From: Anaerolineae bacterium
Lineage (GTDB): Bacteria; Chloroflexota; Anaerolineae; Aggregatilineales; J027
Reading direction: 5' to 3'
Assembly: GCA_019913005.1 (NCBI GenBank)
Contig: JAIOHL010000252.1
Span: forward strand, 186,001 to 250,000
DNA: 64,000 nucleotides
Position 1 is the first letter of the stretch, and every line of letters starts with the position of its first letter. Below the pieces are notes generated by a model. That model saw only the letters and a program-made list of their open reading frames with translations, was not told the origin of the DNA and did not search any database. Positions 1 to 64,000 of this stretch are shown piece after piece. Made by a program: the position numbers and the translations under genes.

Positions 1-1599
1 GCCAGCGAAATCGCCAATCCATTCATAGAAATAGGCATCCAAGTCTTCGCCGATGACTGCCTCAAAATTACGGAGTAAATCGGCTTCGGCAGCAACCTTA
101 TAGTGCATGTCCTCGAAATAGGCATGGAGGGCCCGATAGACCAATTCGCGCCCATATTCTTTTTCGAGTTCCACATAAAACAATGCGCCTTTGGTATAGG
201 GCAGGAAGCAGTTGTTGAGATCGTCACAGGTATTCCAACTAATCGTGGTCAGCGGATAATCGCCGCCATTGCTGCGGGCATAATTGTAGAAGTTGCGATC
301 CCCATCAATGCTATCATTGGCGCGTTTTTCATTGTCATCATAGGCCGCACGCCAATAAACGAATTCTGAATAGGAGGCAAGGGCCTCATCCAACCATGTT
401 TTGGTGATGGCATTATTGCCAACCAAGCCATACCAATATTGATGAGCAATTTCGTGCGCAATGACACTTTCTAATTGTGGACTGCCATTTTCCCAAAAGT
501 CATCGGCGATTGTCACTGCGCCGGAAAACTCAACGCCGCCAGCTTGACCACGTAGGTCAATTTCAATGATGTCGAGTTCATTATAGGGATACTCGCCGTA
601 AACATCATTAAAGATGCTGAAAGAGCGGATACCGGATTCCATTGCCCATTCAGAGGCGCGTTCGCCACCGGGCATATACACGACGTTAATTGTTATCCCA
701 TCCACTGAATCGGTCAGTTTGCCGGATTTTGGACTGGCAAAGATGAAGTTGTCGCGCATGGGGCCGCTGACGATATGTTCTGTTACCGAACCATCGGCAC
801 TTTCTTCCGTGCCAATGTTCGTGCCGCTGATGGTGATATTGAGGTCGGGACTGTGGGTGAGCATGATTTCAAATAGCCCCGTCTCATTATAATAAGGGTC
901 AGCGCTGGCATAGACCCCTTTCCACCAGCCGACGCCTTCATCATAGACGCCGAAGCAGGGATACCACACGGGAGAAGCAAAAATGTCACCGGTGTTAGCG
1001 AAAATCCCGTTGCTAAACCCGCGTTCCGCGACCAGATTAAAACGCATGGTGAACTCAACCGACTCGCCCGGTTGCAAAGGTTGATCGAGTGGCACTTCCA
1101 TCACTGTTTCATAGACTTCATAGGTGGGCTGGACGGCCTCCCCATTCATGGTCAAATCACTGACCTGCATTCGCCAACCCGTCAGCGGGGTGTTGGGCAC
1201 AAGGCGGAACACGATGGAATTGAGGGGGAAATCATAGGTATTGGTATAGCGTGCTCGTTGAACGCCATTAATGACGGTGGCGATGGGGTTCATTTCAATC
1301 GTCGCCTCGATGTAGTGGCGACGGCTGTTGGCAAATTGCTCCACGTCGTCGGCAAATTCGGGGCGCATGGCGGATTTAAAGACATCCACGTTTTCCCAAT
1401 CCACAAGGGCGGGTTCATTCATCGCAGCAATGGCAACAGGCGTAATAGTGGCGTGGGGACGGGCGGTGCTGGTCGGCATTTGAGTAGGCAGCCCGTTTTC
1501 AGCATTACTTTTGTCGTCGCCGCACGCGCTAACCGCCATCGCTAAGAAAATGATCAAAAGTGTGAGTCCGATTAAACGTTGGTGTAGGGTCTTGAACAC
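1..1599 (-). CDS. M1-family metallopeptidase lipoprotein (3' end cut by window edge)
   Basis: Zinc aminopeptidase-like protein of the M1/gluzincin family, predicted to be a lipoprotein outside the membrane. I start it at the GTG at 1599, preceded by a GAGGGG ribosome site. This gives a signal peptide ending in a VSAC lipobox at about residue 26, followed by a Thr/Pro-rich linker. The zinc motif HEIAH begins at residue 382, and the third ligand Glu follows in WLDEALAS after 18 residues. The frame is still open at base 1 (533 codons). Its last residues match GDFPG near the end of the paralogue just upstream (1700-3337), so only some 15-20 residues should be missing. The substrate cannot be deduced. 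The family assignment is strong; peptidase specificity is unknown. Confidence 0.88.
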   Translation of the reverse strand, partial: MFKTLHQRLIGLTLLIIFLAMAVSACGDDKSNAENGLPTQMPTSTARPHATITPVAIAAMNEPALVDWENVDVFKSAMRPEFADDVEQFANSRRHYIEATIEMNPIATVINGVQRARYTNTYDFPLNSIVFRLVPNTPLTGWRMQVSDLTMNGEAVQPTYEVYETVMEVPLDQPLQPGESVEFTMRFNLVAERGFSNGIFANTGDIFASPVWYPCFGVYDEGVGWWKGVYASADPYYNETGLFEIMLTHSPDLNITISGTNIGTEESADGSVTEHIVSGPMRDNFIFASPKSGKLTDSVDGITINVVYMPGGERASEWAMESGIRSFSIFNDVYGEYPYNELDIIEIDLRGQAGGVEFSGAVTIADDFWENGSPQLESVIAHEIAHQYWYGLVGNNAITKTWLDEALASYSEFVYWRAAYDDNEKRANDSIDGDRNFYNYARSNGGDYPLTTISWNTCDDLNNCFLPYTKGALFYVELEKEYGRELVYRALHAYFEDMHYKVAAEADLLRNFEAVIGEDLDAYFYEWIGDFAG

Positions 1600-1699
1600 G
1601 TCCCCTCATCCTTCCAAACTGAAGCTATATAAAACTCAAAGAGAGGCTTTGATTTGCCCCTCAACGATACCATATTCAGTGCCTAATTGACATGGCAGA

Positions 1700-3337
1700 T
1701 CAATCGGCTTCCTCCCGATCTACAGCGGCTTTCGCCTCGGGATCAAGACCGGGGAAGTCGCCAACCCATCGGTAGAAATACGCATCCAAATCTTGACCGG
1801 ATACCTGCTCAAACACGCGGAGTAAATCAATCGTGGTGACGAGTTGATATTTCATTTCACTCACATAAGTTCGCAGGGCTGCATAGACCGTCTCGCGTCC
1901 CAACATTTCCTCTAGGCCGACATAAAACAATGGGCCTTTGGTATAGGGTAAGAGACAGCTATTTTGCTGCGGACATTCGACCCAGTTGATGGTACTTAGT
2001 GGGAAATCCCCACCGTTGCTGCGGAAGAAATTATAAGCTCCTCGATCAAAGTCTATGACATCAGTGGCACGCTGTTCATCATTAGGATAGGCTTCGCGCA
2101 GATAAATATATTCGGTATAGGAGGCAAGGGATTCATCAATCCATGTTTCGTCAACCGCATTGTTGCCAACCAAGCCATACCAGTATTGATGTCCGACCTC
2201 ATGCGCCAACGTGACTTCGAGAGAAGGATCGCCATTAAACCAGTCATTGTCTGAAGCGGTAATGACCCCCGAATATTCAACCCCGGCGGCTTGACCACGC
2301 AGGTCAATTTCGATGATGTCTAATTCCGCATACGGGTAATCGCCAAAAATACGGTTTTGGATTTCGACTGAACGCCGAGTCGCCTGTAGCACATAATCAG
2401 CGGCGCGTTCACCCTCCGGCAGATAATAGACGTTGATGGTCGTGCCATCGGCCTCGCCAGCAAGTTTGCCAACGATTGGGCTGGCGAACAAGATAATATC
2501 CCGCATGGGGCCGCTGACGATATGTTCCGTCACCGTGCTGTCAGCATTCGTTTGGGTGTCAATTGTGACCCCACTCATGGCGACATTCATGTTTTCGGCG
2601 TGGGTCAGTTTAATTTCAAACAGGCCCACCTCGTTGTAATAGGGGTCTCCTGAATACAGCCCTTTCCACCAACCGCCCTCGGATCGGTAAACACTGAAGG
2701 CCGGATACCAGAGTGTGGTCGCAAAAATATCATTGGCGTTGGCGAAAATCCCATTACTTAGGCCGCGCTCCGCCACTAAGTTAAATCGCATAAAGAATTC
2801 GACGGATTCACCGGGCGCAAGGGGCTGTGTTAAGGGGACTTGCATCACCGAATCGTACAATTCATACATTGGGGCGACGGCCTGACCATTCGCGGTGACA
2901 TCACTGACCCACAGCCGCCAACCCACCGACGGGGTATTCGGTGCAAGACGAAACACGATTTCATTTAAGGCATCCGGTGAAGTATTGGTGTAATAGGCCC
3001 GTTGGACGCCGTTGACGATGGATGCGATGGGCGAGATTTCCAAAGTGGCTTCGATGTAATGACGGCGGGTGCTGCCATATTGGACATCCCCCACATATTC
3101 GGGGCGCATGGCGGCATGGAATTGATCTGTTTTGTTCCAATCTACCACAGCAGGTTCGGGCAGCATGGCAACCGCAACTGGGGTACTCGTGGCATGGGGT
3201 TTGGGTACAGAGGATGGAATCTGGGTCGGCAGGGTGTCGTTGGCTTCACTGGCGCTGTCACTGCACGCCGATACCGTCAAAAGCGCAATCATCAGGCCAA
3301 CAATTAGAAGCAGGGGGCGTTGATGGATAAGGTTCAC
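1700..3337 (-). CDS. M1-family metallopeptidase lipoprotein, full-length paralogue
   Basis: Predicted 545-residue lipoprotein zinc peptidase, a close paralogue of the gene that follows it (1-1599). The frame is open from 3430, but I choose the GTG at 3337. It has GGAGAG seven bases upstream and gives a normal lipoprotein signal peptide with lipobox VSAC, mirroring the GTG start of the paralogue. The zinc site is HEVGH (H379, E380, H383) with E402 in WIDES. GVEYSG upstream resembles the substrate-binding GxMEN region of M1 enzymes. The C-terminal part (LPYTKGPLFY, then an alpha-helical tail) fits the M1 helical domain, though the protein is shorter than classic aminopeptidase N. The gap to the downstream paralogue is 100 bp, so the pair may be co-transcribed. 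Role: extracytoplasmic peptide processing (inference). Confidence 0.9.
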   Translation of the reverse strand: MNLIHQRPLLLIVGLMIALLTVSACSDSASEANDTLPTQIPSSVPKPHATSTPVAVAMLPEPAVVDWNKTDQFHAAMRPEYVGDVQYGSTRRHYIEATLEISPIASIVNGVQRAYYTNTSPDALNEIVFRLAPNTPSVGWRLWVSDVTANGQAVAPMYELYDSVMQVPLTQPLAPGESVEFFMRFNLVAERGLSNGIFANANDIFATTLWYPAFSVYRSEGGWWKGLYSGDPYYNEVGLFEIKLTHAENMNVAMSGVTIDTQTNADSTVTEHIVSGPMRDIILFASPIVGKLAGEADGTTINVYYLPEGERAADYVLQATRRSVEIQNRIFGDYPYAELDIIEIDLRGQAAGVEYSGVITASDNDWFNGDPSLEVTLAHEVGHQYWYGLVGNNAVDETWIDESLASYTEYIYLREAYPNDEQRATDVIDFDRGAYNFFRSNGGDFPLSTINWVECPQQNSCLLPYTKGPLFYVGLEEMLGRETVYAALRTYVSEMKYQLVTTIDLLRVFEQVSGQDLDAYFYRWVGDFPGLDPEAKAAVDREEAD

Positions 3338-3469
3338 AGAGTCGCTCTCCATATAATGGCTCATTTGCGAAACGGCATTGGATGATTGCGGCTTCGCAGG
3401 AATTACTAGGGCCGAATGGAGAAGGTTCAATCGGATGAGGTCTATAAAGATATGGAAAGACAGACTACT

Positions 3470-4618
3470 TCAATCGGCGTCTGGCTTTTCCGCAACTTCT
3501 TGGAAGGTCGGGAACTTCATGCTAAAGGTCGTGCCAACGCCCTCTTCGCTGTCAAACCAAATTCGCCCGCCCATCGCTTCGATATTGGCTTTGCTCAAAT
3601 AGAGGCTGAGGCCATAGCCAAATTCGGCGATAATTTGTGGCTGACGGGCACGCTGGAATGGCGCAAAGACACGATCTGTTTCTTTGGCGCGGATGCCATA
3701 CCCCTGATCTATCACCTCCACCTGCACATAACGATCTTGTGAGGTAGAGAAGGCACGAATGAAAATGGGCGTTGAGGGATCACTGTACATGATGGCGTTT
3801 TGCAGCACATCCCGCAAAATAAAGCCGAGGTAGTTGGGGGCGGCATAAATATTTAATCTATCAGGGATGTCTACGTCCAGCCGATCTCTATAGTCCTGTG
3901 GGCCTTTTTCGGGGTCGTGCAGCGGTTCTTCGTTGACCTCCTCTAAGAAATCCTCAAAAAAATCAGCGAGGTTAATTTTCTTAGCGGATTTTTTCACCGC
4001 CTCATTTAGATCACCCGTCCGCATGACCTCAAGGCGATGCAGTTGGTCAATCAGCCGTTGGAGGCGGAACATCTGCGTGGACATCAATTCAGCAAACCCG
4101 ATGACCCTCTGCGAAAGCTGATCTACTGTCATGTTGGCGGTACGTTTTTTGGTGATCTGGGTAATCAGATCGGCATGGCCTTTGGTGCTGGTAATTGCCA
4201 TACGCGCTTCGGAACGGAAGGTGTTCATCAGTTCCGTCAGCACTGTCCAGTCGGGGCGTTCGATGGTAATCATGGTCATGATTTTGCCATCTTCGCCATA
4301 GACCGCCGAGGCCCAACAAGGCATGGAAGCGCCGGAAAGCAGCATCGTAAACCGAATCGGCTCAGATTGGCGTAAGGCTCTGGAGCGGATTTCACTGGCG
4401 GTAGGGCTGTCTCCGGTGCGGCCTGCATCAATGAGCATGGCACACGCCGGCCACCCCTGAGCACGCAAAACTGGCAGATTCTTGCCAAGAATTTGGCGGG
4501 CGGCGTGGTTGTCTAAAACTAGATGACCTTCTGAGTCGAAAACAATGATGCCCTCACCCAAACTATCTACGATGGCTCGGTAGTCGAGGTTTTTGAGAGT
4601 GGGTCTTGCGCCGCCCAT
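3470..4618 (-). CDS. PAS-HATPase sensor protein with degenerate H-box
   Basis: Histidine-kinase-like protein of 382 residues, cytoplasmic, with no membrane segment. The start is the ATG at 4618, with GGAGG about 11 bases upstream; an in-frame TTG lies 21 bases earlier. A PAS-like domain covers about residues 8-120. A DHp-like helix pair covers 128-200, where SEARMAITSTKGHADL aligns with the usual SHELRTPLTSIKGYADL pattern but has Ser136 in place of the phospho-acceptor His. The HATPase_c domain is intact: N-box N274, D304-Q-G-Y-G308, F-box near 318-321 and GYGLSL at 334-339. It therefore probably binds ATP but cannot autophosphorylate in the normal way. It lies 39 bp downstream of the lysS terminal region on the same strand. 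No response regulator is adjacent. Confidence 0.8.
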   Translation of the reverse strand: MGGARPTLKNLDYRAIVDSLGEGIIVFDSEGHLVLDNHAARQILGKNLPVLRAQGWPACAMLIDAGRTGDSPTASEIRSRALRQSEPIRFTMLLSGASMPCWASAVYGEDGKIMTMITIERPDWTVLTELMNTFRSEARMAITSTKGHADLITQITKKRTANMTVDQLSQRVIGFAELMSTQMFRLQRLIDQLHRLEVMRTGDLNEAVKKSAKKINLADFFEDFLEEVNEEPLHDPEKGPQDYRDRLDVDIPDRLNIYAAPNYLGFILRDVLQNAIMYSDPSTPIFIRAFSTSQDRYVQVEVIDQGYGIRAKETDRVFAPFQRARQPQIIAEFGYGLSLYLSKANIEAMGGRIWFDSEEGVGTTFSMKFPTFQEVAEKPDAD

Positions 4619-4761
4619 GCCGATGAGAGCCTCCGCCAAAGAAAAAATCAGTTAAAAAGGGGTTAAATAATTCCCCTATGATGATACCACTTTCCCTACT
4701 TATTCGTGGGAGTGCTTTGCATTCGGCCTTGCCAAACTTGTTAGAGATTTGTCAGGACATC

Positions 4762-6288
4762 CTATTCGCGTGCCCGTAAATGCGGAAACAGGAGCACTTC
4801 GCGGATGGTGCTGCGATTGGTCAGCAGCATTACCAAGCGGTCAATGCCCAAGCCCACACCTCCGCACGGTGGCATCCCATAACGCATGGCCCGCAGATAA
4901 TCTTCATCTACTGGCGCGGCGTCTTCGTCTTCCTCTCCATACAAGCGGCCCATTTCCAAAAAACGTTCTTCTTGGTCAAGCGGGTCATTCAATTCAGTGA
5001 AGGCATTGCCGAGTTCCATACCCGCGATGTAATACTCAAAACGCTCGACATGGGTCGTGTCGCCATGCACCTTCTTGGCAAAGGGCGAAATATCCACCGG
5101 ATAATCCGTGACAAAGGTCGGTTGAATCAAATGCTGCTCAACTTCACCTAGCAAATGCTCAATCAGCTTGCCGCGTGTTTGACCCGGACGGAATTGCAAG
5201 CCAGATTTACGCATTTCTTGTTCAAGGGATTCAGCAGTGGGGTGTTCGACATAATCAATTTCAAGATGCTGGCGAATGATGTCACGCACGGTCACACGTC
5301 GCCATGGGGGCGATAAATTGATTTCATGTCCCTCAAAGTGGGTAATGGTGGACCCATTGACCTGTTGGGCGGCGTAGGCCACCAAGCGTTCGGTAATGTC
5401 CATTGCGCCAGCATAATCAATATACGCCTTATAAAATTCAAGTTGAGTGAATTCGGGATTGTGCTTGAAACTGACGCCTTCATTGCGGAAATCACGCCCG
5501 ATTTCATACACCCCGTCATAACCACCCACGAGGAGTCGCTTAAGATAGAGTTCAAAGCTGATCCGCAAATATAAATCTTGGTGCAATTGGTTATGATGCG
5601 TGGTAAAAGGGCGGGCAGCGGCTCCCCCATAAATCGGCTGCAAAATCGGGGTCTCGACCTCTAAGAAGCCTTCGTTATCTAAAAAAATTTGGACAGCGCG
5701 GATAATCTTGGAGCGCTTGCGGAAGACATCCCGCACATCGGGATTGACGGCAAGGTCGGCATATCGCTGGCGGTAGCGTTCTTCCACATCGCTAAATTCG
5801 CCATAACGTTCAATCGTGCCGTCATCTAGTCGCTGTTCCTTAATGATGGGCAGGGGACTGAGCGCCTTCGACAGCAGCCGCAGTTCACTGACCTCAACGC
5901 TGACTTCACCTGCCTTTGTACGCATCATCTTGCCCGACGCCTGTAAAAAGTCGCCCAAATCCAAATCCTTGCGGACGTGCTCAAACATGGCCTCGCCAAT
6001 GGCATCAATCCGCACGAATAACTGGACGCGGCCTGTGCCATCTTCGATATGCGCGAAATAAATCTTGCCCTTTAAGTTTTGGCGCACGATCCGCCCACAA
6101 ACAATGACTTCAATAATTTCGGGTGATTCAGGATTACCAGACTCGGCACGCTCAAAAGTCTCGATGGCAGCTTGGGCGGTGTGGGTGCGTTGTACCCGCG
6201 CCGGATAGGGGTCAATGCCCGCATCACGCAGGCGTTGGAGTTTGTCAAAGCGATCTTGTTCGACGTTATTGGTGGGTTGCCACGTCAT
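4762..6288 (-). CDS. lysS: Lysyl-tRNA synthetase, class II
   Basis: Charges tRNA-Lys with lysine in the cytoplasm. The start is the ATG at 6288, with GAGGG seven bases upstream, giving 508 residues, which is normal for the family; an upstream extension of the frame would run through the greA terminator. An OB-fold anticodon-binding domain covers about residues 50-150. The class II core follows: motif 1 near FLEVETPIL, motif 2 FRNEGVSFKHNPEFT, and motif 3 GVGLGIDRLVML near the C terminus. It lies downstream of greA on the same strand. A hairpin with a U-tract sits between them, so lysS is either transcribed by read-through or has its own promoter. Confidence 0.96.
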   Translation of the reverse strand: MTWQPTNNVEQDRFDKLQRLRDAGIDPYPARVQRTHTAQAAIETFERAESGNPESPEIIEVIVCGRIVRQNLKGKIYFAHIEDGTGRVQLFVRIDAIGEAMFEHVRKDLDLGDFLQASGKMMRTKAGEVSVEVSELRLLSKALSPLPIIKEQRLDDGTIERYGEFSDVEERYRQRYADLAVNPDVRDVFRKRSKIIRAVQIFLDNEGFLEVETPILQPIYGGAAARPFTTHHNQLHQDLYLRISFELYLKRLLVGGYDGVYEIGRDFRNEGVSFKHNPEFTQLEFYKAYIDYAGAMDITERLVAYAAQQVNGSTITHFEGHEINLSPPWRRVTVRDIIRQHLEIDYVEHPTAESLEQEMRKSGLQFRPGQTRGKLIEHLLGEVEQHLIQPTFVTDYPVDISPFAKKVHGDTTHVERFEYYIAGMELGNAFTELNDPLDQEERFLEMGRLYGEEDEDAAPVDEDYLRAMRYGMPPCGGVGLGIDRLVMLLTNRSTIREVLLFPHLRARE

Positions 6289-6322
6289 GAAAATTCCCTC
6301 ATTCTGAATGACATCTGATAAT

Positions 6323-6358
6323 AAAAAACGCCCGCGTTGGTCAAAACCAGACACGGGC
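6323..6358 (-). terminator. Rho-independent terminator after greA
   Basis: On the minus strand, GCCCGTGTCTGGT, a TTTG loop and ACCAACGCGGGC form a stem with one bulge, followed directly by six U residues. It lies 30 bases after the greA stop codon and just upstream of lysS. Confidence 0.7.
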
Positions 6359-6387
6359 ATTCGTTAGATTTAGAAACGAGCGGCGAT

Positions 6388-6861
6388 TTAGTCAATCGCT
6401 ACCACTTCAAAGACGATTTCCCCGTCTGGTGCGTTTACCTTCACCTTATCGCCCACTTTTTTATTCATGAGCGCCTGTCCCAAGGGGCTTTTATACGAGA
6501 TTTTACCCACTTGGGGGTTCGCCTCGGCAGCGCCGACCAACAGGTAAATTTCGGTTTCTTTCCGGCCTTTTTCGCGCACCGTTACTTTATCGCCCAAGCC
6601 TACAATATCTTTGCGTCCATCCTCTTGGATGACCCGCGCATTACGCAAGATGGTCTCAAGGCGGATGATTTCGCCCTCCACAAAGGCTTGATCATTCTTG
6701 GCGTCTTCGTATTCGGCGTTTTCCGCCAGTTCGCCGCCTTCTTCCATCGCCTGATGCAAACGTAGCGCAATTTCTTGACGGCGGACGGTGCGTAGAAAAT
6801 TGAGTTTTTCCTCTAACTCCTGAAGACCCTCCAGTGTTAGATATTGAATATCATCGGTCAT
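6388..6861 (-). CDS. greA: Transcription elongation factor GreA
   Basis: Cleaves the 3' end of RNA in backtracked RNA polymerase complexes so that elongation can resume. The 157-residue length is typical. The N-terminal coiled coil (about 10-75) contains the family pattern LEELEEKLNFLRTVRR and the acidic tip ENAEYEDAKND. The C-terminal FKBP-like domain includes YKSPLGQALMNKKVGDKV. The start ATG at 6861 has GAGGA about eight bases upstream. It is followed by a convincing terminator and then lysS; greA and lysS are often neighbours in bacteria. Confidence 0.97.
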   Translation of the reverse strand: MTDDIQYLTLEGLQELEEKLNFLRTVRRQEIALRLHQAMEEGGELAENAEYEDAKNDQAFVEGEIIRLETILRNARVIQEDGRKDIVGLGDKVTVREKGRKETEIYLLVGAAEANPQVGKISYKSPLGQALMNKKVGDKVKVNAPDGEIVFEVVAID

Positions 6862-6943
6862 GCGCTTATCCTCAGATCCGTCGTAAAAATATCAACAGCA
6901 TCCTAAAATCCTGCTGTTTGCTTGTCTTTCCAAGCCTATGAAC

Positions 6944-6965
6944 AAAAAAGGCCCATATCGGGTCT
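6944..6965 (-). terminator. Possible terminator after the glycosyltransferase gene
   Basis: On the minus strand GACCC-GATAT-GGGCC (one mismatch) is followed by six U residues, about 85 bases beyond the stop of the glycosyltransferase gene. The stem is short, so this is uncertain. Confidence 0.4.
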
Positions 6966-7013
6966 GTTACAAAACGTTGATTGCCGCCATTTTCCCAATG
7001 CCTTGCACGAAAC

Positions 7014-7043
7014 ATCATACCATAGAAATATTTTAAAAATCAA
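7014..7043 (-). promoter_or_regulatory. Candidate sigma-A type promoter upstream of greA
   Basis: Minus-strand TTGATT (7043-7038), an 18-base spacer, and TATGAT (7019-7014) lie in an AT-rich patch upstream of greA. A terminator-like hairpin lies between this promoter and greA, so it would act as a leader attenuator if both are real. Confidence 0.35.
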
Positions 7044-7050
7044 ACATTTT

Positions 7051-8043
7051 TTATGTGTTTCTGACATGCCAGTTTGGAGGGTGATTTTGCCGCCGCCACC
7101 GCCACCCTACAGGGTAGCCAACTATCTTGGCAATATCCCCCACCACGCGGATAATTACTATCCAGACGAGGCTTTGTAGCTTGCCTCTTACGCCTAATCT
7201 ACCCCATATACGCGGCAGACGTTGATAAGGTTGCTTGAGATAAACGACCCCTCCTACGATATACAGCAATAAGAACAGAGGGTGGATAAGCACCGCCAAT
7301 GCCAAAATCACTGGGGTCAGCACCAGATACGTGATATATCGGGCGGCATGACGTTTGCGCCATAAATCTGCTTTACCGTCGCCTCGTGCATACAGATAAT
7401 ACTGCCGATAGTAGCCTTTGAGCGTGGTGCGAGGTTTAAAATGAGCAATTGCGTTGGGCTGCCACACGAAATTGCCAATGTGTGCCTTTACTCGAAAATC
7501 AAAAATCAAATCCTCGCAGTAATCCAGCCATTCAGGATACCCGCCAATGCTTTCCCACAGCGTTTTGCGAAAAGCCACACTGCGACTGGATGGCAAAAAT
7601 GTGGCGGAGTCAATGTCTTCCACCATTGGCAAAACCGTCGCGCTCATCGCCACTTCGAAAGGGGAGGTGGGATTCGGGTCGCCCTGAAAAAAACCTGCGA
7701 CGGCTTGGGTCGTGGGGTCTTTTTCAAACGGCGCGATGAGATAAGACAACCAGTCGGGTTCAAGGCGCACCCCGGCGTCGGTGCTGGCGATAATTTCACA
7801 GGTGGATTCCGCAATGGCCCGGTTGCGCCCCTGACTGATGTTGGCCCCCGGCAGCGAAACGACCTTCAATGGCAGGCGATCTTGGTAGCTGTGCAGAATA
7901 TTCAGCGTATCATCACGGCTGCCCCCATCTACAATGACCACTTCATCGGGGACGCGGGTTTGCTTGGCGATACTGTCCAGCCATGCCGGGGCCGATTTTG
8001 CTTCATTTAGAACGGTGGCGATAAGGGCAATTCGTTCGGTCAT
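7051..8043 (-). CDS. Glycosyltransferase family 2, membrane-anchored
   Basis: GT-A fold glycosyltransferase of 330 residues. The N-terminal part carries the GT2 nucleotide-sugar pattern: VLNEAKSAPAWLDSI, VVIVDGGSRDDT, then ASTDAGVRLEPDW as the DxD-like metal site. Two hydrophobic segments near 240-280 (ITYLVLTPVILALAVLIHPL and FLLLYIVGGVVYL) should anchor it in the membrane. The start ATG overlaps the stop of the upstream gene by four bases (ATGA), so the two are translationally coupled. The sugar and acceptor cannot be told from sequence. Assignment to the family is firm. Confidence 0.88.
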   Translation of the reverse strand: MTERIALIATVLNEAKSAPAWLDSIAKQTRVPDEVVIVDGGSRDDTLNILHSYQDRLPLKVVSLPGANISQGRNRAIAESTCEIIASTDAGVRLEPDWLSYLIAPFEKDPTTQAVAGFFQGDPNPTSPFEVAMSATVLPMVEDIDSATFLPSSRSVAFRKTLWESIGGYPEWLDYCEDLIFDFRVKAHIGNFVWQPNAIAHFKPRTTLKGYYRQYYLYARGDGKADLWRKRHAARYITYLVLTPVILALAVLIHPLFLLLYIVGGVVYLKQPYQRLPRIWGRLGVRGKLQSLVWIVIIRVVGDIAKIVGYPVGWRWRRQNHPPNWHVRNT

Positions 8044-8585
8044 GCCTGTTCTTTCTGTTGGGGGACGCGGTGCATGAGGGTTTGAAGCAGTTGGTCATAA
8101 TCGCGGTGAGATTTGCTGGAAATAGCAAAAACGGGGATTGTGCCATGTCCGGCAGCAAACCCAACCACCCGGAAGGGCCACCCCAATGCACCTTTTTCCA
8201 CTAAAATCATCTGCCCCTTTGCCACAGGCCGTTTGGTGAGATTTTGCTGGCGTGCTGGTGGAGGTGGTTTCATCAAGGAGTGGTCAGTCAACGCTGTCAA
8301 TTGTTCCCATGCCACCAAGCGCGTTTTCCACAACAACGGCTTGATTTGCACTCCGTCCTCCTGCAAGGTGATTTGAGGATGGAGGGCCGTCAAGATAATG
8401 AGCGGAAAAATCATGCCCAACAGGAATGGAATCATTAAAATCATGAGAGACAGGCCATAGGTGAGGCCAGCGATTAAAAGGCCGACTGCGCCAAATAAAA
8501 TGCCGATCATGCCAGCAAGGGCCAGCCATCCGACCACACGCCGCAGCACGGGATGGGGATGGGGGTGATTGGAAAGAATGCTCAA
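8040..8585 (-). CDS. Two-TM membrane protein with PH-like C-terminal domain
   Basis: Unrecognised 181-residue protein. Two adjacent hydrophobic segments (about residues 15-40 and 42-66) are followed by a soluble domain. There ITLQEDGVQIKPLLWKTRLVAWEQLTAL resembles the beta-strand pattern of bacterial PH-like/YdbT-type domains. It starts at a TTG (8585) with AGGAT upstream; no better ATG exists before the first membrane segment. It is coupled by a four-base overlap to the glycosyltransferase gene downstream and has a good promoter upstream. Function unknown; it may support the glycosyltransferase. Confidence 0.7.
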   Translation of the reverse strand: MSILSNHPHPHPVLRRVVGWLALAGMIGILFGAVGLLIAGLTYGLSLMILMIPFLLGMIFPLIILTALHPQITLQEDGVQIKPLLWKTRLVAWEQLTALTDHSLMKPPPPARQQNLTKRPVAKGQMILVEKGALGWPFRVVGFAAGHGTIPVFAISSKSHRDYDQLLQTLMHRVPQQKEQA

Positions 8586-8623
8586 ATTAGGGTATCCTGC
8601 TTATTCAATCTTCAGACGGCAGA

Positions 8624-8652
8624 ATTATACGAGTGAATGTGTGACCTCACAA
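8624..8652 (-). promoter_or_regulatory. Sigma-A type promoter for the PH-like/glycosyltransferase pair
   Basis: Minus-strand TTGTGA (8652-8647), a 17-base spacer, and a perfect TATAAT (8629-8624) lie about 40 bases before the TTG start at 8585. The element overlaps the start of the divergent gene at 8641. Confidence 0.5.
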
Positions 8653-9918
8653 CGTAAAAACAATCCCACTATCGAAATTAGCCTGACCGACATCGCGCCG
8701 GGGGGGTATGCGGTTGGACATTACAAGGGCCATCGTGTCCTCGTTCCCTATGCCATCCCCGGTGAACGAGTAGCAGTGCGCCTCATCAACACCGATGAGC
8801 GCGAATGGCTGGCGGAGGGGGTGCAGTTAATCGAAGCCTCGGCTGACCGTATTAAACCCCACTGTCCTCATTTTGGGCCGGGGCGTTGTGGCGGTTGTCA
8901 ATGGCAGCACATGACCTATCAAGCCCAGATCGCGCTCAAGACTGATATTGTCATTGACCAGCTAGCCCGTTTTGGTGGTTTAGATGACCCGCCGGTGCAA
9001 TTTGCCATTGCTTGCCCTGTCCAGTGGGGCTATTCATCACAAGCGACTTTTTTCCCTACGAAAGACGATCAATTGGGTTTTCGCGCCACTGACCCGCGCC
9101 AAGTGACGCCGATTGAAGAGTGCCATATCGTCTTGCCCGAACTGATGCAGCTATTGGATGAGTTTGACCTCGACCTCGAAAATTTGCGCGAGGTGCGGCT
9201 GAATCTCAGCGAAGACCATCAGCATCTCTTGGTGCTGCGCAGCAAGGACGACAACCCGCCGGAATTGGAAATTACCCTGCCCGTATCCGTCAATTTCCTG
9301 TTGAGCGACAACGAGCCTTTTAATATGGTTGGCTCCACCCATGTGGTGCATCAGGTGGGGGGACGCTGGTTCCGGGTGACAGCCGGGGTCTCGTTCCGTT
9401 CGAATGTGCCTCAAATGGAAACAATGGCGAAGATCGTCGTTGATTATTTGGGACTGCAAGGCGGTGAAAGTGTCTTGGATTTGTACGGCGGGGTGGGTGT
9501 TTTTTCGGCGATGGTGTCAGATAAAGCCGATTTTGTCACCTATGTGGACAGTTACCCGCCTGCCGCGACGGATGCCGAAGCCAATCTTGCCGATCTTGAA
9601 AATGTGGACATCATCGAGGGCAGTGTCGAGTCCTTTTTAGGTGAATTGTTAGAAAATGGGCAGACCTATGACGCGGTGATTCTTGATCCCCCGCACACTG
9701 GTTTAACTGACGATGCCATTGAAGGGGTCGGCGATTTAAAATTTACCCGTCTGGTGTATGTCAGCCAAGACCCGGTAACATTGGCGCGGGATGTCAAAAT
9801 TCTCACCCGCAAATATGGCTATCAATTGATGGACATACAGCCGATTGATTTTGCGCCGCAGACTGCCAATATCCAGTGTGTGGCCTTGTTAGAACATCTT
9901 GAAAGTAGAGACGCATGA
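8641..9918 (+). CDS. TrmA/RlmD-like RNA methyltransferase homologue lacking the catalytic Cys and Glu
   Basis: COG2265-type protein of 425 residues, starting at the GTG at 8641; longer starts would run into the divergent promoter. A TRAM domain covers about 5-65. Likely Fe-S ligands C75, C83, C86 and C161 are kept, as is the SAM-binding fold (VLDLYGGVGVFSA at 278-290 and DPP at 349-351). In active members the nucleophile lies in SCNPxTLARD; here the sequence is SQDPVTLARD, with Gln376 replacing Cys. The C-terminal HVE base is NIQ (Gln412 replaces Glu). It should therefore not make 5-methyluridine by the known mechanism. It may still bind RNA, SAM and a cluster. It overlaps the next gene by four bases. 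Confidence 0.85.
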   Translation: MTSQRKNNPTIEISLTDIAPGGYAVGHYKGHRVLVPYAIPGERVAVRLINTDEREWLAEGVQLIEASADRIKPHCPHFGPGRCGGCQWQHMTYQAQIALKTDIVIDQLARFGGLDDPPVQFAIACPVQWGYSSQATFFPTKDDQLGFRATDPRQVTPIEECHIVLPELMQLLDEFDLDLENLREVRLNLSEDHQHLLVLRSKDDNPPELEITLPVSVNFLLSDNEPFNMVGSTHVVHQVGGRWFRVTAGVSFRSNVPQMETMAKIVVDYLGLQGGESVLDLYGGVGVFSAMVSDKADFVTYVDSYPPAATDAEANLADLENVDIIEGSVESFLGELLENGQTYDAVILDPPHTGLTDDAIEGVGDLKFTRLVYVSQDPVTLARDVKILTRKYGYQLMDIQPIDFAPQTANIQCVALLEHLESRDA

Positions 9919-10751
9919 CCCCAACACAAGCACTCAATCTTGTAGATGCCCTGCAAAAAACTATTCCTATCGCGGAAGAAGCCGGGGCGCTGCTGCGAGA
10001 ACATTTTGCCCTTCCGCGTAAGGCTCTCAACAAAAGCTCGCTGATTGATTTGGTCACGGAAGCCGATAAACAAAGTGAAGCCTTGATTGTGAGCAAATTG
10101 CGCGAATTTTTCCCGACCCACCAAATTGTTGGGGAGGAAGGCGGCGCGTATGCCCATGAAGGCACTAACGGCGATTATCGCTGGTTTGTGGATCCCCTTG
10201 ACGGCACAACCAATTTTGCACACGGCCTGCCCATTTTTTCCGTCTCAATGGCGCTGACCGGGCCGGATGGTCGCACGATTCTCGCCGTCGTTTATGATCC
10301 CATCCGACAAGAAACATTCGCAGCGGCAAAGGGACATGGGGCGACCTTGAATGGCGAACCCTTGCAAGTCTCTGAAACCGAAAGCCTCGGCGCGTCGTTG
10401 GTGATTAGCGGTTTTCCCTATGACAAATGGACGACAGACGAAAATAATGTGGACAATTGGGGCAACTTTGTCGTGCGGACGCAAGGCGAACGGCGGCTTG
10501 GCTCGGCGGCATTGGATTTGTGTTATGTCGCAGCGGGGCGGGCGGATGGCTATTGGGAAGGCAAACTGCACCAATGGGATATGATGGCGGGGGTGCTGCT
10601 GGTTTTGGAGGCAGGCGGACGAGTGACCGATAATCAGGGTGGCATGGATTTTTATGGCGTCAAACGGCCTTTTATTGTCGCCACCAATGGCCTCATCCAC
10701 GACCAGATGTTAGGCGTGATTCGGTTGGGCAAAGATGCACCACGTCCGTAA
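9915..10751 (+). CDS. Inositol monophosphatase family protein
   Basis: Mg-dependent sugar/inositol phosphate phosphatase, 278 residues, the usual length. Family metal-binding residues are present: D51, GEEGG (E74), the signature WFVDPLDGTTNF with D93 and D96, and WDMMAG near residue 224. The substrate could be inositol 1-phosphate, histidinol phosphate or a related sugar phosphate; the sequence alone does not decide. The start ATG overlaps the upstream stop (ATGA). Its last 36 bases (10716-10751) recur at 11227, where they were copied by the tandem duplication that created the second small membrane-protein gene. Confidence 0.93.
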   Translation: MTPTQALNLVDALQKTIPIAEEAGALLREHFALPRKALNKSSLIDLVTEADKQSEALIVSKLREFFPTHQIVGEEGGAYAHEGTNGDYRWFVDPLDGTTNFAHGLPIFSVSMALTGPDGRTILAVVYDPIRQETFAAAKGHGATLNGEPLQVSETESLGASLVISGFPYDKWTTDENNVDNWGNFVVRTQGERRLGSAALDLCYVAAGRADGYWEGKLHQWDMMAGVLLVLEAGGRVTDNQGGMDFYGVKRPFIVATNGLIHDQMLGVIRLGKDAPRP

Positions 10752-11214
10752 ATTCGTGAAATGGGTCAGGCTATTTTTCGCGCCGAGCATCCCTTATACT
10801 TTGGTGGTTGCCGAGTCACCGGAAAATTGCCTGCGGAAAATTGAACGCAAATTTCCCATGCTCTCTATCGAAATTACTTCTGACGAACATGGCAATTCAC
10901 ATTTTAGAATACACGTTGCAAGAACCGACCCTGAGACCCTTCCCGCCATGATTGTTACGGGTAAAGTTGAAACCCTCGATACTCAAAAAACGATTGTATC
11001 GGGGGCTATACATTCATGGGTTTTGGGATTTTTTATGTTTATGCTTGTGGCTGTTTGCTCAATAACATTGGTTGTTGGGATCGCCAATGGTGATTTAGTA
11101 GCTATAGGATTTGGGATAATCGGTGTTCTCTTTGGCGTTTATGGCAACTTCATGTATCGAAAGCACGCATATCTCTGGCTAACCAGCACACTCCAATATG
11201 TTTTGGAGTCTTAG
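10735..11214 (+). CDS. Small membrane protein, duplicated copy A
   Basis: Unrecognised 159-residue protein. The N-terminal soluble half (FFAPSIPYTLVVAES, ENCLRKIERK) is followed by two hydrophobic segments near residues 93-115 and 120-138. The ATG lies inside the 3' end of the phosphatase gene (17-base overlap). It is a paralogue of the next gene (11246-11761). The two share HxVRK, FFAPSIP, LVVAES, CLRKI and a C-terminal LES, and both open with the same copied phosphatase tail. Function unknown; no homologue comes to mind. Confidence 0.65.
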   Translation: MHHVRKFVKWVRLFFAPSIPYTLVVAESPENCLRKIERKFPMLSIEITSDEHGNSHFRIHVARTDPETLPAMIVTGKVETLDTQKTIVSGAIHSWVLGFFMFMLVAVCSITLVVGIANGDLVAIGFGIIGVLFGVYGNFMYRKHAYLWLTSTLQYVLES

Positions 11215-11245
11215 ATTTCTCAAAAAGTGATTCGACTGGGCAAAG

Positions 11246-11761
11246 ATGCACCGCGTCCGTAAATCCCTGCAATGGATTAGGCAATTTTTCGCGCCAAGCA
11301 TCCCCTTTAGTCTGGTGGTTGCCGAGTCACTGGAAGATTGCCTGCGGAAAATTCAAAGCGGGTTGCCTCTGAAATCGAAAGAAGCCTATTCCCAGCGTTT
11401 CTTGGAACAGAATCAGTTTTTCAGAATTACTACCGACAAGTATGGCGACCCGCAATTTGAGGTACTTGTTAGAAGGGTTGACCCCGGAATCATTGGGTCA
11501 ATGGTAATTACGGGCAGATTCTCGCCACTTGATTCTCAAAGAACGCTCGTATTTGGGGAGGTGCGGTCATGGGCCTTTTGTTTTCTAATTTTTATGCTTG
11601 TTGTGGTCAGTCTCTTTATGTTTGCGGCGCTATGTAATAACAGTCTAATTGGCTTATTGATTGGATTGATTATAGTGCCAGTGGTTGTTTACTTTAATCT
11701 GGCTAGACAAAAAGCAACCTCATCCCTAATAGATGCTCTCAGGCAAACCTTAGAATCCTAA
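11246..11761 (+). CDS. Small membrane protein, duplicated copy B
   Basis: Unrecognised 171-residue paralogue of the preceding gene. It has the same N-terminal blocks (FFAPSIPFSLVVAES, CLRKIQ), a 14-15 residue insertion after the first block, then two hydrophobic segments (about 103-125 and 127-150). It ends in a soluble tail finishing in LES, like copy A. Spacing from copy A is 31 bases. Conserved reading frame despite substantial divergence argues that both copies are expressed. It converges with the LOG-family gene, with only four bases between the ends. Confidence 0.65.
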   Translation: MHRVRKSLQWIRQFFAPSIPFSLVVAESLEDCLRKIQSGLPLKSKEAYSQRFLEQNQFFRITTDKYGDPQFEVLVRRVDPGIIGSMVITGRFSPLDSQRTLVFGEVRSWAFCFLIFMLVVVSLFMFAALCNNSLIGLLIGLIIVPVVVYFNLARQKATSSLIDALRQTLES

Positions 11762-11765
11762 ACCC

Positions 11766-12359
11766 TTATGGCTTGGCCTCCCCGACGGGCAAAATAGATT
11801 GGATCGGTTGGAAATTTAAGATTAAGTCCAAGACTTCTTCCGGTGTCGTGCCGACTTTAAAAAGATTGCGGTTGTTGGCACGTATAAACCCCTCGGTGAC
11901 ACACTGGTCAACAAACGCGATGAGGGCGTCATAATAGCCTGCCATGTTGAACAGCACGATGGGCTTAGGATGAATCCCCAACTGCGACCATGTGACAATC
12001 TCAAAAAATTCATCGAATGTGCCATAACCACCCGGCAGCGCGATAAACGCATCGGCACGATCCGCCATTAACGCTTTGCGCTCGTGCATGGAATCCACCA
12101 CAATAGATTCGGTTAATCCCGTGTGGCGGCGCTCGACGGTGTTCAGCGAATGGGGAATAATCCCAACGACCTGCCCCTCATTTTCTAAGACGGCATTGGC
12201 GATAACCCCCATTAACCCGATCATGCCCCCGCCGTATACTAACCCTATCCCCCTCGACGCCATCAATTTACCGAGTGCCACCGCGTTTTCGGCATAGGCG
12301 GAATTTGTCCCCACATTTGAGCCACAATACACACAGATATTTTTAACCGGATAAGCCAT
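11766..12359 (-). CDS. LOG family / TIGR00730 Rossmann-fold protein
   Basis: Predicted nucleotide 5'-monophosphate phosphoribohydrolase-like protein (cytokinin-activating LOG family; lysine-decarboxylase-like fold in older annotation). The 197 residues from the ATG at 12359 (GGGAGG seven bases upstream) are normal for the family; the longer open frame upstream is not needed. Key motifs are VYCGSNVG, VYGGGMIGLMG, MHERKALM and the catalytic PGGYGTFDEFFE. The bacterial substrate is probably AMP or a related nucleotide (inference). It is divergent from the sigma-factor gene, with about 158 bp between them. Confidence 0.92.
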   Translation of the reverse strand: MAYPVKNICVYCGSNVGTNSAYAENAVALGKLMASRGIGLVYGGGMIGLMGVIANAVLENEGQVVGIIPHSLNTVERRHTGLTESIVVDSMHERKALMADRADAFIALPGGYGTFDEFFEIVTWSQLGIHPKPIVLFNMAGYYDALIAFVDQCVTEGFIRANNRNLFKVGTTPEEVLDLILNFQPIQSILPVGEAKP

Positions 12360-12517
12360 GCCAAAGCCTCCCAATGGCGAGATGAATAGAGGTACATTAT
12401 ACACCTGTTCGATAATCGCAGCGGATGATTTAACCAATATTTTGCTTACGATGCAGTATTTTTTGGATAAACCCGTTTTAAGACATAGAACAGTCAACCT
12501 TGCGGGGCAACTTCTAG

Positions 12518-13084
12518 GTGGATGCAGAACACGAACGGCACTTAATTGAGCAAGCCCAACAGAACACCGACCCGGCAGCGATACAGGCCTTGTATCGGCA
12601 GTATTTCCCGCGTGTGTTTGCCTATGTCGCCTATCGGGTGGGGCGAAAACAGGATACCGAGGATGTGGTATCCGAAATTTTTCTACGAGCGATTGAACAT
12701 CTGGACACCTTTGAATATCGCGGGGAGGGGTCATTGGCGGCGTGGCTGTTCAAAATTGCCCATACCCAAGTCGCCAATTTCCATCGCACCCATGAGCCAC
12801 AATCACCTGTGTCATTAGAGGACTTGCCCGATATTCAATCCAATGCCCTTGCGCCGGACAGCGCCCTGATTCAAAAAGAACTTTTTGCCCGACTACGCCA
12901 CTTGATTACGACGCTTGCCCCGCGCCGCCAAGAGGTGATTACGCTGAAATTCTTTGGTGGACTGCGCAATCAAGAAATCGCCGAATTATTGGGTTTGGAT
13001 GAGCGCACCATCGCCTCGCATTTGAGCCGGGGGTTGGAAGATTTGCAGCGGAGATTTGAGGAAGAGAAGGCCAACCATGAATAA
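12518..13084 (+). CDS. Sigma-70 family (ECF-type) RNA polymerase sigma factor
   Basis: 188-residue ECF-like sigma factor. Region 2 (about 25-95) includes LYRQYFPRVFAYVAYRVG and the DVVSEIFLRAIEHL helix. Region 4 (about 130-180) has LAPRRQEVITLKFFGG and the helix-turn-helix NQEIAELLGLDERTIASHLSR. The start is the GTG at 12518; the ribosome site is weak. The stop overlaps the start of the next gene by eight bases, which is typical of a sigma factor with its membrane-bound regulator. No consensus ECF promoter was recognised upstream. Confidence 0.9.
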   Translation: MDAEHERHLIEQAQQNTDPAAIQALYRQYFPRVFAYVAYRVGRKQDTEDVVSEIFLRAIEHLDTFEYRGEGSLAAWLFKIAHTQVANFHRTHEPQSPVSLEDLPDIQSNALAPDSALIQKELFARLRHLITTLAPRRQEVITLKFFGGLRNQEIAELLGLDERTIASHLSRGLEDLQRRFEEEKANHE

Positions 13085-14558
13085 ACATCAACCGGAATCA
13101 GGCCAAGACATCAAAAAATTGCTTGCCGAGATAACGCCCCAAGCCGATGCCCATTTTCAGGAAACATTGGAGCGGCGGTTGTTGGCGGCGTATCTGCAAA
13201 AAAAGGAGGGAGATAAGGTGAAAGCGAATGGTCATTTGGTCACGTATGCGGATTTTGTGCCTAAGATGGGGGTGAATAATCGTCAGCGCCGATGGACTAT
13301 TTCATTGGCGGCAACACTGATGATGGTGTTTTTTGTGGGTGCTCTAATCTCGTTTGTGGGCGGTTTGCCGGGGCCGTCCCATGAAATACATTATTCAGCT
13401 TTGCAGCAGTTGACCCCAAGCCCTGCGGCAACCCCAACCCCAAATGTTATAGGTAGGGTTCCAGTGGTGGTTGCCAGTATGCGCTTGTCACAATATTCGC
13501 TACTTAGGGCGTCGTCGCTAGAGATTCAGTATAGGCGGGCGGATTTAATGCCGGAGGATGTTTTGTATGAGATTGAACCCTTGATTGGAGCCGTGCTTTT
13601 GGAAACTTCAGCGGAAAATCGGCCCATAACCCGAAGTATGGTAGCCATTCCTCCAAATGAGGATGAGACCCAGCCTGTTTTGGTAACGAATGTTGCCATT
13701 ACATTTGGCACACCTATCACCTCCCACATGCTGACCCTCCAATTCGTTCGCCCCGACCAAGTGCCCGAAAATGTATTTTATGACTCCCCCTTGCGCACCG
13801 AACTTGACGTAAACGCCATAGGGCAAGGTGGATTGCAAGCAATGGAAGATATTCCCAGTGGTACTATCCTGTTGACCTCTCAAGTCGCACAGTTCGGTGT
13901 GGTGTTTACTTCGGATGGGGTGCTTAGGAATACATGGGATGATCTTCACCCAGTTGTCATGACCACCCAAGCGATTCAACGCGGGACGGCCATCACTGAA
14001 GATATGTTGACCACTGTATATTGGCCTAGTGAGCTTGTGACGGACGAGATATATGGCAGAATTGAAGCTGTCGTGGGACAAACTGCCCTGACCGATTTGC
14101 GACCCTATTCTCCCATTCTGACAGATTATTTTGCCCCAGAGTCAGAAGATGAAGGGGGAACAGAAATAGAGGCCGGGCGTGTTGCCGTTGTAGTTCCGAT
14201 TCCTGATGACCACTTCTTCTATGGGTTTCAGGTTGGCGATATGGTCAGTATAACAGCGAGTTTTTTCTACATAGATGCTGATGAAATAAGCATATATCAA
14301 ATAACCCCTGCTCCCGATTTTCTAGAAGGCATTGTTGTGCCTAATGATGTTACTGGAACTTCTCGATTGAGCGTTCAGGAGGTTATTCCTGATGCAAAAA
14401 TCATCGGTTTAAATGCAATGACGGCACCGGACGACAGCACTATGCAAGCTATGGTCTTAGCCGTGACTTCTCAACAGGCGGTAGTTCTAACTTGGCTGCT
14501 GGATTCCCAAATTCCGTTACAATATCGAATCGTGATACCTGTGTCCGAAGGGGATTAA
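13077..14558 (+). CDS. Putative membrane anti-sigma-like protein with CpaB/SAF-type domains
   Basis: 493-residue single-pass protein overlapping the sigma gene. A short cytoplasmic N-terminal part (1-72) is largely helical (HFQETLERRLLAAYL) and sits where an anti-sigma domain would. A membrane segment (75-95) follows, then a Thr/Pro linker. Outside are three repeats (about 128-190, 198-270, 290-360), each with a pattern like PVVxTxxAIxxGTxITxDML, the sort seen in SAF domains of CpaB/RcpC pilus proteins. The C-terminal part (VGDMVSITASF, AVVLTWLLDSQIPLQ) resembles the CpaB RcpC domain. It starts at the ATG at 13077 with GGAAGAGAAGG upstream. Anti-sigma activity is inferred from position only. 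Confidence 0.75.
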   Translation: MNKHQPESGQDIKKLLAEITPQADAHFQETLERRLLAAYLQKKEGDKVKANGHLVTYADFVPKMGVNNRQRRWTISLAATLMMVFFVGALISFVGGLPGPSHEIHYSALQQLTPSPAATPTPNVIGRVPVVVASMRLSQYSLLRASSLEIQYRRADLMPEDVLYEIEPLIGAVLLETSAENRPITRSMVAIPPNEDETQPVLVTNVAITFGTPITSHMLTLQFVRPDQVPENVFYDSPLRTELDVNAIGQGGLQAMEDIPSGTILLTSQVAQFGVVFTSDGVLRNTWDDLHPVVMTTQAIQRGTAITEDMLTTVYWPSELVTDEIYGRIEAVVGQTALTDLRPYSPILTDYFAPESEDEGGTEIEAGRVAVVVPIPDDHFFYGFQVGDMVSITASFFYIDADEISIYQITPAPDFLEGIVVPNDVTGTSRLSVQEVIPDAKIIGLNAMTAPDDSTMQAMVLAVTSQQAVVLTWLLDSQIPLQYRIVIPVSEGD

Positions 14559-14661
14559 CGTGAACTCATGGAAAAGTCTCAAGACCCAAGTCGTCTATGG
14601 GCCTTTCCTTTCTCGAGGATATAAATTTTCACCGGTTATGCGCTATGCACGAATAGCCTGC

Positions 14662-14691
14662 TTGACACGTTACCGCGAAAAACCCTATACT
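14662..14691 (+). promoter_or_regulatory. Near-consensus sigma-A type promoter
   Basis: A perfect TTGACA (14662-14667), 18-base spacer and TATACT (14686-14691). The next plus-strand gene, the LysE-type exporter, starts about 240 bases downstream, so it would have a long leader. The -10 box overlaps the stop of the doubtful minus-strand gene 14685-14897. Confidence 0.5.
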
Positions 14692-14897
14692 GGCTTTTTG
14701 TAATCACCCGCTAGTTTTGATTGGTATTGGTCAACATGGTTCTGGATCACCGCCTCTTCATCCAGAATAGCCAAAACCAATCCGGCTGGACAAGCCGGAA
14801 ATAACTGCACGTCGCATGGTGAGCCACGCTCATCCGCCAACACCCACTTTTCACACAACCCATCGTACCGCGTAATCAGTTTCAAAAACTGGTTCAT
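14685..14897 (-). CDS. Small hypothetical protein (doubtful)
   Basis: Open frame of 70 codons with a protein-like composition (MNQFLKLITRYDGL, CDVQLFPACPAG). It lies in the otherwise empty stretch 14559-14936. No clear ribosome site precedes the ATG, and a strong plus-strand promoter overlaps its 3' end, so it may be an antisense artefact. No family recognised. If it is not real, the 378-base stretch holds only the promoter and a possible leader for the exporter. Confidence 0.35.
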   Translation of the reverse strand: MNQFLKLITRYDGLCEKWVLADERGSPCDVQLFPACPAGLVLAILDEEAVIQNHVDQYQSKLAGDYKKPV

Positions 14898-14936
14898 TCA
14901 TGTTTGAAATTTTGCATATTTCGGAAGAGGCATGTC

Positions 14937-15554
14937 ATGGATATTGGACTCCTGTTTAAGGGGATGCTCATTGGATTTTCAATCGCCGCACCCGTCGGGC
15001 CGATTGGGGTGCTGTGTATTCGGCGCACTTTGATGGATGGACGGGTGGCGGGTCTCATTTCTGGATTGGGGGCAGCCACCGCCGATATGTTGTATGGCTG
15101 TATGGCGGCCTTCGGGGTGACATTTATCGCCAATTTGCTGATTGACCGCATTGACCTGATTCAACTCGTCGGGGGCAGCTTTTTGCTCTATCTGGGTATC
15201 AAAACCATTCGTTCACAGCCCGCGACGGAAGAGGCCAAGATTGAATCGCGTAATTTGTGGACGGCCTATGGTTCGACCTTTATATATACCTTGACCAATC
15301 CCATGACCATCCTCTCATTTGCCGGAATTTTCGCCGGGGTGGGGCTGGCCGAAGATCATCCTGAATTTGGCGCGGCGCTGATTTTGGTCATCGGGGTGTT
15401 TTTGGGGTCGGCAAGTTGGTGGTTTATTTTGAGCGGTGGGGTAGGAGCATTACGAGCTAAATTTAACCCCAACTGGCTGCTGTGGGTCAATCGCGCTTCT
15501 GGTGTTATCATTGCCGCGTTTGGCCTGCTACAACTATGGCGAATCATCAGCTAG
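14937..15554 (+). CDS. LysE/RhtB family exporter
   Basis: Inner-membrane amino-acid exporter family, 205 residues with about six hydrophobic segments. The N-terminal GMLIGFSIAAPVGPIGVLCIRR is the LysE-family signature region (PxGPxxxxxxR). YTLTNPMTILSFAGIF matches the conserved NP segment. The chosen ATG (14937) has GAAGAGG six bases upstream; an upstream TTG is less likely. The substrate is unknown: many members export basic or neutral amino acids or other small molecules. The next gene follows 13 bases later. Confidence 0.9.
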   Translation: MDIGLLFKGMLIGFSIAAPVGPIGVLCIRRTLMDGRVAGLISGLGAATADMLYGCMAAFGVTFIANLLIDRIDLIQLVGGSFLLYLGIKTIRSQPATEEAKIESRNLWTAYGSTFIYTLTNPMTILSFAGIFAGVGLAEDHPEFGAALILVIGVFLGSASWWFILSGGVGALRAKFNPNWLLWVNRASGVIIAAFGLLQLWRIIS

Positions 15555-15567
15555 AGGTGTAACAAAT

Positions 15568-15981
15568 ATGGCAGGTTATTCCAAAAAATCATTGATTGAT
15601 AAGTTGGGTATCAAGCTGGGGGCGAAAATCGCTATTCTGAACGCGCCTGCCAATTACGATGTTACACTTGGCTCACTGCCCGATGGTGTTGAACGCAGCG
15701 AATCTATCCAAGCGGGGGCAGACTTGGATTTTATTCAATTTTTCACGACCTCCCGTGCTGAATTTTTGGCGCAGTTTGATACTCTAAAAGCTGCTATTAA
15801 ACAAAATGGCATGGTGTGGGTGTCGTGGCCCAAAAAAGCCGCCAAAATGCCGACTGACCTTGATGAAAATATTGTGCGTGACATTGCGCTCGAAAATGGC
15901 CTCGTTGATGTCAAGGTCGCCGCAATTGATGAGGTTTGGTCGGGGCTAAAATTAGTCTATCGGGTCAAAGATCGGAAATAA
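15568..15981 (+). CDS. DUF3052-like protein
   Basis: Small soluble protein of 137 residues, starting at the ATG at 15568 with GAGGTG eight bases upstream. The pattern KLGIKLGAKIAILNAP ... DFIQFFTTSRAEF ... GMVWVSWPKK ... LVDVKVAAIDEVWSGLKLVYR fits the DUF3052 family. Members are single-domain proteins of unknown biochemical role; Rossmann-like alternation of strands and helices is visible. It probably shares a transcript with the LysE-type exporter. Confidence 0.8.
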   Translation: MAGYSKKSLIDKLGIKLGAKIAILNAPANYDVTLGSLPDGVERSESIQAGADLDFIQFFTTSRAEFLAQFDTLKAAIKQNGMVWVSWPKKAAKMPTDLDENIVRDIALENGLVDVKVAAIDEVWSGLKLVYRVKDRK

Positions 15982-15984
15982 AAA

Positions 15985-16006
15985 GGTGGGTGGGTTCACC
16001 TACCCC
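15985..16006 (-). terminator. Hairpin terminator between convergent genes
   Basis: On the minus strand GGTAGGTG-AAC-CCACCCACC forms an imperfect GC-rich stem followed by five U residues. It lies directly beyond the stop codon of the aminotransferase gene and should end the minus-strand transcript. Confidence 0.55.
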
Positions 16007-16831
16007 TCAAATCGGTTCGAGGTGGTTTTCTTCCCATGCAAGATAGGCCGCCCGCAGTTGGAGTGTCAGTGGGCCGGGTTTGCCAGCGCCGATGATATGC
16101 TCATCAATTTGCACGACGGGCACAATTCCCCGACTGGCACTGGTGACAAAGGCTTCGCTGATGGCAGGGATTTCACTCGTTTTGATGGGACACAGTTCAA
16201 TCGGCAGGATATTAGGTGCGACTTCCAGCACAATTTTGCGTGAGATACCCCCCAAAACGCCTTCGCCTGCCGTATAGAGTTTGCTGTTCATGATGGCATA
16301 AAAATTGGTGCTGAATCCTTCCAATAATTCCCCTGCATCATTGACGATAATCCCTTGAAAGGCGTTGGTAGGAATGCTGGCGCTGGCGGCTTCACGTTGG
16401 GCCACCCAATCATTCGTTTTGGCGGCGGGGTTATGTCGAGCGATATGCACAATGGCGACCATCACGCCCTTATCATACATGGTTGGCGACCACCCCCCGA
16501 AGGGTTCTATCGTCAAAATCAGGTAATCGGGTTGATGGCGGGGGACGGTCACACGAAAACGGGCGTTTTCATAACCCGCCTCATCCAACATGCTGCGAAG
16601 GGCGGCGCGTAAGGTTGCACGATCAAGTTGCAGCGGAATATGTTCAAGGCGGGCTGATTCTTCCATACGATCAAGGTGAGAATCGAGCAACAGGGCATAA
16701 TTTTTGCGATAGGTGCGGGTAATGGTATAGATGCCATCCGGTTCGTGATGGGCCGCGTCTGCCAGCGAATCCGCTGTATAGTCGGCATCGCACAGGCCAT
16801 CGGGAGTTAAAATTTTAATCAAGGTGGGCAT
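16007..16831 (-). CDS. Class IV aminotransferase / aminodeoxychorismate lyase-like PLP enzyme
   Basis: Fold-type IV PLP enzyme, 274 residues. Conserved residues include the PLP-anchoring K138 in NPAAKTNDWVAQR, E171 in ELLEGFSTNFYAI, R53-equivalent HLDRMEESA near the N terminus, and the phosphate-binding GISRKIVLEVA loop. The family covers branched-chain aminotransferase, D-amino-acid transaminase and 4-amino-4-deoxychorismate lyase; I cannot choose between them. It is the last gene of the long minus-strand run, 12 bases after the phosphodiester-glycosidase-like gene, and is followed by a terminator. Confidence 0.85.
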   Translation of the reverse strand: MPTLIKILTPDGLCDADYTADSLADAAHHEPDGIYTITRTYRKNYALLLDSHLDRMEESARLEHIPLQLDRATLRAALRSMLDEAGYENARFRVTVPRHQPDYLILTIEPFGGWSPTMYDKGVMVAIVHIARHNPAAKTNDWVAQREAASASIPTNAFQGIIVNDAGELLEGFSTNFYAIMNSKLYTAGEGVLGGISRKIVLEVAPNILPIELCPIKTSEIPAISEAFVTSASRGIVPVVQIDEHIIGAGKPGPLTLQLRAAYLAWEENHLEPI

Positions 16832-16843
16832 AGGTGTCCTCAG

Positions 16844-17641
16844 TTAATACGGATAGACCGCGAGTATCACAGGCAGGTCGCTGACCGATGGAATCAAGAG
16901 GGGGTCTTGGCCGGGGCGGGTCAGCATCATCGCGGTGGAGCGTCCGCCATCCAAATTGAAGGCCACGTTAATTTCAAGCCCGCTATCGAGCAGCCATACC
17001 TGCAAATCATTCAAACTGATTGTACCGAATAATCCGGTGGACATCAGCAAAATGCGCCCCTGCCTATCTTGAGCAATGACCGTGCGGCGCGAAGGTGTAT
17101 CAAAGCCTTCCCCGCTTGGCGCACGTATCCCGCCTGCCTTAACCAACATGGGAAATCCTTGTACGGATTGCTGCAATAATTCGCCTTGATAGGGTTCTTC
17201 TGCCAGTGACCGTAGCCGAATGATTCCACTGGCGTCTATTTGAAACATACCACCAAAATCGAGCAGCGAAAAGCCATACTGACTGCCATCCGCTACCACT
17301 AAACCAATCGCTTGATCGTTTTCATCGAAAAAGTTGCCATTCACAAAAACCGCTGCACCTGCCAATTCGGTACGCCATTGCGAAAAACTGCGGGGGTCGC
17401 CTGCGGAATAATGCACCCGAAAATAGACTTGAGCGGGGTCAATTCGCACGACGGTCAACTCAAACTGATTTTTGTAGGACATCGTTCGATATTCCACGCC
17501 GGGGAAGGTCGCTGTCCATGTGGCGGGCAGGGGCGTATTGGTTGTAGATGGGGATGCTGTTTCCTGTGATGTGGAAGAAAGGGAACAGGCGGTGATAATA
17601 ATCATCCACAATAATGTGAGTAGAACTGCGATTGACTTCAA
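16844..17641 (-). CDS. Phosphodiester glycosidase (NAGPA/DUF2233)-like lipoprotein
   Basis: Predicted 265-residue lipoprotein. The TTG at 17641 has AGGTG five bases upstream and gives a signal peptide ending in ITAC; an upstream in-frame GTG would put the start inside a hairpin. The catalytic-like family motifs are VFVNGNFFDENDQAIG, RRTVIAQDRQGRILLM and FNLDGGRSTAMML, as in the phosphodiester glycosidase family (N-acetylglucosamine-1-phosphodiester alpha-N-acetylglucosaminidase-like). In bacteria these may trim sugar-phosphodiester polymers at the cell surface (inference). It lies at the end of the MoxR/VWA block. Confidence 0.85.
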   Translation of the reverse strand: MKSIAVLLTLLWMIIITACSLSSTSQETASPSTTNTPLPATWTATFPGVEYRTMSYKNQFELTVVRIDPAQVYFRVHYSAGDPRSFSQWRTELAGAAVFVNGNFFDENDQAIGLVVADGSQYGFSLLDFGGMFQIDASGIIRLRSLAEEPYQGELLQQSVQGFPMLVKAGGIRAPSGEGFDTPSRRTVIAQDRQGRILLMSTGLFGTISLNDLQVWLLDSGLEINVAFNLDGGRSTAMMLTRPGQDPLLIPSVSDLPVILAVYPY

Positions 17642-17659
17642 ATGAACACCTATTGAACA

Positions 17660-17686
17660 ATGGGGTGGGTCAGCGTGACCCACCCC
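17660..17686. repeat. Perfect 12-bp inverted repeat between genes
   Basis: TGGGGTGGGTCA, a 3-base loop and TGACCCACCCCA form a perfect hairpin between the VWA gene (stop at 17704) and the glycosidase-like gene. No U-tract follows on either strand, so it may be an RNA processing or stability element rather than a terminator. Confidence 0.75.
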
Positions 17687-17703
17687 ATAAATAGACGATA
17701 GAC

Positions 17704-20700
17704 TTATTCGTCCCCACTGCGCTTTTTCTTAAGCAGTTGCGATGCCGAATGTTCCCCGCTGGTTTTGGCAGGTGTCGGCTGTGGTTTAGGCGGTTGCGGC
17801 TTCGGTGGTGGTGGGGCGACGGTTGCAGTCGGGGTAGCTTTGGTCGGAGTAGGCACGGCGGCTTTCGGCACGCTAGATGAAACAGGTGGTGTCGCAGTAG
17901 CAGGTGTTTGGCTGGATGCCGTTGTTGGTGGTGTGGCGGCCTTACGTTTGGCAAGGGCACTGGCGGTGGCCGCTGGCGATGGGACAACGGGCGCTCCAAC
18001 GGGTGGACGTTCTTTGCGCTCTTCTGGGGCTGACGGTTGCTCCTTGTCATCCTGCGTCGAAACACGGCGTTTGGCTTGCTTGAGGCCGACCATCACCCCA
18101 GCAGTTTCGGTTTCTTGATAGGCCCGTTGATTTATGCCAAAACGCTGACGTAGCCCTTCACGTGCCCGTTCCACATCGCTGCGATTGATGACCAAACGCC
18201 GCACCGCAATATCACCAATCAGGAGAAATGCGGCTGCCCCCAAGAAAAACGGCCAGAGCGGACGAGCGGCCTCTTCGTGGTCAAGGTTATGCAAAAAGGC
18301 GGCGGCGGGATTATCTGCCAGCGATTCACCATTAGCAATTTTCTCTAAAAAGAGTTCATCCGGTTCGGCAAGGCTATATTCCGGCGAATAGCTCAGTACC
18401 CAGCCCGTACTTTGCGAAACCGTCGCCTCGATAGGTGCGCCTTCACGGGTCGAACCCGCCACTGTCAGAATATACGTGCCTTCGGTGTCCGGAGTAAAAA
18501 CGGCCTCATATCGCCCCGGTGCGACTTGCTGCAATTCGGTGTTGATGGTGGTGCGGTCAGGCGTGACGATATTGGCATCCAATTCGAGGTCATTGAGATA
18601 ATTACCTAGATCATCACGGGCATCTACCACTAAAACGGCCTGTTCGCCACGCTGCTCAACATAGGCTTCGAGTTGGCTGTTGGTGCCTTCGGTGATTGTC
18701 CACCGCACTACCTGATTCCAAAAGCGTGTATATTGCTCCCAGTTCACCCAATCCCGTCCCCAACGAGCGGTTGCATCCGAGGTAAAGGCTACCGAGCGAC
18801 CTAAGCCATACTGCCATTGAGCCAATAGCGGATCCTCTTCTGGCCCGCGCAGTACCACCGTTGCGGTATCTTTTTCCGTTGTGGCGATATACCCCTGTAA
18901 CTGGGGCGTGCTGGTAATGCCATCCATAATCGGGCTGCGGGCGGTCAGGGTGGGGAAGAAGGGGTCTTCAAAAATATAGGAGCGTGTTGCCAGCACCGTC
19001 TCAGCAGCAAAGATCGCTGGGATGTTTTCAATCGTCGTGGTCACATGGAAATTTCCACCCCCACGCGGCGGCAGACGTTCCAACCAGCGGGCATAATCGT
19101 TCCCTACCGCAATCACAGAGGTGGTGATGTCGTAATTATCAAACATGCGCCCGACCAGTTCCGTAATGCCGATTTCACTTGCGCCCCCATCCGTCAGCAA
19201 GATGATGTGTTTCAAAGTAGAAGGGTCATCCGGCAAAATACGACTGGCGGCGGTCAACCCCCCAAAAATATCCGTACCCCCACCGGGTCGCAATCGTCCC
19301 ACTTCATCTGCCATGACTTGACGGTGCGCGGCATCCCCCATTTCTTGAAGATCCAGCACCCAAAAGGCTTGGCTGTCGAATGAAACCACCCCGGCCCGGT
19401 CATAATCATTGAGGAAATTGAACGAGCGAATAATGGCTTCTTTGGCAAGTTCAAGATTCGACACCCCGCTTGGCCCTGCGATCTCCATTGAGCCAGAACG
19501 GTCAATCACAAACAACATGGTCAACTGGGGTATACGGGTCTGGTCACGAATCCGCATATCAACGGGCAACACTTCTTCGAGCGGCGTCTCAAAATACCCG
19601 CCGACACCATAGCTGTTGGGGCCACCAATTACCACCAAGCCACCGCCCAAATCCCGCACATAAATTTTGAGCAGTTCCATCTGGTCGGGCAGCAGCGAAG
19701 TTGCCGAGACATTTGCCATCACGATGCTGCTGTACTGGCTCAAGGCGGCCAAGCCCATTGGGAGGTCGTCCGGGGTGATAGTGTCAATCTCAAAACCCGT
19801 CCCGACGAGGGCCGGTTGCAAATATTGAAGTTCGGCGGGGTCGCTGGCGACTAACAAAATGCGCGGTTGTCCGGTGATACGGGTAAAAGCCGAAAGTTCA
19901 TTATTTTTGTAGAAGCCGTCCACGCTTAACGGTTCAATTTGCACACGAAAATCTACGAAACCTGTACGGGGGGATTGAATCGGGCCAATCGAATAGCGTT
20001 TTGTCCCCGCTTCCAAGTCCACTTCAGTGTTATAGATGACCACCCCACCTGAAAGCACACGCAGTTCGGCGCGTGTATCGGTCTCACTTTCAATCGTCAC
20101 GATCAAATCAAAGGGTTCATCTTGGCTGACCTGTGAAGGGGCGCGGACGTTGCTGACCAAGATTTCCGGCGCACGCTGACGGGCAAACGCTACATAATCA
20201 ATTTGGATACCTGTCGCTTCTGCTAATTGGGCGGCTTGTTCGGCATCGCCAACCGTTTCAATCCCGTCACTCAAAATCACCATACGTTTGGCGGTGTCGG
20301 CGGGGAAAAGGGCAATTCCTAGACGGATGGCTTCGGCAAGATCGGTATTGAGGGTGACAGTGGTGGGCAGGCTACCGGGTTGAGGCGATAAATTGACCAA
20401 CTCATCCATTGGGTGTTCGACTTGGGCATTCGCACCGAACAGCACCACCGCCGCTTGGTCGTTTTGATTCATTTCCGCTATCGAGTCACGCACAAAATCG
20501 AGGGCGGATTTTTGGGCGGCGGCGTCCATACTATCGGACACATCTACCAAAAACACCACCGCCAATTTATCGGCGGCGCGGCGGATCTCAACGCCAGCCA
20601 TGCCCAAAACGATTAGCAACACCAGCAGTATCCGTATCCCCAACGCAAGGGTATCCCGGCGGCGGCGATAGGCAAGACGAGGCCAACCGATGCGGATGAA

Positions 20701-20751
20701 GATGGGGATGAGCAGCAGCAGAAATAGGGCGCTCGGATTTGTAATACTCAT
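17704..20751 (-). CDS. Large membrane protein with two VWA domains and a Pro-rich tail
   Basis: 1015-residue membrane protein. Two N-terminal membrane segments (about 7-21 and 38-57) are followed by a first VWA domain with MIDAS start DVSDSMD (near 70). A region resembling a glutamine-amidotransferase-like fold comes next (ILLVASDPAELQYL, LGGGLVVIGGPNSYGVGG). A second VWA domain starts at DRSGSME (near 415), followed by beta-rich domains. A final membrane segment lies near 860 (FFLGAAAFLLIGDIAV). The last 125 or so residues are a Pro/Ala/Thr-rich, probably disordered cytoplasmic tail ending in LLKKKRSGDE. It resembles BatA/BatB-type proteins found with MoxR. Likely role: metal-dependent protein binding in an envelope complex (inference). 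Confidence 0.88.
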   Translation of the reverse strand: MSITNPSALFLLLLIPIFIRIGWPRLAYRRRRDTLALGIRILLVLLIVLGMAGVEIRRAADKLAVVFLVDVSDSMDAAAQKSALDFVRDSIAEMNQNDQAAVVLFGANAQVEHPMDELVNLSPQPGSLPTTVTLNTDLAEAIRLGIALFPADTAKRMVILSDGIETVGDAEQAAQLAEATGIQIDYVAFARQRAPEILVSNVRAPSQVSQDEPFDLIVTIESETDTRAELRVLSGGVVIYNTEVDLEAGTKRYSIGPIQSPRTGFVDFRVQIEPLSVDGFYKNNELSAFTRITGQPRILLVASDPAELQYLQPALVGTGFEIDTITPDDLPMGLAALSQYSSIVMANVSATSLLPDQMELLKIYVRDLGGGLVVIGGPNSYGVGGYFETPLEEVLPVDMRIRDQTRIPQLTMLFVIDRSGSMEIAGPSGVSNLELAKEAIIRSFNFLNDYDRAGVVSFDSQAFWVLDLQEMGDAAHRQVMADEVGRLRPGGGTDIFGGLTAASRILPDDPSTLKHIILLTDGGASEIGITELVGRMFDNYDITTSVIAVGNDYARWLERLPPRGGGNFHVTTTIENIPAIFAAETVLATRSYIFEDPFFPTLTARSPIMDGITSTPQLQGYIATTEKDTATVVLRGPEEDPLLAQWQYGLGRSVAFTSDATARWGRDWVNWEQYTRFWNQVVRWTITEGTNSQLEAYVEQRGEQAVLVVDARDDLGNYLNDLELDANIVTPDRTTINTELQQVAPGRYEAVFTPDTEGTYILTVAGSTREGAPIEATVSQSTGWVLSYSPEYSLAEPDELFLEKIANGESLADNPAAAFLHNLDHEEAARPLWPFFLGAAAFLLIGDIAVRRLVINRSDVERAREGLRQRFGINQRAYQETETAGVMVGLKQAKRRVSTQDDKEQPSAPEERKERPPVGAPVVPSPAATASALAKRKAATPPTTASSQTPATATPPVSSSVPKAAVPTPTKATPTATVAPPPPKPQPPKPQPTPAKTSGEHSASQLLKKKRSGDE

Positions 20752-20784
20752 CGCGTTTTACCGTTCTTACCAATACGTACTATG

Positions 20785-22788
20785 TTAACGGGTCCGGCCT
20801 GCCCAAATTTTCCAACGTGGGCGTGGAGCAGGTTTTGGTTTTGCACTAAACGATTGCCCAATCAGTATCTTGGGTTTGCGGCTCAAGTTTCTATGATAAT
20901 ACCACCATTCGATACCCAAAATGAGTAGCCCCACACTGGCGATAATCATCCATAATTCACGCCGCCCTTTTTCTTCGGACGTTGTGCTGGTGATGCGGGT
21001 TTCGCCCTCAGCCGTGACAATGGTGAGTTCATCACGTGGGGCGATGGCACTTTCCGAAGGGTCGAATAGGTTAATGGCAAAGGCATCGCGCTGTACCACA
21101 TCCTCCCCCAATTTGACCTCGACTTTATATAACCCGGTCTGGCTAGTATCAGCATAAATCACTTGGGCGGAATTGGTCAGTTCGAGTGTCGTTTTTTCGC
21201 CGTCGGGCCGTTCCACTACAATCGCGTCGGCTTCGACTGTCGGACGAATGGTGATGGGGGAGCCGGGGGGTAGGCTGTCGCCAGCCGTGTTGATGGCCCG
21301 TTGAGGCCGATACCATTCCGACAAATTAGAGGCCAAAATGGGCCATGCCAATTGCAGGGGCAGGTCGGAATCTTGCAGAGCAAAGGTCAAAACTGCGACC
21401 TGCTGACCTTCAAATTCACCTGCCAACAACAGCGGCGCTCCCGCGGCGGTTTGGATCAGTACATTAGCCCAGTCTGCCCGTTCAATCGTACGAAATTTGC
21501 GGATATTAACGGTGCGAAAATCTACAAAGCGGGTAATGGGGTTGTCCGCATCGGTCAATCCACCCGACGCCGGATCAATCTCGCTGACGGAACTCTCACC
21601 TGTAATATCAAATAATGGGCCGCTGGTCGGAGGGTCAATGATGAGTAGGTCACCTTTAGGCAGGTCTCCATCGGGTAGCCAACTGTCCAAAATAGTGAGG
21701 TCATAATCCCCCGCAGGCAGTCCTTGATCGGGGGTCACAGTGGTGAGTTCGATACCGGAAAGCAGCGAATAAATTTGATCGAGGAAGCGGTTGCCCTCCG
21801 TCACCAATAACGCTTTACCTGTGCCGCCGGGACTAAACACCGCATACCCCACGTTGTCGCTCTCAACATAATCCGCCACACCGGAATTGGTTGGACGGCT
21901 GACCGAGGCTTTGACACGGGTAAAATTGGCGGGCAGATCATCCATATTGACATCAATGCTGCTTTGCGCGGGCACGGAATAGCGCAGGGCGTTAAATAAT
22001 TCGTCGTCCAAATCTACCGCGAAAATCACTTCCACATCGCTGCTACCATAGTTGCTGATTTCAGCAAATAGCTGCGGTGGACTGTCGGGGAGCGCCCGCA
22101 CAGAAAGGGCGGTCAACGCAAAATTATCGTCTTCGCGCCCAACCTTTTCATAAATAACCCTGCCGGGAATTTCGGGTAAATTGGGGGGCAGACCACCATC
22201 GCTGAGGACGACCACCCGTAAATTATCTACCCCGCGTCCCCCCGCAGCAGCTAACGTCAGGGCACTTTGCCAATCGGCACTGACCGTACTTGGTTCGGCA
22301 TCTCGAATGGCGCGGCGGAGTACACTCCGGTCACGCGAGGCGGCGGCAAGCACTTCGGGCACTTCGCTGACCCGAATGACGGTCATGGTATCCTCGCTGC
22401 CCAATGTATTTACGGTGTCGAGGGCGATGTCTTGGGCCACCTCAAAGCGGGTTTTGCCGCCATCCATATCGGTAGCGGTCATGCTGGCAGATGCGTCTAG
22501 CAACAATACAATCCGCCCGGTAGTCAGTGTATCTACTTCGGCAAAGGGGCGAGCCAGCGCCAAGACCAATGCCGCCAAAATCAACAGTTGCAGCAGCATC
22601 AATAAATTGGGTCGCAATTTCTGCCAAGGGGCATTGGCTTCGCGGTCACGAATCAACTGCTGCCACAAAAAGGTACTCGAAATGGGCATGTCGGTACGCC
22701 GCAGCCGCAGCATATAGAGCAAAAAGATGGGGATGGCGAGGGCGCTTAACCCCAACAATGCGGGTGTGATAAAACCTAGACCACTCAA
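20785..22788 (-). CDS. BatA-like membrane protein with VWA domain
   Basis: 667 residues, starting at a TTG (22788) with GAGG eight bases upstream. The N-terminal BatA signature (FITPALLGLSALAIPIFLLYMLRL) and a second hydrophobic segment (about 60-80) are followed by a VWA domain with MIDAS motif DASASMT near residue 93. Then comes a long extracytoplasmic region with beta-sandwich character and a C-terminal membrane segment (MIIASVGLLILGIEWWYY). It belongs with the second VWA gene 33 bases downstream. Such proteins usually work with MoxR ATPases and DUF58 proteins encoded in the same operon. Confidence 0.88.
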   Translation of the reverse strand: MSGLGFITPALLGLSALAIPIFLLYMLRLRRTDMPISSTFLWQQLIRDREANAPWQKLRPNLLMLLQLLILAALVLALARPFAEVDTLTTGRIVLLLDASASMTATDMDGGKTRFEVAQDIALDTVNTLGSEDTMTVIRVSEVPEVLAAASRDRSVLRRAIRDAEPSTVSADWQSALTLAAAGGRGVDNLRVVVLSDGGLPPNLPEIPGRVIYEKVGREDDNFALTALSVRALPDSPPQLFAEISNYGSSDVEVIFAVDLDDELFNALRYSVPAQSSIDVNMDDLPANFTRVKASVSRPTNSGVADYVESDNVGYAVFSPGGTGKALLVTEGNRFLDQIYSLLSGIELTTVTPDQGLPAGDYDLTILDSWLPDGDLPKGDLLIIDPPTSGPLFDITGESSVSEIDPASGGLTDADNPITRFVDFRTVNIRKFRTIERADWANVLIQTAAGAPLLLAGEFEGQQVAVLTFALQDSDLPLQLAWPILASNLSEWYRPQRAINTAGDSLPPGSPITIRPTVEADAIVVERPDGEKTTLELTNSAQVIYADTSQTGLYKVEVKLGEDVVQRDAFAINLFDPSESAIAPRDELTIVTAEGETRITSTTSEEKGRRELWMIIASVGLLILGIEWWYYHRNLSRKPKILIGQSFSAKPKPAPRPRWKIWAGRTR

Positions 22789-22798
22789 TTTTTACGCC

Positions 22799-25519
22799 TC
22801 ATTCCCTAACAATCGTAATTTCCAATGGCAGTCGGATGAAATTTTGACCATCTTCTAGGGGCACACGCTCAAATGTCGCTGGGTCATACAAGCCCACAAT
22901 GAAATACGCCGATCCGCTGTAGTTTTCTACATACTCATCTACTCGGAAGTTCAGAGTATGGTTGTCTGTGATGTACTCGCCTGTCACCCATCCGGTGGTA
23001 GGTCGTAAAAATCCGGCGGGTTCACGGTCACTTTGGGCCAATAACACCCCATTGGGATCAAGTAATTGAACAAACACAGTATAGGGTTTATCCGTTGCCT
23101 GTGTCGCTTGCCAAATTAAGCTAATCTGCGGTAGGACATCAGCGGAAAACTCGTTTTGCGGCACGGTTACTCCTACTAGTGTGCCGATATTGGGAAATTC
23201 GACTTGAACGGGTGTCGCAAAAGATGGTGGCTCAAAGGTATGCACCAGTTTGATCACCTCAAAAGACCGCCAGTAACTATCTTCAACCCACAAGTAGGCT
23301 TGCCCATTGGGTGCACCCGACGGGATTTCAAAACGATGCCACGACAGATACCCATACGGTGCAAGGGTGTGTAGTTCCCATACAATAGGGCTGTACATGC
23401 CAGTCTCCATACCACGCAGATAGATGTTGACCATCCCATCCGCATTTGGGGTGATGTCCGGGCCGTAGATTCGCACCGTTACATCTAGTGGAACACTGCC
23501 ATCAAGAATGCCAGTGGTATTATTCGCCTCAACTAGGCTTCCAGTCGTATCCTCGTCAAAAGGCTGACCGGGTAAGAGGAGCCTCTCATCAAAACGATAG
23601 GCTTTTCCAATTGGGCCACCCTCCGCCGATAGCAAATCAATGCCCGATGGCTGACGCAGACTATAAACGGTTATCTCCAATGGGTATTCGATGGGTGGCG
23701 CTCCCTTTGGTAGATAAAGCAAATTGTAGGCTGTACCCGTGTCGGAACGTCCCCATTCAGAGGTGGGGATTTGGTCGCGGCGGGCAATCGGGCCGTCATG
23801 ATAGGCGATTACTGTGTCGAGCGGGTTCAAAATGGAAACTGCCGTTTGCCAATCTTCGTTAGTTGTGGTGGATAACTGCCATGTCGTTTCGACACACACC
23901 GCCCCATTGGATGAAGCCATCCAACGAGCGCCCTGTAATTCAATTTCGTGATAACGCGGGTTGGCCTCTAGGGGAAGGAAATCCGAAAACCCATCAAGTT
24001 GATAGCCAACGGTTTCTAGCCCAAAATAGGTTTGGGGTGGGGTGACTGCCGAACTAGATGCGCTCAACAAGCATGGATACATCCCGCGCACATCGGCAGG
24101 CAGTTGAAACCACGTCAAAAATTCAACATGACGGTCTGTGGCTAGGGGCTGCAAACGGCGCATCACGGCATCGGCGTCCGAATACAATGGAACATTGACA
24201 AACTGCGCCCCTATCCCCAATTTTTCAGCGTAATAATCTTGTAGGGCGGGTTCACGTTTAAAAGGAATCAGGATAACCGCATCATCCGGCAGGGTCGCAT
24301 AATACCGGGCCAGCGCCGCAAAATCGTCATGTTGATAGGTACGGTTGTCCGCGATTTTGTTCAAACTCACCGAGGTCAGGCTGATCGCTCCGGTAATGAG
24401 AACGGCATACCCTACCAGTGTCGCCTTGTGGTCGGATTTTGCCAAAGCCGTGATGCCTGCCACCACAATGAGCAGAGCAGCGGGGACAGCGGCGATGTAG
24501 TAGCGTGGATGAAAATCAATATGTGCCCGTAAAATCAGGACGGTACTGAATATCGGTACGAGGACGGCCTGTGAAATCAAGAGCCATGTGCGATAGGTGC
24601 GTTGCAAGATCGCCCACGTGATGCCTAGCCCGATAGCCACTAACCCCGCGAGGTCAAGCCACAGTTTGTCATCCGTACCCCGCAGTTGGGACAGGGAGGG
24701 CAAAAAATAGCTGTGCCAGATGTCCCGTACCAGCGCAAAACCAATTTCCGGCGGTGAATTCAATGGCGTACCGGATGGCGCTTGGGTGAGGAGCCAAGGG
24801 ACATAGACAATAACAAGGGCACTTTGTAACCCTGCCCAGATGAGCATATGTCGCCAATCGCGCCGCCATAGCCAAACGACCCCCATCGCCACATTCAACC
24901 ACGCCACCAGCGGCACGACGAGATTATGCGTATACAATCCAACAATCTCGGTAGCCCACACCGTCAGCCAAACGGAAATGGGGATGGTCTGGGTAGGGCG
25001 ATACTTCAAAACACGATCAATGGCCCACAGCAGGACTAATCCGACCAATGGCACGGCGACATAAGCGCGGATTTCTTGGGCATATTCCCAGAGCAGCGGG
25101 GAGGCCGCCACTAAAATCCCACCTGTCAATCCGGCGGGTCGCCCAAACCACTGCCCTGCAACCCGCATCGCCATTGCCGTTGTCAATAGACCAAGCAGTA
25201 CCGAACCATAACGCATGGCAAAGGGCGTTTCGCCAATGCCCAAGCGCCAGAGGACATGCAAATAGGTGTAATACAAATAGGGGGTGTTGTCATCGGGGGT
25301 GGTAAAAGGGCCGCGCATTGCCCGAATTGACCAGCCCTCATCATGCCAGATACTTTCGGCATCCAATCGCCATAAATTCAGGCTTACCCCACCCAGCAAA
25401 ATCACCAGCACCCAGCTTGCCCAAAGCAAACGTGTCGCATGAAAAGCCGAGGCGGTTTTTGCGCCGCCCCTGCTCTGAAATGCTCCGATAGACAAGCTAT
25501 GCAGCCGGGGTTCACTCAC
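22799..25519 (-). CDS. GT39/ArnT-like polytopic glycosyltransferase with large extracytoplasmic tail
   Basis: 906 residues, GTG start overlapping the DUF58 stop by four bases. An N-terminal membrane segment leads into IWHDEGWSIRAM (DE motif near residue 58), typical of GT-C enzymes that use polyprenyl-phosphate sugars. About ten membrane segments extend to roughly residue 380. The remaining 500 residues are soluble and contain ASSNGAVCVETTWQLS and IWQATQATDKPYTVFVQLLDPNG, a beta-sandwich repeat type often found in Chloroflexota GT39-like proteins. The likely role is glycosylation of a surface protein or polymer on the outer face. Its translational coupling to DUF58 places it firmly in this block. 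Confidence 0.82.
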   Translation of the reverse strand: MSEPRLHSLSIGAFQSRGGAKTASAFHATRLLWASWVLVILLGGVSLNLWRLDAESIWHDEGWSIRAMRGPFTTPDDNTPYLYYTYLHVLWRLGIGETPFAMRYGSVLLGLLTTAMAMRVAGQWFGRPAGLTGGILVAASPLLWEYAQEIRAYVAVPLVGLVLLWAIDRVLKYRPTQTIPISVWLTVWATEIVGLYTHNLVVPLVAWLNVAMGVVWLWRRDWRHMLIWAGLQSALVIVYVPWLLTQAPSGTPLNSPPEIGFALVRDIWHSYFLPSLSQLRGTDDKLWLDLAGLVAIGLGITWAILQRTYRTWLLISQAVLVPIFSTVLILRAHIDFHPRYYIAAVPAALLIVVAGITALAKSDHKATLVGYAVLITGAISLTSVSLNKIADNRTYQHDDFAALARYYATLPDDAVILIPFKREPALQDYYAEKLGIGAQFVNVPLYSDADAVMRRLQPLATDRHVEFLTWFQLPADVRGMYPCLLSASSSAVTPPQTYFGLETVGYQLDGFSDFLPLEANPRYHEIELQGARWMASSNGAVCVETTWQLSTTTNEDWQTAVSILNPLDTVIAYHDGPIARRDQIPTSEWGRSDTGTAYNLLYLPKGAPPIEYPLEITVYSLRQPSGIDLLSAEGGPIGKAYRFDERLLLPGQPFDEDTTGSLVEANNTTGILDGSVPLDVTVRIYGPDITPNADGMVNIYLRGMETGMYSPIVWELHTLAPYGYLSWHRFEIPSGAPNGQAYLWVEDSYWRSFEVIKLVHTFEPPSFATPVQVEFPNIGTLVGVTVPQNEFSADVLPQISLIWQATQATDKPYTVFVQLLDPNGVLLAQSDREPAGFLRPTTGWVTGEYITDNHTLNFRVDEYVENYSGSAYFIVGLYDPATFERVPLEDGQNFIRLPLEITIVRE

Positions 25520-26427
25520 TTCACTACTCCAAGCCGTCGGAGGTTATACAAAATCAGTTCTTCCCATGGGGTGCTGGTTTCGATGGGAACATAATGCACC
25601 CCACGACGCAGGCAAAATTCACCAATTTCCTGCCGCCATGCCAATAATCGCTCTTGATAAAGTTGGATCATGCCCCCATCAATCGTTACTTCCTGCGGTA
25701 CCCCCGTCTCCACATCCATCAATCGCAAGTCGCCTGTCAGCGGTGGATTGACCTCATCGGGCGAGAGGACATGAATCAACGCCACCTCAAATCCCCGACC
25801 CTGCAAGGCACTCAGGCCGTCACGGTAGGTGGGGGTCATCATGTCGCTGAAAATAATACACAGACCAGCGCGGGTAGTGCGCACGGCGTAATCTTTTAGG
25901 AGGGCATCGAATGGCGTATCGCCGCGTGTATAGAATTTTTCTAGCGCCGACAGCATCGGCAGGGCATAGGGCCGTCCACGATGCGGCCCCCATTTTTGTA
26001 CCTTTTCTTGGCGCAGAGCCGTGATTTGCACATGGTCACCTGTCGCCAATGACAGATAGGCCAGACCCGCCAATCCACGCAGTGCCCAAACGTATTTGTG
26101 GTGGTCACGATTTGCACCCGTGCGCGGCCAATCCATGCTGCCGGAGGAATCTATCAAGAAGTGAACCGAGAGGTCTTCTTCTTCCTCCAGCAATTTGATA
26201 AAAGGCCGTTCCAGACGGGCGAAAATATTCCAGTCCACCCGGCGCAGGTCATCGCCTTTGACATAATCTCGATAGTCGGCAAATTCAATACTGGTCCCGC
26301 GTTTGCTAGAACGGCGTTCGCCTTTCATCACTCCCGCCCGCACCTGACTGGCGACCAACGACAACTGCTCAAATTTGCGGAGAGTGGCGGGGTCAAAAAT
26401 TTTCTGATAGGTGGGTCGTGCGCCCAT
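25516..26427 (-). CDS. DUF58 domain protein (VWA-like)
   Basis: 303-residue soluble protein. The DUF58 signature is clear: RRSSKRGTSIEFADYRDYVKGDDLRRVDWN, followed by a VWA-like fold with MIDAS-type DSSGSMDW (near 93-100). It lacks the N-terminal membrane anchors some DUF58 proteins have. DUF58 proteins are encoded next to MoxR ATPases and are thought to act as their partners or adaptors. Here it is separated from moxR by an ABC transporter gene pair, and its stop overlaps the glycosyltransferase start. Confidence 0.92.
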   Translation of the reverse strand: MGARPTYQKIFDPATLRKFEQLSLVASQVRAGVMKGERRSSKRGTSIEFADYRDYVKGDDLRRVDWNIFARLERPFIKLLEEEEDLSVHFLIDSSGSMDWPRTGANRDHHKYVWALRGLAGLAYLSLATGDHVQITALRQEKVQKWGPHRGRPYALPMLSALEKFYTRGDTPFDALLKDYAVRTTRAGLCIIFSDMMTPTYRDGLSALQGRGFEVALIHVLSPDEVNPPLTGDLRLMDVETGVPQEVTIDGGMIQLYQERLLAWRQEIGEFCLRRGVHYVPIETSTPWEELILYNLRRLGVVK

Positions 26428-26450
26428 AGTTCAAAGTCCTTGTGAAACTA

Positions 26451-27317
26451 CTATTGAATGTCTTGCCGCTGGAAGGCAAATGTTGAAAGGCCGACCATTA
26501 AGATGATCCAGAAGCCCAAGACGGCGACGGATTCCCATAAAGACAGCGTGCCACGACCATCCACAATGGGCGGGGATGGTGTATTTTCATTGACCCACTG
26601 CAAAATATTGGCGGAATTGTAGGTGGGGGTGAGCAAATAGATGTCCGTGACCGATTCAATTCGGGTGATGGCGGCAATCAAAATGAGGCCAAAAATTAGC
26701 CCTAAGCTCTCAAGCAGGGTTAAAAAGACGCTTGCCATCACTCCAAACAAAATCGAACGGGTCAGGATCGAAACCAGCGCCGCGATGCCTGCAAAAATAA
26801 GTATCGAAGCGAAGGTAATCGAGGCATTTAGCAGCAGGTCTTTTAAAAATTCACCCACAGTATCGCTGGTGAGGGATGGTGGATAGTCCGCCCCAAAAAT
26901 TAAACAGATGATGCCAAAGCCGATGACCAAAATCACAATCGTGGCAATAAACGTCATCACAATAAAGGCCGTCATCGTCACAAATTTGGTGACAATCAGT
27001 CCCAATCGCTGATTACCCGGCAGCACGGATTTTAAGGTCTGATATTGATATTCTCCGGCAAAAAGGGTCGCAGCAAAGCTAATCAGGAACAGGCGACTAA
27101 TCGGGAAATTAGCGATGCCCCACACCCCAACCCCGATGTCATCCCAGCGCGGTGGGTCGGCAATAAAATCCTGCTTTGCTTCCCCACTAGCAAGCAGGAT
27201 GATGGAAAATAATGACAGCGCCCCGCACCCCAAAATCGGGAAAATCCATACTGTACAGCCGACCAGCAGCCGATTGCCCGTCGTCTTTTTCCACTCAGCA
27301 CGGAACAAATTAAGCAT
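26451..27317 (-). CDS. ABC-2 type transporter permease
   Basis: 288-residue membrane protein with about six hydrophobic segments. Its N-terminal MLNLFRAEWKKTTGNRLLVGC and the segment AGEYQYQTLKSVLPGNQRLGLIVTKF match the ABC-2 permease layout, in which the cytoplasmic coupling helix region follows the first external loop. The start overlaps the ATPase stop by eight bases, so the two form one exporter. The cargo is unknown. Confidence 0.88.
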   Translation of the reverse strand: MLNLFRAEWKKTTGNRLLVGCTVWIFPILGCGALSLFSIILLASGEAKQDFIADPPRWDDIGVGVWGIANFPISRLFLISFAATLFAGEYQYQTLKSVLPGNQRLGLIVTKFVTMTAFIVMTFIATIVILVIGFGIICLIFGADYPPSLTSDTVGEFLKDLLLNASITFASILIFAGIAALVSILTRSILFGVMASVFLTLLESLGLIFGLILIAAITRIESVTDIYLLTPTYNSANILQWVNENTPSPPIVDGRGTLSLWESVAVLGFWIILMVGLSTFAFQRQDIQ

Positions 27318-28284
27318 GGGGGGTTCCTCCTATGGACAGCGGTGATGAATTAGGCTGAACAGAATCGTCCCCAATGACTTCTAGGAAGTAATCTTCTAAC
27401 GATTGGCGGATGGGTGCGATGCTAAACACATCTACATTCTGCTCCACCAAGCGCCGCACAATACTAGGGGTGTCATTGCGGCTGGCTTTGATCCGCAATT
27501 TGTTATGTTCATTCGGCACGGTTGAGGCAGCGACCTGCCAGCGTTCTTGTAGGGCGGTCTTGGCTTTTTCGATTGAACCGACTTCCGCCTCCAACTGCTC
27601 CTCTTGATTCAGCAATTCCTCAATCAGCCCCTCAACCACGATTTTGCCTTTGTTGATGATGGCGACGCGGTCACTGGTCTGCTGCACTTCGCTCAAAAGG
27701 TGGCTGGTCAAAAAGACCGTTTTGCCATATTTATAGGCAAGGTCGCGGATAAATTGACGCATCTCGCGGATGCCTGCCGGGTCCATGCCGTTGGTGGGTT
27801 CATCCAAGATGACCAAATCGGGGTTATTGAGCAGGGCGGCGGCAATCCCCAAGCGCTGTTTCATACCCGTCGAGTAGGCTTTGACGCGCACCCGTTCACT
27901 TCCAACCAACCCCACAAATTGCAGCAGTTGTTTGGCCCGTGTTTCATCAAACCCACCACGACTGTTGCCGACGACTTTTAAATTATCCCAACCACGTAGA
28001 TAGGGATAAAAGGTCGCGCCTTCCACCAATGACCCTACCCGAAACAGGATTTCCGGTTTTTTGCGGGGGTCTTCGCCAAAAATGAGGGCTTTGCCGTCGC
28101 TGGCGTGCATCAAATTCAGCATCATGCGAATGGTGGTGCTTTTGCCCGCCCCGTTCGGCCCCAAAAAGCCATAGACCTGCCCCGGCTCGACCCGAAAATG
28201 GATATGGTCAACCGCCAATTTGGGATTACGCAGGCGGCCAAAAATCTTGGTAAGCCCTTCAGTTTCGATAACGGGAGTCGCCAA
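27310..28284 (-). CDS. ABC transporter ATP-binding protein (ABC-2 type exporter)
   Basis: 324 residues. Walker A GPNGAGKST, signature YSTGMKQRL, Walker B LVILDEPTNG and the H-loop in LTSHLLSEV are complete. The C-terminal 100 residues form the accessory domain usual in drug/lipid exporter ATPases. The start is a TTG at 28284 with AGGAGG upstream. It pairs with the overlapping permease gene downstream. It lies 35 bases after moxR, which suggests this exporter is part of the MoxR-linked system. Confidence 0.93.
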   Translation of the reverse strand: MATPVIETEGLTKIFGRLRNPKLAVDHIHFRVEPGQVYGFLGPNGAGKSTTIRMMLNLMHASDGKALIFGEDPRKKPEILFRVGSLVEGATFYPYLRGWDNLKVVGNSRGGFDETRAKQLLQFVGLVGSERVRVKAYSTGMKQRLGIAAALLNNPDLVILDEPTNGMDPAGIREMRQFIRDLAYKYGKTVFLTSHLLSEVQQTSDRVAIINKGKIVVEGLIEELLNQEEQLEAEVGSIEKAKTALQERWQVAASTVPNEHNKLRIKASRNDTPSIVRRLVEQNVDVFSIAPIRQSLEDYFLEVIGDDSVQPNSSPLSIGGTPHA

Positions 28285-28319
28285 TACGCCCTCCTTGATT
28301 GGGTACGATGTCCTGCGAT

Positions 28320-29321
28320 TTAGCTTCCGGTGGATACCTGATCCAACAGTTCGTCAATGACCTGATCGGTGGTGATGCCCTCCGCTTGGCCCTCAAAATT
28401 GAGCAATAGGCGATGGCGCAGAGACGGCGTAGCGATGGCCCGGATGTCTTCGAATGAGACGTTATAGCGTCCTTCGAGTAAAGCGTTGGTCTTAGCCCCC
28501 AAAATAATCGCCTGACCCCCGCGTGGGCTGGAGCCATAACGCACATAGCGGCGCACTTTATCGGGAGCAGTCGGGCTTTCGGGGTGGGTCGCCACAATGA
28601 GCCGCGCGACATATTCATTAACATGTGAGGCAATCGGCACTTGCAGGGCCAAATTTCCCATTGCAATGATTTGTTCACCAGAGACGACGGCCTGTAATTC
28701 AGCATTTTCGTGGCTGGTGGTGCGGCGGAAAATCTCGGTCAATTCGTCGGCGGAGGGGAAGGGAACATTGATCTTAAACATGAAGCGGTCTAATTGGGCT
28801 TCGGGCAGGGGATACGTGCCTTCCATTTCCAGCGGATTTTGGGTCGCCAGAACAAAAAATGGTGGTTGTAGGCGATAGGTATGGTCAGCCACCGTCACCA
28901 TTTTTTCCTGCATGGCCTCCAACAGCGCTGATTGGGTTTTGGGCGTGGCGCGGTTGATTTCGTCAGCCAACAGCAGATTGGTGAACACCGGGCCGGGCTG
29001 GAAACGAAATTCACGGTGTCCCCCATCGGTGGTTTCCATCACGTTCGTACCCACGATGTCAGCGGGCATGAGGTCGGGGGTAAATTGGATGCGCGAAAAC
29101 TTGAGGCTCATGGTGTCGGCAAGGGTGCGGATGAGCATGGTTTTGCCCAACCCCGGCACGCCTTCGAGCAGGGCATGGCGTCCGGTGATGACACAAATCA
29201 ACACACTGCGGATCAGTTCACCTTGCCCGACGATGACCTTGCGAACCTCGTCATAAATGGCCCGTGCATTCATGGAAAATTCTTCGGCAGTAATCTCGCC
29301 AATCATTGGTGCGTCTGACAT
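28320..29321 (-). CDS. MoxR family AAA+ ATPase
   Basis: 333-residue cytoplasmic chaperone-like ATPase. Walker A is GVPGLGKT, Walker B LLADEINRATPKTQSALLEAMQE, and sensor 1 LATQNPLEMEGTYPLPEAQLDRF is the MoxR-specific stretch. The C-terminal lid includes YVRYGSSPRGGQAIILGAK. MoxR proteins act with VWA and DUF58 partners to insert cofactors or remodel protein complexes. Here candidate partners (DUF58, two VWA proteins) follow downstream on the same strand. Confidence 0.96.
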   Translation of the reverse strand: MSDAPMIGEITAEEFSMNARAIYDEVRKVIVGQGELIRSVLICVITGRHALLEGVPGLGKTMLIRTLADTMSLKFSRIQFTPDLMPADIVGTNVMETTDGGHREFRFQPGPVFTNLLLADEINRATPKTQSALLEAMQEKMVTVADHTYRLQPPFFVLATQNPLEMEGTYPLPEAQLDRFMFKINVPFPSADELTEIFRRTTSHENAELQAVVSGEQIIAMGNLALQVPIASHVNEYVARLIVATHPESPTAPDKVRRYVRYGSSPRGGQAIILGAKTNALLEGRYNVSFEDIRAIATPSLRHRLLLNFEGQAEGITTDQVIDELLDQVSTGS

Positions 29322-29411
29322 CCCAAAATTCCTTTACCTACTTTGGACAAATCGCCTTGTCCATCCAATTATGTACCAAATGTACTGATTCACCCCGACT
29401 TTGGTTCTACG

Positions 29412-30137
29412 TTATCCTTGCGGGCTGACCGGAATTGCAATGCGCCCTAACTCAACATCGGCAGCATCGCGGATACTGACCTCCGAGGGGAAATTCAGCG
29501 AGGTCTCCAAGAAAAGAAAACTACCACTGGTAAGCGGAGTGGCTCGTTGTGTTCCGTCTGGATACAAGAGCACCACGCTTTGTGCGTTGGGGGAGAAGGC
29601 TTGACCTGCGAAAATAATCAACGGCGTGCCCCGGCTGTCTGTAATCAGCCATTGACCCGCGACACCGAGGTCAGTGGTGGTACTGACGCAGTGATAGCCC
29701 CCATTAAAGACATTGATCAGATTAGGCAACCCCGTTGAATTTTGCCCGCCGTCATGGTTGCCAATGCCGACCCCAATGCAGTTAAGGCCGCTTTGGTTTT
29801 GAAAGGCGATCCCAACGACTAAATCTTGTAGATAGATCGTTTCGACCCAAATGCGCGTACTGCCGGGAATGGGCTGTGCGCCATACGACTGCACAAAGGC
29901 TTCCATACGAATCAGATTAATACTTAGATTGGTGCCAATCACACTAGGGGTTGTTTGAGTGACAATCGGCGGTGTCACCATGATAGGGCCACCCGGCGTG
30001 GCGGTAGGAGGGGTATCGTTGGGTCGGATGCAGCTAGACATCAACAGCATCAGGCCAATGAAAATTCCCGGCGCAGTGATTCGGGCAATAGAAACACCCC
30101 TGCGACGATCAGGTTGTATAACGCTAATACGGCGCAC
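29412..30137 (-). CDS. Hypothetical lipoprotein
   Basis: 241 residues from the GTG at 30137, with GAGGAG eight bases upstream. The long basic N-terminal region leads to a hydrophobic stretch and a lipobox MSSC near residue 36, then a Thr/Pro linker. The body is beta-rich (VETIYLQDLVVGIAFQNQ, WLITDSRGTPLIIFAG). Two Cys residues (in GLNCIGVG and YHCVST) may form a disulfide. No family recognised. Position between the Gln-rich protein and moxR suggests it is an extracytoplasmic subunit of the same system. Confidence 0.75.
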   Translation of the reverse strand: MRRISVIQPDRRRGVSIARITAPGIFIGLMLLMSSCIRPNDTPPTATPGGPIMVTPPIVTQTTPSVIGTNLSINLIRMEAFVQSYGAQPIPGSTRIWVETIYLQDLVVGIAFQNQSGLNCIGVGIGNHDGGQNSTGLPNLINVFNGGYHCVSTTTDLGVAGQWLITDSRGTPLIIFAGQAFSPNAQSVVLLYPDGTQRATPLTSGSFLFLETSLNFPSEVSIRDAADVELGRIAIPVSPQG

Positions 30138-30264
30138 CCGGTTTTCTCCTCGGCACGTTGGATGGGTAACATACCCCTCTTATTTTACCCGAAACCATGT
30201 TTTTAGCCGAATCAAAGGATGGAAGGGGCGGCAGTTAGGATTGCACACCCCTTTGAAATCGAGT

Positions 30265-32295
30265 TTACGGTTCTAGCGAGGAGAAATAGGCGTGAATGAT
30301 GTCACGCAGCGAAATCGGGATATAGCCACTTTCAAGGGCTTGCTGCATGGCCTCTTCATATTGACGGAACACTTCTTGATATGGCACGGTAGATTCCGCA
30401 TCAAAATTCTCATTGAAATCACCGGGTTCGAGGGGTTCACCATTATCATCGGTGGGCTGCCCGTTTACCCCGACCTGTTCACCCTGCCCATTTTCGCCAA
30501 TGCGGGTGGGTGAGTAAACCGATTCATAATCACGCATGTCGTCATTACCGGGGCCATTATCAGCGTTATCACCGGGTTGTGAGCCAGTTTGTCCGGTTTG
30601 GGTATCAACACCTTCCCCGCCAGAGCCTTGTCCTGCACCACTACCACCACCCGATTGACCAGACTGGGTACTTGTACCGCCTTGCTGGGAAGACTGTCCG
30701 TCAGTTTGACCTCCGCTACCAGATTGCCCTTCTTGCCCGCTCTGTGAACCTTGTTGCCCCCCTTGACCGGGTTGCTGTCCATCTTGCTGACCTTCCCCAC
30801 TTTGACCTTGTTGCCCGTCTTGACCCTGCTGACCAGTTTGACCGGGTTGTTGACCACCCTGTTGTCCGTCTTGAGATTGCTGCCCGTCTTGTCCCTCAGA
30901 ATCTTGTTGACCCTGTTGTCCGTCCTGAGATTGTTGTCCGTCTTGTCCTTGCTGCCCGTCTTGAGATTGCTGACCTTGCTGACCCTGTTGGCTTTGTTGA
31001 CCCTGCTGTCCGTCTTGAGATTGTTGCCCGTCTTGCCCTTGCTGACTTTGTGAACCCTCTTGCCCTTCTTGGCCTTGTTGGGTCACTTCTTGACGGCTTT
31101 CTTCAACCTGATTGGCAGCTTCCTCGGCGGCTTGGGCTTGAGCATTATTTTGATTCGCCTGATCTTGCTGGCGTAGCGTATCGGCGGCTTGATTAAGGGC
31201 TTCTTGGGCCTGTGGCACATCGCCATTACGCAGAGCGTCGGCGGCTTGCTGCAACTGTTGGGAAACAGCGGGATTGGTATTTTCTAGGGCATCAGCCGCT
31301 TCTTCCAGTTGATCGGCAACCTCCTGTTGTTCTTCAGGGGTCATATTATCCAAATCATCCGCCAATTGGTCTAATTCGTCGGCGGTGGCTTCCAAATTAT
31401 TGTCTGCCAGTTGTTCACCCACTTGGTCGGTCAATGAGCTATCGCTGAGTTGTTCACCTGCCTGCTGATTGGCCTGTTGTTCCTCTTGGCTCATGCCACT
31501 GCCTAATTCCTGTAATTCTTTTTCAGCTTCGGCTAGGGCGGCAACCGCTTCTTCCTGCGAAATGCCATCTTGATTCAGCGTTTCAATGGCCTCATCCAGC
31601 GGCTCGGTCAGGATGTCTTTTTCTTCTTCGGTCAGGTTGGGATTGCTCTCAATCTCATTCTTGGCTTGTTCGAGAGCTTCAATTTGTTGGGCAATCGTGG
31701 CATCGAGCGCTTCACGTTCGCGGACTTCATCGTACAAAGGATTCTTGAGCGCAATCGCCAAAATTAAGCCGATGATCGCCAATAGGAGCATAGCGATTTC
31801 GGGCCAATTGATTTCCACAGGCAAATAGCGTTTGGCCTGCACACCATTGGCGATACGGCGGGTATCTTCCATTTGGTAGTCCATCATCATCTGGGGGGCG
31901 TCAATTTGCCCATTGCTGAGTTCCACCGCCGTACTGAGCCGTTCTTGCAAGCCGAAATGCTGATCGAAGTGGCGAGCGGATTTGGCGAGCGGACGCGGCC
32001 AAAACCAGACCGCGATGATGCTCAAAACAGCGCTGGCGACCCCAATCATGAGCGATAGGCGTATCAGTTCATCTTTCACCAGCCAAGGATAGAGACGCGA
32101 GGCAGTGGCGATGGCAAGGCTGATAATGACACCGACCAATAACCCACGCGGCACCCACACAAACAGACGGGTCAGGCGCAGGCGATTATTCCAGCGGCGC
32201 AGATGCCACTGCAAAAAATCTTGCATATTCATCAACGCGGCAGGACTGGCCTGCTGTGGTTCACTGGCTTGGGGGAGCGAAGAAACGTTCTGCAT
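30265..32295 (-). CDS. DUF4175-like membrane protein with Gln/Gly-rich low-complexity domain
   Basis: 676 residues. Three membrane segments (about 50-66, 79-99, 165-185) are followed by a helical, Asp/Glu/Gln-rich coiled-coil region (195-400). Residues 404-585 are a low-complexity tract built of Q, G, S and D in repeats such as GQQSQDGQQGQ. A conserved-looking tail follows (ESVYSPTRIG, PYQEVFRQYEEAM, YIPISLRDIIHAYF). With the N terminus inside, the tract lies outside the membrane. The N-terminal layout and the coiled coil with Q-rich stretch resemble DUF4175-type proteins often encoded near MoxR. Function unknown; it might be a flexible scaffold or adhesive element (inference). Confidence 0.8.
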   Translation of the reverse strand: MQNVSSLPQASEPQQASPAALMNMQDFLQWHLRRWNNRLRLTRLFVWVPRGLLVGVIISLAIATASRLYPWLVKDELIRLSLMIGVASAVLSIIAVWFWPRPLAKSARHFDQHFGLQERLSTAVELSNGQIDAPQMMMDYQMEDTRRIANGVQAKRYLPVEINWPEIAMLLLAIIGLILAIALKNPLYDEVREREALDATIAQQIEALEQAKNEIESNPNLTEEEKDILTEPLDEAIETLNQDGISQEEAVAALAEAEKELQELGSGMSQEEQQANQQAGEQLSDSSLTDQVGEQLADNNLEATADELDQLADDLDNMTPEEQQEVADQLEEAADALENTNPAVSQQLQQAADALRNGDVPQAQEALNQAADTLRQQDQANQNNAQAQAAEEAANQVEESRQEVTQQGQEGQEGSQSQQGQDGQQSQDGQQGQQSQQGQQGQQSQDGQQGQDGQQSQDGQQGQQDSEGQDGQQSQDGQQGGQQPGQTGQQGQDGQQGQSGEGQQDGQQPGQGGQQGSQSGQEGQSGSGGQTDGQSSQQGGTSTQSGQSGGGSGAGQGSGGEGVDTQTGQTGSQPGDNADNGPGNDDMRDYESVYSPTRIGENGQGEQVGVNGQPTDDNGEPLEPGDFNENFDAESTVPYQEVFRQYEEAMQQALESGYIPISLRDIIHAYFSSLEP
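30541..31086 (-). repeat. Coding tandem repeats (Gln/Gly/Ser/Asp-rich)
   Basis: Degenerate short direct repeats, mostly multiples of 9-12 bases, encoding QDGQQGQ- and QSQ-type units within the gene at 30265-32295. Slippage here should make the length vary between strains. Confidence 0.85.
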
Positions 32296-32377
32296 TACAA
32301 TACCCTATTCACTCAAAATCATGGGTGGCCCATTCTGATAATACTACGCCTTGTCCTGCCGAAATGTTCCCAAATCT

Positions 32378-33310
32378 TTACCCTTCAATGCGTTTTAGAT
32401 GACGGGTGGTTGCAAAAAATACCGCCACCGAGAGCAGCAAATAAAAGATGGTAAAGGCGATCCAAGGCGAGGGCAGGGTGGTGGTTGTCCCATCGGTAAA
32501 GGTGTATTTAAACGTGAAAAGCGTTTGTTGATTCACCAGATATTGTTGGGTGGACAGTAATGTGGTTAATGGATTTAGGCAGACAAATATCCCGCGTGCC
32601 ACTAGCAATACCCATTCCGAGCCACTGGAACTGGTGGATGGGTCAAGCCCTTCTACAATGGCAAGGGCGATCACAGCCCCTGCTGTCGTGACCAGAATGA
32701 CGGCGAGAATCGTGACGTAGGTCATGATGTTGGCCCGCAGCGTGCGGTGTGTTATAGCGGAATAATACACGCCGATATTGCCCAAAAAAATGGCAGTTGC
32801 CAACAGCACCAGCAGTGAGATCACGATTTCTTCCACATCTACACCGCCAAACAAAAACGCGATACTTTGTAGAGGGATGGCGGCCAGCAACAGCAAAAAC
32901 ACATAGGCCAATGCCGAAAACAACTTGCCAAAAACCAATTGACGCTCTGGCAATAGGGTGGTACGTAATAAATCATAGGTCTGGCTTTCATGTTCGCCAC
33001 TAATCGAGCCAGCCGTGAACGCCGGGGTAATGAATGTTACCAAAAATAGCTCGATGGCGACCACGCTGCCGAATAACACCCGCCCCAATGTTCCACCGTC
33101 TACCTCGCCAGTGGTGTTGTAGGTGGCGGCTGTCCCCGCGATATACAGCAAGGTGGTAAAACCGCCAACCACGATGAGATAGCAGGTCAAAACCACAAAG
33201 GCACGCGGGCCGCGCATCCGTCCCCGTAATTCTTTGAGGGCGACGGGATTTCGCAGCAGAGGCCGCAGCGGGTTTAGGGAGATACGGGTGCGAGTTGCTG
33301 GGGTTTCCAT
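32378..33310 (-). CDS. ABC-2 type transporter permease (second system)
   Basis: 310-residue membrane protein with about six hydrophobic segments. The N-terminal NPVALKELRGRMRGPRAFVVLTCYL and the coupling region SGEHESQTYDLLRTTLLPERQLVFGKLFSAL are typical of ABC-2 permeases. It lies 23 bases after its ATPase gene. It differs clearly from the other permease in the block, so the cluster holds two distinct exporters. Confidence 0.9.
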   Translation of the reverse strand: METPATRTRISLNPLRPLLRNPVALKELRGRMRGPRAFVVLTCYLIVVGGFTTLLYIAGTAATYNTTGEVDGGTLGRVLFGSVVAIELFLVTFITPAFTAGSISGEHESQTYDLLRTTLLPERQLVFGKLFSALAYVFLLLLAAIPLQSIAFLFGGVDVEEIVISLLVLLATAIFLGNIGVYYSAITHRTLRANIMTYVTILAVILVTTAGAVIALAIVEGLDPSTSSSGSEWVLLVARGIFVCLNPLTTLLSTQQYLVNQQTLFTFKYTFTDGTTTTLPSPWIAFTIFYLLLSVAVFFATTRHLKRIEG

Positions 33311-33333
33311 CAGGCCATCCCTTTATAATTAAG

Positions 33334-34392
33334 TTACGATACGATGCCCTTGGTCGCCTTCATAAAGACGGCTTCAAGGTCAGACGATTCCTCGGCAAAG
33401 TTAACCACTGGAATCCCCTTGCTGGTGAGGGCTTGCAGCATTTCGCTCATCCGCAAATCTTCCCCTGTAAATTCGACCTTAATGCGAATCTTGCCATCTT
33501 CGGGTGGCAAATCCACGATCCCTAATATTCCTTCAACGTGCAGCAGGGCTTCTTTGGCTTCATCCATCCGGCCCAACAAGGTAATGACCAAAACGCGATG
33601 TGGCATCAATTGTTGACGCATGGCTTTAATCGGCCCTTGTGCCACCATCTGCCCCGCTTCGATAATGCCGATATGCGTGCAGATTTCATTCACATCCGCC
33701 AAGATATGCGATGAGAAGAAGATGGTCTTACCCATTTTGGCGAGTTCAATCAGCAGCTCACGGATTTCGATACGGGCACGCGGATCAAGGCCAGAGGCGG
33801 GTTCGTCCAAAATCAGCACTTGTGGGTCATGCGCCAACGTGCGGGCCAAACACAAACGCTGCTTCATCCCGCGACTCAGCTTATCCACCATATCATCGCG
33901 GCGATGGGCGAGGTCTACCAATTCGAGTAAGTCATTGATGAGGCCGGGGCGCTGGGCTTCCGGGATTTCATAACAGGCCGCGAAAAAGTCGAGATATTCC
34001 CAAACTTTCATGTCTTCATAGACCCCAAAGAAGTCGGGCATGTAGCCAATCGAGCGCCGAACTTCACGTGGGGCTGTTACCACCGAATATCCACTGATAT
34101 AGGCTTCCCCGCCAGAGGGTTTCATTAGGGTTGTCAAAATCCGCATGGTGCTGGTTTTGCCTGCGCCATTTGGCCCAACGAAGCCATAAATTGCGCCGCG
34201 TGGGACTTGTAAATTGAGATTGCTGATGGCCTGCAAACGACCATAACGCTTGCTCAAATTGCGCGTCTCAATAATCAAGTCCTGCTCATCCATGACGGTG
34301 GGCAGTTCTGGCAGCACCTCCGTCAAGATCGGGGCTTCGGCAACAGCTTCAGCGTTGGGGGTTTCCATGACTTCAGGATTATCAATAGACAT
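33334..34392 (-). CDS. ABC transporter ATP-binding protein (second system)
   Basis: 352 residues. Walker A GPNGAGKTS, signature LSRGMKQRL, Walker B VLILDEPASG and H-loop SSHILADVN are present. The N-terminal 40 residues are acidic and extra compared with standard ATPases. It pairs with the permease at 32378-33310. The upstream 849-residue membrane protein, 23 bases away, could be an accessory subunit: the trio recalls, but is not clearly homologous to, gliding-type ABC systems in which an ATPase, a permease and a large extracytoplasmic protein act together. Confidence 0.93.
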   Translation of the reverse strand: MSIDNPEVMETPNAEAVAEAPILTEVLPELPTVMDEQDLIIETRNLSKRYGRLQAISNLNLQVPRGAIYGFVGPNGAGKTSTMRILTTLMKPSGGEAYISGYSVVTAPREVRRSIGYMPDFFGVYEDMKVWEYLDFFAACYEIPEAQRPGLINDLLELVDLAHRRDDMVDKLSRGMKQRLCLARTLAHDPQVLILDEPASGLDPRARIEIRELLIELAKMGKTIFFSSHILADVNEICTHIGIIEAGQMVAQGPIKAMRQQLMPHRVLVITLLGRMDEAKEALLHVEGILGIVDLPPEDGKIRIKVEFTGEDLRMSEMLQALTSKGIPVVNFAEESSDLEAVFMKATKGIVS

Positions 34393-34415
34393 GGGTAGTG
34401 TCCTTTTCCAAAATT

Positions 34416-36965
34416 TTAATTCGCAAATTGTCCCTGCATTGTGATTTCAACTTTCTCAATAGTGCCGCCATAGGTTTGGGTAGCAATACTATTGGGCGTT
34501 CGTACTCGTACCTGAACCGCAAAATCTGGGCCGACAAACCGCTTTACAGCCTGACCAGCCAAACTCAGACCGTAGCTGTTTCCACCTGTAATGGGACCGG
34601 GAAAAGTCTCCAGATTCTCGATCACCCACCATTCTTGCGCCTCCCAGTCCCATAATGCAAATTCGACATCCGTGTCAGATACTTGGAGGCTCGTATACAA
34701 ATCTACCTGATCAATAGTGGTGAGTGGGATGTCGTTCAAGGGGGTAAATCTAAAAACCGCTTGTTCATCAGGATTGAAAAGGTCAATTTGATAGGGTGAA
34801 CTGTCCAGACGGGTCGTTGGATCGCTTTGATCGGCAATTGTCCATGTTTGTAATCCCGGCGGGATAATTACCGCAGTGTTGTCAATGGCGGCGTAACTGG
34901 AATTGAGCTTGAAGATATAGAGTGTTTCATACTTGTTGGTTTGCTCAGTCCCCTCAACGGCGATTTCAAAGGCTGGTTGTTCGGCCCAACCCACCGCATA
35001 GACCGAGCCACCACGTCCACCGCTGAGGTCAATCTCATTATTGATGGCCGAGGTCAACAATGCCCGCCGTCGCATCCGACGTTCGTTATCATCGGCACTG
35101 GTGCCAAAACAGTCATATTGCTTGTCGGTCATAATTTGTGAAGCAGTCGCATTCAAGGGGCGGTTGGTGCAGCCATAGGTATTGAAACTGGAAAAACTGC
35201 TTCCATAGGCGTAATAGAGAAAAGGCGCGTTGTAATCCGTTCGATTACCCAATGGCAGCCATGTTGGGGTCGAAAAATTGATCGAAAAATCAAAGGTGGC
35301 GGTGGCCCCTGCGATCACATCACCCAACGGGTAATACCCATCTTTGGCGAGGATCACCATGTCTTCAAAATCGAATTCAAGTGGATTTGTTATGCTGCCA
35401 GTCAAACGCGCATCTTGACCACCACCCATTTGCCAGACCGCCTCACCCTCGATATGCTGGGCCGGGATATAACCGCTGGCGGCAAAACTGGTGATGATAC
35501 CCGCGTCCACTGGCAAATCCTCCACCCGATAGGCGCTGCTTTCAACCAGTTTAATCTGTTCAATGCCTAAATTGGAATCATGAAAACCGGGTAAGGTGCG
35601 CAGCGTAATTCCTGAAGGGGCTTCAAGGTTATAGCTGGTACGGCGTGGTGAAAACACCCCCACCAGTCCATCTACTCTAGCCGTGTCGCTGTCGGGGAAT
35701 ACTTGTACAATCGCAAGATGACTGACCGTTGCAGAATTGCCACGTAAGCTGAACCCCGTGAAATACGACAGCAGGGTAAACACCAAGATCAACACGGGAA
35801 TGGTAAACCATGCCAGTTCGCGCCGTCCAATCCAGCGCAGCACATAATAATTAAGCGGCCCAATCAGCGCGATGTAGAGAATCAAAAATCCGATTAATTG
35901 CAGCACTGAGGGCAAATCAAACCCGGTGATGATACGTGAAGCATCGTTGGCGATGTCCCAGTCCGCAAAGCCATACGACCAACTGGGTCGCACCTGCCCA
36001 TTCACCAAGAGGCTGTACCAAATGGCATCGGTGTCGGCATAAGAGCGCAGGGGTTCGGTTTGGGGGTCAAGCGCCACAAAATCCACTATCCCCAAGCCCA
36101 GTGTTTGCCGCACGATAATGGGGGTCTCCTCGATATTCAGCAGGACTTTGGCATTTTCATTGGGGGTGTTGTTGGTCACAATAGTCGTTTGCTCAAGCAC
36201 ATCCGAGGGATAGCCCAAAAAATCACCTAAGGGTGTCAGGGTATCAAAATCCACTGTCCCGGTGGGCACGGTTGGCATCACATCCATCAGGCCTGCTGTG
36301 GTGCGCTGCCAATTCGGGCCGCCGTGAATAATCAGATGTCCGCCGCCAACTACCCAATTTTTAATAGCGATGCGTTGCTCGGCAGATAATTCTCCGGTGT
36401 CCACGTCAAAAAACAGCAATACATCCAACGCACGGAGGGCATCAGCTTCAAACGGAATATCCCGCGGAACCAGATTGGCTTGAAAGGAATTGCCGCGTCC
36501 AACCGGGCGATTGGTCATATCCACTCCGCCAATGAGGGATGTAGTGACAACTCCGTATAAGACTTCCCGTGAGGACAGTTGGACAATGCGCTCGGATTGA
36601 ACTTTGAGGATACGACCACTATTATCCACGACCTCCACTTCAATTTCAGAGGCGCGGTCACTGAGTGAGACATAAAAGAAAATAGCTTTGGAAGAATTGC
36701 GGGCAACCGTGACAGGCGTCTGATAAAGGGTCTCGGTGGCCTGCCCTGCGTTTTGGGCATGGACTTGAATATATCCTCGTAAATCGCGCCCATTGTTGGT
36801 AATCGTGACATCAAGGGGGATCCACTGACCATCTCGATAATAGGTATCGAAACCTGCCTTAATGTCGAGTAGCAAATCCGTATTTTGACGTGGGGGGCCA
36901 AACGCAACGCTGGTGAGGCACAGCACAAAAGCTAAGGCAAAAAGGAGTCGCCGCTTCTGTTCCAA
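34416..36965 (-). CDS. Large extracytoplasmic/membrane protein of unknown function
   Basis: 849 residues with an N-terminal signal peptide (about 1-23). A beta-rich domain follows (WIPLDVTITNNGRDLRGYIQV), then a region with a flavodoxin/glutamine-amidotransferase-like pattern (LDVLLFFDVDTGEL, VVGGGHLIIHGGP). Two membrane segments near 355-410 (LIGFLILYIALIGPLNYYVL and TIPVLILVFTLLSYF) precede another 430 residues, mostly beta. I place both large halves outside the membrane, though topology is not certain. No named family recognised. It sits between the FHA protein gene and an ABC exporter. Confidence 0.8.
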   Translation of the reverse strand: MEQKRRLLFALAFVLCLTSVAFGPPRQNTDLLLDIKAGFDTYYRDGQWIPLDVTITNNGRDLRGYIQVHAQNAGQATETLYQTPVTVARNSSKAIFFYVSLSDRASEIEVEVVDNSGRILKVQSERIVQLSSREVLYGVVTTSLIGGVDMTNRPVGRGNSFQANLVPRDIPFEADALRALDVLLFFDVDTGELSAEQRIAIKNWVVGGGHLIIHGGPNWQRTTAGLMDVMPTVPTGTVDFDTLTPLGDFLGYPSDVLEQTTIVTNNTPNENAKVLLNIEETPIIVRQTLGLGIVDFVALDPQTEPLRSYADTDAIWYSLLVNGQVRPSWSYGFADWDIANDASRIITGFDLPSVLQLIGFLILYIALIGPLNYYVLRWIGRRELAWFTIPVLILVFTLLSYFTGFSLRGNSATVSHLAIVQVFPDSDTARVDGLVGVFSPRRTSYNLEAPSGITLRTLPGFHDSNLGIEQIKLVESSAYRVEDLPVDAGIITSFAASGYIPAQHIEGEAVWQMGGGQDARLTGSITNPLEFDFEDMVILAKDGYYPLGDVIAGATATFDFSINFSTPTWLPLGNRTDYNAPFLYYAYGSSFSSFNTYGCTNRPLNATASQIMTDKQYDCFGTSADDNERRMRRRALLTSAINNEIDLSGGRGGSVYAVGWAEQPAFEIAVEGTEQTNKYETLYIFKLNSSYAAIDNTAVIIPPGLQTWTIADQSDPTTRLDSSPYQIDLFNPDEQAVFRFTPLNDIPLTTIDQVDLYTSLQVSDTDVEFALWDWEAQEWWVIENLETFPGPITGGNSYGLSLAGQAVKRFVGPDFAVQVRVRTPNSIATQTYGGTIEKVEITMQGQFAN

Positions 36966-37046
36966 CTTTTTTCTCCCAATAAGTCAAACGAATGAACTTG
37001 ATTCTATTCCATTACTACTATACACACACAACGCGACCAATACGTT

Positions 37047-39101
37047 TTATCCATTTGCACCTTGCGCCCCATCCGAAGGAGTCATCGGGCTAACCGACGG
37101 GGTGATATTGGCGCGTGGTGTGGCAACAGGCGTGGTAGGTGTGGCGGGTGGCGCATAATCGGTTGTCACCAACAACGCCTCCATCGGAAAATCACAGGAA
37201 GTTCCCTGCACTTGAATCCAACCAAAGGGCTGCTGGACAAAATTCTGCCCATCCAGTCGAATCCGTAGCCAATCGCCACCGCTATTGCGGGCATCTACTT
37301 CGACCACCACATTGGGGGACAGCGAAAGCAGCAGTGGATAGCCTTGTTTGGCAGGGCCAGCAAAAACATCGGTAGCAGGCAATTGCAGGGTACAGGACGG
37401 ATAAACGACGGTGATACGTTCTTCATTTTGGGCCTGAATATTATCCGGGCCAATGCTTTGCAGCGTAATCACAATCGCGTCGGCGCTTTCGGGGCGTACC
37501 GTAATGGTTTGGTTCGTCCCAACAGCGGCAACATTCGTATTGTCATAACCCAATGGAGGACTATTGAGGATGACTTGGGGTGGCGGGCTGTTGGGGTCGG
37601 AAGGGTTATAAGACCACTCCACCGACCAATTGAGGGTAATTTGCTGTTCAACATTCCGGTATAGCTCGGTTTGACCAGATGGGTAAACGATAGCCAGCGT
37701 CAACGAGGGCCGTACTACAACCGAATTCGGCTGTCGCACGGATTGGTCGCCATTTTCCGCGATGAGGGTCAAGTTATAACGTCCGGCATCCTCCAAAACA
37801 ATGCTCGTTTCACCCGACGGGTCTAGTTGCGGATATTCAGCTACTACTACCCCGCCGCGCTCAACCGTCAGCGTGACGTTGGATGCTGCTTCCGTTTCCC
37901 ATGCGACCCGGAACGGCTCGTTCCAGATGACTTCAGGGCTGGCGACACTAAAGGATTGGACAATGGGCGGTCTGTCGGCGTCTTGGGTGTCATTATTCCC
38001 GTCATCGCCGTCGCTGCTTAAGATCACGAGGGCGATACCAATGACCGCCGCCGCTGCCAAAAAGAATGCGGCCAGTGCCATCAAGGGTGCCCATGTTGGC
38101 ATACTGGGTTTTTCATGGTATGTCCCTTCTAGCGGGACTTGAAAACCTGCTGCATCGAGCGAACGGCTGACGATGACATATTTATGCTGGCGGGGTTTAC
38201 CAAACCAGTGCGGACGTTTGGGTCGGATTTGCCCGGTAATCGTTTGGCGTTCGCCTGCTTTTAGGGTGATGTGGGGGGGCGTAATGTCAATATGCAGGGT
38301 CGGGTTATGGCCGTAGAAATTGAGCGACAGCGGGCCGTTGCCTTGATTGTGTACATAGAGTTGGAAGTTTTTGGTGCCTTCAGCCAATGAATTGCCAAGC
38401 GCTGCACCAAATCCGTTATATTGCAGAATGTGCAGTTTGGTGGTGACTTCGGTAAATCGGTCAGGATATGATTGGGATCGAACTTTAAACACCACCTTAT
38501 ATTCGCCGGGGGCGGTGTCGCTGCGGCGCAATGGCCGGAAGCTGGCCCCGATTTGAATATCCTCGCCTGCGGGCAAATCCAGTTCCGTGCGGTCAAGGCG
38601 TACCCATTCTTTCGGAATGCCCTCCACTTGGATCGAAAAATGTTCAGGTCGGGAACTGGTATTGACGATTCGGAGGGTGGCTGGCCCATGTGCGCCGGGG
38701 GCGACTGCAATGTACGGGCCTTCAAGTTCTAACCGAAAACCTTCCGCTTCAATCTGTTGGGTAGCAATGGCAAGGTTGGCAATCGTCGTATCAAAGTCGG
38801 TAGAGGGATGGAAAACCAGCCGCAGATCGCCGATCTGAATTTCTTCGCCCCCACGCAAGATACGTGGTTCATGGGGGTTAACACGCAACCCGTCAATATA
38901 CGTTCCATTGACGGACTCAAGGTCTTCAATGGTGGCTTGCTGGTCTTTACTGACTATCGCCACGTGATAGCGCGAAACGCCATTGCGATCTAGGACAAGA
39001 TCATTGCCAATAGAACGCCCAATCGCGGTGGTTTCTTTTTCTAGGATGAAATTTTCAACCGGGCCATCGGTGCTGAAAATTTCGAGTCGTCCGAGCGCCA
39101 T
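37047..39101 (-). CDS. FHA-domain membrane protein with Ig-like and SH3-like domains
   Basis: 684 residues, first gene of the 22-kb block. The FHA domain (1-97) has all key residues: GRS at 28-30, SRYH at 43-46 and NG at 65-66. It should bind phosphothreonine peptides in the cytoplasm. Two beta-sandwich domains follow (about 110-330, LRIVNTSSRPEHFSIQVEG). A membrane segment lies at about 343-365. Outside are an Ig-like region and a C-terminal SH3-like domain (VFAGPAKQGYPLLLSL ... GWIQVQGTSC), then a Thr/Pro tail. It could couple cytoplasmic Ser/Thr phosphorylation to an external event. No Ser/Thr kinase gene is in the window. Confidence 0.87.
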   Translation of the reverse strand: MALGRLEIFSTDGPVENFILEKETTAIGRSIGNDLVLDRNGVSRYHVAIVSKDQQATIEDLESVNGTYIDGLRVNPHEPRILRGGEEIQIGDLRLVFHPSTDFDTTIANLAIATQQIEAEGFRLELEGPYIAVAPGAHGPATLRIVNTSSRPEHFSIQVEGIPKEWVRLDRTELDLPAGEDIQIGASFRPLRRSDTAPGEYKVVFKVRSQSYPDRFTEVTTKLHILQYNGFGAALGNSLAEGTKNFQLYVHNQGNGPLSLNFYGHNPTLHIDITPPHITLKAGERQTITGQIRPKRPHWFGKPRQHKYVIVSRSLDAAGFQVPLEGTYHEKPSMPTWAPLMALAAFFLAAAAVIGIALVILSSDGDDGNNDTQDADRPPIVQSFSVASPEVIWNEPFRVAWETEAASNVTLTVERGGVVVAEYPQLDPSGETSIVLEDAGRYNLTLIAENGDQSVRQPNSVVVRPSLTLAIVYPSGQTELYRNVEQQITLNWSVEWSYNPSDPNSPPPQVILNSPPLGYDNTNVAAVGTNQTITVRPESADAIVITLQSIGPDNIQAQNEERITVVYPSCTLQLPATDVFAGPAKQGYPLLLSLSPNVVVEVDARNSGGDWLRIRLDGQNFVQQPFGWIQVQGTSCDFPMEALLVTTDYAPPATPTTPVATPRANITPSVSPMTPSDGAQGANG

Positions 39102-39136
39102 TCCTTATCCCTTAAGCCAGCAAATAAATAACTCAG

Positions 39137-39142
39137 ATTATA
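39137..39142 (-). promoter_or_regulatory. -10 box candidate upstream of the FHA gene
   Basis: Perfect TATAAT on the minus strand 36 bases before the FHA start; no convincing -35 hexamer at 16-18 bases. It may serve the whole minus-strand block. Confidence 0.35.
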
Positions 39143-39185
39143 CCCTCTTTGTTTGCTCTCTCCACTATAGGCGATTTTTCCCCTC

Positions 39186-39224
39186 AAAAGCAAATACAGC
39201 CGAACATTTACTATCCGGCTGTAT
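39186..39224 (-). terminator. Terminator after the oligopeptide transporter operon
   Basis: On the minus strand ATACAGCCG, a 13-base loop and CGGCTGTAT form a perfect 9-bp stem followed by TTGCTTTTG. It lies about 30 bases beyond the stop of the DppB-like gene. Confidence 0.6.
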
Positions 39225-39254
39225 CCAGCATCACAATCTAGGTAAACGATTGGC

Positions 39255-40829
39255 TTAATCGAAGCGGATGCGTGGGTCAAGCCATGTATAGATGATGTCT
39301 ACCATGATATTCCCGAAGATCAAGAACACCGAGTAGAGGGTGGTGAGTGCCATAATCGTAGTGTAGTCGCGGGCCGACACGCTGTCTACAAAGGATTCAC
39401 CCAGCCCCGGAATCACGAAGATACGCTCAATGACGAACGTCCCCGTCAACACACCCGCCAGTAGTGGCCCCAAAATGGTTGCCACTGGAATGAGCGAGTT
39501 CTTGAGGGCGTGGATGTAGATCACAGCGCGTTCACGTAGCCCTTTGGCGCGGGCCGTGCGGATGTAATCTTCACCCAAGACCTGTAACAAGCTGGCACGG
39601 GTCAAACGGGCGATACCAGCACTCATCCCTGTTCCCAGCGCCACCATTGGCAGAATTACACCTTTGATGTAATCCACACTCATGAATTCTGTGCGCCAGA
39701 CCAACGGCGTCGGTGTAGGTAACCATTTTAGCTCGACAGCAAAGATAATAATCATGATGGGAGCCAATACAATGGAAGGCACCGATTGGAGCAAAATGGC
39801 CGAGAAACTGGCAGAATAGTCTATCGCGGAGTTGTGATAGATCGCCGCCAGTACCCCTAACGGAATCCCCATCGTGAAGCCAAAAATAACCGAGTACAGG
39901 CCAATTTGCATCGAAACGGGCAGGCGATTTCGGATTTCATCAATCACCTGTGTGTTTTCCTGCAACTGAGCAATATTCAGCGAGGGGCCAAAATCGAGGT
40001 TTAGCACACCCCAAATGTAGTTCCAAAATTGTGAGTCCAACGGGTCGCTCGTCCATGACACTTGCTCTTCGTTGAAAATGGCATTAACCGTACCACCCGT
40101 CGTGATGCAATTGTGGCGTTTGGCAAGCAGCGACCAACCGGGCATCTGGAAGTAACGCCGACAGTTTTCTTCGTATCCATTCAGATATTCCGACTGATAG
40201 TGGATGGTGGTGTAATCACTGGTGTAGTTGGTGAAAGCGCCCCCAGCAGTTGGTACCCCTGACAAGGAAGACAGTAGAGCGGTCACGCTGTTCGCGGTTT
40301 GCACGGCCTGACCAGTGTTGGCTGACCAGTCACGGTAGGGATATTGAACATATTCGACGTATTCATTGTTCGCTTCATCCCAACGATGCAGGGGGTATTC
40401 GCGTCTGAACGCAAATCCGGTATCTTCTAATTCCTCATAGCTGCCCTCGTCGGTTGTCCCAAAACCACCTTTGATATAGGTCGTTTCGCCCCAAGCGGTA
40501 TCCGCCCCCTTACCGTCAGTCGGCGTATCAAAGAACAACGCTTTGTGCAGGCCGTAACGCTGATTGAGTTGTTCGCGCACATGCTGGGGCATGGGACGTT
40601 GATTGACCGCATCGAATGGGCCACCCGGCAGCGAATGGGACATACCAAAGGTGAAAACCATAATCGCAAATAGCACCGGAATGGCTGCCAGCAGACGCCG
40701 GAACAAGAATTTCAGCATACTGGCCCCACCGAGCGCATAGCCGATGGAGGCAAGCGGTGCTAAAACAGATCCTAATGCTTTTGAAACGCCGCTCTTTGGG
40801 CGTTGAGTAGAGTTATTTGTTGATTTCAT
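39255..40829 (-). CDS. Oligopeptide-type ABC permease (OppB/DppB) with large external insertion
   Basis: 524 residues; standard members are about 310-340. After the canonical opening MLKFLFRRLLAAIPVLFAI (38-56) and the first external segment ending RYGL (94), about 170 extra residues (95-266) are inserted. They contain two Cys (223, 241) and many Tyr/Thr. The usual fold then resumes at FWNYIWGVLNLDFG. The EAA-type loop is RASLLQVLGEDYIRTARAKGL. The ATG at 40829 has GAGGG ten bases upstream, but the ATG at 40718 would give the canonical N terminus. Imports peptides or similar solutes with the other operon products. The insert may replace or support a binding protein (inference). Confidence 0.88.
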   Translation of the reverse strand: MKSTNNSTQRPKSGVSKALGSVLAPLASIGYALGGASMLKFLFRRLLAAIPVLFAIMVFTFGMSHSLPGGPFDAVNQRPMPQHVREQLNQRYGLHKALFFDTPTDGKGADTAWGETTYIKGGFGTTDEGSYEELEDTGFAFRREYPLHRWDEANNEYVEYVQYPYRDWSANTGQAVQTANSVTALLSSLSGVPTAGGAFTNYTSDYTTIHYQSEYLNGYEENCRRYFQMPGWSLLAKRHNCITTGGTVNAIFNEEQVSWTSDPLDSQFWNYIWGVLNLDFGPSLNIAQLQENTQVIDEIRNRLPVSMQIGLYSVIFGFTMGIPLGVLAAIYHNSAIDYSASFSAILLQSVPSIVLAPIMIIIFAVELKWLPTPTPLVWRTEFMSVDYIKGVILPMVALGTGMSAGIARLTRASLLQVLGEDYIRTARAKGLRERAVIYIHALKNSLIPVATILGPLLAGVLTGTFVIERIFVIPGLGESFVDSVSARDYTTIMALTTLYSVFLIFGNIMVDIIYTWLDPRIRFD

Positions 40830-40877
40830 TACCTATTTGCCCTCTCTAACTACGACTTGAATATATGGGCATAGAAG

Positions 40878-42428
40878 TTAGCCCCCAATCAGACCGTTGG
40901 TGGCGGGTTCTGATTGGAGTTCCTCGGCTGTAAATAGACGATCTTGTTGTGCCCAACCAGTCAGTTCGGGCGTTTCACTTGTCTCATCGGCATTGACGCA
41001 AGTGATTTGATAGTAAATCGTTACCCCTGTGCCTGTCGCATCGGGATCAATACCAACGGCGCCAACTTGGGCGGTGGTATTGGGTTTGCAGGCTCCAAGA
41101 CTGCCGCGATCACTACCGAGATAGCTCGGTTCATCTTTGATATAGAACCCTGCGCTTGGGCCATTTCCAATGAAGCCACGTTCGGAGATGACGACCTCTG
41201 TACCCACGAAGAATTTCACTCCCGTGAGCACGTAATCCTCAAAGACCCAACCCGTTTTTTCTGCGCATTCAATTTGATAGAAGAATTCCTCCGACACAAG
41301 CGCGGTCTGCTTGAGCCGCACAATTGTATCGGTGGGGCATTCGCCGATCACATTATCTTCGGTGGCAAATTCAGGATTCTCCGTCATCGGCGCGGTCAGT
41401 ATAACAACCTCAGGGGTCGCATCCTCGCCTGTGCCATCGGTTGTAGTAGCGCCATCTTCAGGAGTTTCGCCTTCAGCCTCCGTCGTCGCATCAGTAGCTT
41501 CTGGCTCTGGAAGCGCAGGTACTTCAATCAGCACCAGCGAGTCGGGGCGATACAGAATTTCTACGAGATACTGATCTTCGACCCAGCCCTGTAGATCTCC
41601 ACAGTTGATGTTATAGAAAGCCGTGTTGCCAACCCGTTCAATGTTGTTGGTGGTAATTACACTTGAGGGCGCACATTCACCAATCTGGTTATCGGCGGTA
41701 GGCGCGGCGGCGGCGTTGGTCAAAGTCACGGTCTCGACATCGGGTCGAATCATGCCTAACCCACCAGTACCGGGGAGTGGGAGCGGCCCAAATAGGCGCT
41801 CTTGCTCAACCCAACCAGCACCACTTGAGCAGCGAATAAGATTCCAAACCTGTCCAGATAGAGGATCGCCAGCGGATTCCAACACTTCGACCACTTCATT
41901 GATCTTGCAACTCACTTGTGGGCCGGGGGTCGGCGGTTTTTGGCTGGCAATCGGGAAGACATCGCCATCTGCGCCGAGGCTGGTGGTCAATGCGCTTTCA
42001 CCTCGTGGGAAGACAACGGGTCCCATGAGACGACCTTCATTGATCCAACCCACCGTACCACCACACGCAATGAGGTAGTACACCGTGTCTGGGTTTAGGC
42101 GGCCAATATAGAGGACTTCCAGTTCGGTATCATATTCACAAGAACCACGTGCATTGGTAACCCCCGGCGAAAGCTCTTCGGGGTTATCCGTCACGAAACA
42201 TTGACTTGCACCGCCCCCCGCTGGACGTGGGCAGAGGAGCAAATCTGATAGGACAAATTTTGCTGGGTTGTTAGCGTCAGGTGGCGGCAAGGGGGTGCTT
42301 GTTGGAGGCGCGGGCGTGAATTCAAAGATACCCAGTGGATCGGGATCATCTGAATAACAAGCCAGTGCAGCCATCAACAAGGCGATAATCACCAGCAATG
42401 GTCTAGATAACTGCGACTTTCTCAACAC
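40878..42428 (-). CDS. Lipoprotein with five Cys-bracketed SH3-like repeats
   Basis: 516 residues, lipobox ALAC with lipidated C24, then a Thr/Pro linker. Five repeats each run from a Cys through a V-rich strand to a second Cys about 25 residues later and then a GW pair: C97-C122-GW127, C174-C200-GW205, C252-C276-GW281, C364-C388-GW393, C447-C477-GW491. The pattern (YYxIxC...GWVxxxRL) resembles bacterial SH3 (SH3b) domains stabilised by a disulfide. An acidic Thr-rich linker (307-342) separates repeats 3 and 4. It sits between the two permease genes, where a substrate-binding protein would be expected, but it shows no SBP fold. It may bind cell wall or a peptide (inference). Confidence 0.8.
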   Translation of the reverse strand: MLRKSQLSRPLLVIIALLMAALACYSDDPDPLGIFEFTPAPPTSTPLPPPDANNPAKFVLSDLLLCPRPAGGGASQCFVTDNPEELSPGVTNARGSCEYDTELEVLYIGRLNPDTVYYLIACGGTVGWINEGRLMGPVVFPRGESALTTSLGADGDVFPIASQKPPTPGPQVSCKINEVVEVLESAGDPLSGQVWNLIRCSSGAGWVEQERLFGPLPLPGTGGLGMIRPDVETVTLTNAAAAPTADNQIGECAPSSVITTNNIERVGNTAFYNINCGDLQGWVEDQYLVEILYRPDSLVLIEVPALPEPEATDATTEAEGETPEDGATTTDGTGEDATPEVVILTAPMTENPEFATEDNVIGECPTDTIVRLKQTALVSEEFFYQIECAEKTGWVFEDYVLTGVKFFVGTEVVISERGFIGNGPSAGFYIKDEPSYLGSDRGSLGACKPNTTAQVGAVGIDPDATGTGVTIYYQITCVNADETSETPELTGWAQQDRLFTAEELQSEPATNGLIGG

Positions 42429-42503
42429 CTGTAATCTCCTAGGTGAACTTCAAAAGATTTGTTCCAAAATCCCACAGTTCAAATTTTTATGGTGCAACAG
42501 GGA

Positions 42504-42530
42504 GTAGGGGCAGCAATATCCTACCCCTAC
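42504..42530. repeat. Hairpin between the DppC-like and lipoprotein genes
   Basis: GTAGGGG and CCCCTAC form a 7-bp stem around a 13-base loop in the 123-base gap. No U-tract adjoins it, so an mRNA processing or stability role is more likely than termination. Confidence 0.45.
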
Positions 42531-42551
42531 CGGAACTGTGGTGAGACGAAT

Positions 42552-43691
42552 TTATCTACCGCGTAGCCGGGGGTCGAGGGCGTCACGCAGACCGTCACCA
42601 AAGAAGTTGAACGCGAGCGTGAGCATAACCAAGGCGGCTGAGGGCACATAGATCATATGGCGATTGGAATAGAAACCACCTTCTTGACCCGCGCGGCTAA
42701 TCATCTCACCCCAACTGGGGGTACCGGGCTGCACACCCAAGCCGATATAGCTTAGGAAGGCTTCGGCGAAGATGTAGCCGGGGATTGCCAATGTTTCGGC
42801 AACCAGCAGTGGGCCAATGATGTTGGGCAGCAGGTGGACGAAGATGATACGACGATCACGCGCCCCCACTGCACGGGCGGCCTCCACGAACTCTTTTTCA
42901 CGATAGGACAAGACCTGTCCACGTGCCAGACGTGCCGTACCAATCCAGCTTAACAGGCCCAGCGCGATAAACAGGAAGAACAAACCACCGAGGTCTTTAT
43001 TGATCTCGACGATAAACCCGACTATACCACTGGAGTCTTCATATTTGCTGGAGATTTCGCGGAAATAGACCTGCATGATGATGATGATGACCAAGCCGGG
43101 AATCCCATAGAGGAAGTCCACAAAACGCATCATTACATTGTCAATGCGCCCGCCATAGAACCCGGAAACCATCCCGTAGACCAAACCGAGCAGAAGACTG
43201 ACCGACGAACCCACAAAGGCCACTGCAAGGGACACCTGAGCGCCATAAACGGTTTGGGTCATCCAGTCTTTACCACCACCATCGCTCCCCAAGATGTAGC
43301 ACCATTGGCGCTGATTGGGGTCGGGAATTTCCACGCGGCAGGAATTGGGGAAGCGGGCACGCTGTTCTTCGGTCAACAGGGCACACCATGCTTTCCCTTG
43401 ATCGAGGCCGTCACGGGCGCAATGTCCCGGTTCAGCATAGGGGTCAACACGGTCAAGGCCGGCGGGGTTGATCGTATGGCGAGCCTTGAATCCTTTGGGG
43501 GCATCAAGAAAGCTGATGTTTGACCACAGGCTGGCAGTGACCGCCATAAAAATGAAGAACGTGATGATGAAGAACGCCACAACCGCCATTTTATTACGAC
43601 GGAATTGGCGCAGCGCGTCTCCCATTGGAGTAGAGCGTTTTTTCTGTTCTAGTCCTTCATCTTTCAATGAAATCGGTTTAGATGCTGTCAT
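42552..43691 (-). CDS. Oligopeptide-type ABC permease (OppC/DppC) with external insertion
   Basis: 379 residues; usual length is about 280-310. After the first membrane segment (36-56) an insertion of about 65 residues (65-128) carries C91, C103, C118 and, at its edge, C131. The canonical LGSDGGGKDWMTQTVYGAQVSL (compare LGTDxxGRDxxSRxxYGxRxSL) and the remaining five membrane segments follow. The EAA loop is EKEFVEAARAVGARDRRIIFVHLLPN. The start ATG has GAGGAG upstream. It partners with the DppB-like permease, which also has an external insertion. Confidence 0.9.
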   Translation of the reverse strand: MTASKPISLKDEGLEQKKRSTPMGDALRQFRRNKMAVVAFFIITFFIFMAVTASLWSNISFLDAPKGFKARHTINPAGLDRVDPYAEPGHCARDGLDQGKAWCALLTEEQRARFPNSCRVEIPDPNQRQWCYILGSDGGGKDWMTQTVYGAQVSLAVAFVGSSVSLLLGLVYGMVSGFYGGRIDNVMMRFVDFLYGIPGLVIIIIMQVYFREISSKYEDSSGIVGFIVEINKDLGGLFFLFIALGLLSWIGTARLARGQVLSYREKEFVEAARAVGARDRRIIFVHLLPNIIGPLLVAETLAIPGYIFAEAFLSYIGLGVQPGTPSWGEMISRAGQEGGFYSNRHMIYVPSAALVMLTLAFNFFGDGLRDALDPRLRGR

Positions 43692-43760
43692 TCAAAATAC
43701 TCCTCAAAAAACGATGAATGGAAACGGACTTTGGCATAGTCGCGGTTTCAACATTCAGCA

Positions 43761-44795
43761 CTAAGTAACACGGTGGCAGGCTACCCAGTGACCCGGTAAA
43801 ACTTCGATTAGTTCAGGATCCCAATCAAAGCACACATCAATCGCCACTGGACAGCGCGTATTGAAGTTGCAGCCGACGGGTGGATTGGCAGGGCTTGGTA
43901 AGTCGCCCTTCAAGATGATACGCTGGCGATTTTCCTCCACATCAGGGTCGGGTACGGGAACAGCCGACAAAAGGGCCTGTGTGTAAGGATGCAGCGGATT
44001 GGTATAAAGCTCTTCGCTCTCGGCCATCTCGACAATTTTGCCGAGATACATCACGGCCACGCGATCACAGATATGGCGTACCATGCTCAGGTCGTGGGCA
44101 ATGAACAGATAAGTCAGACCCATATCGCGCTGCAAATCTTGAAGCAGATTGACTACCTGCGCTTGAATAGATACGTCTAACGCGGAAATAGGTTCATCAC
44201 ACACAATAAAGGAAGGCTCAAGGGCCAATGCGCGGGCCACTCCGATGCGCTGACGCTGACCGCCCGAAAACTCATGTGGATAGCGGTTGGCGAAGAAGGG
44301 GTTTAGCCCCACACGCTCCAACAATTCTTCCACACGTTTTTGGCGGTCTCTTTCACTGCCAATCCCATGCACGACCAGCGGTTCGCTGATGATACGGCTG
44401 ATGCTCATACGTGGATTCAGCGAAGCATAGGGGTCTTGGAAAATGATCTGCATCTTACGACGCATTTCACGCAGGCTGTTGCCTTTGAGGGTCGTCAGTT
44501 CTGTGCCTTCAAAATTCACTGTCCCAGATGTCGCGCGATGGAGTTGGAGGATGGTACGGCCCGTCGTGGATTTGCCACAGCCGCTTTCCCCTACCAAACC
44601 CAGCGTCTCGCCTCGGAAAATATCAAAATCGAGGCCGTCTACCGCTTTCACGGCGGCGGTTTCGCGCTGAAAAATCAAACCGCTCTTAATTGGAAAATGC
44701 TTTTTTAGACCACGCACTGAGACGATGGGGTCGCCATAATCTTTCTTTTTTGCCGGGGCGGTCATCACTTTTTCACTTTTTGCTACGTTCGTCAT
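43761..44795 (-). CDS. oppF: Oligopeptide/dipeptide ABC transporter ATPase (OppF-like)
   Basis: 344 residues. Walker [10 protein letters not shown], signature [17 protein letters not shown], Walker [13 protein letters not shown] and H-loop FIAHDLSMV are intact. The C-terminal oligopeptide-transporter domain ends with [17 protein letters not shown], the Cys-rich motif common to OppD/DppD/OppF. It starts 5 bases after the oppD-like gene. It drives import with the partner ATPase and the two permeases. Confidence 0.95.
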
Positions 44796-44800
44796 ATACC

Positions 44801-45814
44801 CTAACCTTGCATTACCATCTCAGGCCGAGTTTGTTCAGCCGTTCGCACATCAACCCAGCACGCTGCCAAATGTTCAGGATTTCCACCATCTACTGAAATC
44901 AGAGACGGTATTTCATCCCAACACTTGCTGATGACATAGGGGCAACGCGGCGAAAAGGGGCAGCCTGTCGGTGCGCTCCGCATATCGGGTGGTGAGCCTG
45001 TAATTGAAACGAGGTGCTGATTTTTTTGGTCGAGGCGCGGTAACGAGCTAATCAGGCCAAGTGTGTAGGGGTGACGGGTATCTTTATAGAGATCCTTCAC
45101 CGGGCCACGTTCGACAATCAAGCCTGCATACATCACTTGCAAGGTATCCGCCAGACCAGCAACCACGCCGAGGTCGTGGGTAATCCAAATCATCGCCATG
45201 CCGATTTTATCACGCAGACGGCGCACCAAGTCCAGAATTTGGGCTTGGATGGTTACGTCGAGGGCGGTGGTGGGTTCGTCTGCAATCAGTAGTTGAGGGT
45301 TGCAAGACAAAGCCATCGCAATCATGGCACGTTGACGCATCCCACCCGAAAATTGGTGCGGATAATCACCGAGGCGACGATCTGCCATTGGGATACCAAC
45401 CATTTGCAGCAGTTCAGCAGCACGACGGCGGGCTTGTTCATTGTCCATCCCGAGATGCAATTTGAGGGCTTCCGTAATCTGGCGACCAATCGTCAACACG
45501 GGGTTGAGTGAGGTCATGGGGTCTTGGAAGACCATTGCGATTTCGGCCCCACGCACTAACCGCATCTGCTCACGCGACAAGGACAGCAGTTCGCGTCCGC
45601 GAAAATTGACATTGCCTTCAATAGTGGCGGGTGGGGAGGGAACGAGTCCCATGATGGAGAGGGCATGAACACTTTTACCGCTGCCGCTTTCGCCCACAAC
45701 GCCGAGCGTTTCCCCTTCATGCAGGGTATATGAGACGCCATTGACGGCGTAAACCAAACCTTCTTGGGTACTAAAGCGGGTTTTGAGGTCTTTAACCTCC
45801 ATTAACAGGGCCAA
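44801..45814 (-). CDS. oppD: Oligopeptide/dipeptide ABC transporter ATPase (OppD-like)
   Basis: 337 residues, first gene of the operon. Walker [10 protein letters not shown], signature [17 protein letters not shown], Walker [13 protein letters not shown] and H-loop WITHDLGVV are present. The C-terminal oligopeptide domain contains [17 protein letters not shown] keep the TTG start at 45814 because AGGAG lies seven bases upstream; the ATG four codons later is too far from it. A good promoter lies about 75 bases upstream. Confidence 0.95.
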
Positions 45815-46121
45815 AAGTTAACTCCTTCTCGTTTAAATCATATTTCACGCAAGAACGAGAATGTTTCTATTAAAATTGAACGGCGATTTTACGCGATGTC
45901 GCAGTTGCTTGCAACAATTCCCTAGCTACTGCAAATTTAGTTTGCATCTAAATTCACAAGAATTACTCGCTCACTTCTAGCAAAGTTCGACCCGATTGTG
46001 ATTCTGGGTGAAACTTGCAAATCCTGTGAGGTAAGGGGGTTATCGCTATAATCTATCCCTAAGGGTGCAATTGTAATTAAACTCGTACAAACTATCCAGA
46101 CGAAAGAAAAAATTTCATCGA
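45815..46121. other. Divergent intergenic region, 307 bases
   Basis: AT-rich spacer between the oppD-like gene (minus) and tsaE (plus). It holds the minus-strand promoter at 45886-45914 and a plus-strand TATAAT at 46047-46052, about 70 bases before tsaE, without a clear -35 box. I see no further gene or repeat. Confidence 0.6.
45886..45914 (-). promoter_or_regulatory. Sigma-A type promoter of the oligopeptide transporter operon
   Basis: Minus-strand TTGCAA (45914-45909), 17-base spacer, TAAAAT (45891-45886), upstream of the oppD-like start. Confidence 0.45.
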
Positions 46122-46616
46122 ATGACTCAACCAGCACTTCAGATTTTTAGCCCAAATGCCCATTCCACCCGCCAACTTGGTCAGCAGTTGGGTCAAGTAT
46201 TGCAGCCGCGCGATGTGGTGTGTTTGGTCGGTGGTTTAGGCGCAGGCAAAACAACTTTTGCCGCCGGGGTGGGTCAAGGATGGGGCAGTACCAGCCGCCT
46301 CACCAGCCCAACCTATACGCTGGTACACGAGCATCATCGGTCAGCCGATTCCCTAACGCTTTATCATGTGGACGCCTATCGCTTGGAGACCCCCGATGCG
46401 CTGGAATCAGTCGGTTTTGGTGACATCTGGGAGGGTAATGGCCCGATTTTGATTGAATGGCCGGAACGCTTGGGCGAGATGCTGCCCATTGAGCATCTAT
46501 GGATTGAAATTGAGGCAGAATCCGAATTGGACGAGAATCAGCGTACCCTACGTTTTTGGTCACAGGGGGAACGGGCTGGACAATTATTGGCAGAGTTTGA
46601 GGCGAGCAGAAAGTAG
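46122..46616 (+). CDS. tsaE: tRNA threonylcarbamoyladenosine biosynthesis ATPase TsaE
   Basis: 164-residue P-loop ATPase needed with TsaB and TsaD to make the t6A modification at A37 of ANN-decoding tRNAs. Walker A is GGLGAGKTTF (near 38-47). TSPTYTLVHEH, YHVDAYRLE and IEWPERLGE are the diagnostic family motifs. Slightly longer than many TsaE proteins. It begins the plus-strand operon tsaE-tsaB-rimI-udg; six bases separate it from tsaB. TsaD is not in the window. Confidence 0.96.
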   Translation: MTQPALQIFSPNAHSTRQLGQQLGQVLQPRDVVCLVGGLGAGKTTFAAGVGQGWGSTSRLTSPTYTLVHEHHRSADSLTLYHVDAYRLETPDALESVGFGDIWEGNGPILIEWPERLGEMLPIEHLWIEIEAESELDENQRTLRFWSQGERAGQLLAEFEASRK

Positions 46617-46622
46617 GCAAAG

Positions 46623-47294
46623 ATGCTGCTGGCAATAGATACGGCTTCACGCGCATTAAGCATTGCCCTAACGGATGGGCAGCAACTATTGGCCGAACAA
46701 ACATGGCACACGGCAAATCAGCACAGCGTTGAACTACCGCCTGCCGTCCATCATTTGCTGAATCGGGCTAGGGTAGAGCCGCGTCAACTGAGTGCGATAG
46801 GAGTGGCACAGGGGCCGGGGTCATTTACTGGATTACGTATTGGCATTGGGGTGGCAAAAGGCTTGGCGATGGCCCTCAATATCCCACTTATCCCTGTGAT
46901 GACACTAGATATTGTCGCGGCAGGTACACCCCATTTTGATGGCCCACTGATTAGTATTGTGCAAGCTGGGCGGGGGCGCATCAATTACGGGCACTATCAT
47001 TGGCAGGCGGGTGAATGGGACTTGATGGGTGATCTGCATAACACTGCATGGGCGGAGATGATTGCCCAAATCAACACTGGCCCTATCTTAATCAATGGGG
47101 AAATAGACCCGGCTGGCGAGGCGATACTGAAGGCGAGTGGCAAAACAATTAAACTGCTGCCGCCGTCCTATCGTTTGCGACGGGCGGGGTTTTTGGCCCA
47201 AATTGCGTGGGCACGGCTTCAGACTGGACATTTAATTCCTGCCGCCGAAATCAGACCCATTTATTTGCAGGCCGCCGGAGGTGCAGCCACATGA
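46623..47294 (+). CDS. tsaB: tRNA threonylcarbamoyladenosine biosynthesis protein TsaB
   Basis: 223 residues, ASKHA-fold partner of TsaD. The N-terminal MLLAIDTASRALSIAL and the conserved GVAQGPGSFTGLRIGIGVAKGLA stretch identify it. It lacks the metal-binding His pair of TsaD, as expected, and acts as a scaffold. Its stop overlaps the start of the next gene by four bases. Confidence 0.95.
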   Translation: MLLAIDTASRALSIALTDGQQLLAEQTWHTANQHSVELPPAVHHLLNRARVEPRQLSAIGVAQGPGSFTGLRIGIGVAKGLAMALNIPLIPVMTLDIVAAGTPHFDGPLISIVQAGRGRINYGHYHWQAGEWDLMGDLHNTAWAEMIAQINTGPILINGEIDPAGEAILKASGKTIKLLPPSYRLRRAGFLAQIAWARLQTGHLIPAAEIRPIYLQAAGGAAT

Positions 47295-47920
47295 CGCTGA
47301 TACGAGCGATGACGCTTGCTGATATAGATCAGGTCTTGGAGATTGACCAGCAGTCGTTCCCGGTGTCTTGGTCAAGAGTGACCTTCCTCCATGAACTCAA
47401 TGAGAACTCCAACGCCGATCTCGGAGTCGTGCTAAAATCTCAGCCAGTGGAGGAGGATAATACTAACTTTGGCATTATTCGCCGCCTGCTGCATCCCAAA
47501 ATAGAGGATAGGGTCGCGGCCTATGCGGGGATGTGGATTCATGGACGGGAAGCGCATATCAGCACAATTGCCTCGCACCCAAATTTTCGTCGGCAGGGTT
47601 TGGGGGAATTGATGCTGATTGGCATGATTGGGCGAGGGATTGCACGGGGAGCGGATCATGTGGTGTTGGAAGTTCGGATTAGCAACACCCCTGCCCAGAT
47701 GCTCTATCGAAAATACGAATTTGCCGCAATTGGTTTCTATCCGCGTTATTATCATGACAACCAAGAGGATGCCCTGTATATGGTTGCTCGCCCATTGGAT
47801 GAAAACTATCTCATCCGACTGCGTGCGCGGGCAATTTTACTGGCGGCAAGACTCCCATTTACCGATGAATTTACTGGCCTGCACTTTGAGCAGGTGATAA
47901 GCGATGGTTCAAAGGAGTAA
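47291..47920 (+). CDS. rimI: RimI-like GNAT N-acetyltransferase
   Basis: 209 residues from the ATG at 47291, which overlaps the tsaB stop (ATGA). The GNAT acetyl-CoA loop is RRQGLGELM, preceded by HISTIASHPNF and followed by LEVRISNTPAQMLYRKYEF, the RimI pattern. It is longer than E. coli RimI (about 148), with an insertion near residues 40-65 and a C-terminal extension of about 40 residues. Likely acetylates the N terminus of ribosomal protein S18 or other proteins. Position after tsaB is the classic rimI context. Confidence 0.9.
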   Translation: MTLIRAMTLADIDQVLEIDQQSFPVSWSRVTFLHELNENSNADLGVVLKSQPVEEDNTNFGIIRRLLHPKIEDRVAAYAGMWIHGREAHISTIASHPNFRRQGLGELMLIGMIGRGIARGADHVVLEVRISNTPAQMLYRKYEFAAIGFYPRYYHDNQEDALYMVARPLDENYLIRLRARAILLAARLPFTDEFTGLHFEQVISDGSKE

Positions 47921-47923
47921 CAC

Positions 47924-48583
47924 ATGGCCGAGGGATTGAGTTTAAAAGAGCGCCAGACGGCAATGGAAAAAATTGCCAGTGAGGTGCGGGTTTGCCCTAA
48001 GTGTCCGCTGTCCAAAAGCCGTACTAAAGCTGTCCCCGGTGATGGCCCAGTGAACGCGGAGATTATGTTTGTGGGGGAGGCTCCCGGCTTCCATGAAGAT
48101 CAACAGGGGTTACCGTTTGTGGGGGCATCCGGCAAATATTTGGAGCAGTTGTTGGAATTAATTGGCCTGACCCGCAAGGATGTGTTTATCACCAATATCG
48201 TGCGTTGCCGTCCACCGCAAAATCGTGACCCTGAGCGGCTAGAAATTGAGACATGCGAACCCTATCTGGATCAACAGATTGCGCTTATTCAGCCAAGAAT
48301 TATTGCGACATTGGGGCGTTACAGCATGGCGAAATTTTTCCCCGATGGCAAAATTTCCAAGATTCATGGCGTGCCGAAAAAAGAGGAAGGGCGAATTTAT
48401 TATCCCCTGTTTCATCCGGCGGCGGTGCTGCGAAATCCAGCCCTGCGTGAACCGATGGAAGAAGATTTTAAGCGGATGAAGAAGCTGCTAGAGGAACTGC
48501 GGGCAGACGAGCCAGCCAAAGATGACGATGCACCACCGCCACCGCCACCACCGGAAAAGCCCCAACAATTATCGCTGTTCTAA
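47924..48583 (+). CDS. Family 4 uracil-DNA glycosylase with C-terminal clamp-binding motif
   Basis: 219 residues; removes uracil from DNA. Fe-S cluster ligands are C24, C27, C95 and C111. The active-site motifs are GEAPGFHEDQQGLPFVG (51-67), TNIVRCRPPQNRDP (90-103) and FHPAAVLR (163-170). The start ATG has AAGGAG six bases upstream and lies three bases after rimI. After the catalytic domain come an acidic stretch, a run of seven Pro residues and a terminal QLSLF (215-219). The last matches the beta sliding-clamp binding consensus. It may tether repair to the replisome. Confidence 0.93.
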   Translation: MAEGLSLKERQTAMEKIASEVRVCPKCPLSKSRTKAVPGDGPVNAEIMFVGEAPGFHEDQQGLPFVGASGKYLEQLLELIGLTRKDVFITNIVRCRPPQNRDPERLEIETCEPYLDQQIALIQPRIIATLGRYSMAKFFPDGKISKIHGVPKKEEGRIYYPLFHPAAVLRNPALREPMEEDFKRMKKLLEELRADEPAKDDDAPPPPPPPEKPQQLSLF

Positions 48584-48662
48584 AATTTCGACCCGGTGAT
48601 GATAATTCTTTGTGCAGAATATATGTTCTATTACAGAGAGTTATATAAGCCGGGTTTGAATT

Positions 48663-48678
48663 CGTAACTGCCGTTACG
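48663..48678. repeat. Small perfect hairpin after the glycosylase gene
   Basis: CGTAAC-TGCC-GTTACG, 6-bp stem with a 4-base loop, 80 bases after the operon end. No U-tract follows, so terminator function is doubtful. Confidence 0.35.
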
Positions 48679-48753
48679 GATTTATGGATATACACCATAT
48701 AGAATAGGGTGAAGAAGGCCGTTAGATACGGGAAAGTGTGGTAGAGGAATCCC

Positions 48754-48993
48754 TTACTTGGATTTGGAGCGTTCGGCAAGTTCTGTCCCTTTATGCCCAG
48801 CCCAAGCATAGATAGGGCCAAGAATACTGGAACCGATTATAAAAAGTTTCCGATCAGTATATCTGGCCCGGTGTTTGCCCCATTCGCCTAGCCATCCTCT
48901 GTTTGCGATGCTATAGAGTGTAATTGACCCAAGATTTGCAACGAGAAAAGCGATAATCATGGATTGTATTGTTTCTTGCCGTCGGTCATCCAT
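48754..48993 (-). CDS. Small membrane protein, hypothetical
   Basis: 79 residues from the ATG at 48993, with AGAGG seven bases upstream. Two hydrophobic segments (near 11-30 and 48-66) flank a charged loop (EWGKHRARYTDRK). The C terminus is charged (ELAERSKSK). No family recognised. Spacing of about 130 bases from the next gene upstream, with a GC-rich hairpin between. Confidence 0.55.
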   Translation of the reverse strand: MDDRRQETIQSMIIAFLVANLGSITLYSIANRGWLGEWGKHRARYTDRKLFIIGSSILGPIYAWAGHKGTELAERSKSK

Positions 48994-49008
48994 TGCCCTA
49001 CCTCTTAT

Positions 49009-49037
49009 TAGCACACGGGGCTGAAGCCGCCGTGCTC
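49009..49037. repeat. REP-like GC-rich stem-loop
   Basis: AGCACACGG, GGC-TGAA-GCC and CCGTGCT give a nested hairpin with a two-base bulge between two minus-strand genes. It looks like a REP-type palindrome, but I saw no second copy in the window. Confidence 0.45.
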
Positions 49038-49122
49038 AATCTAGCGCAAAATGGTCAGCTAAGATGAAAACCGTTTTCTATTAGCATACAGCCAAAAGGG
49101 AGTTGAAGCACCATCCCACAGA

Positions 49123-49494
49123 CTATGTTTGATCTGTCCAGCTTGCACAGGTGCGCTCAAATTCAGCTTGCCAGTAGGATTCGTAATCTTCCTCGGCGAC
49201 GCTGACCACACCCTTAAAATAACCCGGTCCCGGACGACCATCGGATTTTCGCACGACCAGTGTAGCGAGATAGCCCCGTCCGGCTTTTTCATCATCAATA
49301 CTGATGTCACGCAATAGGCCCGACATGGCATAGCTATAGGGGTTGATTTCGGCAGTTTGAATTAGACCCGCCAATTCACCATAGGTAATGGTTTTGCGCT
49401 GGCGGGCATGATCTACAAGGATTTCAAACGCCTCTTGTTTGATCTTCTCCCATGTTTCGAGCAAATACCCAAATTTGCGTGGTGGTCTTGGCAT
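49123..49494 (-). CDS. Conserved small protein with ITYGELA motif (ATL/MGMT-like winged-helix pattern)
   Basis: 123 residues, ATG at 49494 with AAGGAG upstream. Helical N terminus, then KTITYGELAGLIQT, which looks like the DNA-binding helix-turn-helix region of O6-alkylguanine transferases (TLSYGELA). There is no PCHR active-site motif, and the rest (GRGYLATLVVRKSDGRPGPGYF, ending ESYWQAEFERTCASW) differs. Small proteins with this ITYxELA ... SALVV ... PGxGFF layout seem widespread but have no assigned function. Nucleic-acid binding is a guess. Confidence 0.7.
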   Translation of the reverse strand: MPRPPRKFGYLLETWEKIKQEAFEILVDHARQRKTITYGELAGLIQTAEINPYSYAMSGLLRDISIDDEKAGRGYLATLVVRKSDGRPGPGYFKGVVSVAEEDYESYWQAEFERTCASWTDQT

Positions 49495-49523
49495 GGTAGC
49501 TCTCCTTATGTTGAATTCGTGGT

Positions 49524-49982
49524 CTATTCGATAGATTTGCGGAGATAGACAATATCTTCGACGCCAGTGGAAAAGCGCAGATTGATGGTGCGGTTGGGGA
49601 CAAAGCCGACCCGTTCGTAGAGGGCGATGGCGCGAGTATTGTTCACCCGTGCGCCGATTTCGACGGTTTTGCTGCCCAATTGTTGGGCGAGACAGGTGAG
49701 TTCATCGAGGAGGGCTGTGCCGATACCGAGACCGCGCAGTTCCCCGCTGACCACTAAATCACTGATTTCAGCGACCTGTGACCAAATCGTGACCAAGCCA
49801 AATGCACAGGCTTGATTATTTACTACCGCCACCCGTGCCCCACCTCGGTTGCGATTTTGGAGGGTGAAGGCACGCCGGAACATCATTTCTACGTAGGCCC
49901 GATTTTGATCGGCCCAACACGCCTCATGCAGTCGGCGGGCATCACTACGTTGAAGTTCGCGGAAAGTGACTTCGGGGTTCAT
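49524..49982 (-). CDS. GNAT family N-acetyltransferase
   Basis: 152 residues from the ATG at 49982, with GGAGG four bases upstream. The GNAT core is clear: AFGLVTIWSQVAEISDLVVSGELRGLGIGTALLDEL, with the acetyl-CoA loop RGLGIG, then GARVNNTRAIALYERVGF. The substrate is unknown. It is not the same as the RimI-like gene, which sits in the tsaB operon. It lies downstream of rpmF, after a terminator. Confidence 0.9.
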   Translation of the reverse strand: MNPEVTFRELQRSDARRLHEACWADQNRAYVEMMFRRAFTLQNRNRGGARVAVVNNQACAFGLVTIWSQVAEISDLVVSGELRGLGIGTALLDELTCLAQQLGSKTVEIGARVNNTRAIALYERVGFVPNRTINLRFSTGVEDIVYLRKSIE

Positions 49983-50007
49983 GCAACCTCCGGGCATTAT
50001 AAACACA

Positions 50008-50041
50008 GAAAAGCCGTTCGCGCATTGAGAGGGAAACGGCT
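50008..50041 (-). terminator. Terminator after rpmF
   Basis: On the minus strand AGCCGTT, a 16-base loop and AACGGCT are followed by TTTTC, about 55 bases beyond the rpmF stop. Confidence 0.5.
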
Positions 50042-50094
50042 ATGCCTGTTGGGTATTGGGTGTCGAAAACTGCATTGGCCTAAAGATAAGAGGA

Positions 50095-50283
50095 CTAAGA
50101 TTCTTCCTCAATCACAATGACTTCACGGCCTTTATACGTGCCGCAGTTTGGGCAGACACGATGGGACACCTTGTATTCGCCACAGTTATCGCAGCGTACC
50201 AAATGCGCCAGCGTCAGGGCGTCGTGGGAACGACGGTTGCCGCGCTTGCGACGGGACAGTTTACGTTTGGGTAGAGGACCCAT
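50095..50283 (-). CDS. rpmF: 50S ribosomal protein L32, zinc-ribbon form
   Basis: 62 residues. The N-terminal MGPLPKRKLSRRKRGNRRSH is typical of L32. CDNCG and CPNCG are the two CxxC pairs of the zinc-binding (C+) form. The acidic tail (VIEEES) is common. It is encoded near coaD and the coiled-coil protein, as in many bacteria. Confidence 0.96.
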   Translation of the reverse strand: MGPLPKRKLSRRKRGNRRSHDALTLAHLVRCDNCGEYKVSHRVCPNCGTYKGREVIVIEEES

Positions 50284-50389
50284 GAGATATTCCGCCTCTG
50301 TTTCAATTCCAAAAGCTAACGATTACGCTATTCAACAGCGGACGGCATGATAGCATTAACCACCGCCGAAAACAAGGGTAATCGGCGCT

Positions 50390-50986
50390 TTAATCCGAAC
50401 TTCCCGCATCCACCAGTTCTTCCTTTTCCACCTTGAGTGCTTTGGGAGCAGAGGGGACAGGCGGCTGAACTGGGATAGCGGGGGATGGCGGCGGTGCGGC
50501 TTGCATCACCTGAGCTTGGGCGGCAGCCTGAGCACGAATATCACGATCTTGAGCGATCTTGGTGACGCCGTTCCGTACAATGGTCAGGGTACGGAGCAGG
50601 TGGCTTTCCAATTCTTTCAGCACGTCCATGACATAGGAATCGGCTTCATCCCGAATGGCGGCGGCTTCTTGGCGGGCCTGATTCAGAATATTTTCGGCGC
50701 GATGTTGGGCCGTCTGGACAATGGCATCCCGATGAACCAACTCGTCTGATTTTTGGCGAGCCAAATCCAGCATCCGGGTGGCTTCTTCGTTGGCCTGTGC
50801 GATCAAGCGGTCACGCTGGTTGACGACACGGGTCGCCTTTTCGATTTGTTCGGGAATCGAAATCCGCATCTGGTCAATAATTTCCAATGCCCGTTCCTCG
50901 TCAATGACGGTGAACTTGCTCATGGGCAGATGCCGACCTTCATCAATGAGGTCTTCCAAGCGGTCAACTAAGTGTTGAATATCCAT
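50390..50986 (-). CDS. Coiled-coil protein (DivIVA/AtpF-like)
   Basis: 198 residues, start ATG with GGAGGG five bases upstream. An N-terminal helical segment (DIQHLVDRLEDLIDEG) is followed by a long coiled coil (about 30-140) rich in Ala, Glu, Gln and Arg (IAQANEEATRMLDLARQKSDELV). A Pro/Ala tail ends in EELVDAGSSD. Proteins of this type next to coaD and rpmF in Chloroflexota and Actinobacteria are often labelled ATP synthase b-like or DivIVA-like. There is no membrane segment. A role in cell division or shape is an inference. Confidence 0.8.
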   Translation of the reverse strand: MDIQHLVDRLEDLIDEGRHLPMSKFTVIDEERALEIIDQMRISIPEQIEKATRVVNQRDRLIAQANEEATRMLDLARQKSDELVHRDAIVQTAQHRAENILNQARQEAAAIRDEADSYVMDVLKELESHLLRTLTIVRNGVTKIAQDRDIRAQAAAQAQVMQAAPPPSPAIPVQPPVPSAPKALKVEKEELVDAGSSD

Positions 50987-51056
50987 TAATGCCCTCCTCG
51001 GCCAGATTCAGATGGTTGACCGGGCCATTAAATGATCAGTTTACCAGTAATTTTGA

Positions 51057-51554
51057 CTACCCTATTTCGGCATAACGCTTGCGTAGGGCTTCGGCGACAC
51101 GGTGCGGCACCATCGAACTGACATCACCACCCAATGAAGCAATTTCACGCACGGTGCTGGAGCTAATATGGATAAACTGCTCGCCCGTGATGAAATTGAC
51201 CTGCTCCAAATGTGGCGCGAGTCGCTGATTTGCCAGCGCCATGCGAAATTCAAACTCAAAATCGGAAAAGACGCGCAACCCACGAACGAGGATGTGTGCC
51301 TCTGCCGCTTTTAAATAGTCTACAGTCAATCCGGTGTAGGATGCAACTTTTACGTTGGAAAGCCCTTCCATGGCCTCCTTCAAAAAGCCCAAACGCTCCT
51401 CCACCGTAAACAACATTGGCTTGTTGGGTGGGTTTTCGTAAACCGCTACAATCACTTCGTCGAAAACATGGGCGGCGCGACGGGCAATATCAATATGCCC
51501 ATAATGCACGGGATTGAACGAACCGGGAAAAACAGCACGGCGAAAACCGGCCAT
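51057..51554 (-). CDS. coaD: Phosphopantetheine adenylyltransferase
   Basis: 165 residues; makes dephospho-CoA from 4'-phosphopantetheine and ATP. The nucleotidyltransferase motif is PGSFNPVHYGHIDI (HYGH). Other family motifs are RGLRVFSDFEFEFRMALANQRL and ISSSTVREIA. The length is normal. It is encoded 55 bases after recG. In many genomes rsmD lies just before coaD, but it is absent here. Confidence 0.97.
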   Translation of the reverse strand: MAGFRRAVFPGSFNPVHYGHIDIARRAAHVFDEVIVAVYENPPNKPMLFTVEERLGFLKEAMEGLSNVKVASYTGLTVDYLKAAEAHILVRGLRVFSDFEFEFRMALANQRLAPHLEQVNFITGEQFIHISSSTVREIASLGGDVSSMVPHRVAEALRKRYAEIG

Positions 51555-51609
51555 AAAAACGCTCCTAGGAGTTAAATTTGATACAATCCGTATCAGGCGT
51601 ATGAAAACT

Positions 51610-54327
51610 CTAACTTAAATCCGTCCGGCGCTCTTGCAACAGACGGACACGACGCGCCAATAGTTGATGTTCAGGCATGGTTAACAAGGGATCTTCGGCA
51701 TAGATGGCACGGCTTTCTTTCTGGGCCAACTCGACCAACTGCACATCCATTGATTGGTCAAATCGCACGGCGCCATAACCTGCCTGACGTGTACCCAACA
51801 AATCCCCCGGCCCGCGCAATTGCCAATCGAGTTCGGCCAGCGCAAAACCATCGTTCAACGTTTCAAATTTGCGGAGGCGTTCGACAGCTTCAGGATTATC
51901 TGAATCACTGATGAGCAGGCAGAACGACTGATGTTCGCCGCGCCCGACCCGTCCCCGGAATTGGTGGAGTTGGGCAAGGCCAAAACGATTCGCGCCTTCG
52001 ATTAGAATGGCGGTGGCGTTGGGCACATCAATGCCGACTTCGATGACTGAGGTCGAAATTAAGACCTGAATTTCGCCATGTGCAAAGGCTGCCATGACCT
52101 CATCTTTTTCAGAGGGTTTCAATCGTCCGTGCATCAAACCGCAGCGATAGTGCCGGAAAATGGTGGTGCTGAGTTCGTCAAAGGCTTCGACAGCCGAACG
52201 GCTTTCACTGTCGTCGGAGGCTTCGACCAGCGGATAGACGATAAAGGCTTGGCGACCTTCTTCCAATTGATGCTTGATAAAGCTGTAGGCCCGTTCACGT
52301 TCGGGAGCAAACAGCAGCTTGGTCTCAATCGGCTGGCGACCCGGCGGCATTTCATCCAACACGGTCAAATCAAGGTCGGCGTACATCGTTAGGGCCAGTG
52401 TGCGTGGGATGGGGGTGGCGGTCATCACCAAAACGTGCGGGTTGGTACCCTTGCCGCGTAGTGCCCCGCGTTCATCCACACCAAAACGATGCTGCTCGTC
52501 AATAATCGCCAATGCCAGATGGTTAAATTCGACATTCTCTTGAATCAGGGCATGAGTGCCGATCACGACCTGTACGCTGCCATTGGCAAGACCCTCATAA
52601 ATATCGCGGCGTTGCGGTTCGGGGGTGCTGCCTGTCAATAATTGAATATTGACATTCTCACCACCCGATACCCCCGCAAACAATTTACGAATGCCCTGAT
52701 AATGTTGCTCGGCTAAAATGCTGGTGGGGGCCATCAATGCAGACTGCTTGCCATTGGCAATCGCTACACCGAGGGCCATTGCCGCGATGACCGTTTTGCC
52801 TGAGCCGACATCGCCCTGTAACAAGCGGTTCATCGGAATGGCTTGAGTTAAATCTTGGCGGATGGCGTCAATGGCTTTGTGCTGTGCCCCGGTCAATTGA
52901 TAAGGTAGGCCACCGAGAAAGCTCTGTACCCATTCATCGGTGACGGTCAGCGGGATGCCGGGGACGGATTGCCAGACCTGTCGTTTTGCCAAAATCCCCA
53001 ATTGCAAGAGCATCAATTCATCGAAGGCAAGGCGCTGCTGGGCATATTCCAAAAATTCCCATTTTTGCGGGAGGTGGATTTGGCGTAAGGCCCAGCCAAG
53101 ATCAACCATCTCGGTGCGTTCCAAAACGCTTTCTGGCATGTAGTCGGGTAGTTTATTGGCCCAGTTGTCCAGTACCTCACGCATCAGCTTGCGCACGATT
53201 TTGGAGGAGAGGCCCTGTGTCAGTGGATAGACGGGGATAATGCCACCCTGCTGCAAACTGCGCTGGTCTACCAATTCCCATTCCGGGTTGGACATGCTGA
53301 GTTCACCCCGGAACAGATCGGTTTTGCCGTACATGGCAATTTGCATCCCGATTTTCAACATGCGTTTGAGATAGGGTTGGTTGAAAAAGGTGACATTGAT
53401 TTTGCCCGCCCCATCTTCTACCAAGACACTGATGAACGGGCGACCCTCGCGGGATTTTAATTCGACGATGCGCTGAATTGTGCCAATGGCTGCCGTTTGC
53501 TGATAGGGCTTGAGGTGGCTGAGGGGCAGCAAGCGGGTGTAGTCGTCATAGCGGCGTGGCATAAAAAACAGCAGGTCGCCTAATGTCGCAATCCCTAATC
53601 GGGCCAACTGCTCGGCCCGTTTATCACCAACCCCCTTCAAATTTTGCACACGGTCATTGAGATGGCCCATCACCTCACGAGCGGCATCAATATCAACCGA
53701 TTTGCGTGGGGCGCGGCGCGGCTTGGGAGCACGGACTTGCGATTTGCGGTCTAATGTGGCTGGGGCGACAAATTCAATCACTTCCAATGAGGAGGTGATG
53801 ACATCTTCCTTAAATGAACCCTCATCCTCGTCGTCCTCGCCGCCATCGTCAAATTTGGATTTGGCGGGCGGGCGCGGCGCGGGTTTGGGAGGTGGTGCAG
53901 GTCGCGGGGCAGGTGGTTTTGGTGGTGCAGGTGGTGGGCTTGCCGCTGGTTCAGCCGCCACTGGTCTCGGCGAAGCCGAGGGCGGAGGCGCTGTTTGAGT
54001 AGCAGACGGGGCGCCAGGTGGGACCCATTCCACTGCATAGGCCGGATTTTGAGGTGCTCGTCCGGTGATACGCCCCATCATATATTTGATGGACTGCTGA
54101 CGTTTGTCGCGGTCTTCCAAACTGCCATACTCGGTCATGACCTTGCCGAGTTCTTCGATCAGGTTATGTTGAGCAGGTGTTTTGGCTTGCTGGTGGGCAT
54201 CGCGTGACCAGTTGGGAATATACGATTGCAGCCCGCCAATGACCGCCGTGTTTTTATAGCCGGTATCTTGTTCTAGCCGCATTATTTTGATTAGTGTTTC
54301 AAGTGCTGAAGCCATCTTGGGTTTCAA
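51610..54327 (-). CDS. recG: ATP-dependent DNA helicase RecG with N-terminal extension
   Basis: 905 residues; RecG is normally about 690. Residues 1-100 form an extra helical domain, and 103-157 a Pro/Ala linker. The standard wedge domain begins near 222 (LNDRVQNLKGVGDKRAEQLARLG). Helicase motifs are GDVGSGKT (I), DEQH (II), TATPIPRT (III), and QFRGRVGRGEHQ (VI). It remodels stalled replication forks and Holliday junctions. The start is a TTG at 54327, with GGAGA four bases upstream; ATG four codons later is an alternative. It is 20 bases after a degV gene. Confidence 0.96.
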   Translation of the reverse strand: MKPKMASALETLIKIMRLEQDTGYKNTAVIGGLQSYIPNWSRDAHQQAKTPAQHNLIEELGKVMTEYGSLEDRDKRQQSIKYMMGRITGRAPQNPAYAVEWVPPGAPSATQTAPPPSASPRPVAAEPAASPPPAPPKPPAPRPAPPPKPAPRPPAKSKFDDGGEDDEDEGSFKEDVITSSLEVIEFVAPATLDRKSQVRAPKPRRAPRKSVDIDAAREVMGHLNDRVQNLKGVGDKRAEQLARLGIATLGDLLFFMPRRYDDYTRLLPLSHLKPYQQTAAIGTIQRIVELKSREGRPFISVLVEDGAGKINVTFFNQPYLKRMLKIGMQIAMYGKTDLFRGELSMSNPEWELVDQRSLQQGGIIPVYPLTQGLSSKIVRKLMREVLDNWANKLPDYMPESVLERTEMVDLGWALRQIHLPQKWEFLEYAQQRLAFDELMLLQLGILAKRQVWQSVPGIPLTVTDEWVQSFLGGLPYQLTGAQHKAIDAIRQDLTQAIPMNRLLQGDVGSGKTVIAAMALGVAIANGKQSALMAPTSILAEQHYQGIRKLFAGVSGGENVNIQLLTGSTPEPQRRDIYEGLANGSVQVVIGTHALIQENVEFNHLALAIIDEQHRFGVDERGALRGKGTNPHVLVMTATPIPRTLALTMYADLDLTVLDEMPPGRQPIETKLLFAPERERAYSFIKHQLEEGRQAFIVYPLVEASDDSESRSAVEAFDELSTTIFRHYRCGLMHGRLKPSEKDEVMAAFAHGEIQVLISTSVIEVGIDVPNATAILIEGANRFGLAQLHQFRGRVGRGEHQSFCLLISDSDNPEAVERLRKFETLNDGFALAELDWQLRGPGDLLGTRQAGYGAVRFDQSMDVQLVELAQKESRAIYAEDPLLTMPEHQLLARRVRLLQERRTDLS

Positions 54328-54347
54328 TAAATCTCCATAACCATACG

Positions 54348-55193
54348 CTATGCTTTGGCTTTGATAAGGGCCAGTCCAACTGCATTGGGGCCAACGTGCG
54401 TGCCAATGGCGGGGGTAATATCCACCATATTGAGATGCTCTTGAGGGGCGATGTCTCGCACCAACTCCATGAGCTTTTGCCCGCGCTCCGGATTAAACGA
54501 GTGCAGCACCGTCAATCGCTCCAATGGGACTTCGCGGTGGGCAATATCGGCCATTTCTTTGATTGCTTTCTCAAAGGTACGTACTCGCCCGGCGGTGTTG
54601 ACATCCCCTTCGCGTACATCAATGATGGGTTTGATTTGGAGGAGCGCCCCGACATTGGCTTGTGCCCATCCTACGCGGCCACTGCGCCGCAAATATTCGA
54701 GGGTATCCAACACGGCATATAGACGTGCCCGTGAGCGCATCTCGCTGATGAGCGCTTTGATATTCTCGACGGTTGCCCCTTTTTCGGCGGCCTCGGCAGC
54801 AGCAATCGCCATCCAACCCTGCGCCATCGTCAGGGTACCGCTATCAATCACGGTGATTTTCTCAGGTGAAACTTCGTTGGCGGCGACCACCATCCCGTTA
54901 TAGATGCCGCTGAGTTTGCTGGCAACCGAAAACGCGATTACATGGTCAGCATCAGCAAGGGCCTCTTGGAAAATCTTAGCTCCCATGCCGGGGGGTGGAG
55001 CGGCTGTCGTTGGTAATTCAGTGGCTTGGGCAAGGCGCTTATAAAATTCTTGGCGCGACAGGGAGACTCCATCATCGGGGAAACTTTGTGCGCCAAAATT
55101 GACATAATCCGGGACAGTCCGAATGTCATGTTTTTTCGCTAGGTCGGACGGGATGTCTGCCGCGCTGTCTACGACGATTTTGATTTTGCTCAC
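54348..55193 (-). CDS. DegV family fatty-acid-binding protein, copy 1
   Basis: 281 residues; FakB-like protein that holds a fatty acid for phosphorylation by FakA. The DegV pattern is IVVDSAADIPSDLAKKHDIRTVPDYVNFG, then SRQEFYKRLAQATELPTTAAPPPG, VIDSGTLTMAQG and the C-terminal THVGPNAVGLALIKA. The GTG start overlaps the stop of the second degV gene (GTGA). The two copies are clearly diverged, so they may prefer different fatty acids. Confidence 0.94.
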   Translation of the reverse strand: MSKIKIVVDSAADIPSDLAKKHDIRTVPDYVNFGAQSFPDDGVSLSRQEFYKRLAQATELPTTAAPPPGMGAKIFQEALADADHVIAFSVASKLSGIYNGMVVAANEVSPEKITVIDSGTLTMAQGWMAIAAAEAAEKGATVENIKALISEMRSRARLYAVLDTLEYLRRSGRVGWAQANVGALLQIKPIIDVREGDVNTAGRVRTFEKAIKEMADIAHREVPLERLTVLHSFNPERGQKLMELVRDIAPQEHLNMVDITPAIGTHVGPNAVGLALIKAKA

Positions 55194-56059
55194 GCGATAA
55201 TATCCTCTTCTTCACCTTCCAAAATGACCAGTCCCGTTGCATCGCCCCCCAGCAAACTTCCAATGGAAGGATCATATAACATGGTGGGGAAATCTTGCCC
55301 CTGCAATTCCAGTGCGAGACGGTCTTGCAGCATCCGAATGGGTTCGGTTAATGTGGTTGTGTGGGTCAACAGGGCCATTTGGTCAATGCTGGCGAATTCC
55401 ATCGCAAATTCGGCTAATTTTTCAACCGCTTGGGCATGGGTGCGGGCTTTTTCCATAATCATCAACTGCCCTTCCTCAATGGTGAGAAACGGCATGATGC
55501 CCAACATCGTCCCCAGAATCGTTTGGGCTGCGCCGATAAAGCCCTGTTCACGGATCATGTTCATTTTTTCGACATAAAAAACCGCATAAATGCGCGGGAT
55601 GGTGCGTCGAACCAAGCGCACGATGTCTTCTAAATCATCGGCTTCGCTGGCGATTTGACCGGTTTTATCTACCAGCATCCCCAACCCGGCGGAGATGGTT
55701 TGCGAGTCTACGACTTCAATATCGCAACGCCCCAACAGCATTTGGCTAGCAGCCTTGGCATTGTGGCAGACATGCCCCAATCGAGCCGAAAGATGCAAGG
55801 AGATGATTTGATTGACATCCCGATTGAGCCACTTGTAGACCTCTAAAAATTCTTCTGGTGTCGGTGGGATCAGCTTCGGGATGACATTCTCACGTTGGAT
55901 GCGTCGCAGAAATTCCTCGGCCCCAATGTCGAAGCCAAGCCGATAGGTGGTTTCACCTATTTGCAGGCGCAGTGGAACCACCGTAACCTCATAACGTTTG
56001 ACGATGGTGGGGTCAATAAAAAGGGCTGAACTATCGGTGACGATACGTACCTTATTCAA
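55190..56059 (-). CDS. DegV family fatty-acid-binding protein, copy 2
   Basis: 289 residues, TTG start with AGGAA about nine bases upstream. The N-terminal VRIVTDSSALFIDPTIVKRYEVTVVPLRLQIG and VVDSQTISAGLGMLVDK match DegV. The middle (FYVEKMNMIREQGFIGAAQTILGTMLGIMPFL) replaces the usual RLxxSGR pattern, and the C terminus lacks the THxGPxA motif seen in copy 1. This divergence suggests an altered ligand or role. It lies 24 bases after the fakA-like gene. Confidence 0.92.
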   Translation of the reverse strand: MNKVRIVTDSSALFIDPTIVKRYEVTVVPLRLQIGETTYRLGFDIGAEEFLRRIQRENVIPKLIPPTPEEFLEVYKWLNRDVNQIISLHLSARLGHVCHNAKAASQMLLGRCDIEVVDSQTISAGLGMLVDKTGQIASEADDLEDIVRLVRRTIPRIYAVFYVEKMNMIREQGFIGAAQTILGTMLGIMPFLTIEEGQLMIMEKARTHAQAVEKLAEFAMEFASIDQMALLTHTTTLTEPIRMLQDRLALELQGQDFPTMLYDPSIGSLLGGDATGLVILEGEEEDIIA

Positions 56060-56083
56060 GGTTGCTTTTTCCTGAGAGTGCCG

Positions 56084-57775
56084 CTATTCCACACTGAATA
56101 TTACCTGATAATGCGGCTGTCCCCCATAGACAGTTTCAAATTCCAAATTGGGGTAGGCGTCGGCGAGGGCTTCGGATAAATTTTGCACTTCACTTTCGTG
56201 TAGCGAGTCACCATAATAGAGGGTAATCAGTTCCATAGTGTCTAGATCATCAATGGCAGCTAGTAAGCCACGCACGGCATCCCCGACTGAATCTCCTGAG
56301 AATCGGAGTTTACCATTCAACAGGCCGATAATTTGGCCCTCTTTGACCTTGACCCCATCCAATTCAACAGAACGGGTAGCCGTCGTGACTTCGCCGGTAA
56401 ACACGTTGTCTTTGGCTTTGGTCATGGCTGCTGCTACATCCGCCAAATTGCCATCGGGTTGATAGGGCAGCATGGCGCTAACCCCTTCGGTAAAGGAACG
56501 AGTTGGCACTACCACACACTGCTTGTCGGAGATCAGTTTGGCAGCTTGTTCGGCGGCCAGAATGATATTTTTGTTGTTGGGCAGGATGATGATTTTGTCA
56601 GTGTTGATCTTGCCAATCGCCTTGAGGATTTCTTCGGTGCTGGGGTTGTTGGTTTGCCCACCATTGACCAAGCCCGCGACGCCTAGCTGTTGAAATACAC
56701 CTGCTAATCCATCGCCGGCGACGACGGCGACGACTCCAATTTGACCGGGTTGGATGGTGGTCAGTTCCAGATCATCTACACTAAAGGATTTTTCCTGCTC
56801 GGTGCGCTTTTTGAGATATTCCTCATACTGCACCTGCATATTTTCGACCACAACATCTAGCAGAACACCGAGATTCGCGCCGTAGTGGAGGGGGTGGCCG
56901 GGATTATGGACATGCACATGAACTTTGACAGCGGTGTCATTCCCCACGACGACCACTGAATCACCCATACTCTCCATCGCAGCTTTGACCACATCAGGAT
57001 TTAAGCCCTCGCCTTTGATGACAAATTGTACATCATAGCCATAGCCCAATTCGCCGGGGTCAAGCACTTCAGCCAGATTATGTTCTTCGTGATCTAATTC
57101 AGCATCGGTGGGGATAGCTTGGCCTTCAATCTGAACGCTCTGACCTTTTAAGTGGCGCAGCATCCCTTCAAGGATATAGACCAATCCCACCCCCCCTGAA
57201 TCTACGACGCCAGCCTCTTTCAACCGGGGTAGGAGATTGGGCGTATTCTCGACTGATGCCCAACCACGTGCCACCATTTTTTCAAGCAGTTCATGTAAAT
57301 TGGGTGTCGTGGCAACCTGCGCCTCGGCTTCTTCGGTCATCTCTCTAGCGACAGTCAAAATTGTGCCTTCTACCGGACGCTGGACACCGCGATAGGCCAT
57401 GTCCGTTGCCATGCGTAGGGCCGCCACCATTTGGGGAGCATCAAAAGATTTGGTGTCACCGAGGGACTGGGCAAATCCTTTCCATAACTGCGACATAATC
57501 GTTCCAGAATTACCGCGCGATCCCATCATCGCTCCATAGGCGATTTTTTGGGCAACCTTGCCTACGCTGGTGGAATTTTCGAGGGCGACTTCATTACAGG
57601 CGTTACGCATGGTCAACAGCATGTTTGTTCCTGTATCCCCATCTGGAACTGGGAATACATTGAGTTCATTGACTTGGCGGTAATGGCTTTCTAACCAATG
57701 GAGGCCAGCATTTGCCAAAGATTTAAGTTGATGCCCATCACACGTCAGATTAAATTGCGCTGTTTGTTCAGTCAT
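56084..57775 (-). CDS. fakA: DhaL/DAK2-domain protein, FakA-like fatty acid kinase
   Basis: 563 residues. The DhaL domain (1-210) carries the ATP/Mg site FPVPDGDTGTNMLLTMR (41-57), GSRGNSGTIMSQL, and GVVDSGGVGLVYIL. A middle domain and a C-terminal FakA-type domain (LITLYYGDSL, LSEALADAYPNLEFETVYGGQPHY) follow. FakA phosphorylates fatty acids bound to FakB (DegV) to give acyl-phosphate for phospholipid synthesis. Two degV genes follow directly, supporting this. Confidence 0.93.
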   Translation of the reverse strand: MTEQTAQFNLTCDGHQLKSLANAGLHWLESHYRQVNELNVFPVPDGDTGTNMLLTMRNACNEVALENSTSVGKVAQKIAYGAMMGSRGNSGTIMSQLWKGFAQSLGDTKSFDAPQMVAALRMATDMAYRGVQRPVEGTILTVAREMTEEAEAQVATTPNLHELLEKMVARGWASVENTPNLLPRLKEAGVVDSGGVGLVYILEGMLRHLKGQSVQIEGQAIPTDAELDHEEHNLAEVLDPGELGYGYDVQFVIKGEGLNPDVVKAAMESMGDSVVVVGNDTAVKVHVHVHNPGHPLHYGANLGVLLDVVVENMQVQYEEYLKKRTEQEKSFSVDDLELTTIQPGQIGVVAVVAGDGLAGVFQQLGVAGLVNGGQTNNPSTEEILKAIGKINTDKIIILPNNKNIILAAEQAAKLISDKQCVVVPTRSFTEGVSAMLPYQPDGNLADVAAAMTKAKDNVFTGEVTTATRSVELDGVKVKEGQIIGLLNGKLRFSGDSVGDAVRGLLAAIDDLDTMELITLYYGDSLHESEVQNLSEALADAYPNLEFETVYGGQPHYQVIFSVE

Positions 57776-57792
57776 AAGACTTCCGATAAATC

Positions 57793-58167
57793 CTACGATG
57801 ATTTACTGGCCTTGGGTTGTTGGCTAATGCGAAGGCCCTGTACATGAACGTTGACACTTTTTACAGGCATGGTGGTATTTTGTTCGATGACATAACGCAC
57901 GCTGTTGATAATGCTGGATGAAACGCTGGCAATGCGAATGCCATGTTCCAAGATCACGTAAATATCAATAGCGATCTCGTTATCCTCGATTTGGATTGCC
58001 ACCCCCCGGTGCGGATCACGGGTTAACGTAGCAGCAACACCCGACGTCCGATTGGCGGTTGCCATGCTAACAACCCCATACGTCTGTGTAACGGTATGGC
58101 TGACCAAGCTGGCAATCGCGGTTGGCGAAATTTCAATTATTCCATGAACGTTCTCTTTTGTCGTCAT
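57793..58167 (-). CDS. Asp23/Gls24 family envelope stress protein
   Basis: 124 residues. The pattern GIIEISPTAIASLVSHTVTQTYGVVSM ... VAIQIEDNEIAIDIYVILEHGIRIASVSSSIINSVRYVIE ... VKSVNVHVQGLRI is typical of Asp23/YloU proteins. Their place before the fakA gene is conserved in many monoderm bacteria, where they are linked to envelope stress or fatty acid use. The gene is divergent from rpmB. Confidence 0.93.
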   Translation of the reverse strand: MTTKENVHGIIEISPTAIASLVSHTVTQTYGVVSMATANRTSGVAATLTRDPHRGVAIQIEDNEIAIDIYVILEHGIRIASVSSSIINSVRYVIEQNTTMPVKSVNVHVQGLRISQQPKASKSS

Positions 58168-58191
58168 GCAGTTTTCTTTCTTGGGCTACCC

Positions 58192-58220
58192 TTGCAGTTA
58201 GGCGGGCATTGTGGTATGGT
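58192..58220 (+). promoter_or_regulatory. Candidate sigma-A type promoter of rpmB
   Basis: TTGCAG (58192-58197), a 17-base spacer and TATGGT (58215-58220), 54 bases before the rpmB start. Confidence 0.45.
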
Positions 58221-58273
58221 ATTGCCCCGATTTCCGGCGATAGATCAACAAGTTTAGCAGACGGGATACTCTC

Positions 58274-58486
58274 ATGGCGAAATGTGAATACTGCGGAAAA
58301 CACACGCAGTTTGGTCAGAACAATCCTTTTTCGCAAAAGAAAACAAAACGTACCTTTAAACCCAACCTGCAAAAAGTTCAGGTATCGGAAGAAGGCCGCG
58401 TCGTTTCGCGCGTACTCTGCACCAAATGCGTCAAGAACATCGGTAAACACCGTAATCGGCCTGTGGTGAAAAAAGCAACCGCTTAA
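58274..58486 (+). CDS. rpmB: 50S ribosomal protein L28, zinc-binding form
   Basis: 70 residues. MAKCEYCGKHTQFG and CTKCVKNIGK carry two CxxC pairs, the zinc-binding (C+) form. KTKRTFKPNLQKV is the conserved L28 core. It is divergent from the asp23-like gene and followed by its own terminator. Confidence 0.96.
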   Translation: MAKCEYCGKHTQFGQNNPFSQKKTKRTFKPNLQKVQVSEEGRVVSRVLCTKCVKNIGKHRNRPVVKKATA

Positions 58487-58517
58487 CACAGGTTGTTCAC
58501 CCTTGATACTCCGGAAG

Positions 58518-58538
58518 GCCAGCTCGTGCTGGCTTTTT
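58518..58538 (+). terminator. Rho-independent terminator after rpmB
   Basis: GCCAGC-TCGT-GCTGGC stem-loop followed by five T residues, about 30 bases after the rpmB stop. Confidence 0.8.
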
Positions 58539-58546
58539 GGTTACTG

Positions 58547-59218
58547 TCATGCTTGATCTTTTGTGATGGCCTGTTGAATTGCTTTAATACCGCTGGCAAT
58601 GCCTCCATTGGCCGCAAAAATGCTATTGCCCGCAATCAACACATTCGCACCAGCCTCTAGCACTTGTGGTGTTGTATGGGCATCAATCCCGCCATCTACT
58701 CCAATATCCACTGACCGTTCCCCAACCATCTGCCGAATTTGTCGAATTTTAGGCAGTGTCTCCGGTAAAAACGTCTGCCCACCAAAACCGGGATTGACAG
58801 TCATTACCAAAACAATATCCACAAGATGTATAATTTCGCTTAACAAAGTAGCCGGGGTATGGGGATTAATGGCGACCCCCGCCAATACACCTAACGACTT
58901 TATACTTTGCAGGGTGCGGTGTAAATGTGGACAGACCTCAAGGTGAACCGTTAGGGCCGAGGCGCCAGCATCTACAAATGCTTGGAGATGGCGGTCTGGC
59001 TCAATAATCATTAAATGCACATCCAATGGGAGGTTGGTGGCTTGGCGAATGGCCTTGACGACCAACGGTCCCATCGTGATATTGGGCACGAATACGCCAT
59101 CCATGACGTCAATGTGGATTTGAGATGCACCATGTTTAGCGGCGACTTGAATTTGTTCACCCAGCCGGGTGAAATCTGCCGAAAGCACAGAAGGAGCAAT
59201 TTTGATGGGTTGGGCCAC
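58547..59218 (-). CDS. rpe: Ribulose-phosphate 3-epimerase
   Basis: Interconverts ribulose 5-phosphate and xylulose 5-phosphate in the pentose phosphate pathway. The frame is open from 59359, but the GTG at 59218 (AAGGA about ten bases upstream) gives 223 residues, the family length, starting VAQPIKIAPSVLSADF. Metal and catalytic motifs are HIDVMDGVFVPNITMG, VHLEVCPH, VNPGFGGQ and DVGVDGGI-like DIGVDGGID. TIM-barrel phosphate loop: LIAGNSIF near the C terminus. Confidence 0.95.
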   Translation of the reverse strand: MAQPIKIAPSVLSADFTRLGEQIQVAAKHGASQIHIDVMDGVFVPNITMGPLVVKAIRQATNLPLDVHLMIIEPDRHLQAFVDAGASALTVHLEVCPHLHRTLQSIKSLGVLAGVAINPHTPATLLSEIIHLVDIVLVMTVNPGFGGQTFLPETLPKIRQIRQMVGERSVDIGVDGGIDAHTTPQVLEAGANVLIAGNSIFAANGGIASGIKAIQQAITKDQA

Positions 59219-59468
59219 GAAATCAGAGTCCTTGATAGTAGAATCTGTCGTCAACCGGAAGATTTTAACGTTATAGGTGTATAAAAACAATCGTGCGTCA
59301 GAATTTAGACATTGTGAAATTGATAAATATAACACAAATTTAGTGATTGATTTTGGCACGTATCTTGATTTAAACTTAATTATGTAAAATACCGATTGCC
59401 TTAGCCTCTGGATTCAAAATTTAGCAAATACATTTGAAGGACTGATCACTTGAGAATCTAGGAGTCCA

Positions 59469-61622
59469 ATGGTTAAGCACATGACAACATTTTCTAGCTT
59501 GGAACCCCCAAACACCAACACAATTTCTGACTCCTCTTCATTAGGAAATCCATTCGATATTGCCACCACACAGTTATCCCAGATTATGTCTCGCTTGCCG
59601 GGGATTATGTGGACGACGGATAAAAACCTAGTCATCACTCATATAAATGGAGCAGGCCTAAATTTGCTGAATCGCAGCCCGCAAGAATATATTGGGCGCA
59701 ATTTGGCTGAAATTGTTGACTCTCAGCAGCTTTCTTCTATCGCAGTCTCGGAGCATCAAAAAGCTCTCGCGGGTAAAGTGGGGCATTACGAAATTGCCGT
59801 AGATCAGCGCCAACTTGAAGTGACCGTGCAATCGTTGTTGGATGAACAAGGCCAAACCATTGGCTGTGTGGCGTTGGCCGTTGATATTACCAATCAAAAA
59901 GAAGCCGAACGTGCGCTGGCGTATATTTCAGATCGGATGATCTTGCTTAATCGGGTGATTTCGCTGGCAGGTTCGACTCTCAATGTCAATAAGGTGCTAG
60001 AAGTGGCGTGTCAGGAATTGGCCCAAACATTTGGTGTGCCCCAAGTTGCGGCTGCCCTTTTTGATGAGAACCAAATTGAGGGCCGTATTGTTGCGGAATA
60101 TCTCGCTCCCGCTTGCATCTCGGCGATGGGGATGACATTTCCATTACGGAGCAATCCTCTAAATGAAAACCTCATTCAGTTCAAAAATCCGATTGCGATT
60201 ACGGATGTCATGACCGACCCGCTAACCGTGCAGGTGCGATCCATCATGCAAGAGCGGAAAACGATCTCGATTTTGATTGTGCCTTTAACCGTAAGGGGAG
60301 AGGTGATTGGGTCCATTGGGATTGATTCACCTGTCGCGCGGGAATTTACTCAAGATGAAATTGAATTGGCCGCCGCCGTCGCTTTATCGGTGTCGCAAGC
60401 TTTGGACAACGGAATGCTGCATCAGCAGTTGGAATCGCACAATGAGCGGTTGGCCCAATTGGTCGAAAAACGTACTGCCGAATTGCAGCGGGTTAATGAG
60501 CGCATGACCGCCATTTTAAACGGCAGTAGTGATGCGATTATCTTTACCCACAATGATGGCACCATTCGTAATACCAACGAGGCTTTTGACCGATTATTTG
60601 GTTATGCGCCGGATGAAGCCTTTAGTTCTCCAATTGAAATTTTGGCCGAACCTCCCTTTGACCAACCACTAATCGAGGCGCTTAGAACGGCGGTTCAGAC
60701 GGGTGAGCCACAGCGCCTTACCATCATTGCTCGCCGCAGTGATAACACCACCTTTGACGCTGACGTTGCGCTTTCTTCTGTGCCCGAAACCCATCAGGTA
60801 GCAGGGGGTACGGTATGCAGCCTGCGTGATATTACCCAATTCAAAGAAGTAGAACGCCTCAAGGATCGTTTTGTTTCGACAGTTAGCCACGAGTTACGCA
60901 CGCCTATCACAGGTATACTGTTGGGGGCTAACAGTCTGCATCAACATTATCCCCGTTTAAGTGATACCCAACGCCTCGAAATTATCCGCCGCATTCTCGA
61001 TCAATCTGCCTCATTGGCCGAACTGATTGAGGGGATTCTTTCGTTGTCGCGGTTTGATTTGCAGAAGCATCGCACGGAAGCCGTTCGGGTAGATATGGTG
61101 GAATCCGTTGTGTCTATTGTGGAGGAATTTCGCCTTACCATCCAAGACAAGCGGTTGACCCTCGAGCTTACCAAACCAACCAAACCAGCTTTTGTACGTG
61201 GATCACGCCTCGATTTTTCGCGGATATGGCGCAATTTAATTGACAACGCGATCAAATATACCCCCGAGGGCAAAGTTTTAGTGGTATTGAAGACCGTTGA
61301 TACTACGTCCGGGTCAGTGTCGGATGATCTTAAACCACACGATCTACCCGCTGGACTTTACGTTGTGGGGCAAGTATCGGATAGCGGTCGGGGTATTCCG
61401 GCGAATGATATGACGCATTTGTTCACACGGTTTTATCGTGGCAATGCGTCGCAAAGTAATATTCCCGGCAGTGGGCTGGGACTCTCATTAGTTAAAGAAA
61501 TCGTGACCTTTTACAAAGGAACAATCACCGTAAGAAGTGAAGCGGGCGTTGGAAGCACCTTTACCTTTTGGCTGCCTGCGGACACAGCGGATGTTACCGA
61601 CACGGAGGAACCACCGGTATGA
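59469..61622 (+). CDS. Sensor histidine kinase, PAS-GAF-PAS-HisKA-HATPase
   Basis: 717 residues, soluble, ATG with AGGAG upstream. PAS 1 covers about 30-145 and a GAF domain about 165-318 (VLEVACQELAQTFGVPQVAAALFDE). A helical linker LVEKRTAELQRVNERM leads to PAS 2 (345-460). HisKA follows with H474 in STVSHELRTPITG; HATPase_c has LIDNAIKYTP, DSGRGIP and GSGLGLSLVKEI. Two receiver-kinase genes follow, the first overlapping by four bases. The three should form one signalling unit. No typical output regulator with a DNA-binding domain is present. Confidence 0.94.
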   Translation: MVKHMTTFSSLEPPNTNTISDSSSLGNPFDIATTQLSQIMSRLPGIMWTTDKNLVITHINGAGLNLLNRSPQEYIGRNLAEIVDSQQLSSIAVSEHQKALAGKVGHYEIAVDQRQLEVTVQSLLDEQGQTIGCVALAVDITNQKEAERALAYISDRMILLNRVISLAGSTLNVNKVLEVACQELAQTFGVPQVAAALFDENQIEGRIVAEYLAPACISAMGMTFPLRSNPLNENLIQFKNPIAITDVMTDPLTVQVRSIMQERKTISILIVPLTVRGEVIGSIGIDSPVAREFTQDEIELAAAVALSVSQALDNGMLHQQLESHNERLAQLVEKRTAELQRVNERMTAILNGSSDAIIFTHNDGTIRNTNEAFDRLFGYAPDEAFSSPIEILAEPPFDQPLIEALRTAVQTGEPQRLTIIARRSDNTTFDADVALSSVPETHQVAGGTVCSLRDITQFKEVERLKDRFVSTVSHELRTPITGILLGANSLHQHYPRLSDTQRLEIIRRILDQSASLAELIEGILSLSRFDLQKHRTEAVRVDMVESVVSIVEEFRLTIQDKRLTLELTKPTKPAFVRGSRLDFSRIWRNLIDNAIKYTPEGKVLVVLKTVDTTSGSVSDDLKPHDLPAGLYVVGQVSDSGRGIPANDMTHLFTRFYRGNASQSNIPGSGLGLSLVKEIVTFYKGTITVRSEAGVGSTFTFWLPADTADVTDTEEPPV

Positions 61623-62728
61623 CCAAAGTGATGATTGTTGAAGATACCCGGCCCTTGTTGGAGGGTATCGCGTTTGAACTCGAAATGCGGGGCTATGAAG
61701 TATTGACCGCCCCCGATGGACTGGCGGCCCTCAAGGTGTTGGACGATTTAAAGAATAACGGACTGCCGGATGTGATTGTCAGTGATATTGCCATGCCTAA
61801 TTTGGACGGCTATCAATTATTCGAGCGTGTCCAAGCCAATGAGGACTGGCAGGCGATCCCTTTCATTTTCTTGACGGCACTGGCCTCCGAAAAAGATGTT
61901 CAATATGGCAAGCGTCTGGGGGCCGATGATTATTTAATTAAACCTTTTAAGCCGGAAGAATTAGTGATTGCCATTGAAAATAAGAAGCGTCGTTTTGAGC
62001 AGTTAAAAGCAAGTAGCGAACGCAAATTGGATGTTGTACGGCAGCAGTTAATGGCAATGATTTCGCACGAACTGCGGACACCGCTCACCGCGATCTATGG
62101 CGGGGCCGAGCTTTTGGCAGATGATTTTGCGCTGGATGAAGATGATATTTCCAAACAGGCCCTTGAACTCATCCAATCGGGGGCGCGACGCCTCAACCGC
62201 CTCGTTAATGAAGTGTTATGGCTAGTCCAATTTAACAGTGGGCATCTTCAGCAGACGTTTGACACGATGGCGCGGTCTTACGATCTGCGGGAGATTTTGC
62301 AGACGGCGCGTGAAGTTTTGAACTTTGAAGTGGTAACGGATCGGATTGTGTTGTATCAGAATCAAGATGATGCGGCCCTGTGGGTGAATGGCCTACGGGA
62401 TGTGTTGGTGATGGTTTTTATGGAAGCCTTCCACAATGCGCTGCGTTTCTCTCAAGAGAATACACCGGTTGACCTTACCCTTCAGGTTAGTGGCAATCAG
62501 GTGACGATTGAACTGACCGATTATGGCAGTGGGATTGCTGCTGGGGACATTGATAAGGTCTGGGAACCCTTTGTGCAATCGGATCGCCGTACTCATGAGC
62601 AGCAAGGCATGGGTCTAGGCTTAACCCTTATCCGCGAAGGCGTTCGGCTGCACGGTGGTGATTGCAAGTTATACAGTGAACTCAATAAAGGGACGATGCT
62701 GGTCGTCCAACTCCCACTCGCTAAATAG
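61619..62728 (+). CDS. Receiver-first histidine kinase (REC-HisKA-HATPase), copy 1
   Basis: 369 residues; start ATG overlaps the upstream stop (ATGA). The N-terminal REC domain has acidic pair ED, phospho-acceptor D56 in VSDIAMPN, FLTA and LIKPF. After a helical linker, HisKA has H150 in AMISHELRTPLTAI. HATPase_c shows MEAFHNALRFS, DYGSGIA and GMGLGLTLI. The receiver can accept phosphate from the upstream kinase and control this kinase domain. No output DNA-binding domain. Confidence 0.93.
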   Translation: MTKVMIVEDTRPLLEGIAFELEMRGYEVLTAPDGLAALKVLDDLKNNGLPDVIVSDIAMPNLDGYQLFERVQANEDWQAIPFIFLTALASEKDVQYGKRLGADDYLIKPFKPEELVIAIENKKRRFEQLKASSERKLDVVRQQLMAMISHELRTPLTAIYGGAELLADDFALDEDDISKQALELIQSGARRLNRLVNEVLWLVQFNSGHLQQTFDTMARSYDLREILQTAREVLNFEVVTDRIVLYQNQDDAALWVNGLRDVLVMVFMEAFHNALRFSQENTPVDLTLQVSGNQVTIELTDYGSGIAAGDIDKVWEPFVQSDRRTHEQQGMGLGLTLIREGVRLHGGDCKLYSELNKGTMLVVQLPLAK

Positions 62729-62752
62729 CAGATAAGGCACACGACAAATTTT

Positions 62753-63868
62753 ATGGCACGCATCCTCATTGCCGAAGACAACCAGAACTTGGTCTATCAA
62801 CTTCAAATTGAACTCACTATGCAAGGCTATGAAGTCAGTTGTGCGCTCGATGGGGTAGAGGCATTGGATCGGCTAAAAAACGAATCTTTGCCTGACCTCA
62901 TTATCAGCGATGTTAGTATGCCCAACATGGACGGCTTTGAGTTTTATGCGGCGGTACGCAGCAACTCAGCATGGGTAGATATTCCCTTTATCTTTCTGAC
63001 CGCACGTGACAGCGATGCTGATAAAGACATGGGCTATGGATTAGGAGCGGATGATTATATTATCAAGCCTTTCCAAACTGACCATCTGCTGCGGGTAATC
63101 ACGGGCAAACTGAAGCGCCGTCAGATGCTGCAAGCCTCATTCGATGAACAGCGCACCGCTCTTGAACGGGTGAAGAAAGAACTTACCCAAATGGTTGCCC
63201 ACGAACTCCGCACGCCACTGGTGTCTATTAATTTGGTGCTGCAAATTATCTCACGGCAAATGGGTCAGCTTTCTGAGTCCCAACTCCAAGAGTTGTTGGA
63301 TACGATGAGTGCAGGCAGCAATCGCCTGAATCGCCTAACCGACCAGATGGTTTTCCTCACCCAACTGGAAGCGGGGGCATTAAACAAACAGGATATTTTG
63401 GAATCCGGCTTTCCGATTCATATCAGCGATATTATGACCTTAGCGATCAATCGCGCCCGCCTATTTGCCTATCGCCAACCCAATATTTCAGTAGCCCTTG
63501 ACGAGCGTGACCACCAGATTAAGGTGATGTGTGATAAGCGTGCCCTCGAACATGCGCTGGCCGAAGTGATTTCTAACGCCATGATATTTTCGCCACCGGA
63601 TGGAGCCATCGAAGTTAGTCAGTGGAAGGCAAATGGGCGCGGATGGATTAGTATCACCGATCATGGCAGTGGCATGACCCCTGAGCAAGTCCGTCAGGCC
63701 ATGCAGAAATTCCAACAGATCAACCGCGAATCCCAAGAACAACAGGGAGTCGGTTTGGGCCTGCCATTGGCAATCAACATCATCGAAGCGCACGGCGGCA
63801 ACCTCGACATCAAATCCGTGCTTGGCAAGGGGACACAAGTCATCATTGATCTACCCCTCCTCACATGA
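62753..63868 (+). CDS. Receiver-first histidine kinase (REC-HisKA-HATPase), copy 2
   Basis: 371 residues, paralogue of the previous gene with the same layout. REC: ED, D53 in ISDVSMPN, FLTA and IIKPF. HisKA: H150 in QMVAHELRTPLVSI. HATPase_c: LAEVISNAMIFSPP, DHGSGMT and GVGLGLPLAINI. All key residues are present in both copies. It lies 24 bases after copy 1 with only a weak ribosome site. It ends the three-gene unit and is followed by a probable terminator. Confidence 0.93.
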   Translation: MARILIAEDNQNLVYQLQIELTMQGYEVSCALDGVEALDRLKNESLPDLIISDVSMPNMDGFEFYAAVRSNSAWVDIPFIFLTARDSDADKDMGYGLGADDYIIKPFQTDHLLRVITGKLKRRQMLQASFDEQRTALERVKKELTQMVAHELRTPLVSINLVLQIISRQMGQLSESQLQELLDTMSAGSNRLNRLTDQMVFLTQLEAGALNKQDILESGFPIHISDIMTLAINRARLFAYRQPNISVALDERDHQIKVMCDKRALEHALAEVISNAMIFSPPDGAIEVSQWKANGRGWISITDHGSGMTPEQVRQAMQKFQQINRESQEQQGVGLGLPLAINIIEAHGGNLDIKSVLGKGTQVIIDLPLLT

Positions 63869-63869
63869 T

Positions 63870-63902
63870 AGTCCACTTGATTAGAGGTCTAGTGACTTTT
63901 TG
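63870..63902 (+). terminator. Probable terminator after the kinase operon
   Basis: AGTC(C)ACT and AGTGACT form a stem with one bulge and a 13-base loop, followed by five T residues, just after the last kinase stop. Confidence 0.5.
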
Positions 63903-63983
63903 TACTGTTGGCAAATTCCCGCTTGGGTAAACATTAGATGGGGGATAGAAAACAATTGTAGATCAGCACTCAAAGGAATTCTA

Positions 63984-64000
63984 ATGCCTCGGAATGATCC
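63984..64000 (+). CDS. Possible start of a further gene (cut by window edge)
   Basis: ATG preceded by AAGGA at a suitable distance, open for the five codons visible (MPRND). Too short to identify. Confidence 0.3.

Follow-up and report, generated by a model that had tools for sequence, protein, structure and literature searches.

Why should a sigma factor gene be followed directly by a gene for a membrane protein whose outer part resembles CpaB, a protein of Tad pili? We addressed this question for a locus in the window, by which we mean the whole 64,000-nucleotide stretch of an Anaerolineae genome that was analysed; the pair belongs to a group of the Chloroflexota that has been little studied. 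A sequence-only reading had described the two genes and had proposed that the second might be a surface sensor controlling the first, and both genes lie where that reading placed them. We think it likely that they form an autoregulated unit of an ECF sigma factor and a membrane anti-sigma factor, with a CpaB-derived ectodomain that senses the envelope and with few or no other targets. The first gene and its upstream region comprise the following features.

12452..12480, plus strand: putative autoregulatory ECF promoter, TGCAGTA(TT)-N13-CGTTTTA, ~38 bases ahead of the sigma start codon, a conserved two-block motif upstream of sigma relatives
12452-12458 and 12474-12480, plus strand: -35-like and -10-like blocks of this promoter
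12518..13084, plus strand: ECF sigma factor gene, 188 aa, GTG start, with regions 2 and 4

Pfam assigns the sigma factor both Sigma70_r2 (51.9 bits) and Sigma70_r4_2 (56.1 bits) above cut-off and gives no match to region 3, and ECF membership is defined by regions 2 and 4 without region 3. Its best NCBIfam model is the BldN family, TIGR02952, but we rejected membership in that family because the score of 133.3 bits falls below the equivalog cut-off of 206. The protein shares 86-94% identity with its counterparts in four further genus genomes. A LOG-type (lysine decarboxylase-like) ORF at 11766-12734 on the minus strand runs, as called, antisense across the start of the sigma gene. Its true start is probably near 12361, which would leave a divergent intergenic region containing the sigma promoter. 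Further upstream, at 10735-11214 and 11246-11761, are two adjacent and similar small membrane proteins without a Pfam match, which look like a tandem duplication.

The second gene, which we refer to as the partner, encodes the following parts.

13077..14558, plus strand: membrane anti-sigma-like protein with a CpaB-type ectodomain, 493 aa
13077..13280, plus strand: cytoplasmic segment, residues 1-68, with a motif shared by partners that have unrelated ectodomains
13122-13181, plus strand: motif L16-x4-P21-x5-F27-x3-L31-E32-x2-L35, inside the cytoplasmic segment
13281..13358, plus strand: transmembrane helix, residues 69-94, from hydropathy and an AlphaFold helix at 69-94
13359..13454, plus strand: Thr/Pro-rich low-confidence linker, residues 95-126, with pLDDT <50 at 96-118
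13455..13652, plus strand: SAF domain 1, residues 127-192 (Pfam ChapFlgA 129-192)
13671..13922, plus strand: SAF-like domain 2, residues ~199-282, from high-pLDDT model strands and the third FlgA-C stretch
13944..14141, plus strand: SAF domain 3, residues 290-355 (best Pfam SAF stretch 292-350)
14178..14534, plus strand: RcpC-like C-terminal domain, residues 368-486 (TIGR03177 stretch 290-472; 9gzr)

Translation most likely begins at ATG 13077 rather than at the in-frame upstream TTG 13056. The ATG start gives an 8-bp overlap with the sigma stop (ATGAATAA) that all five species of the genus share. The outer part had been read as three SAF-like repeats and an RcpC-like end, and independent methods agree on this fold. 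Pfam SAF scores 68.1 bits in two stretches (cut-off 21), NCBIfam CpaB (TIGR03177) 88.2 bits (cut-off 71) and NCBIfam FlgA-C 69 bits in three stretches (cut-off 54.65), so that by sequence scores the SAF content is far above chance. An AlphaFold model built from 32 relatives has a mean pLDDT of 77.8, with the SAF blocks mostly at 90-97, and contains three SAF folds (~127-192, 199-282 and 290-355) followed by the RcpC-like part at 368-486. Repeat 2 is the most divergent of the three, and its support comes mainly from this model. Foldseek matched the model to the solved RcpC structure 9gzr (E 5e-10) and to FlgA (E 1.5e-4), and RcpC also ranks first in a profile search of PDB sequences with the partner (E 8e-9). 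In VIA comparisons, the RcpC match covers residues 289-491 (Z 11.3, 169 aligned, rmsd 10.3), SAF domain 1 gives Z 10-12 to FlgA and type III antifreeze proteins, and the FlgA structure 3frn reaches Z 12.5 over 67 residues at rmsd 1.3. The absence of a SAF fold, which would have spoken against the earlier description, is thus ruled out, and the single membrane span it named is found at the predicted helix.

Conservation within the genus is uneven along the partner. The cytoplasmic part is 75-88% conserved. Change is fastest in SAF repeats 1 and 2, and above all in repeat 2, which shows 52-69% identity within the genus, compared with 81-89% for the C-terminal part in the two closest species. Two species of the genus carry an SH3b domain at the position of repeats 1 and 2.

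We surveyed the pair in related genomes, as the sequence-only reading had suggested, and found that it recurs through the order. A close search placed it in three Anaerolineae MAG records (CFX5, CFX10 and DTUCFX7), and close relatives of the sigma factor occur in 38 of the 154 genomes of the order. We read the gene after the sigma factor at 52 loci of the order, most of them with longer flanks. At 50 loci a partner follows, nearly always overlapping or abutting the sigma gene; the two loci without one probably lie at contig ends. In all partners of sufficient length, a membrane span is predicted after a short cytoplasmic stretch. Over their full length, partners from outside the genus mostly share 16-29% identity with the window protein. 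In CFX10, a gene for a retropepsin-like aspartyl protease (Pfam Asp_protease_2; L003:6504-6890, minus strand) immediately follows the pair and is encoded on the other strand. This gene is not listed at the same place in L005 or in the window.

The cytoplasmic segment is the part of the partner that stays the same. A motif, L-x4-P-x5-F-x3-LE-x2-L, remains constant while the ectodomains change completely. Among 42 non-redundant partners, the proline is found in 41/42, the leucines in 39/41 and 41/42, and the phenylalanine in 36/42. The full regular expression matches 34 of the 42 order partners against 0.4 expected from shuffles, shuffled sequences matching at about 1-2%. It also matches 8/11 partners of more distant sigma factors of the class, several of which are only ~110-120 aa long and have a membrane span with no large ectodomain. 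As a control, we examined the partners of other ECF sigma factors in this genome, of which 1/11 has the motif. These counts indicate that the motif tracks the sigma clade and not ECF partners generally. Such behaviour is expected of a sigma-binding element and is what an anti-sigma module would show, in keeping with the earlier view of the N-terminal segment.

Other observations bear on an inhibitory role of the segment. Two models place helices in it, and the predicted helices span residues 10-19 and 25-47. Weak matches to the NCBIfam 'anti-sigma factor' model NF052375, far below its 100-bit cut-off, occur in 13/50 partners and cover the N-terminus and membrane span in the four members with coordinates shown; the window partner does not reach the 0.01 threshold for this model. 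The distances between sigma factors show a correlation of r 0.57 with the distances between N-terminal stretches and of 0.40 with those between ectodomains, against a permutation null of 0 +/- 0.05-0.07, and species history accounts for part of the correlation. The partner is also encoded beside and together with the sigma factor, as an anti-sigma factor would be, by overlap here and by adjacency in nearly all the order loci that we read. Assignment to the class I zinc anti-sigma factors (HxxxCxxC) was rejected since residues 1-72 contain no cysteine. No RsgI family, and hence no RsgI N-terminal domain, appeared among the Pfam or NCBIfam matches. When the N-terminal module was run as a profile against the PDB, no anti-sigma factor came up (best match RecX, E 0.02). 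Taken together, the membrane protein probably holds the sigma factor back.

The ectodomains on this scaffold are varied. Among 50 partners, a SAF match is present in 18, a CpaB score in 21 and RcpC in 8. Other modules include LysM (6), SH3_3 (5), DUF4179 (9) and DUF4367 (3), along with enzyme domains (M23 peptidase in two partners and FGE-sulfatase in one). The SAF/RcpC label changes at least 6 times on the sigma tree and is more clustered than shuffled labels, a pattern compatible with either a single origin of the SAF ectodomain or more than one. Two of the partners (L129, 1143-2534; L130, 1152-3725) end in an M23 peptidoglycan peptidase, and one of these anti-sigma-like proteins also has an FGE-sulfatase/GldK-like domain, so that one polypeptide would combine sensor and enzyme. 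The ectodomain of the L118 partner is 52% identical to a glycosidase-like protein beside the Tad locus of the window's genome; two glycosidase-like secreted proteins adjoin that locus (L164:15061-18443, G000:C252). Elsewhere in the same genome, the gene after an ECF gene at L044 (G000:C13:56997-57515) encodes a single-span protein whose ectodomain is a WD40 propeller, which shows that ectodomain variety extends beyond this sigma clade. We also observed, in several Anaerolineae (L070, L072, L075, L080, L081 and L082), a degV-like gene located immediately or almost immediately after a BldN-like ECF gene.

The region before the sigma genes contains a conserved motif consisting of GCAGTA, 15 or 16 bases, and CGT(T/C)T, with the strict form TGCAGTA-N15/16-CGTTTTA. 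Both blocks are present upstream in 30 of the 52 sigma loci and in none of 50 shuffles, and GCAGTA alone is found at 46 of the 52 loci, where 3.3 would be expected. The effective number of loci is slightly lower than 52, as the five from the genus are nearly duplicates of one another. The window promoter is the sole exact occurrence within the window and in this genome. The strict motif occurs once per genome in all five genus genomes, always before the genome's own sigma gene, and five additional order genomes likewise have a single copy in that position, for a total of ten. It is absent from three other order genomes.

We looked for second copies of the promoter in the five genus genomes and found none with one mismatch. 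Matches with two mismatches were no more numerous than those of a reversed-pattern control and fell within ORFs but for one site, so they were rejected as further promoters. The exception, TGCCGTATTGCCGTTTTTCAATTGTTTTA, lies outside long ORFs, is identical in three genus genomes (L171, L178 and L179) and has no ORF downstream. A relaxed-pattern match common to all five genomes was rejected because it lies inside coding sequence. The relaxed pattern also yields a few singletons, two of them outside ORFs, in G319 and G000 (L205 and L206). From sequence patterns of this kind, the simplest reading would be that the sigma factor regulates itself and has few strong targets besides, or none, although the strict search may miss degenerate target promoters.

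These results suggest a model for the autoregulated sigma/anti-sigma unit. The sigma factor would drive the promoter immediately upstream of its own gene, and the co-translated membrane protein would hold it through the short two-helix cytoplasmic module. The outer part, with its three SAF repeats and RcpC-like end derived from a CpaB-type protein, would sense the state of the cell envelope; we propose envelope sensing because related partners carry wall- or surface-related LysM, SH3b and M23 modules. It weighs against the proposal that CpaB-type SAF domains are not known to bind a ligand. Perturbing the ectodomain would release the sigma factor, by regulated proteolysis or by conformational change, and release would lead to more sigma factor and more ectodomain protein. 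With a single strict promoter in each genome, one of the chief products of the response may be the ectodomain protein, and the pair looks like a self-contained loop for sensing or repair at the cell surface. The motif, the promoter and about 50 natural variants make envelope sensing in Chloroflexota testable.

A narrower version of this model, which we put forward tentatively and consider possible but not probable, is a private loop in which the sole or near-sole target of the sigma factor is its own operon and the mosaic ectodomain is itself the effector. If it were true, the cell would top up an envelope protein upon its loss or engagement, and the scaffold could swap ectodomains freely across the order. 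The single exact promoter in each of ten genomes raises the question of whether some ECF sigma factors only set the level of their own anti-sigma factor or sensor.

The resemblance to CpaB raises the alternative that the unit is coupled to a pilus. Here, the ectodomain would dock into the CpaB alignment ring of the Tad machine or compete for it, and the sigma factor would report pilus assembly or engagement. The ectodomain is homologous to the Tad CpaB of its own genome in both its SAF and RcpC parts (E 2e-18, single comparison), and RcpC is reported to assemble into a periplasmic ring of twelve subunits (PMC12307814). Canonical CpaB is also present in 20 of the 21 genomes that bear the pair, the exception being an 86% complete MAG. 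CpaB-type matches are, however, also common in genomes of the class that have no full-length match to the pair, so co-occurrence says little for or against a functional link. Gene context fails to support the pilus connection raised by the sequence-only reading. The pair has LOG-type and LysE-type genes as window neighbours, and the Tad locus, with a real CpaB, is found on another contig (C252), where we named cpaB, cpaE-like, cpaF, tadB and tadC-like genes from their sequences. Since the promoter has no second copy anywhere in this genome, it has none at the Tad genes, and the LysM, SH3b, M23 and sulfatase-like modules of sister partners have no obvious pilus role. We therefore consider a pilus-coupled switch unlikely. 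The occurrence of CpaB domains outside Tad pili warns against annotating pili by score only, as the window protein itself passes the CpaB cut-off.

A second alternative takes up the remark in the sequence-only reading that SAF domains of other proteins bind sugars such as sialic acid. It supposes that a small sugar or glycan binds to the SAF part of the partner and thereby frees the sigma factor, and we regard it as quite unlikely. The SAF fold does resemble the antifreeze-like domain of sialic acid synthases (Z 9.3-9.7), and sister partners have envelope-binding modules. By both sequence and fold, however, the nearest proteins are RcpC/CpaB and FlgA, whose roles are those of structural components or chaperones. 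The envelope-type modules on the partners would favour envelope sensing over a soluble ligand. It is very improbable that the partner is instead an envelope component merely driven by the sigma factor, with a cytoplasmic motif used for something else such as oligomerisation or recruitment: the enzyme domains on some partners and a strict promoter that makes the membrane protein the one clear product would suit this idea, but the motif follows the sigma clade even onto small membrane-anchored partners without a large ectodomain, and the weak NF052375 matches coincide with the same cytoplasmic region.

We compared the proposed unit to known systems. A single-span anti-sigma factor with a sensing ectodomain encoded beside its sigma factor is a standard arrangement (RsgI, RsiV). 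The suggestion that the arrangement was undescribed thus stands only for its outer part, as no open-access paper that we found describes an anti-sigma factor with a SAF or CpaB ectodomain. The flagellar P-ring chaperone FlgA shares the SAF fold, but it lacks the membrane anchor, the cytoplasmic module and a sigma partner. BldN/RsbN of Streptomyces resembles the pair in that BldN is the best family model for the sigma factor and has a membrane anti-sigma partner, and the -10 block of the pair's promoter resembles the CGTT of the BldN promoter. The window sigma factor nevertheless scores below the BldN equivalog threshold, and the PDB sequence search with the N-terminal module gave no match to RsbN.

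CnrY works with CnrX in metal sensing. Like the partner, the class II anti-sigma factor CnrY is a membrane protein with a short two-helix cytoplasmic segment, encoded beside an ECF sigma factor, CnrH (PMC7406223); the likeness is in the partner's two predicted helices, drawn from a model rather than a complex, and not in a sequence match. CpaB/RcpC of Tad pili (TIGR03177, 9gzr) shares the membrane anchor, SAF and RcpC-like domain of the partner. The partner differs in having a 68-residue cytoplasmic module before the helix and three SAF repeats, in being paired with a sigma factor and in lying outside the Tad locus. The Tad CpaB of this genome has no cytoplasmic domain, and the helix stands at the very start of canonical CpaBs in the class.

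SigI/RsgI of Clostridium thermocellum (PMC4711584, PMC12203970) is like the pair in co-encoding a sigma factor, autoregulated in SigI and probably in the pair, with a single-span anti-sigma factor, in having an N-terminal sigma-binding part inside the cell (putative in the pair) and exchangeable modules outside (carbohydrate-related in RsgI), and in building several variants on a common scaffold. Unlike the sigma factor of the pair, SigI lacks region 4 and is not of the ECF type, and its regulons include cellulosome genes (PMC4711584, PMC12203970). RsgI has a different N-terminal domain, and its described ectodomains include none of the SAF/RcpC type. Membrane anti-sigma factors with exchangeable ectodomains are thus known, best in SigI/RsgI (PMC4711584), and the pair would add a pilus-machine fold to the ectodomains able to sit on an ECF anti-sigma factor.
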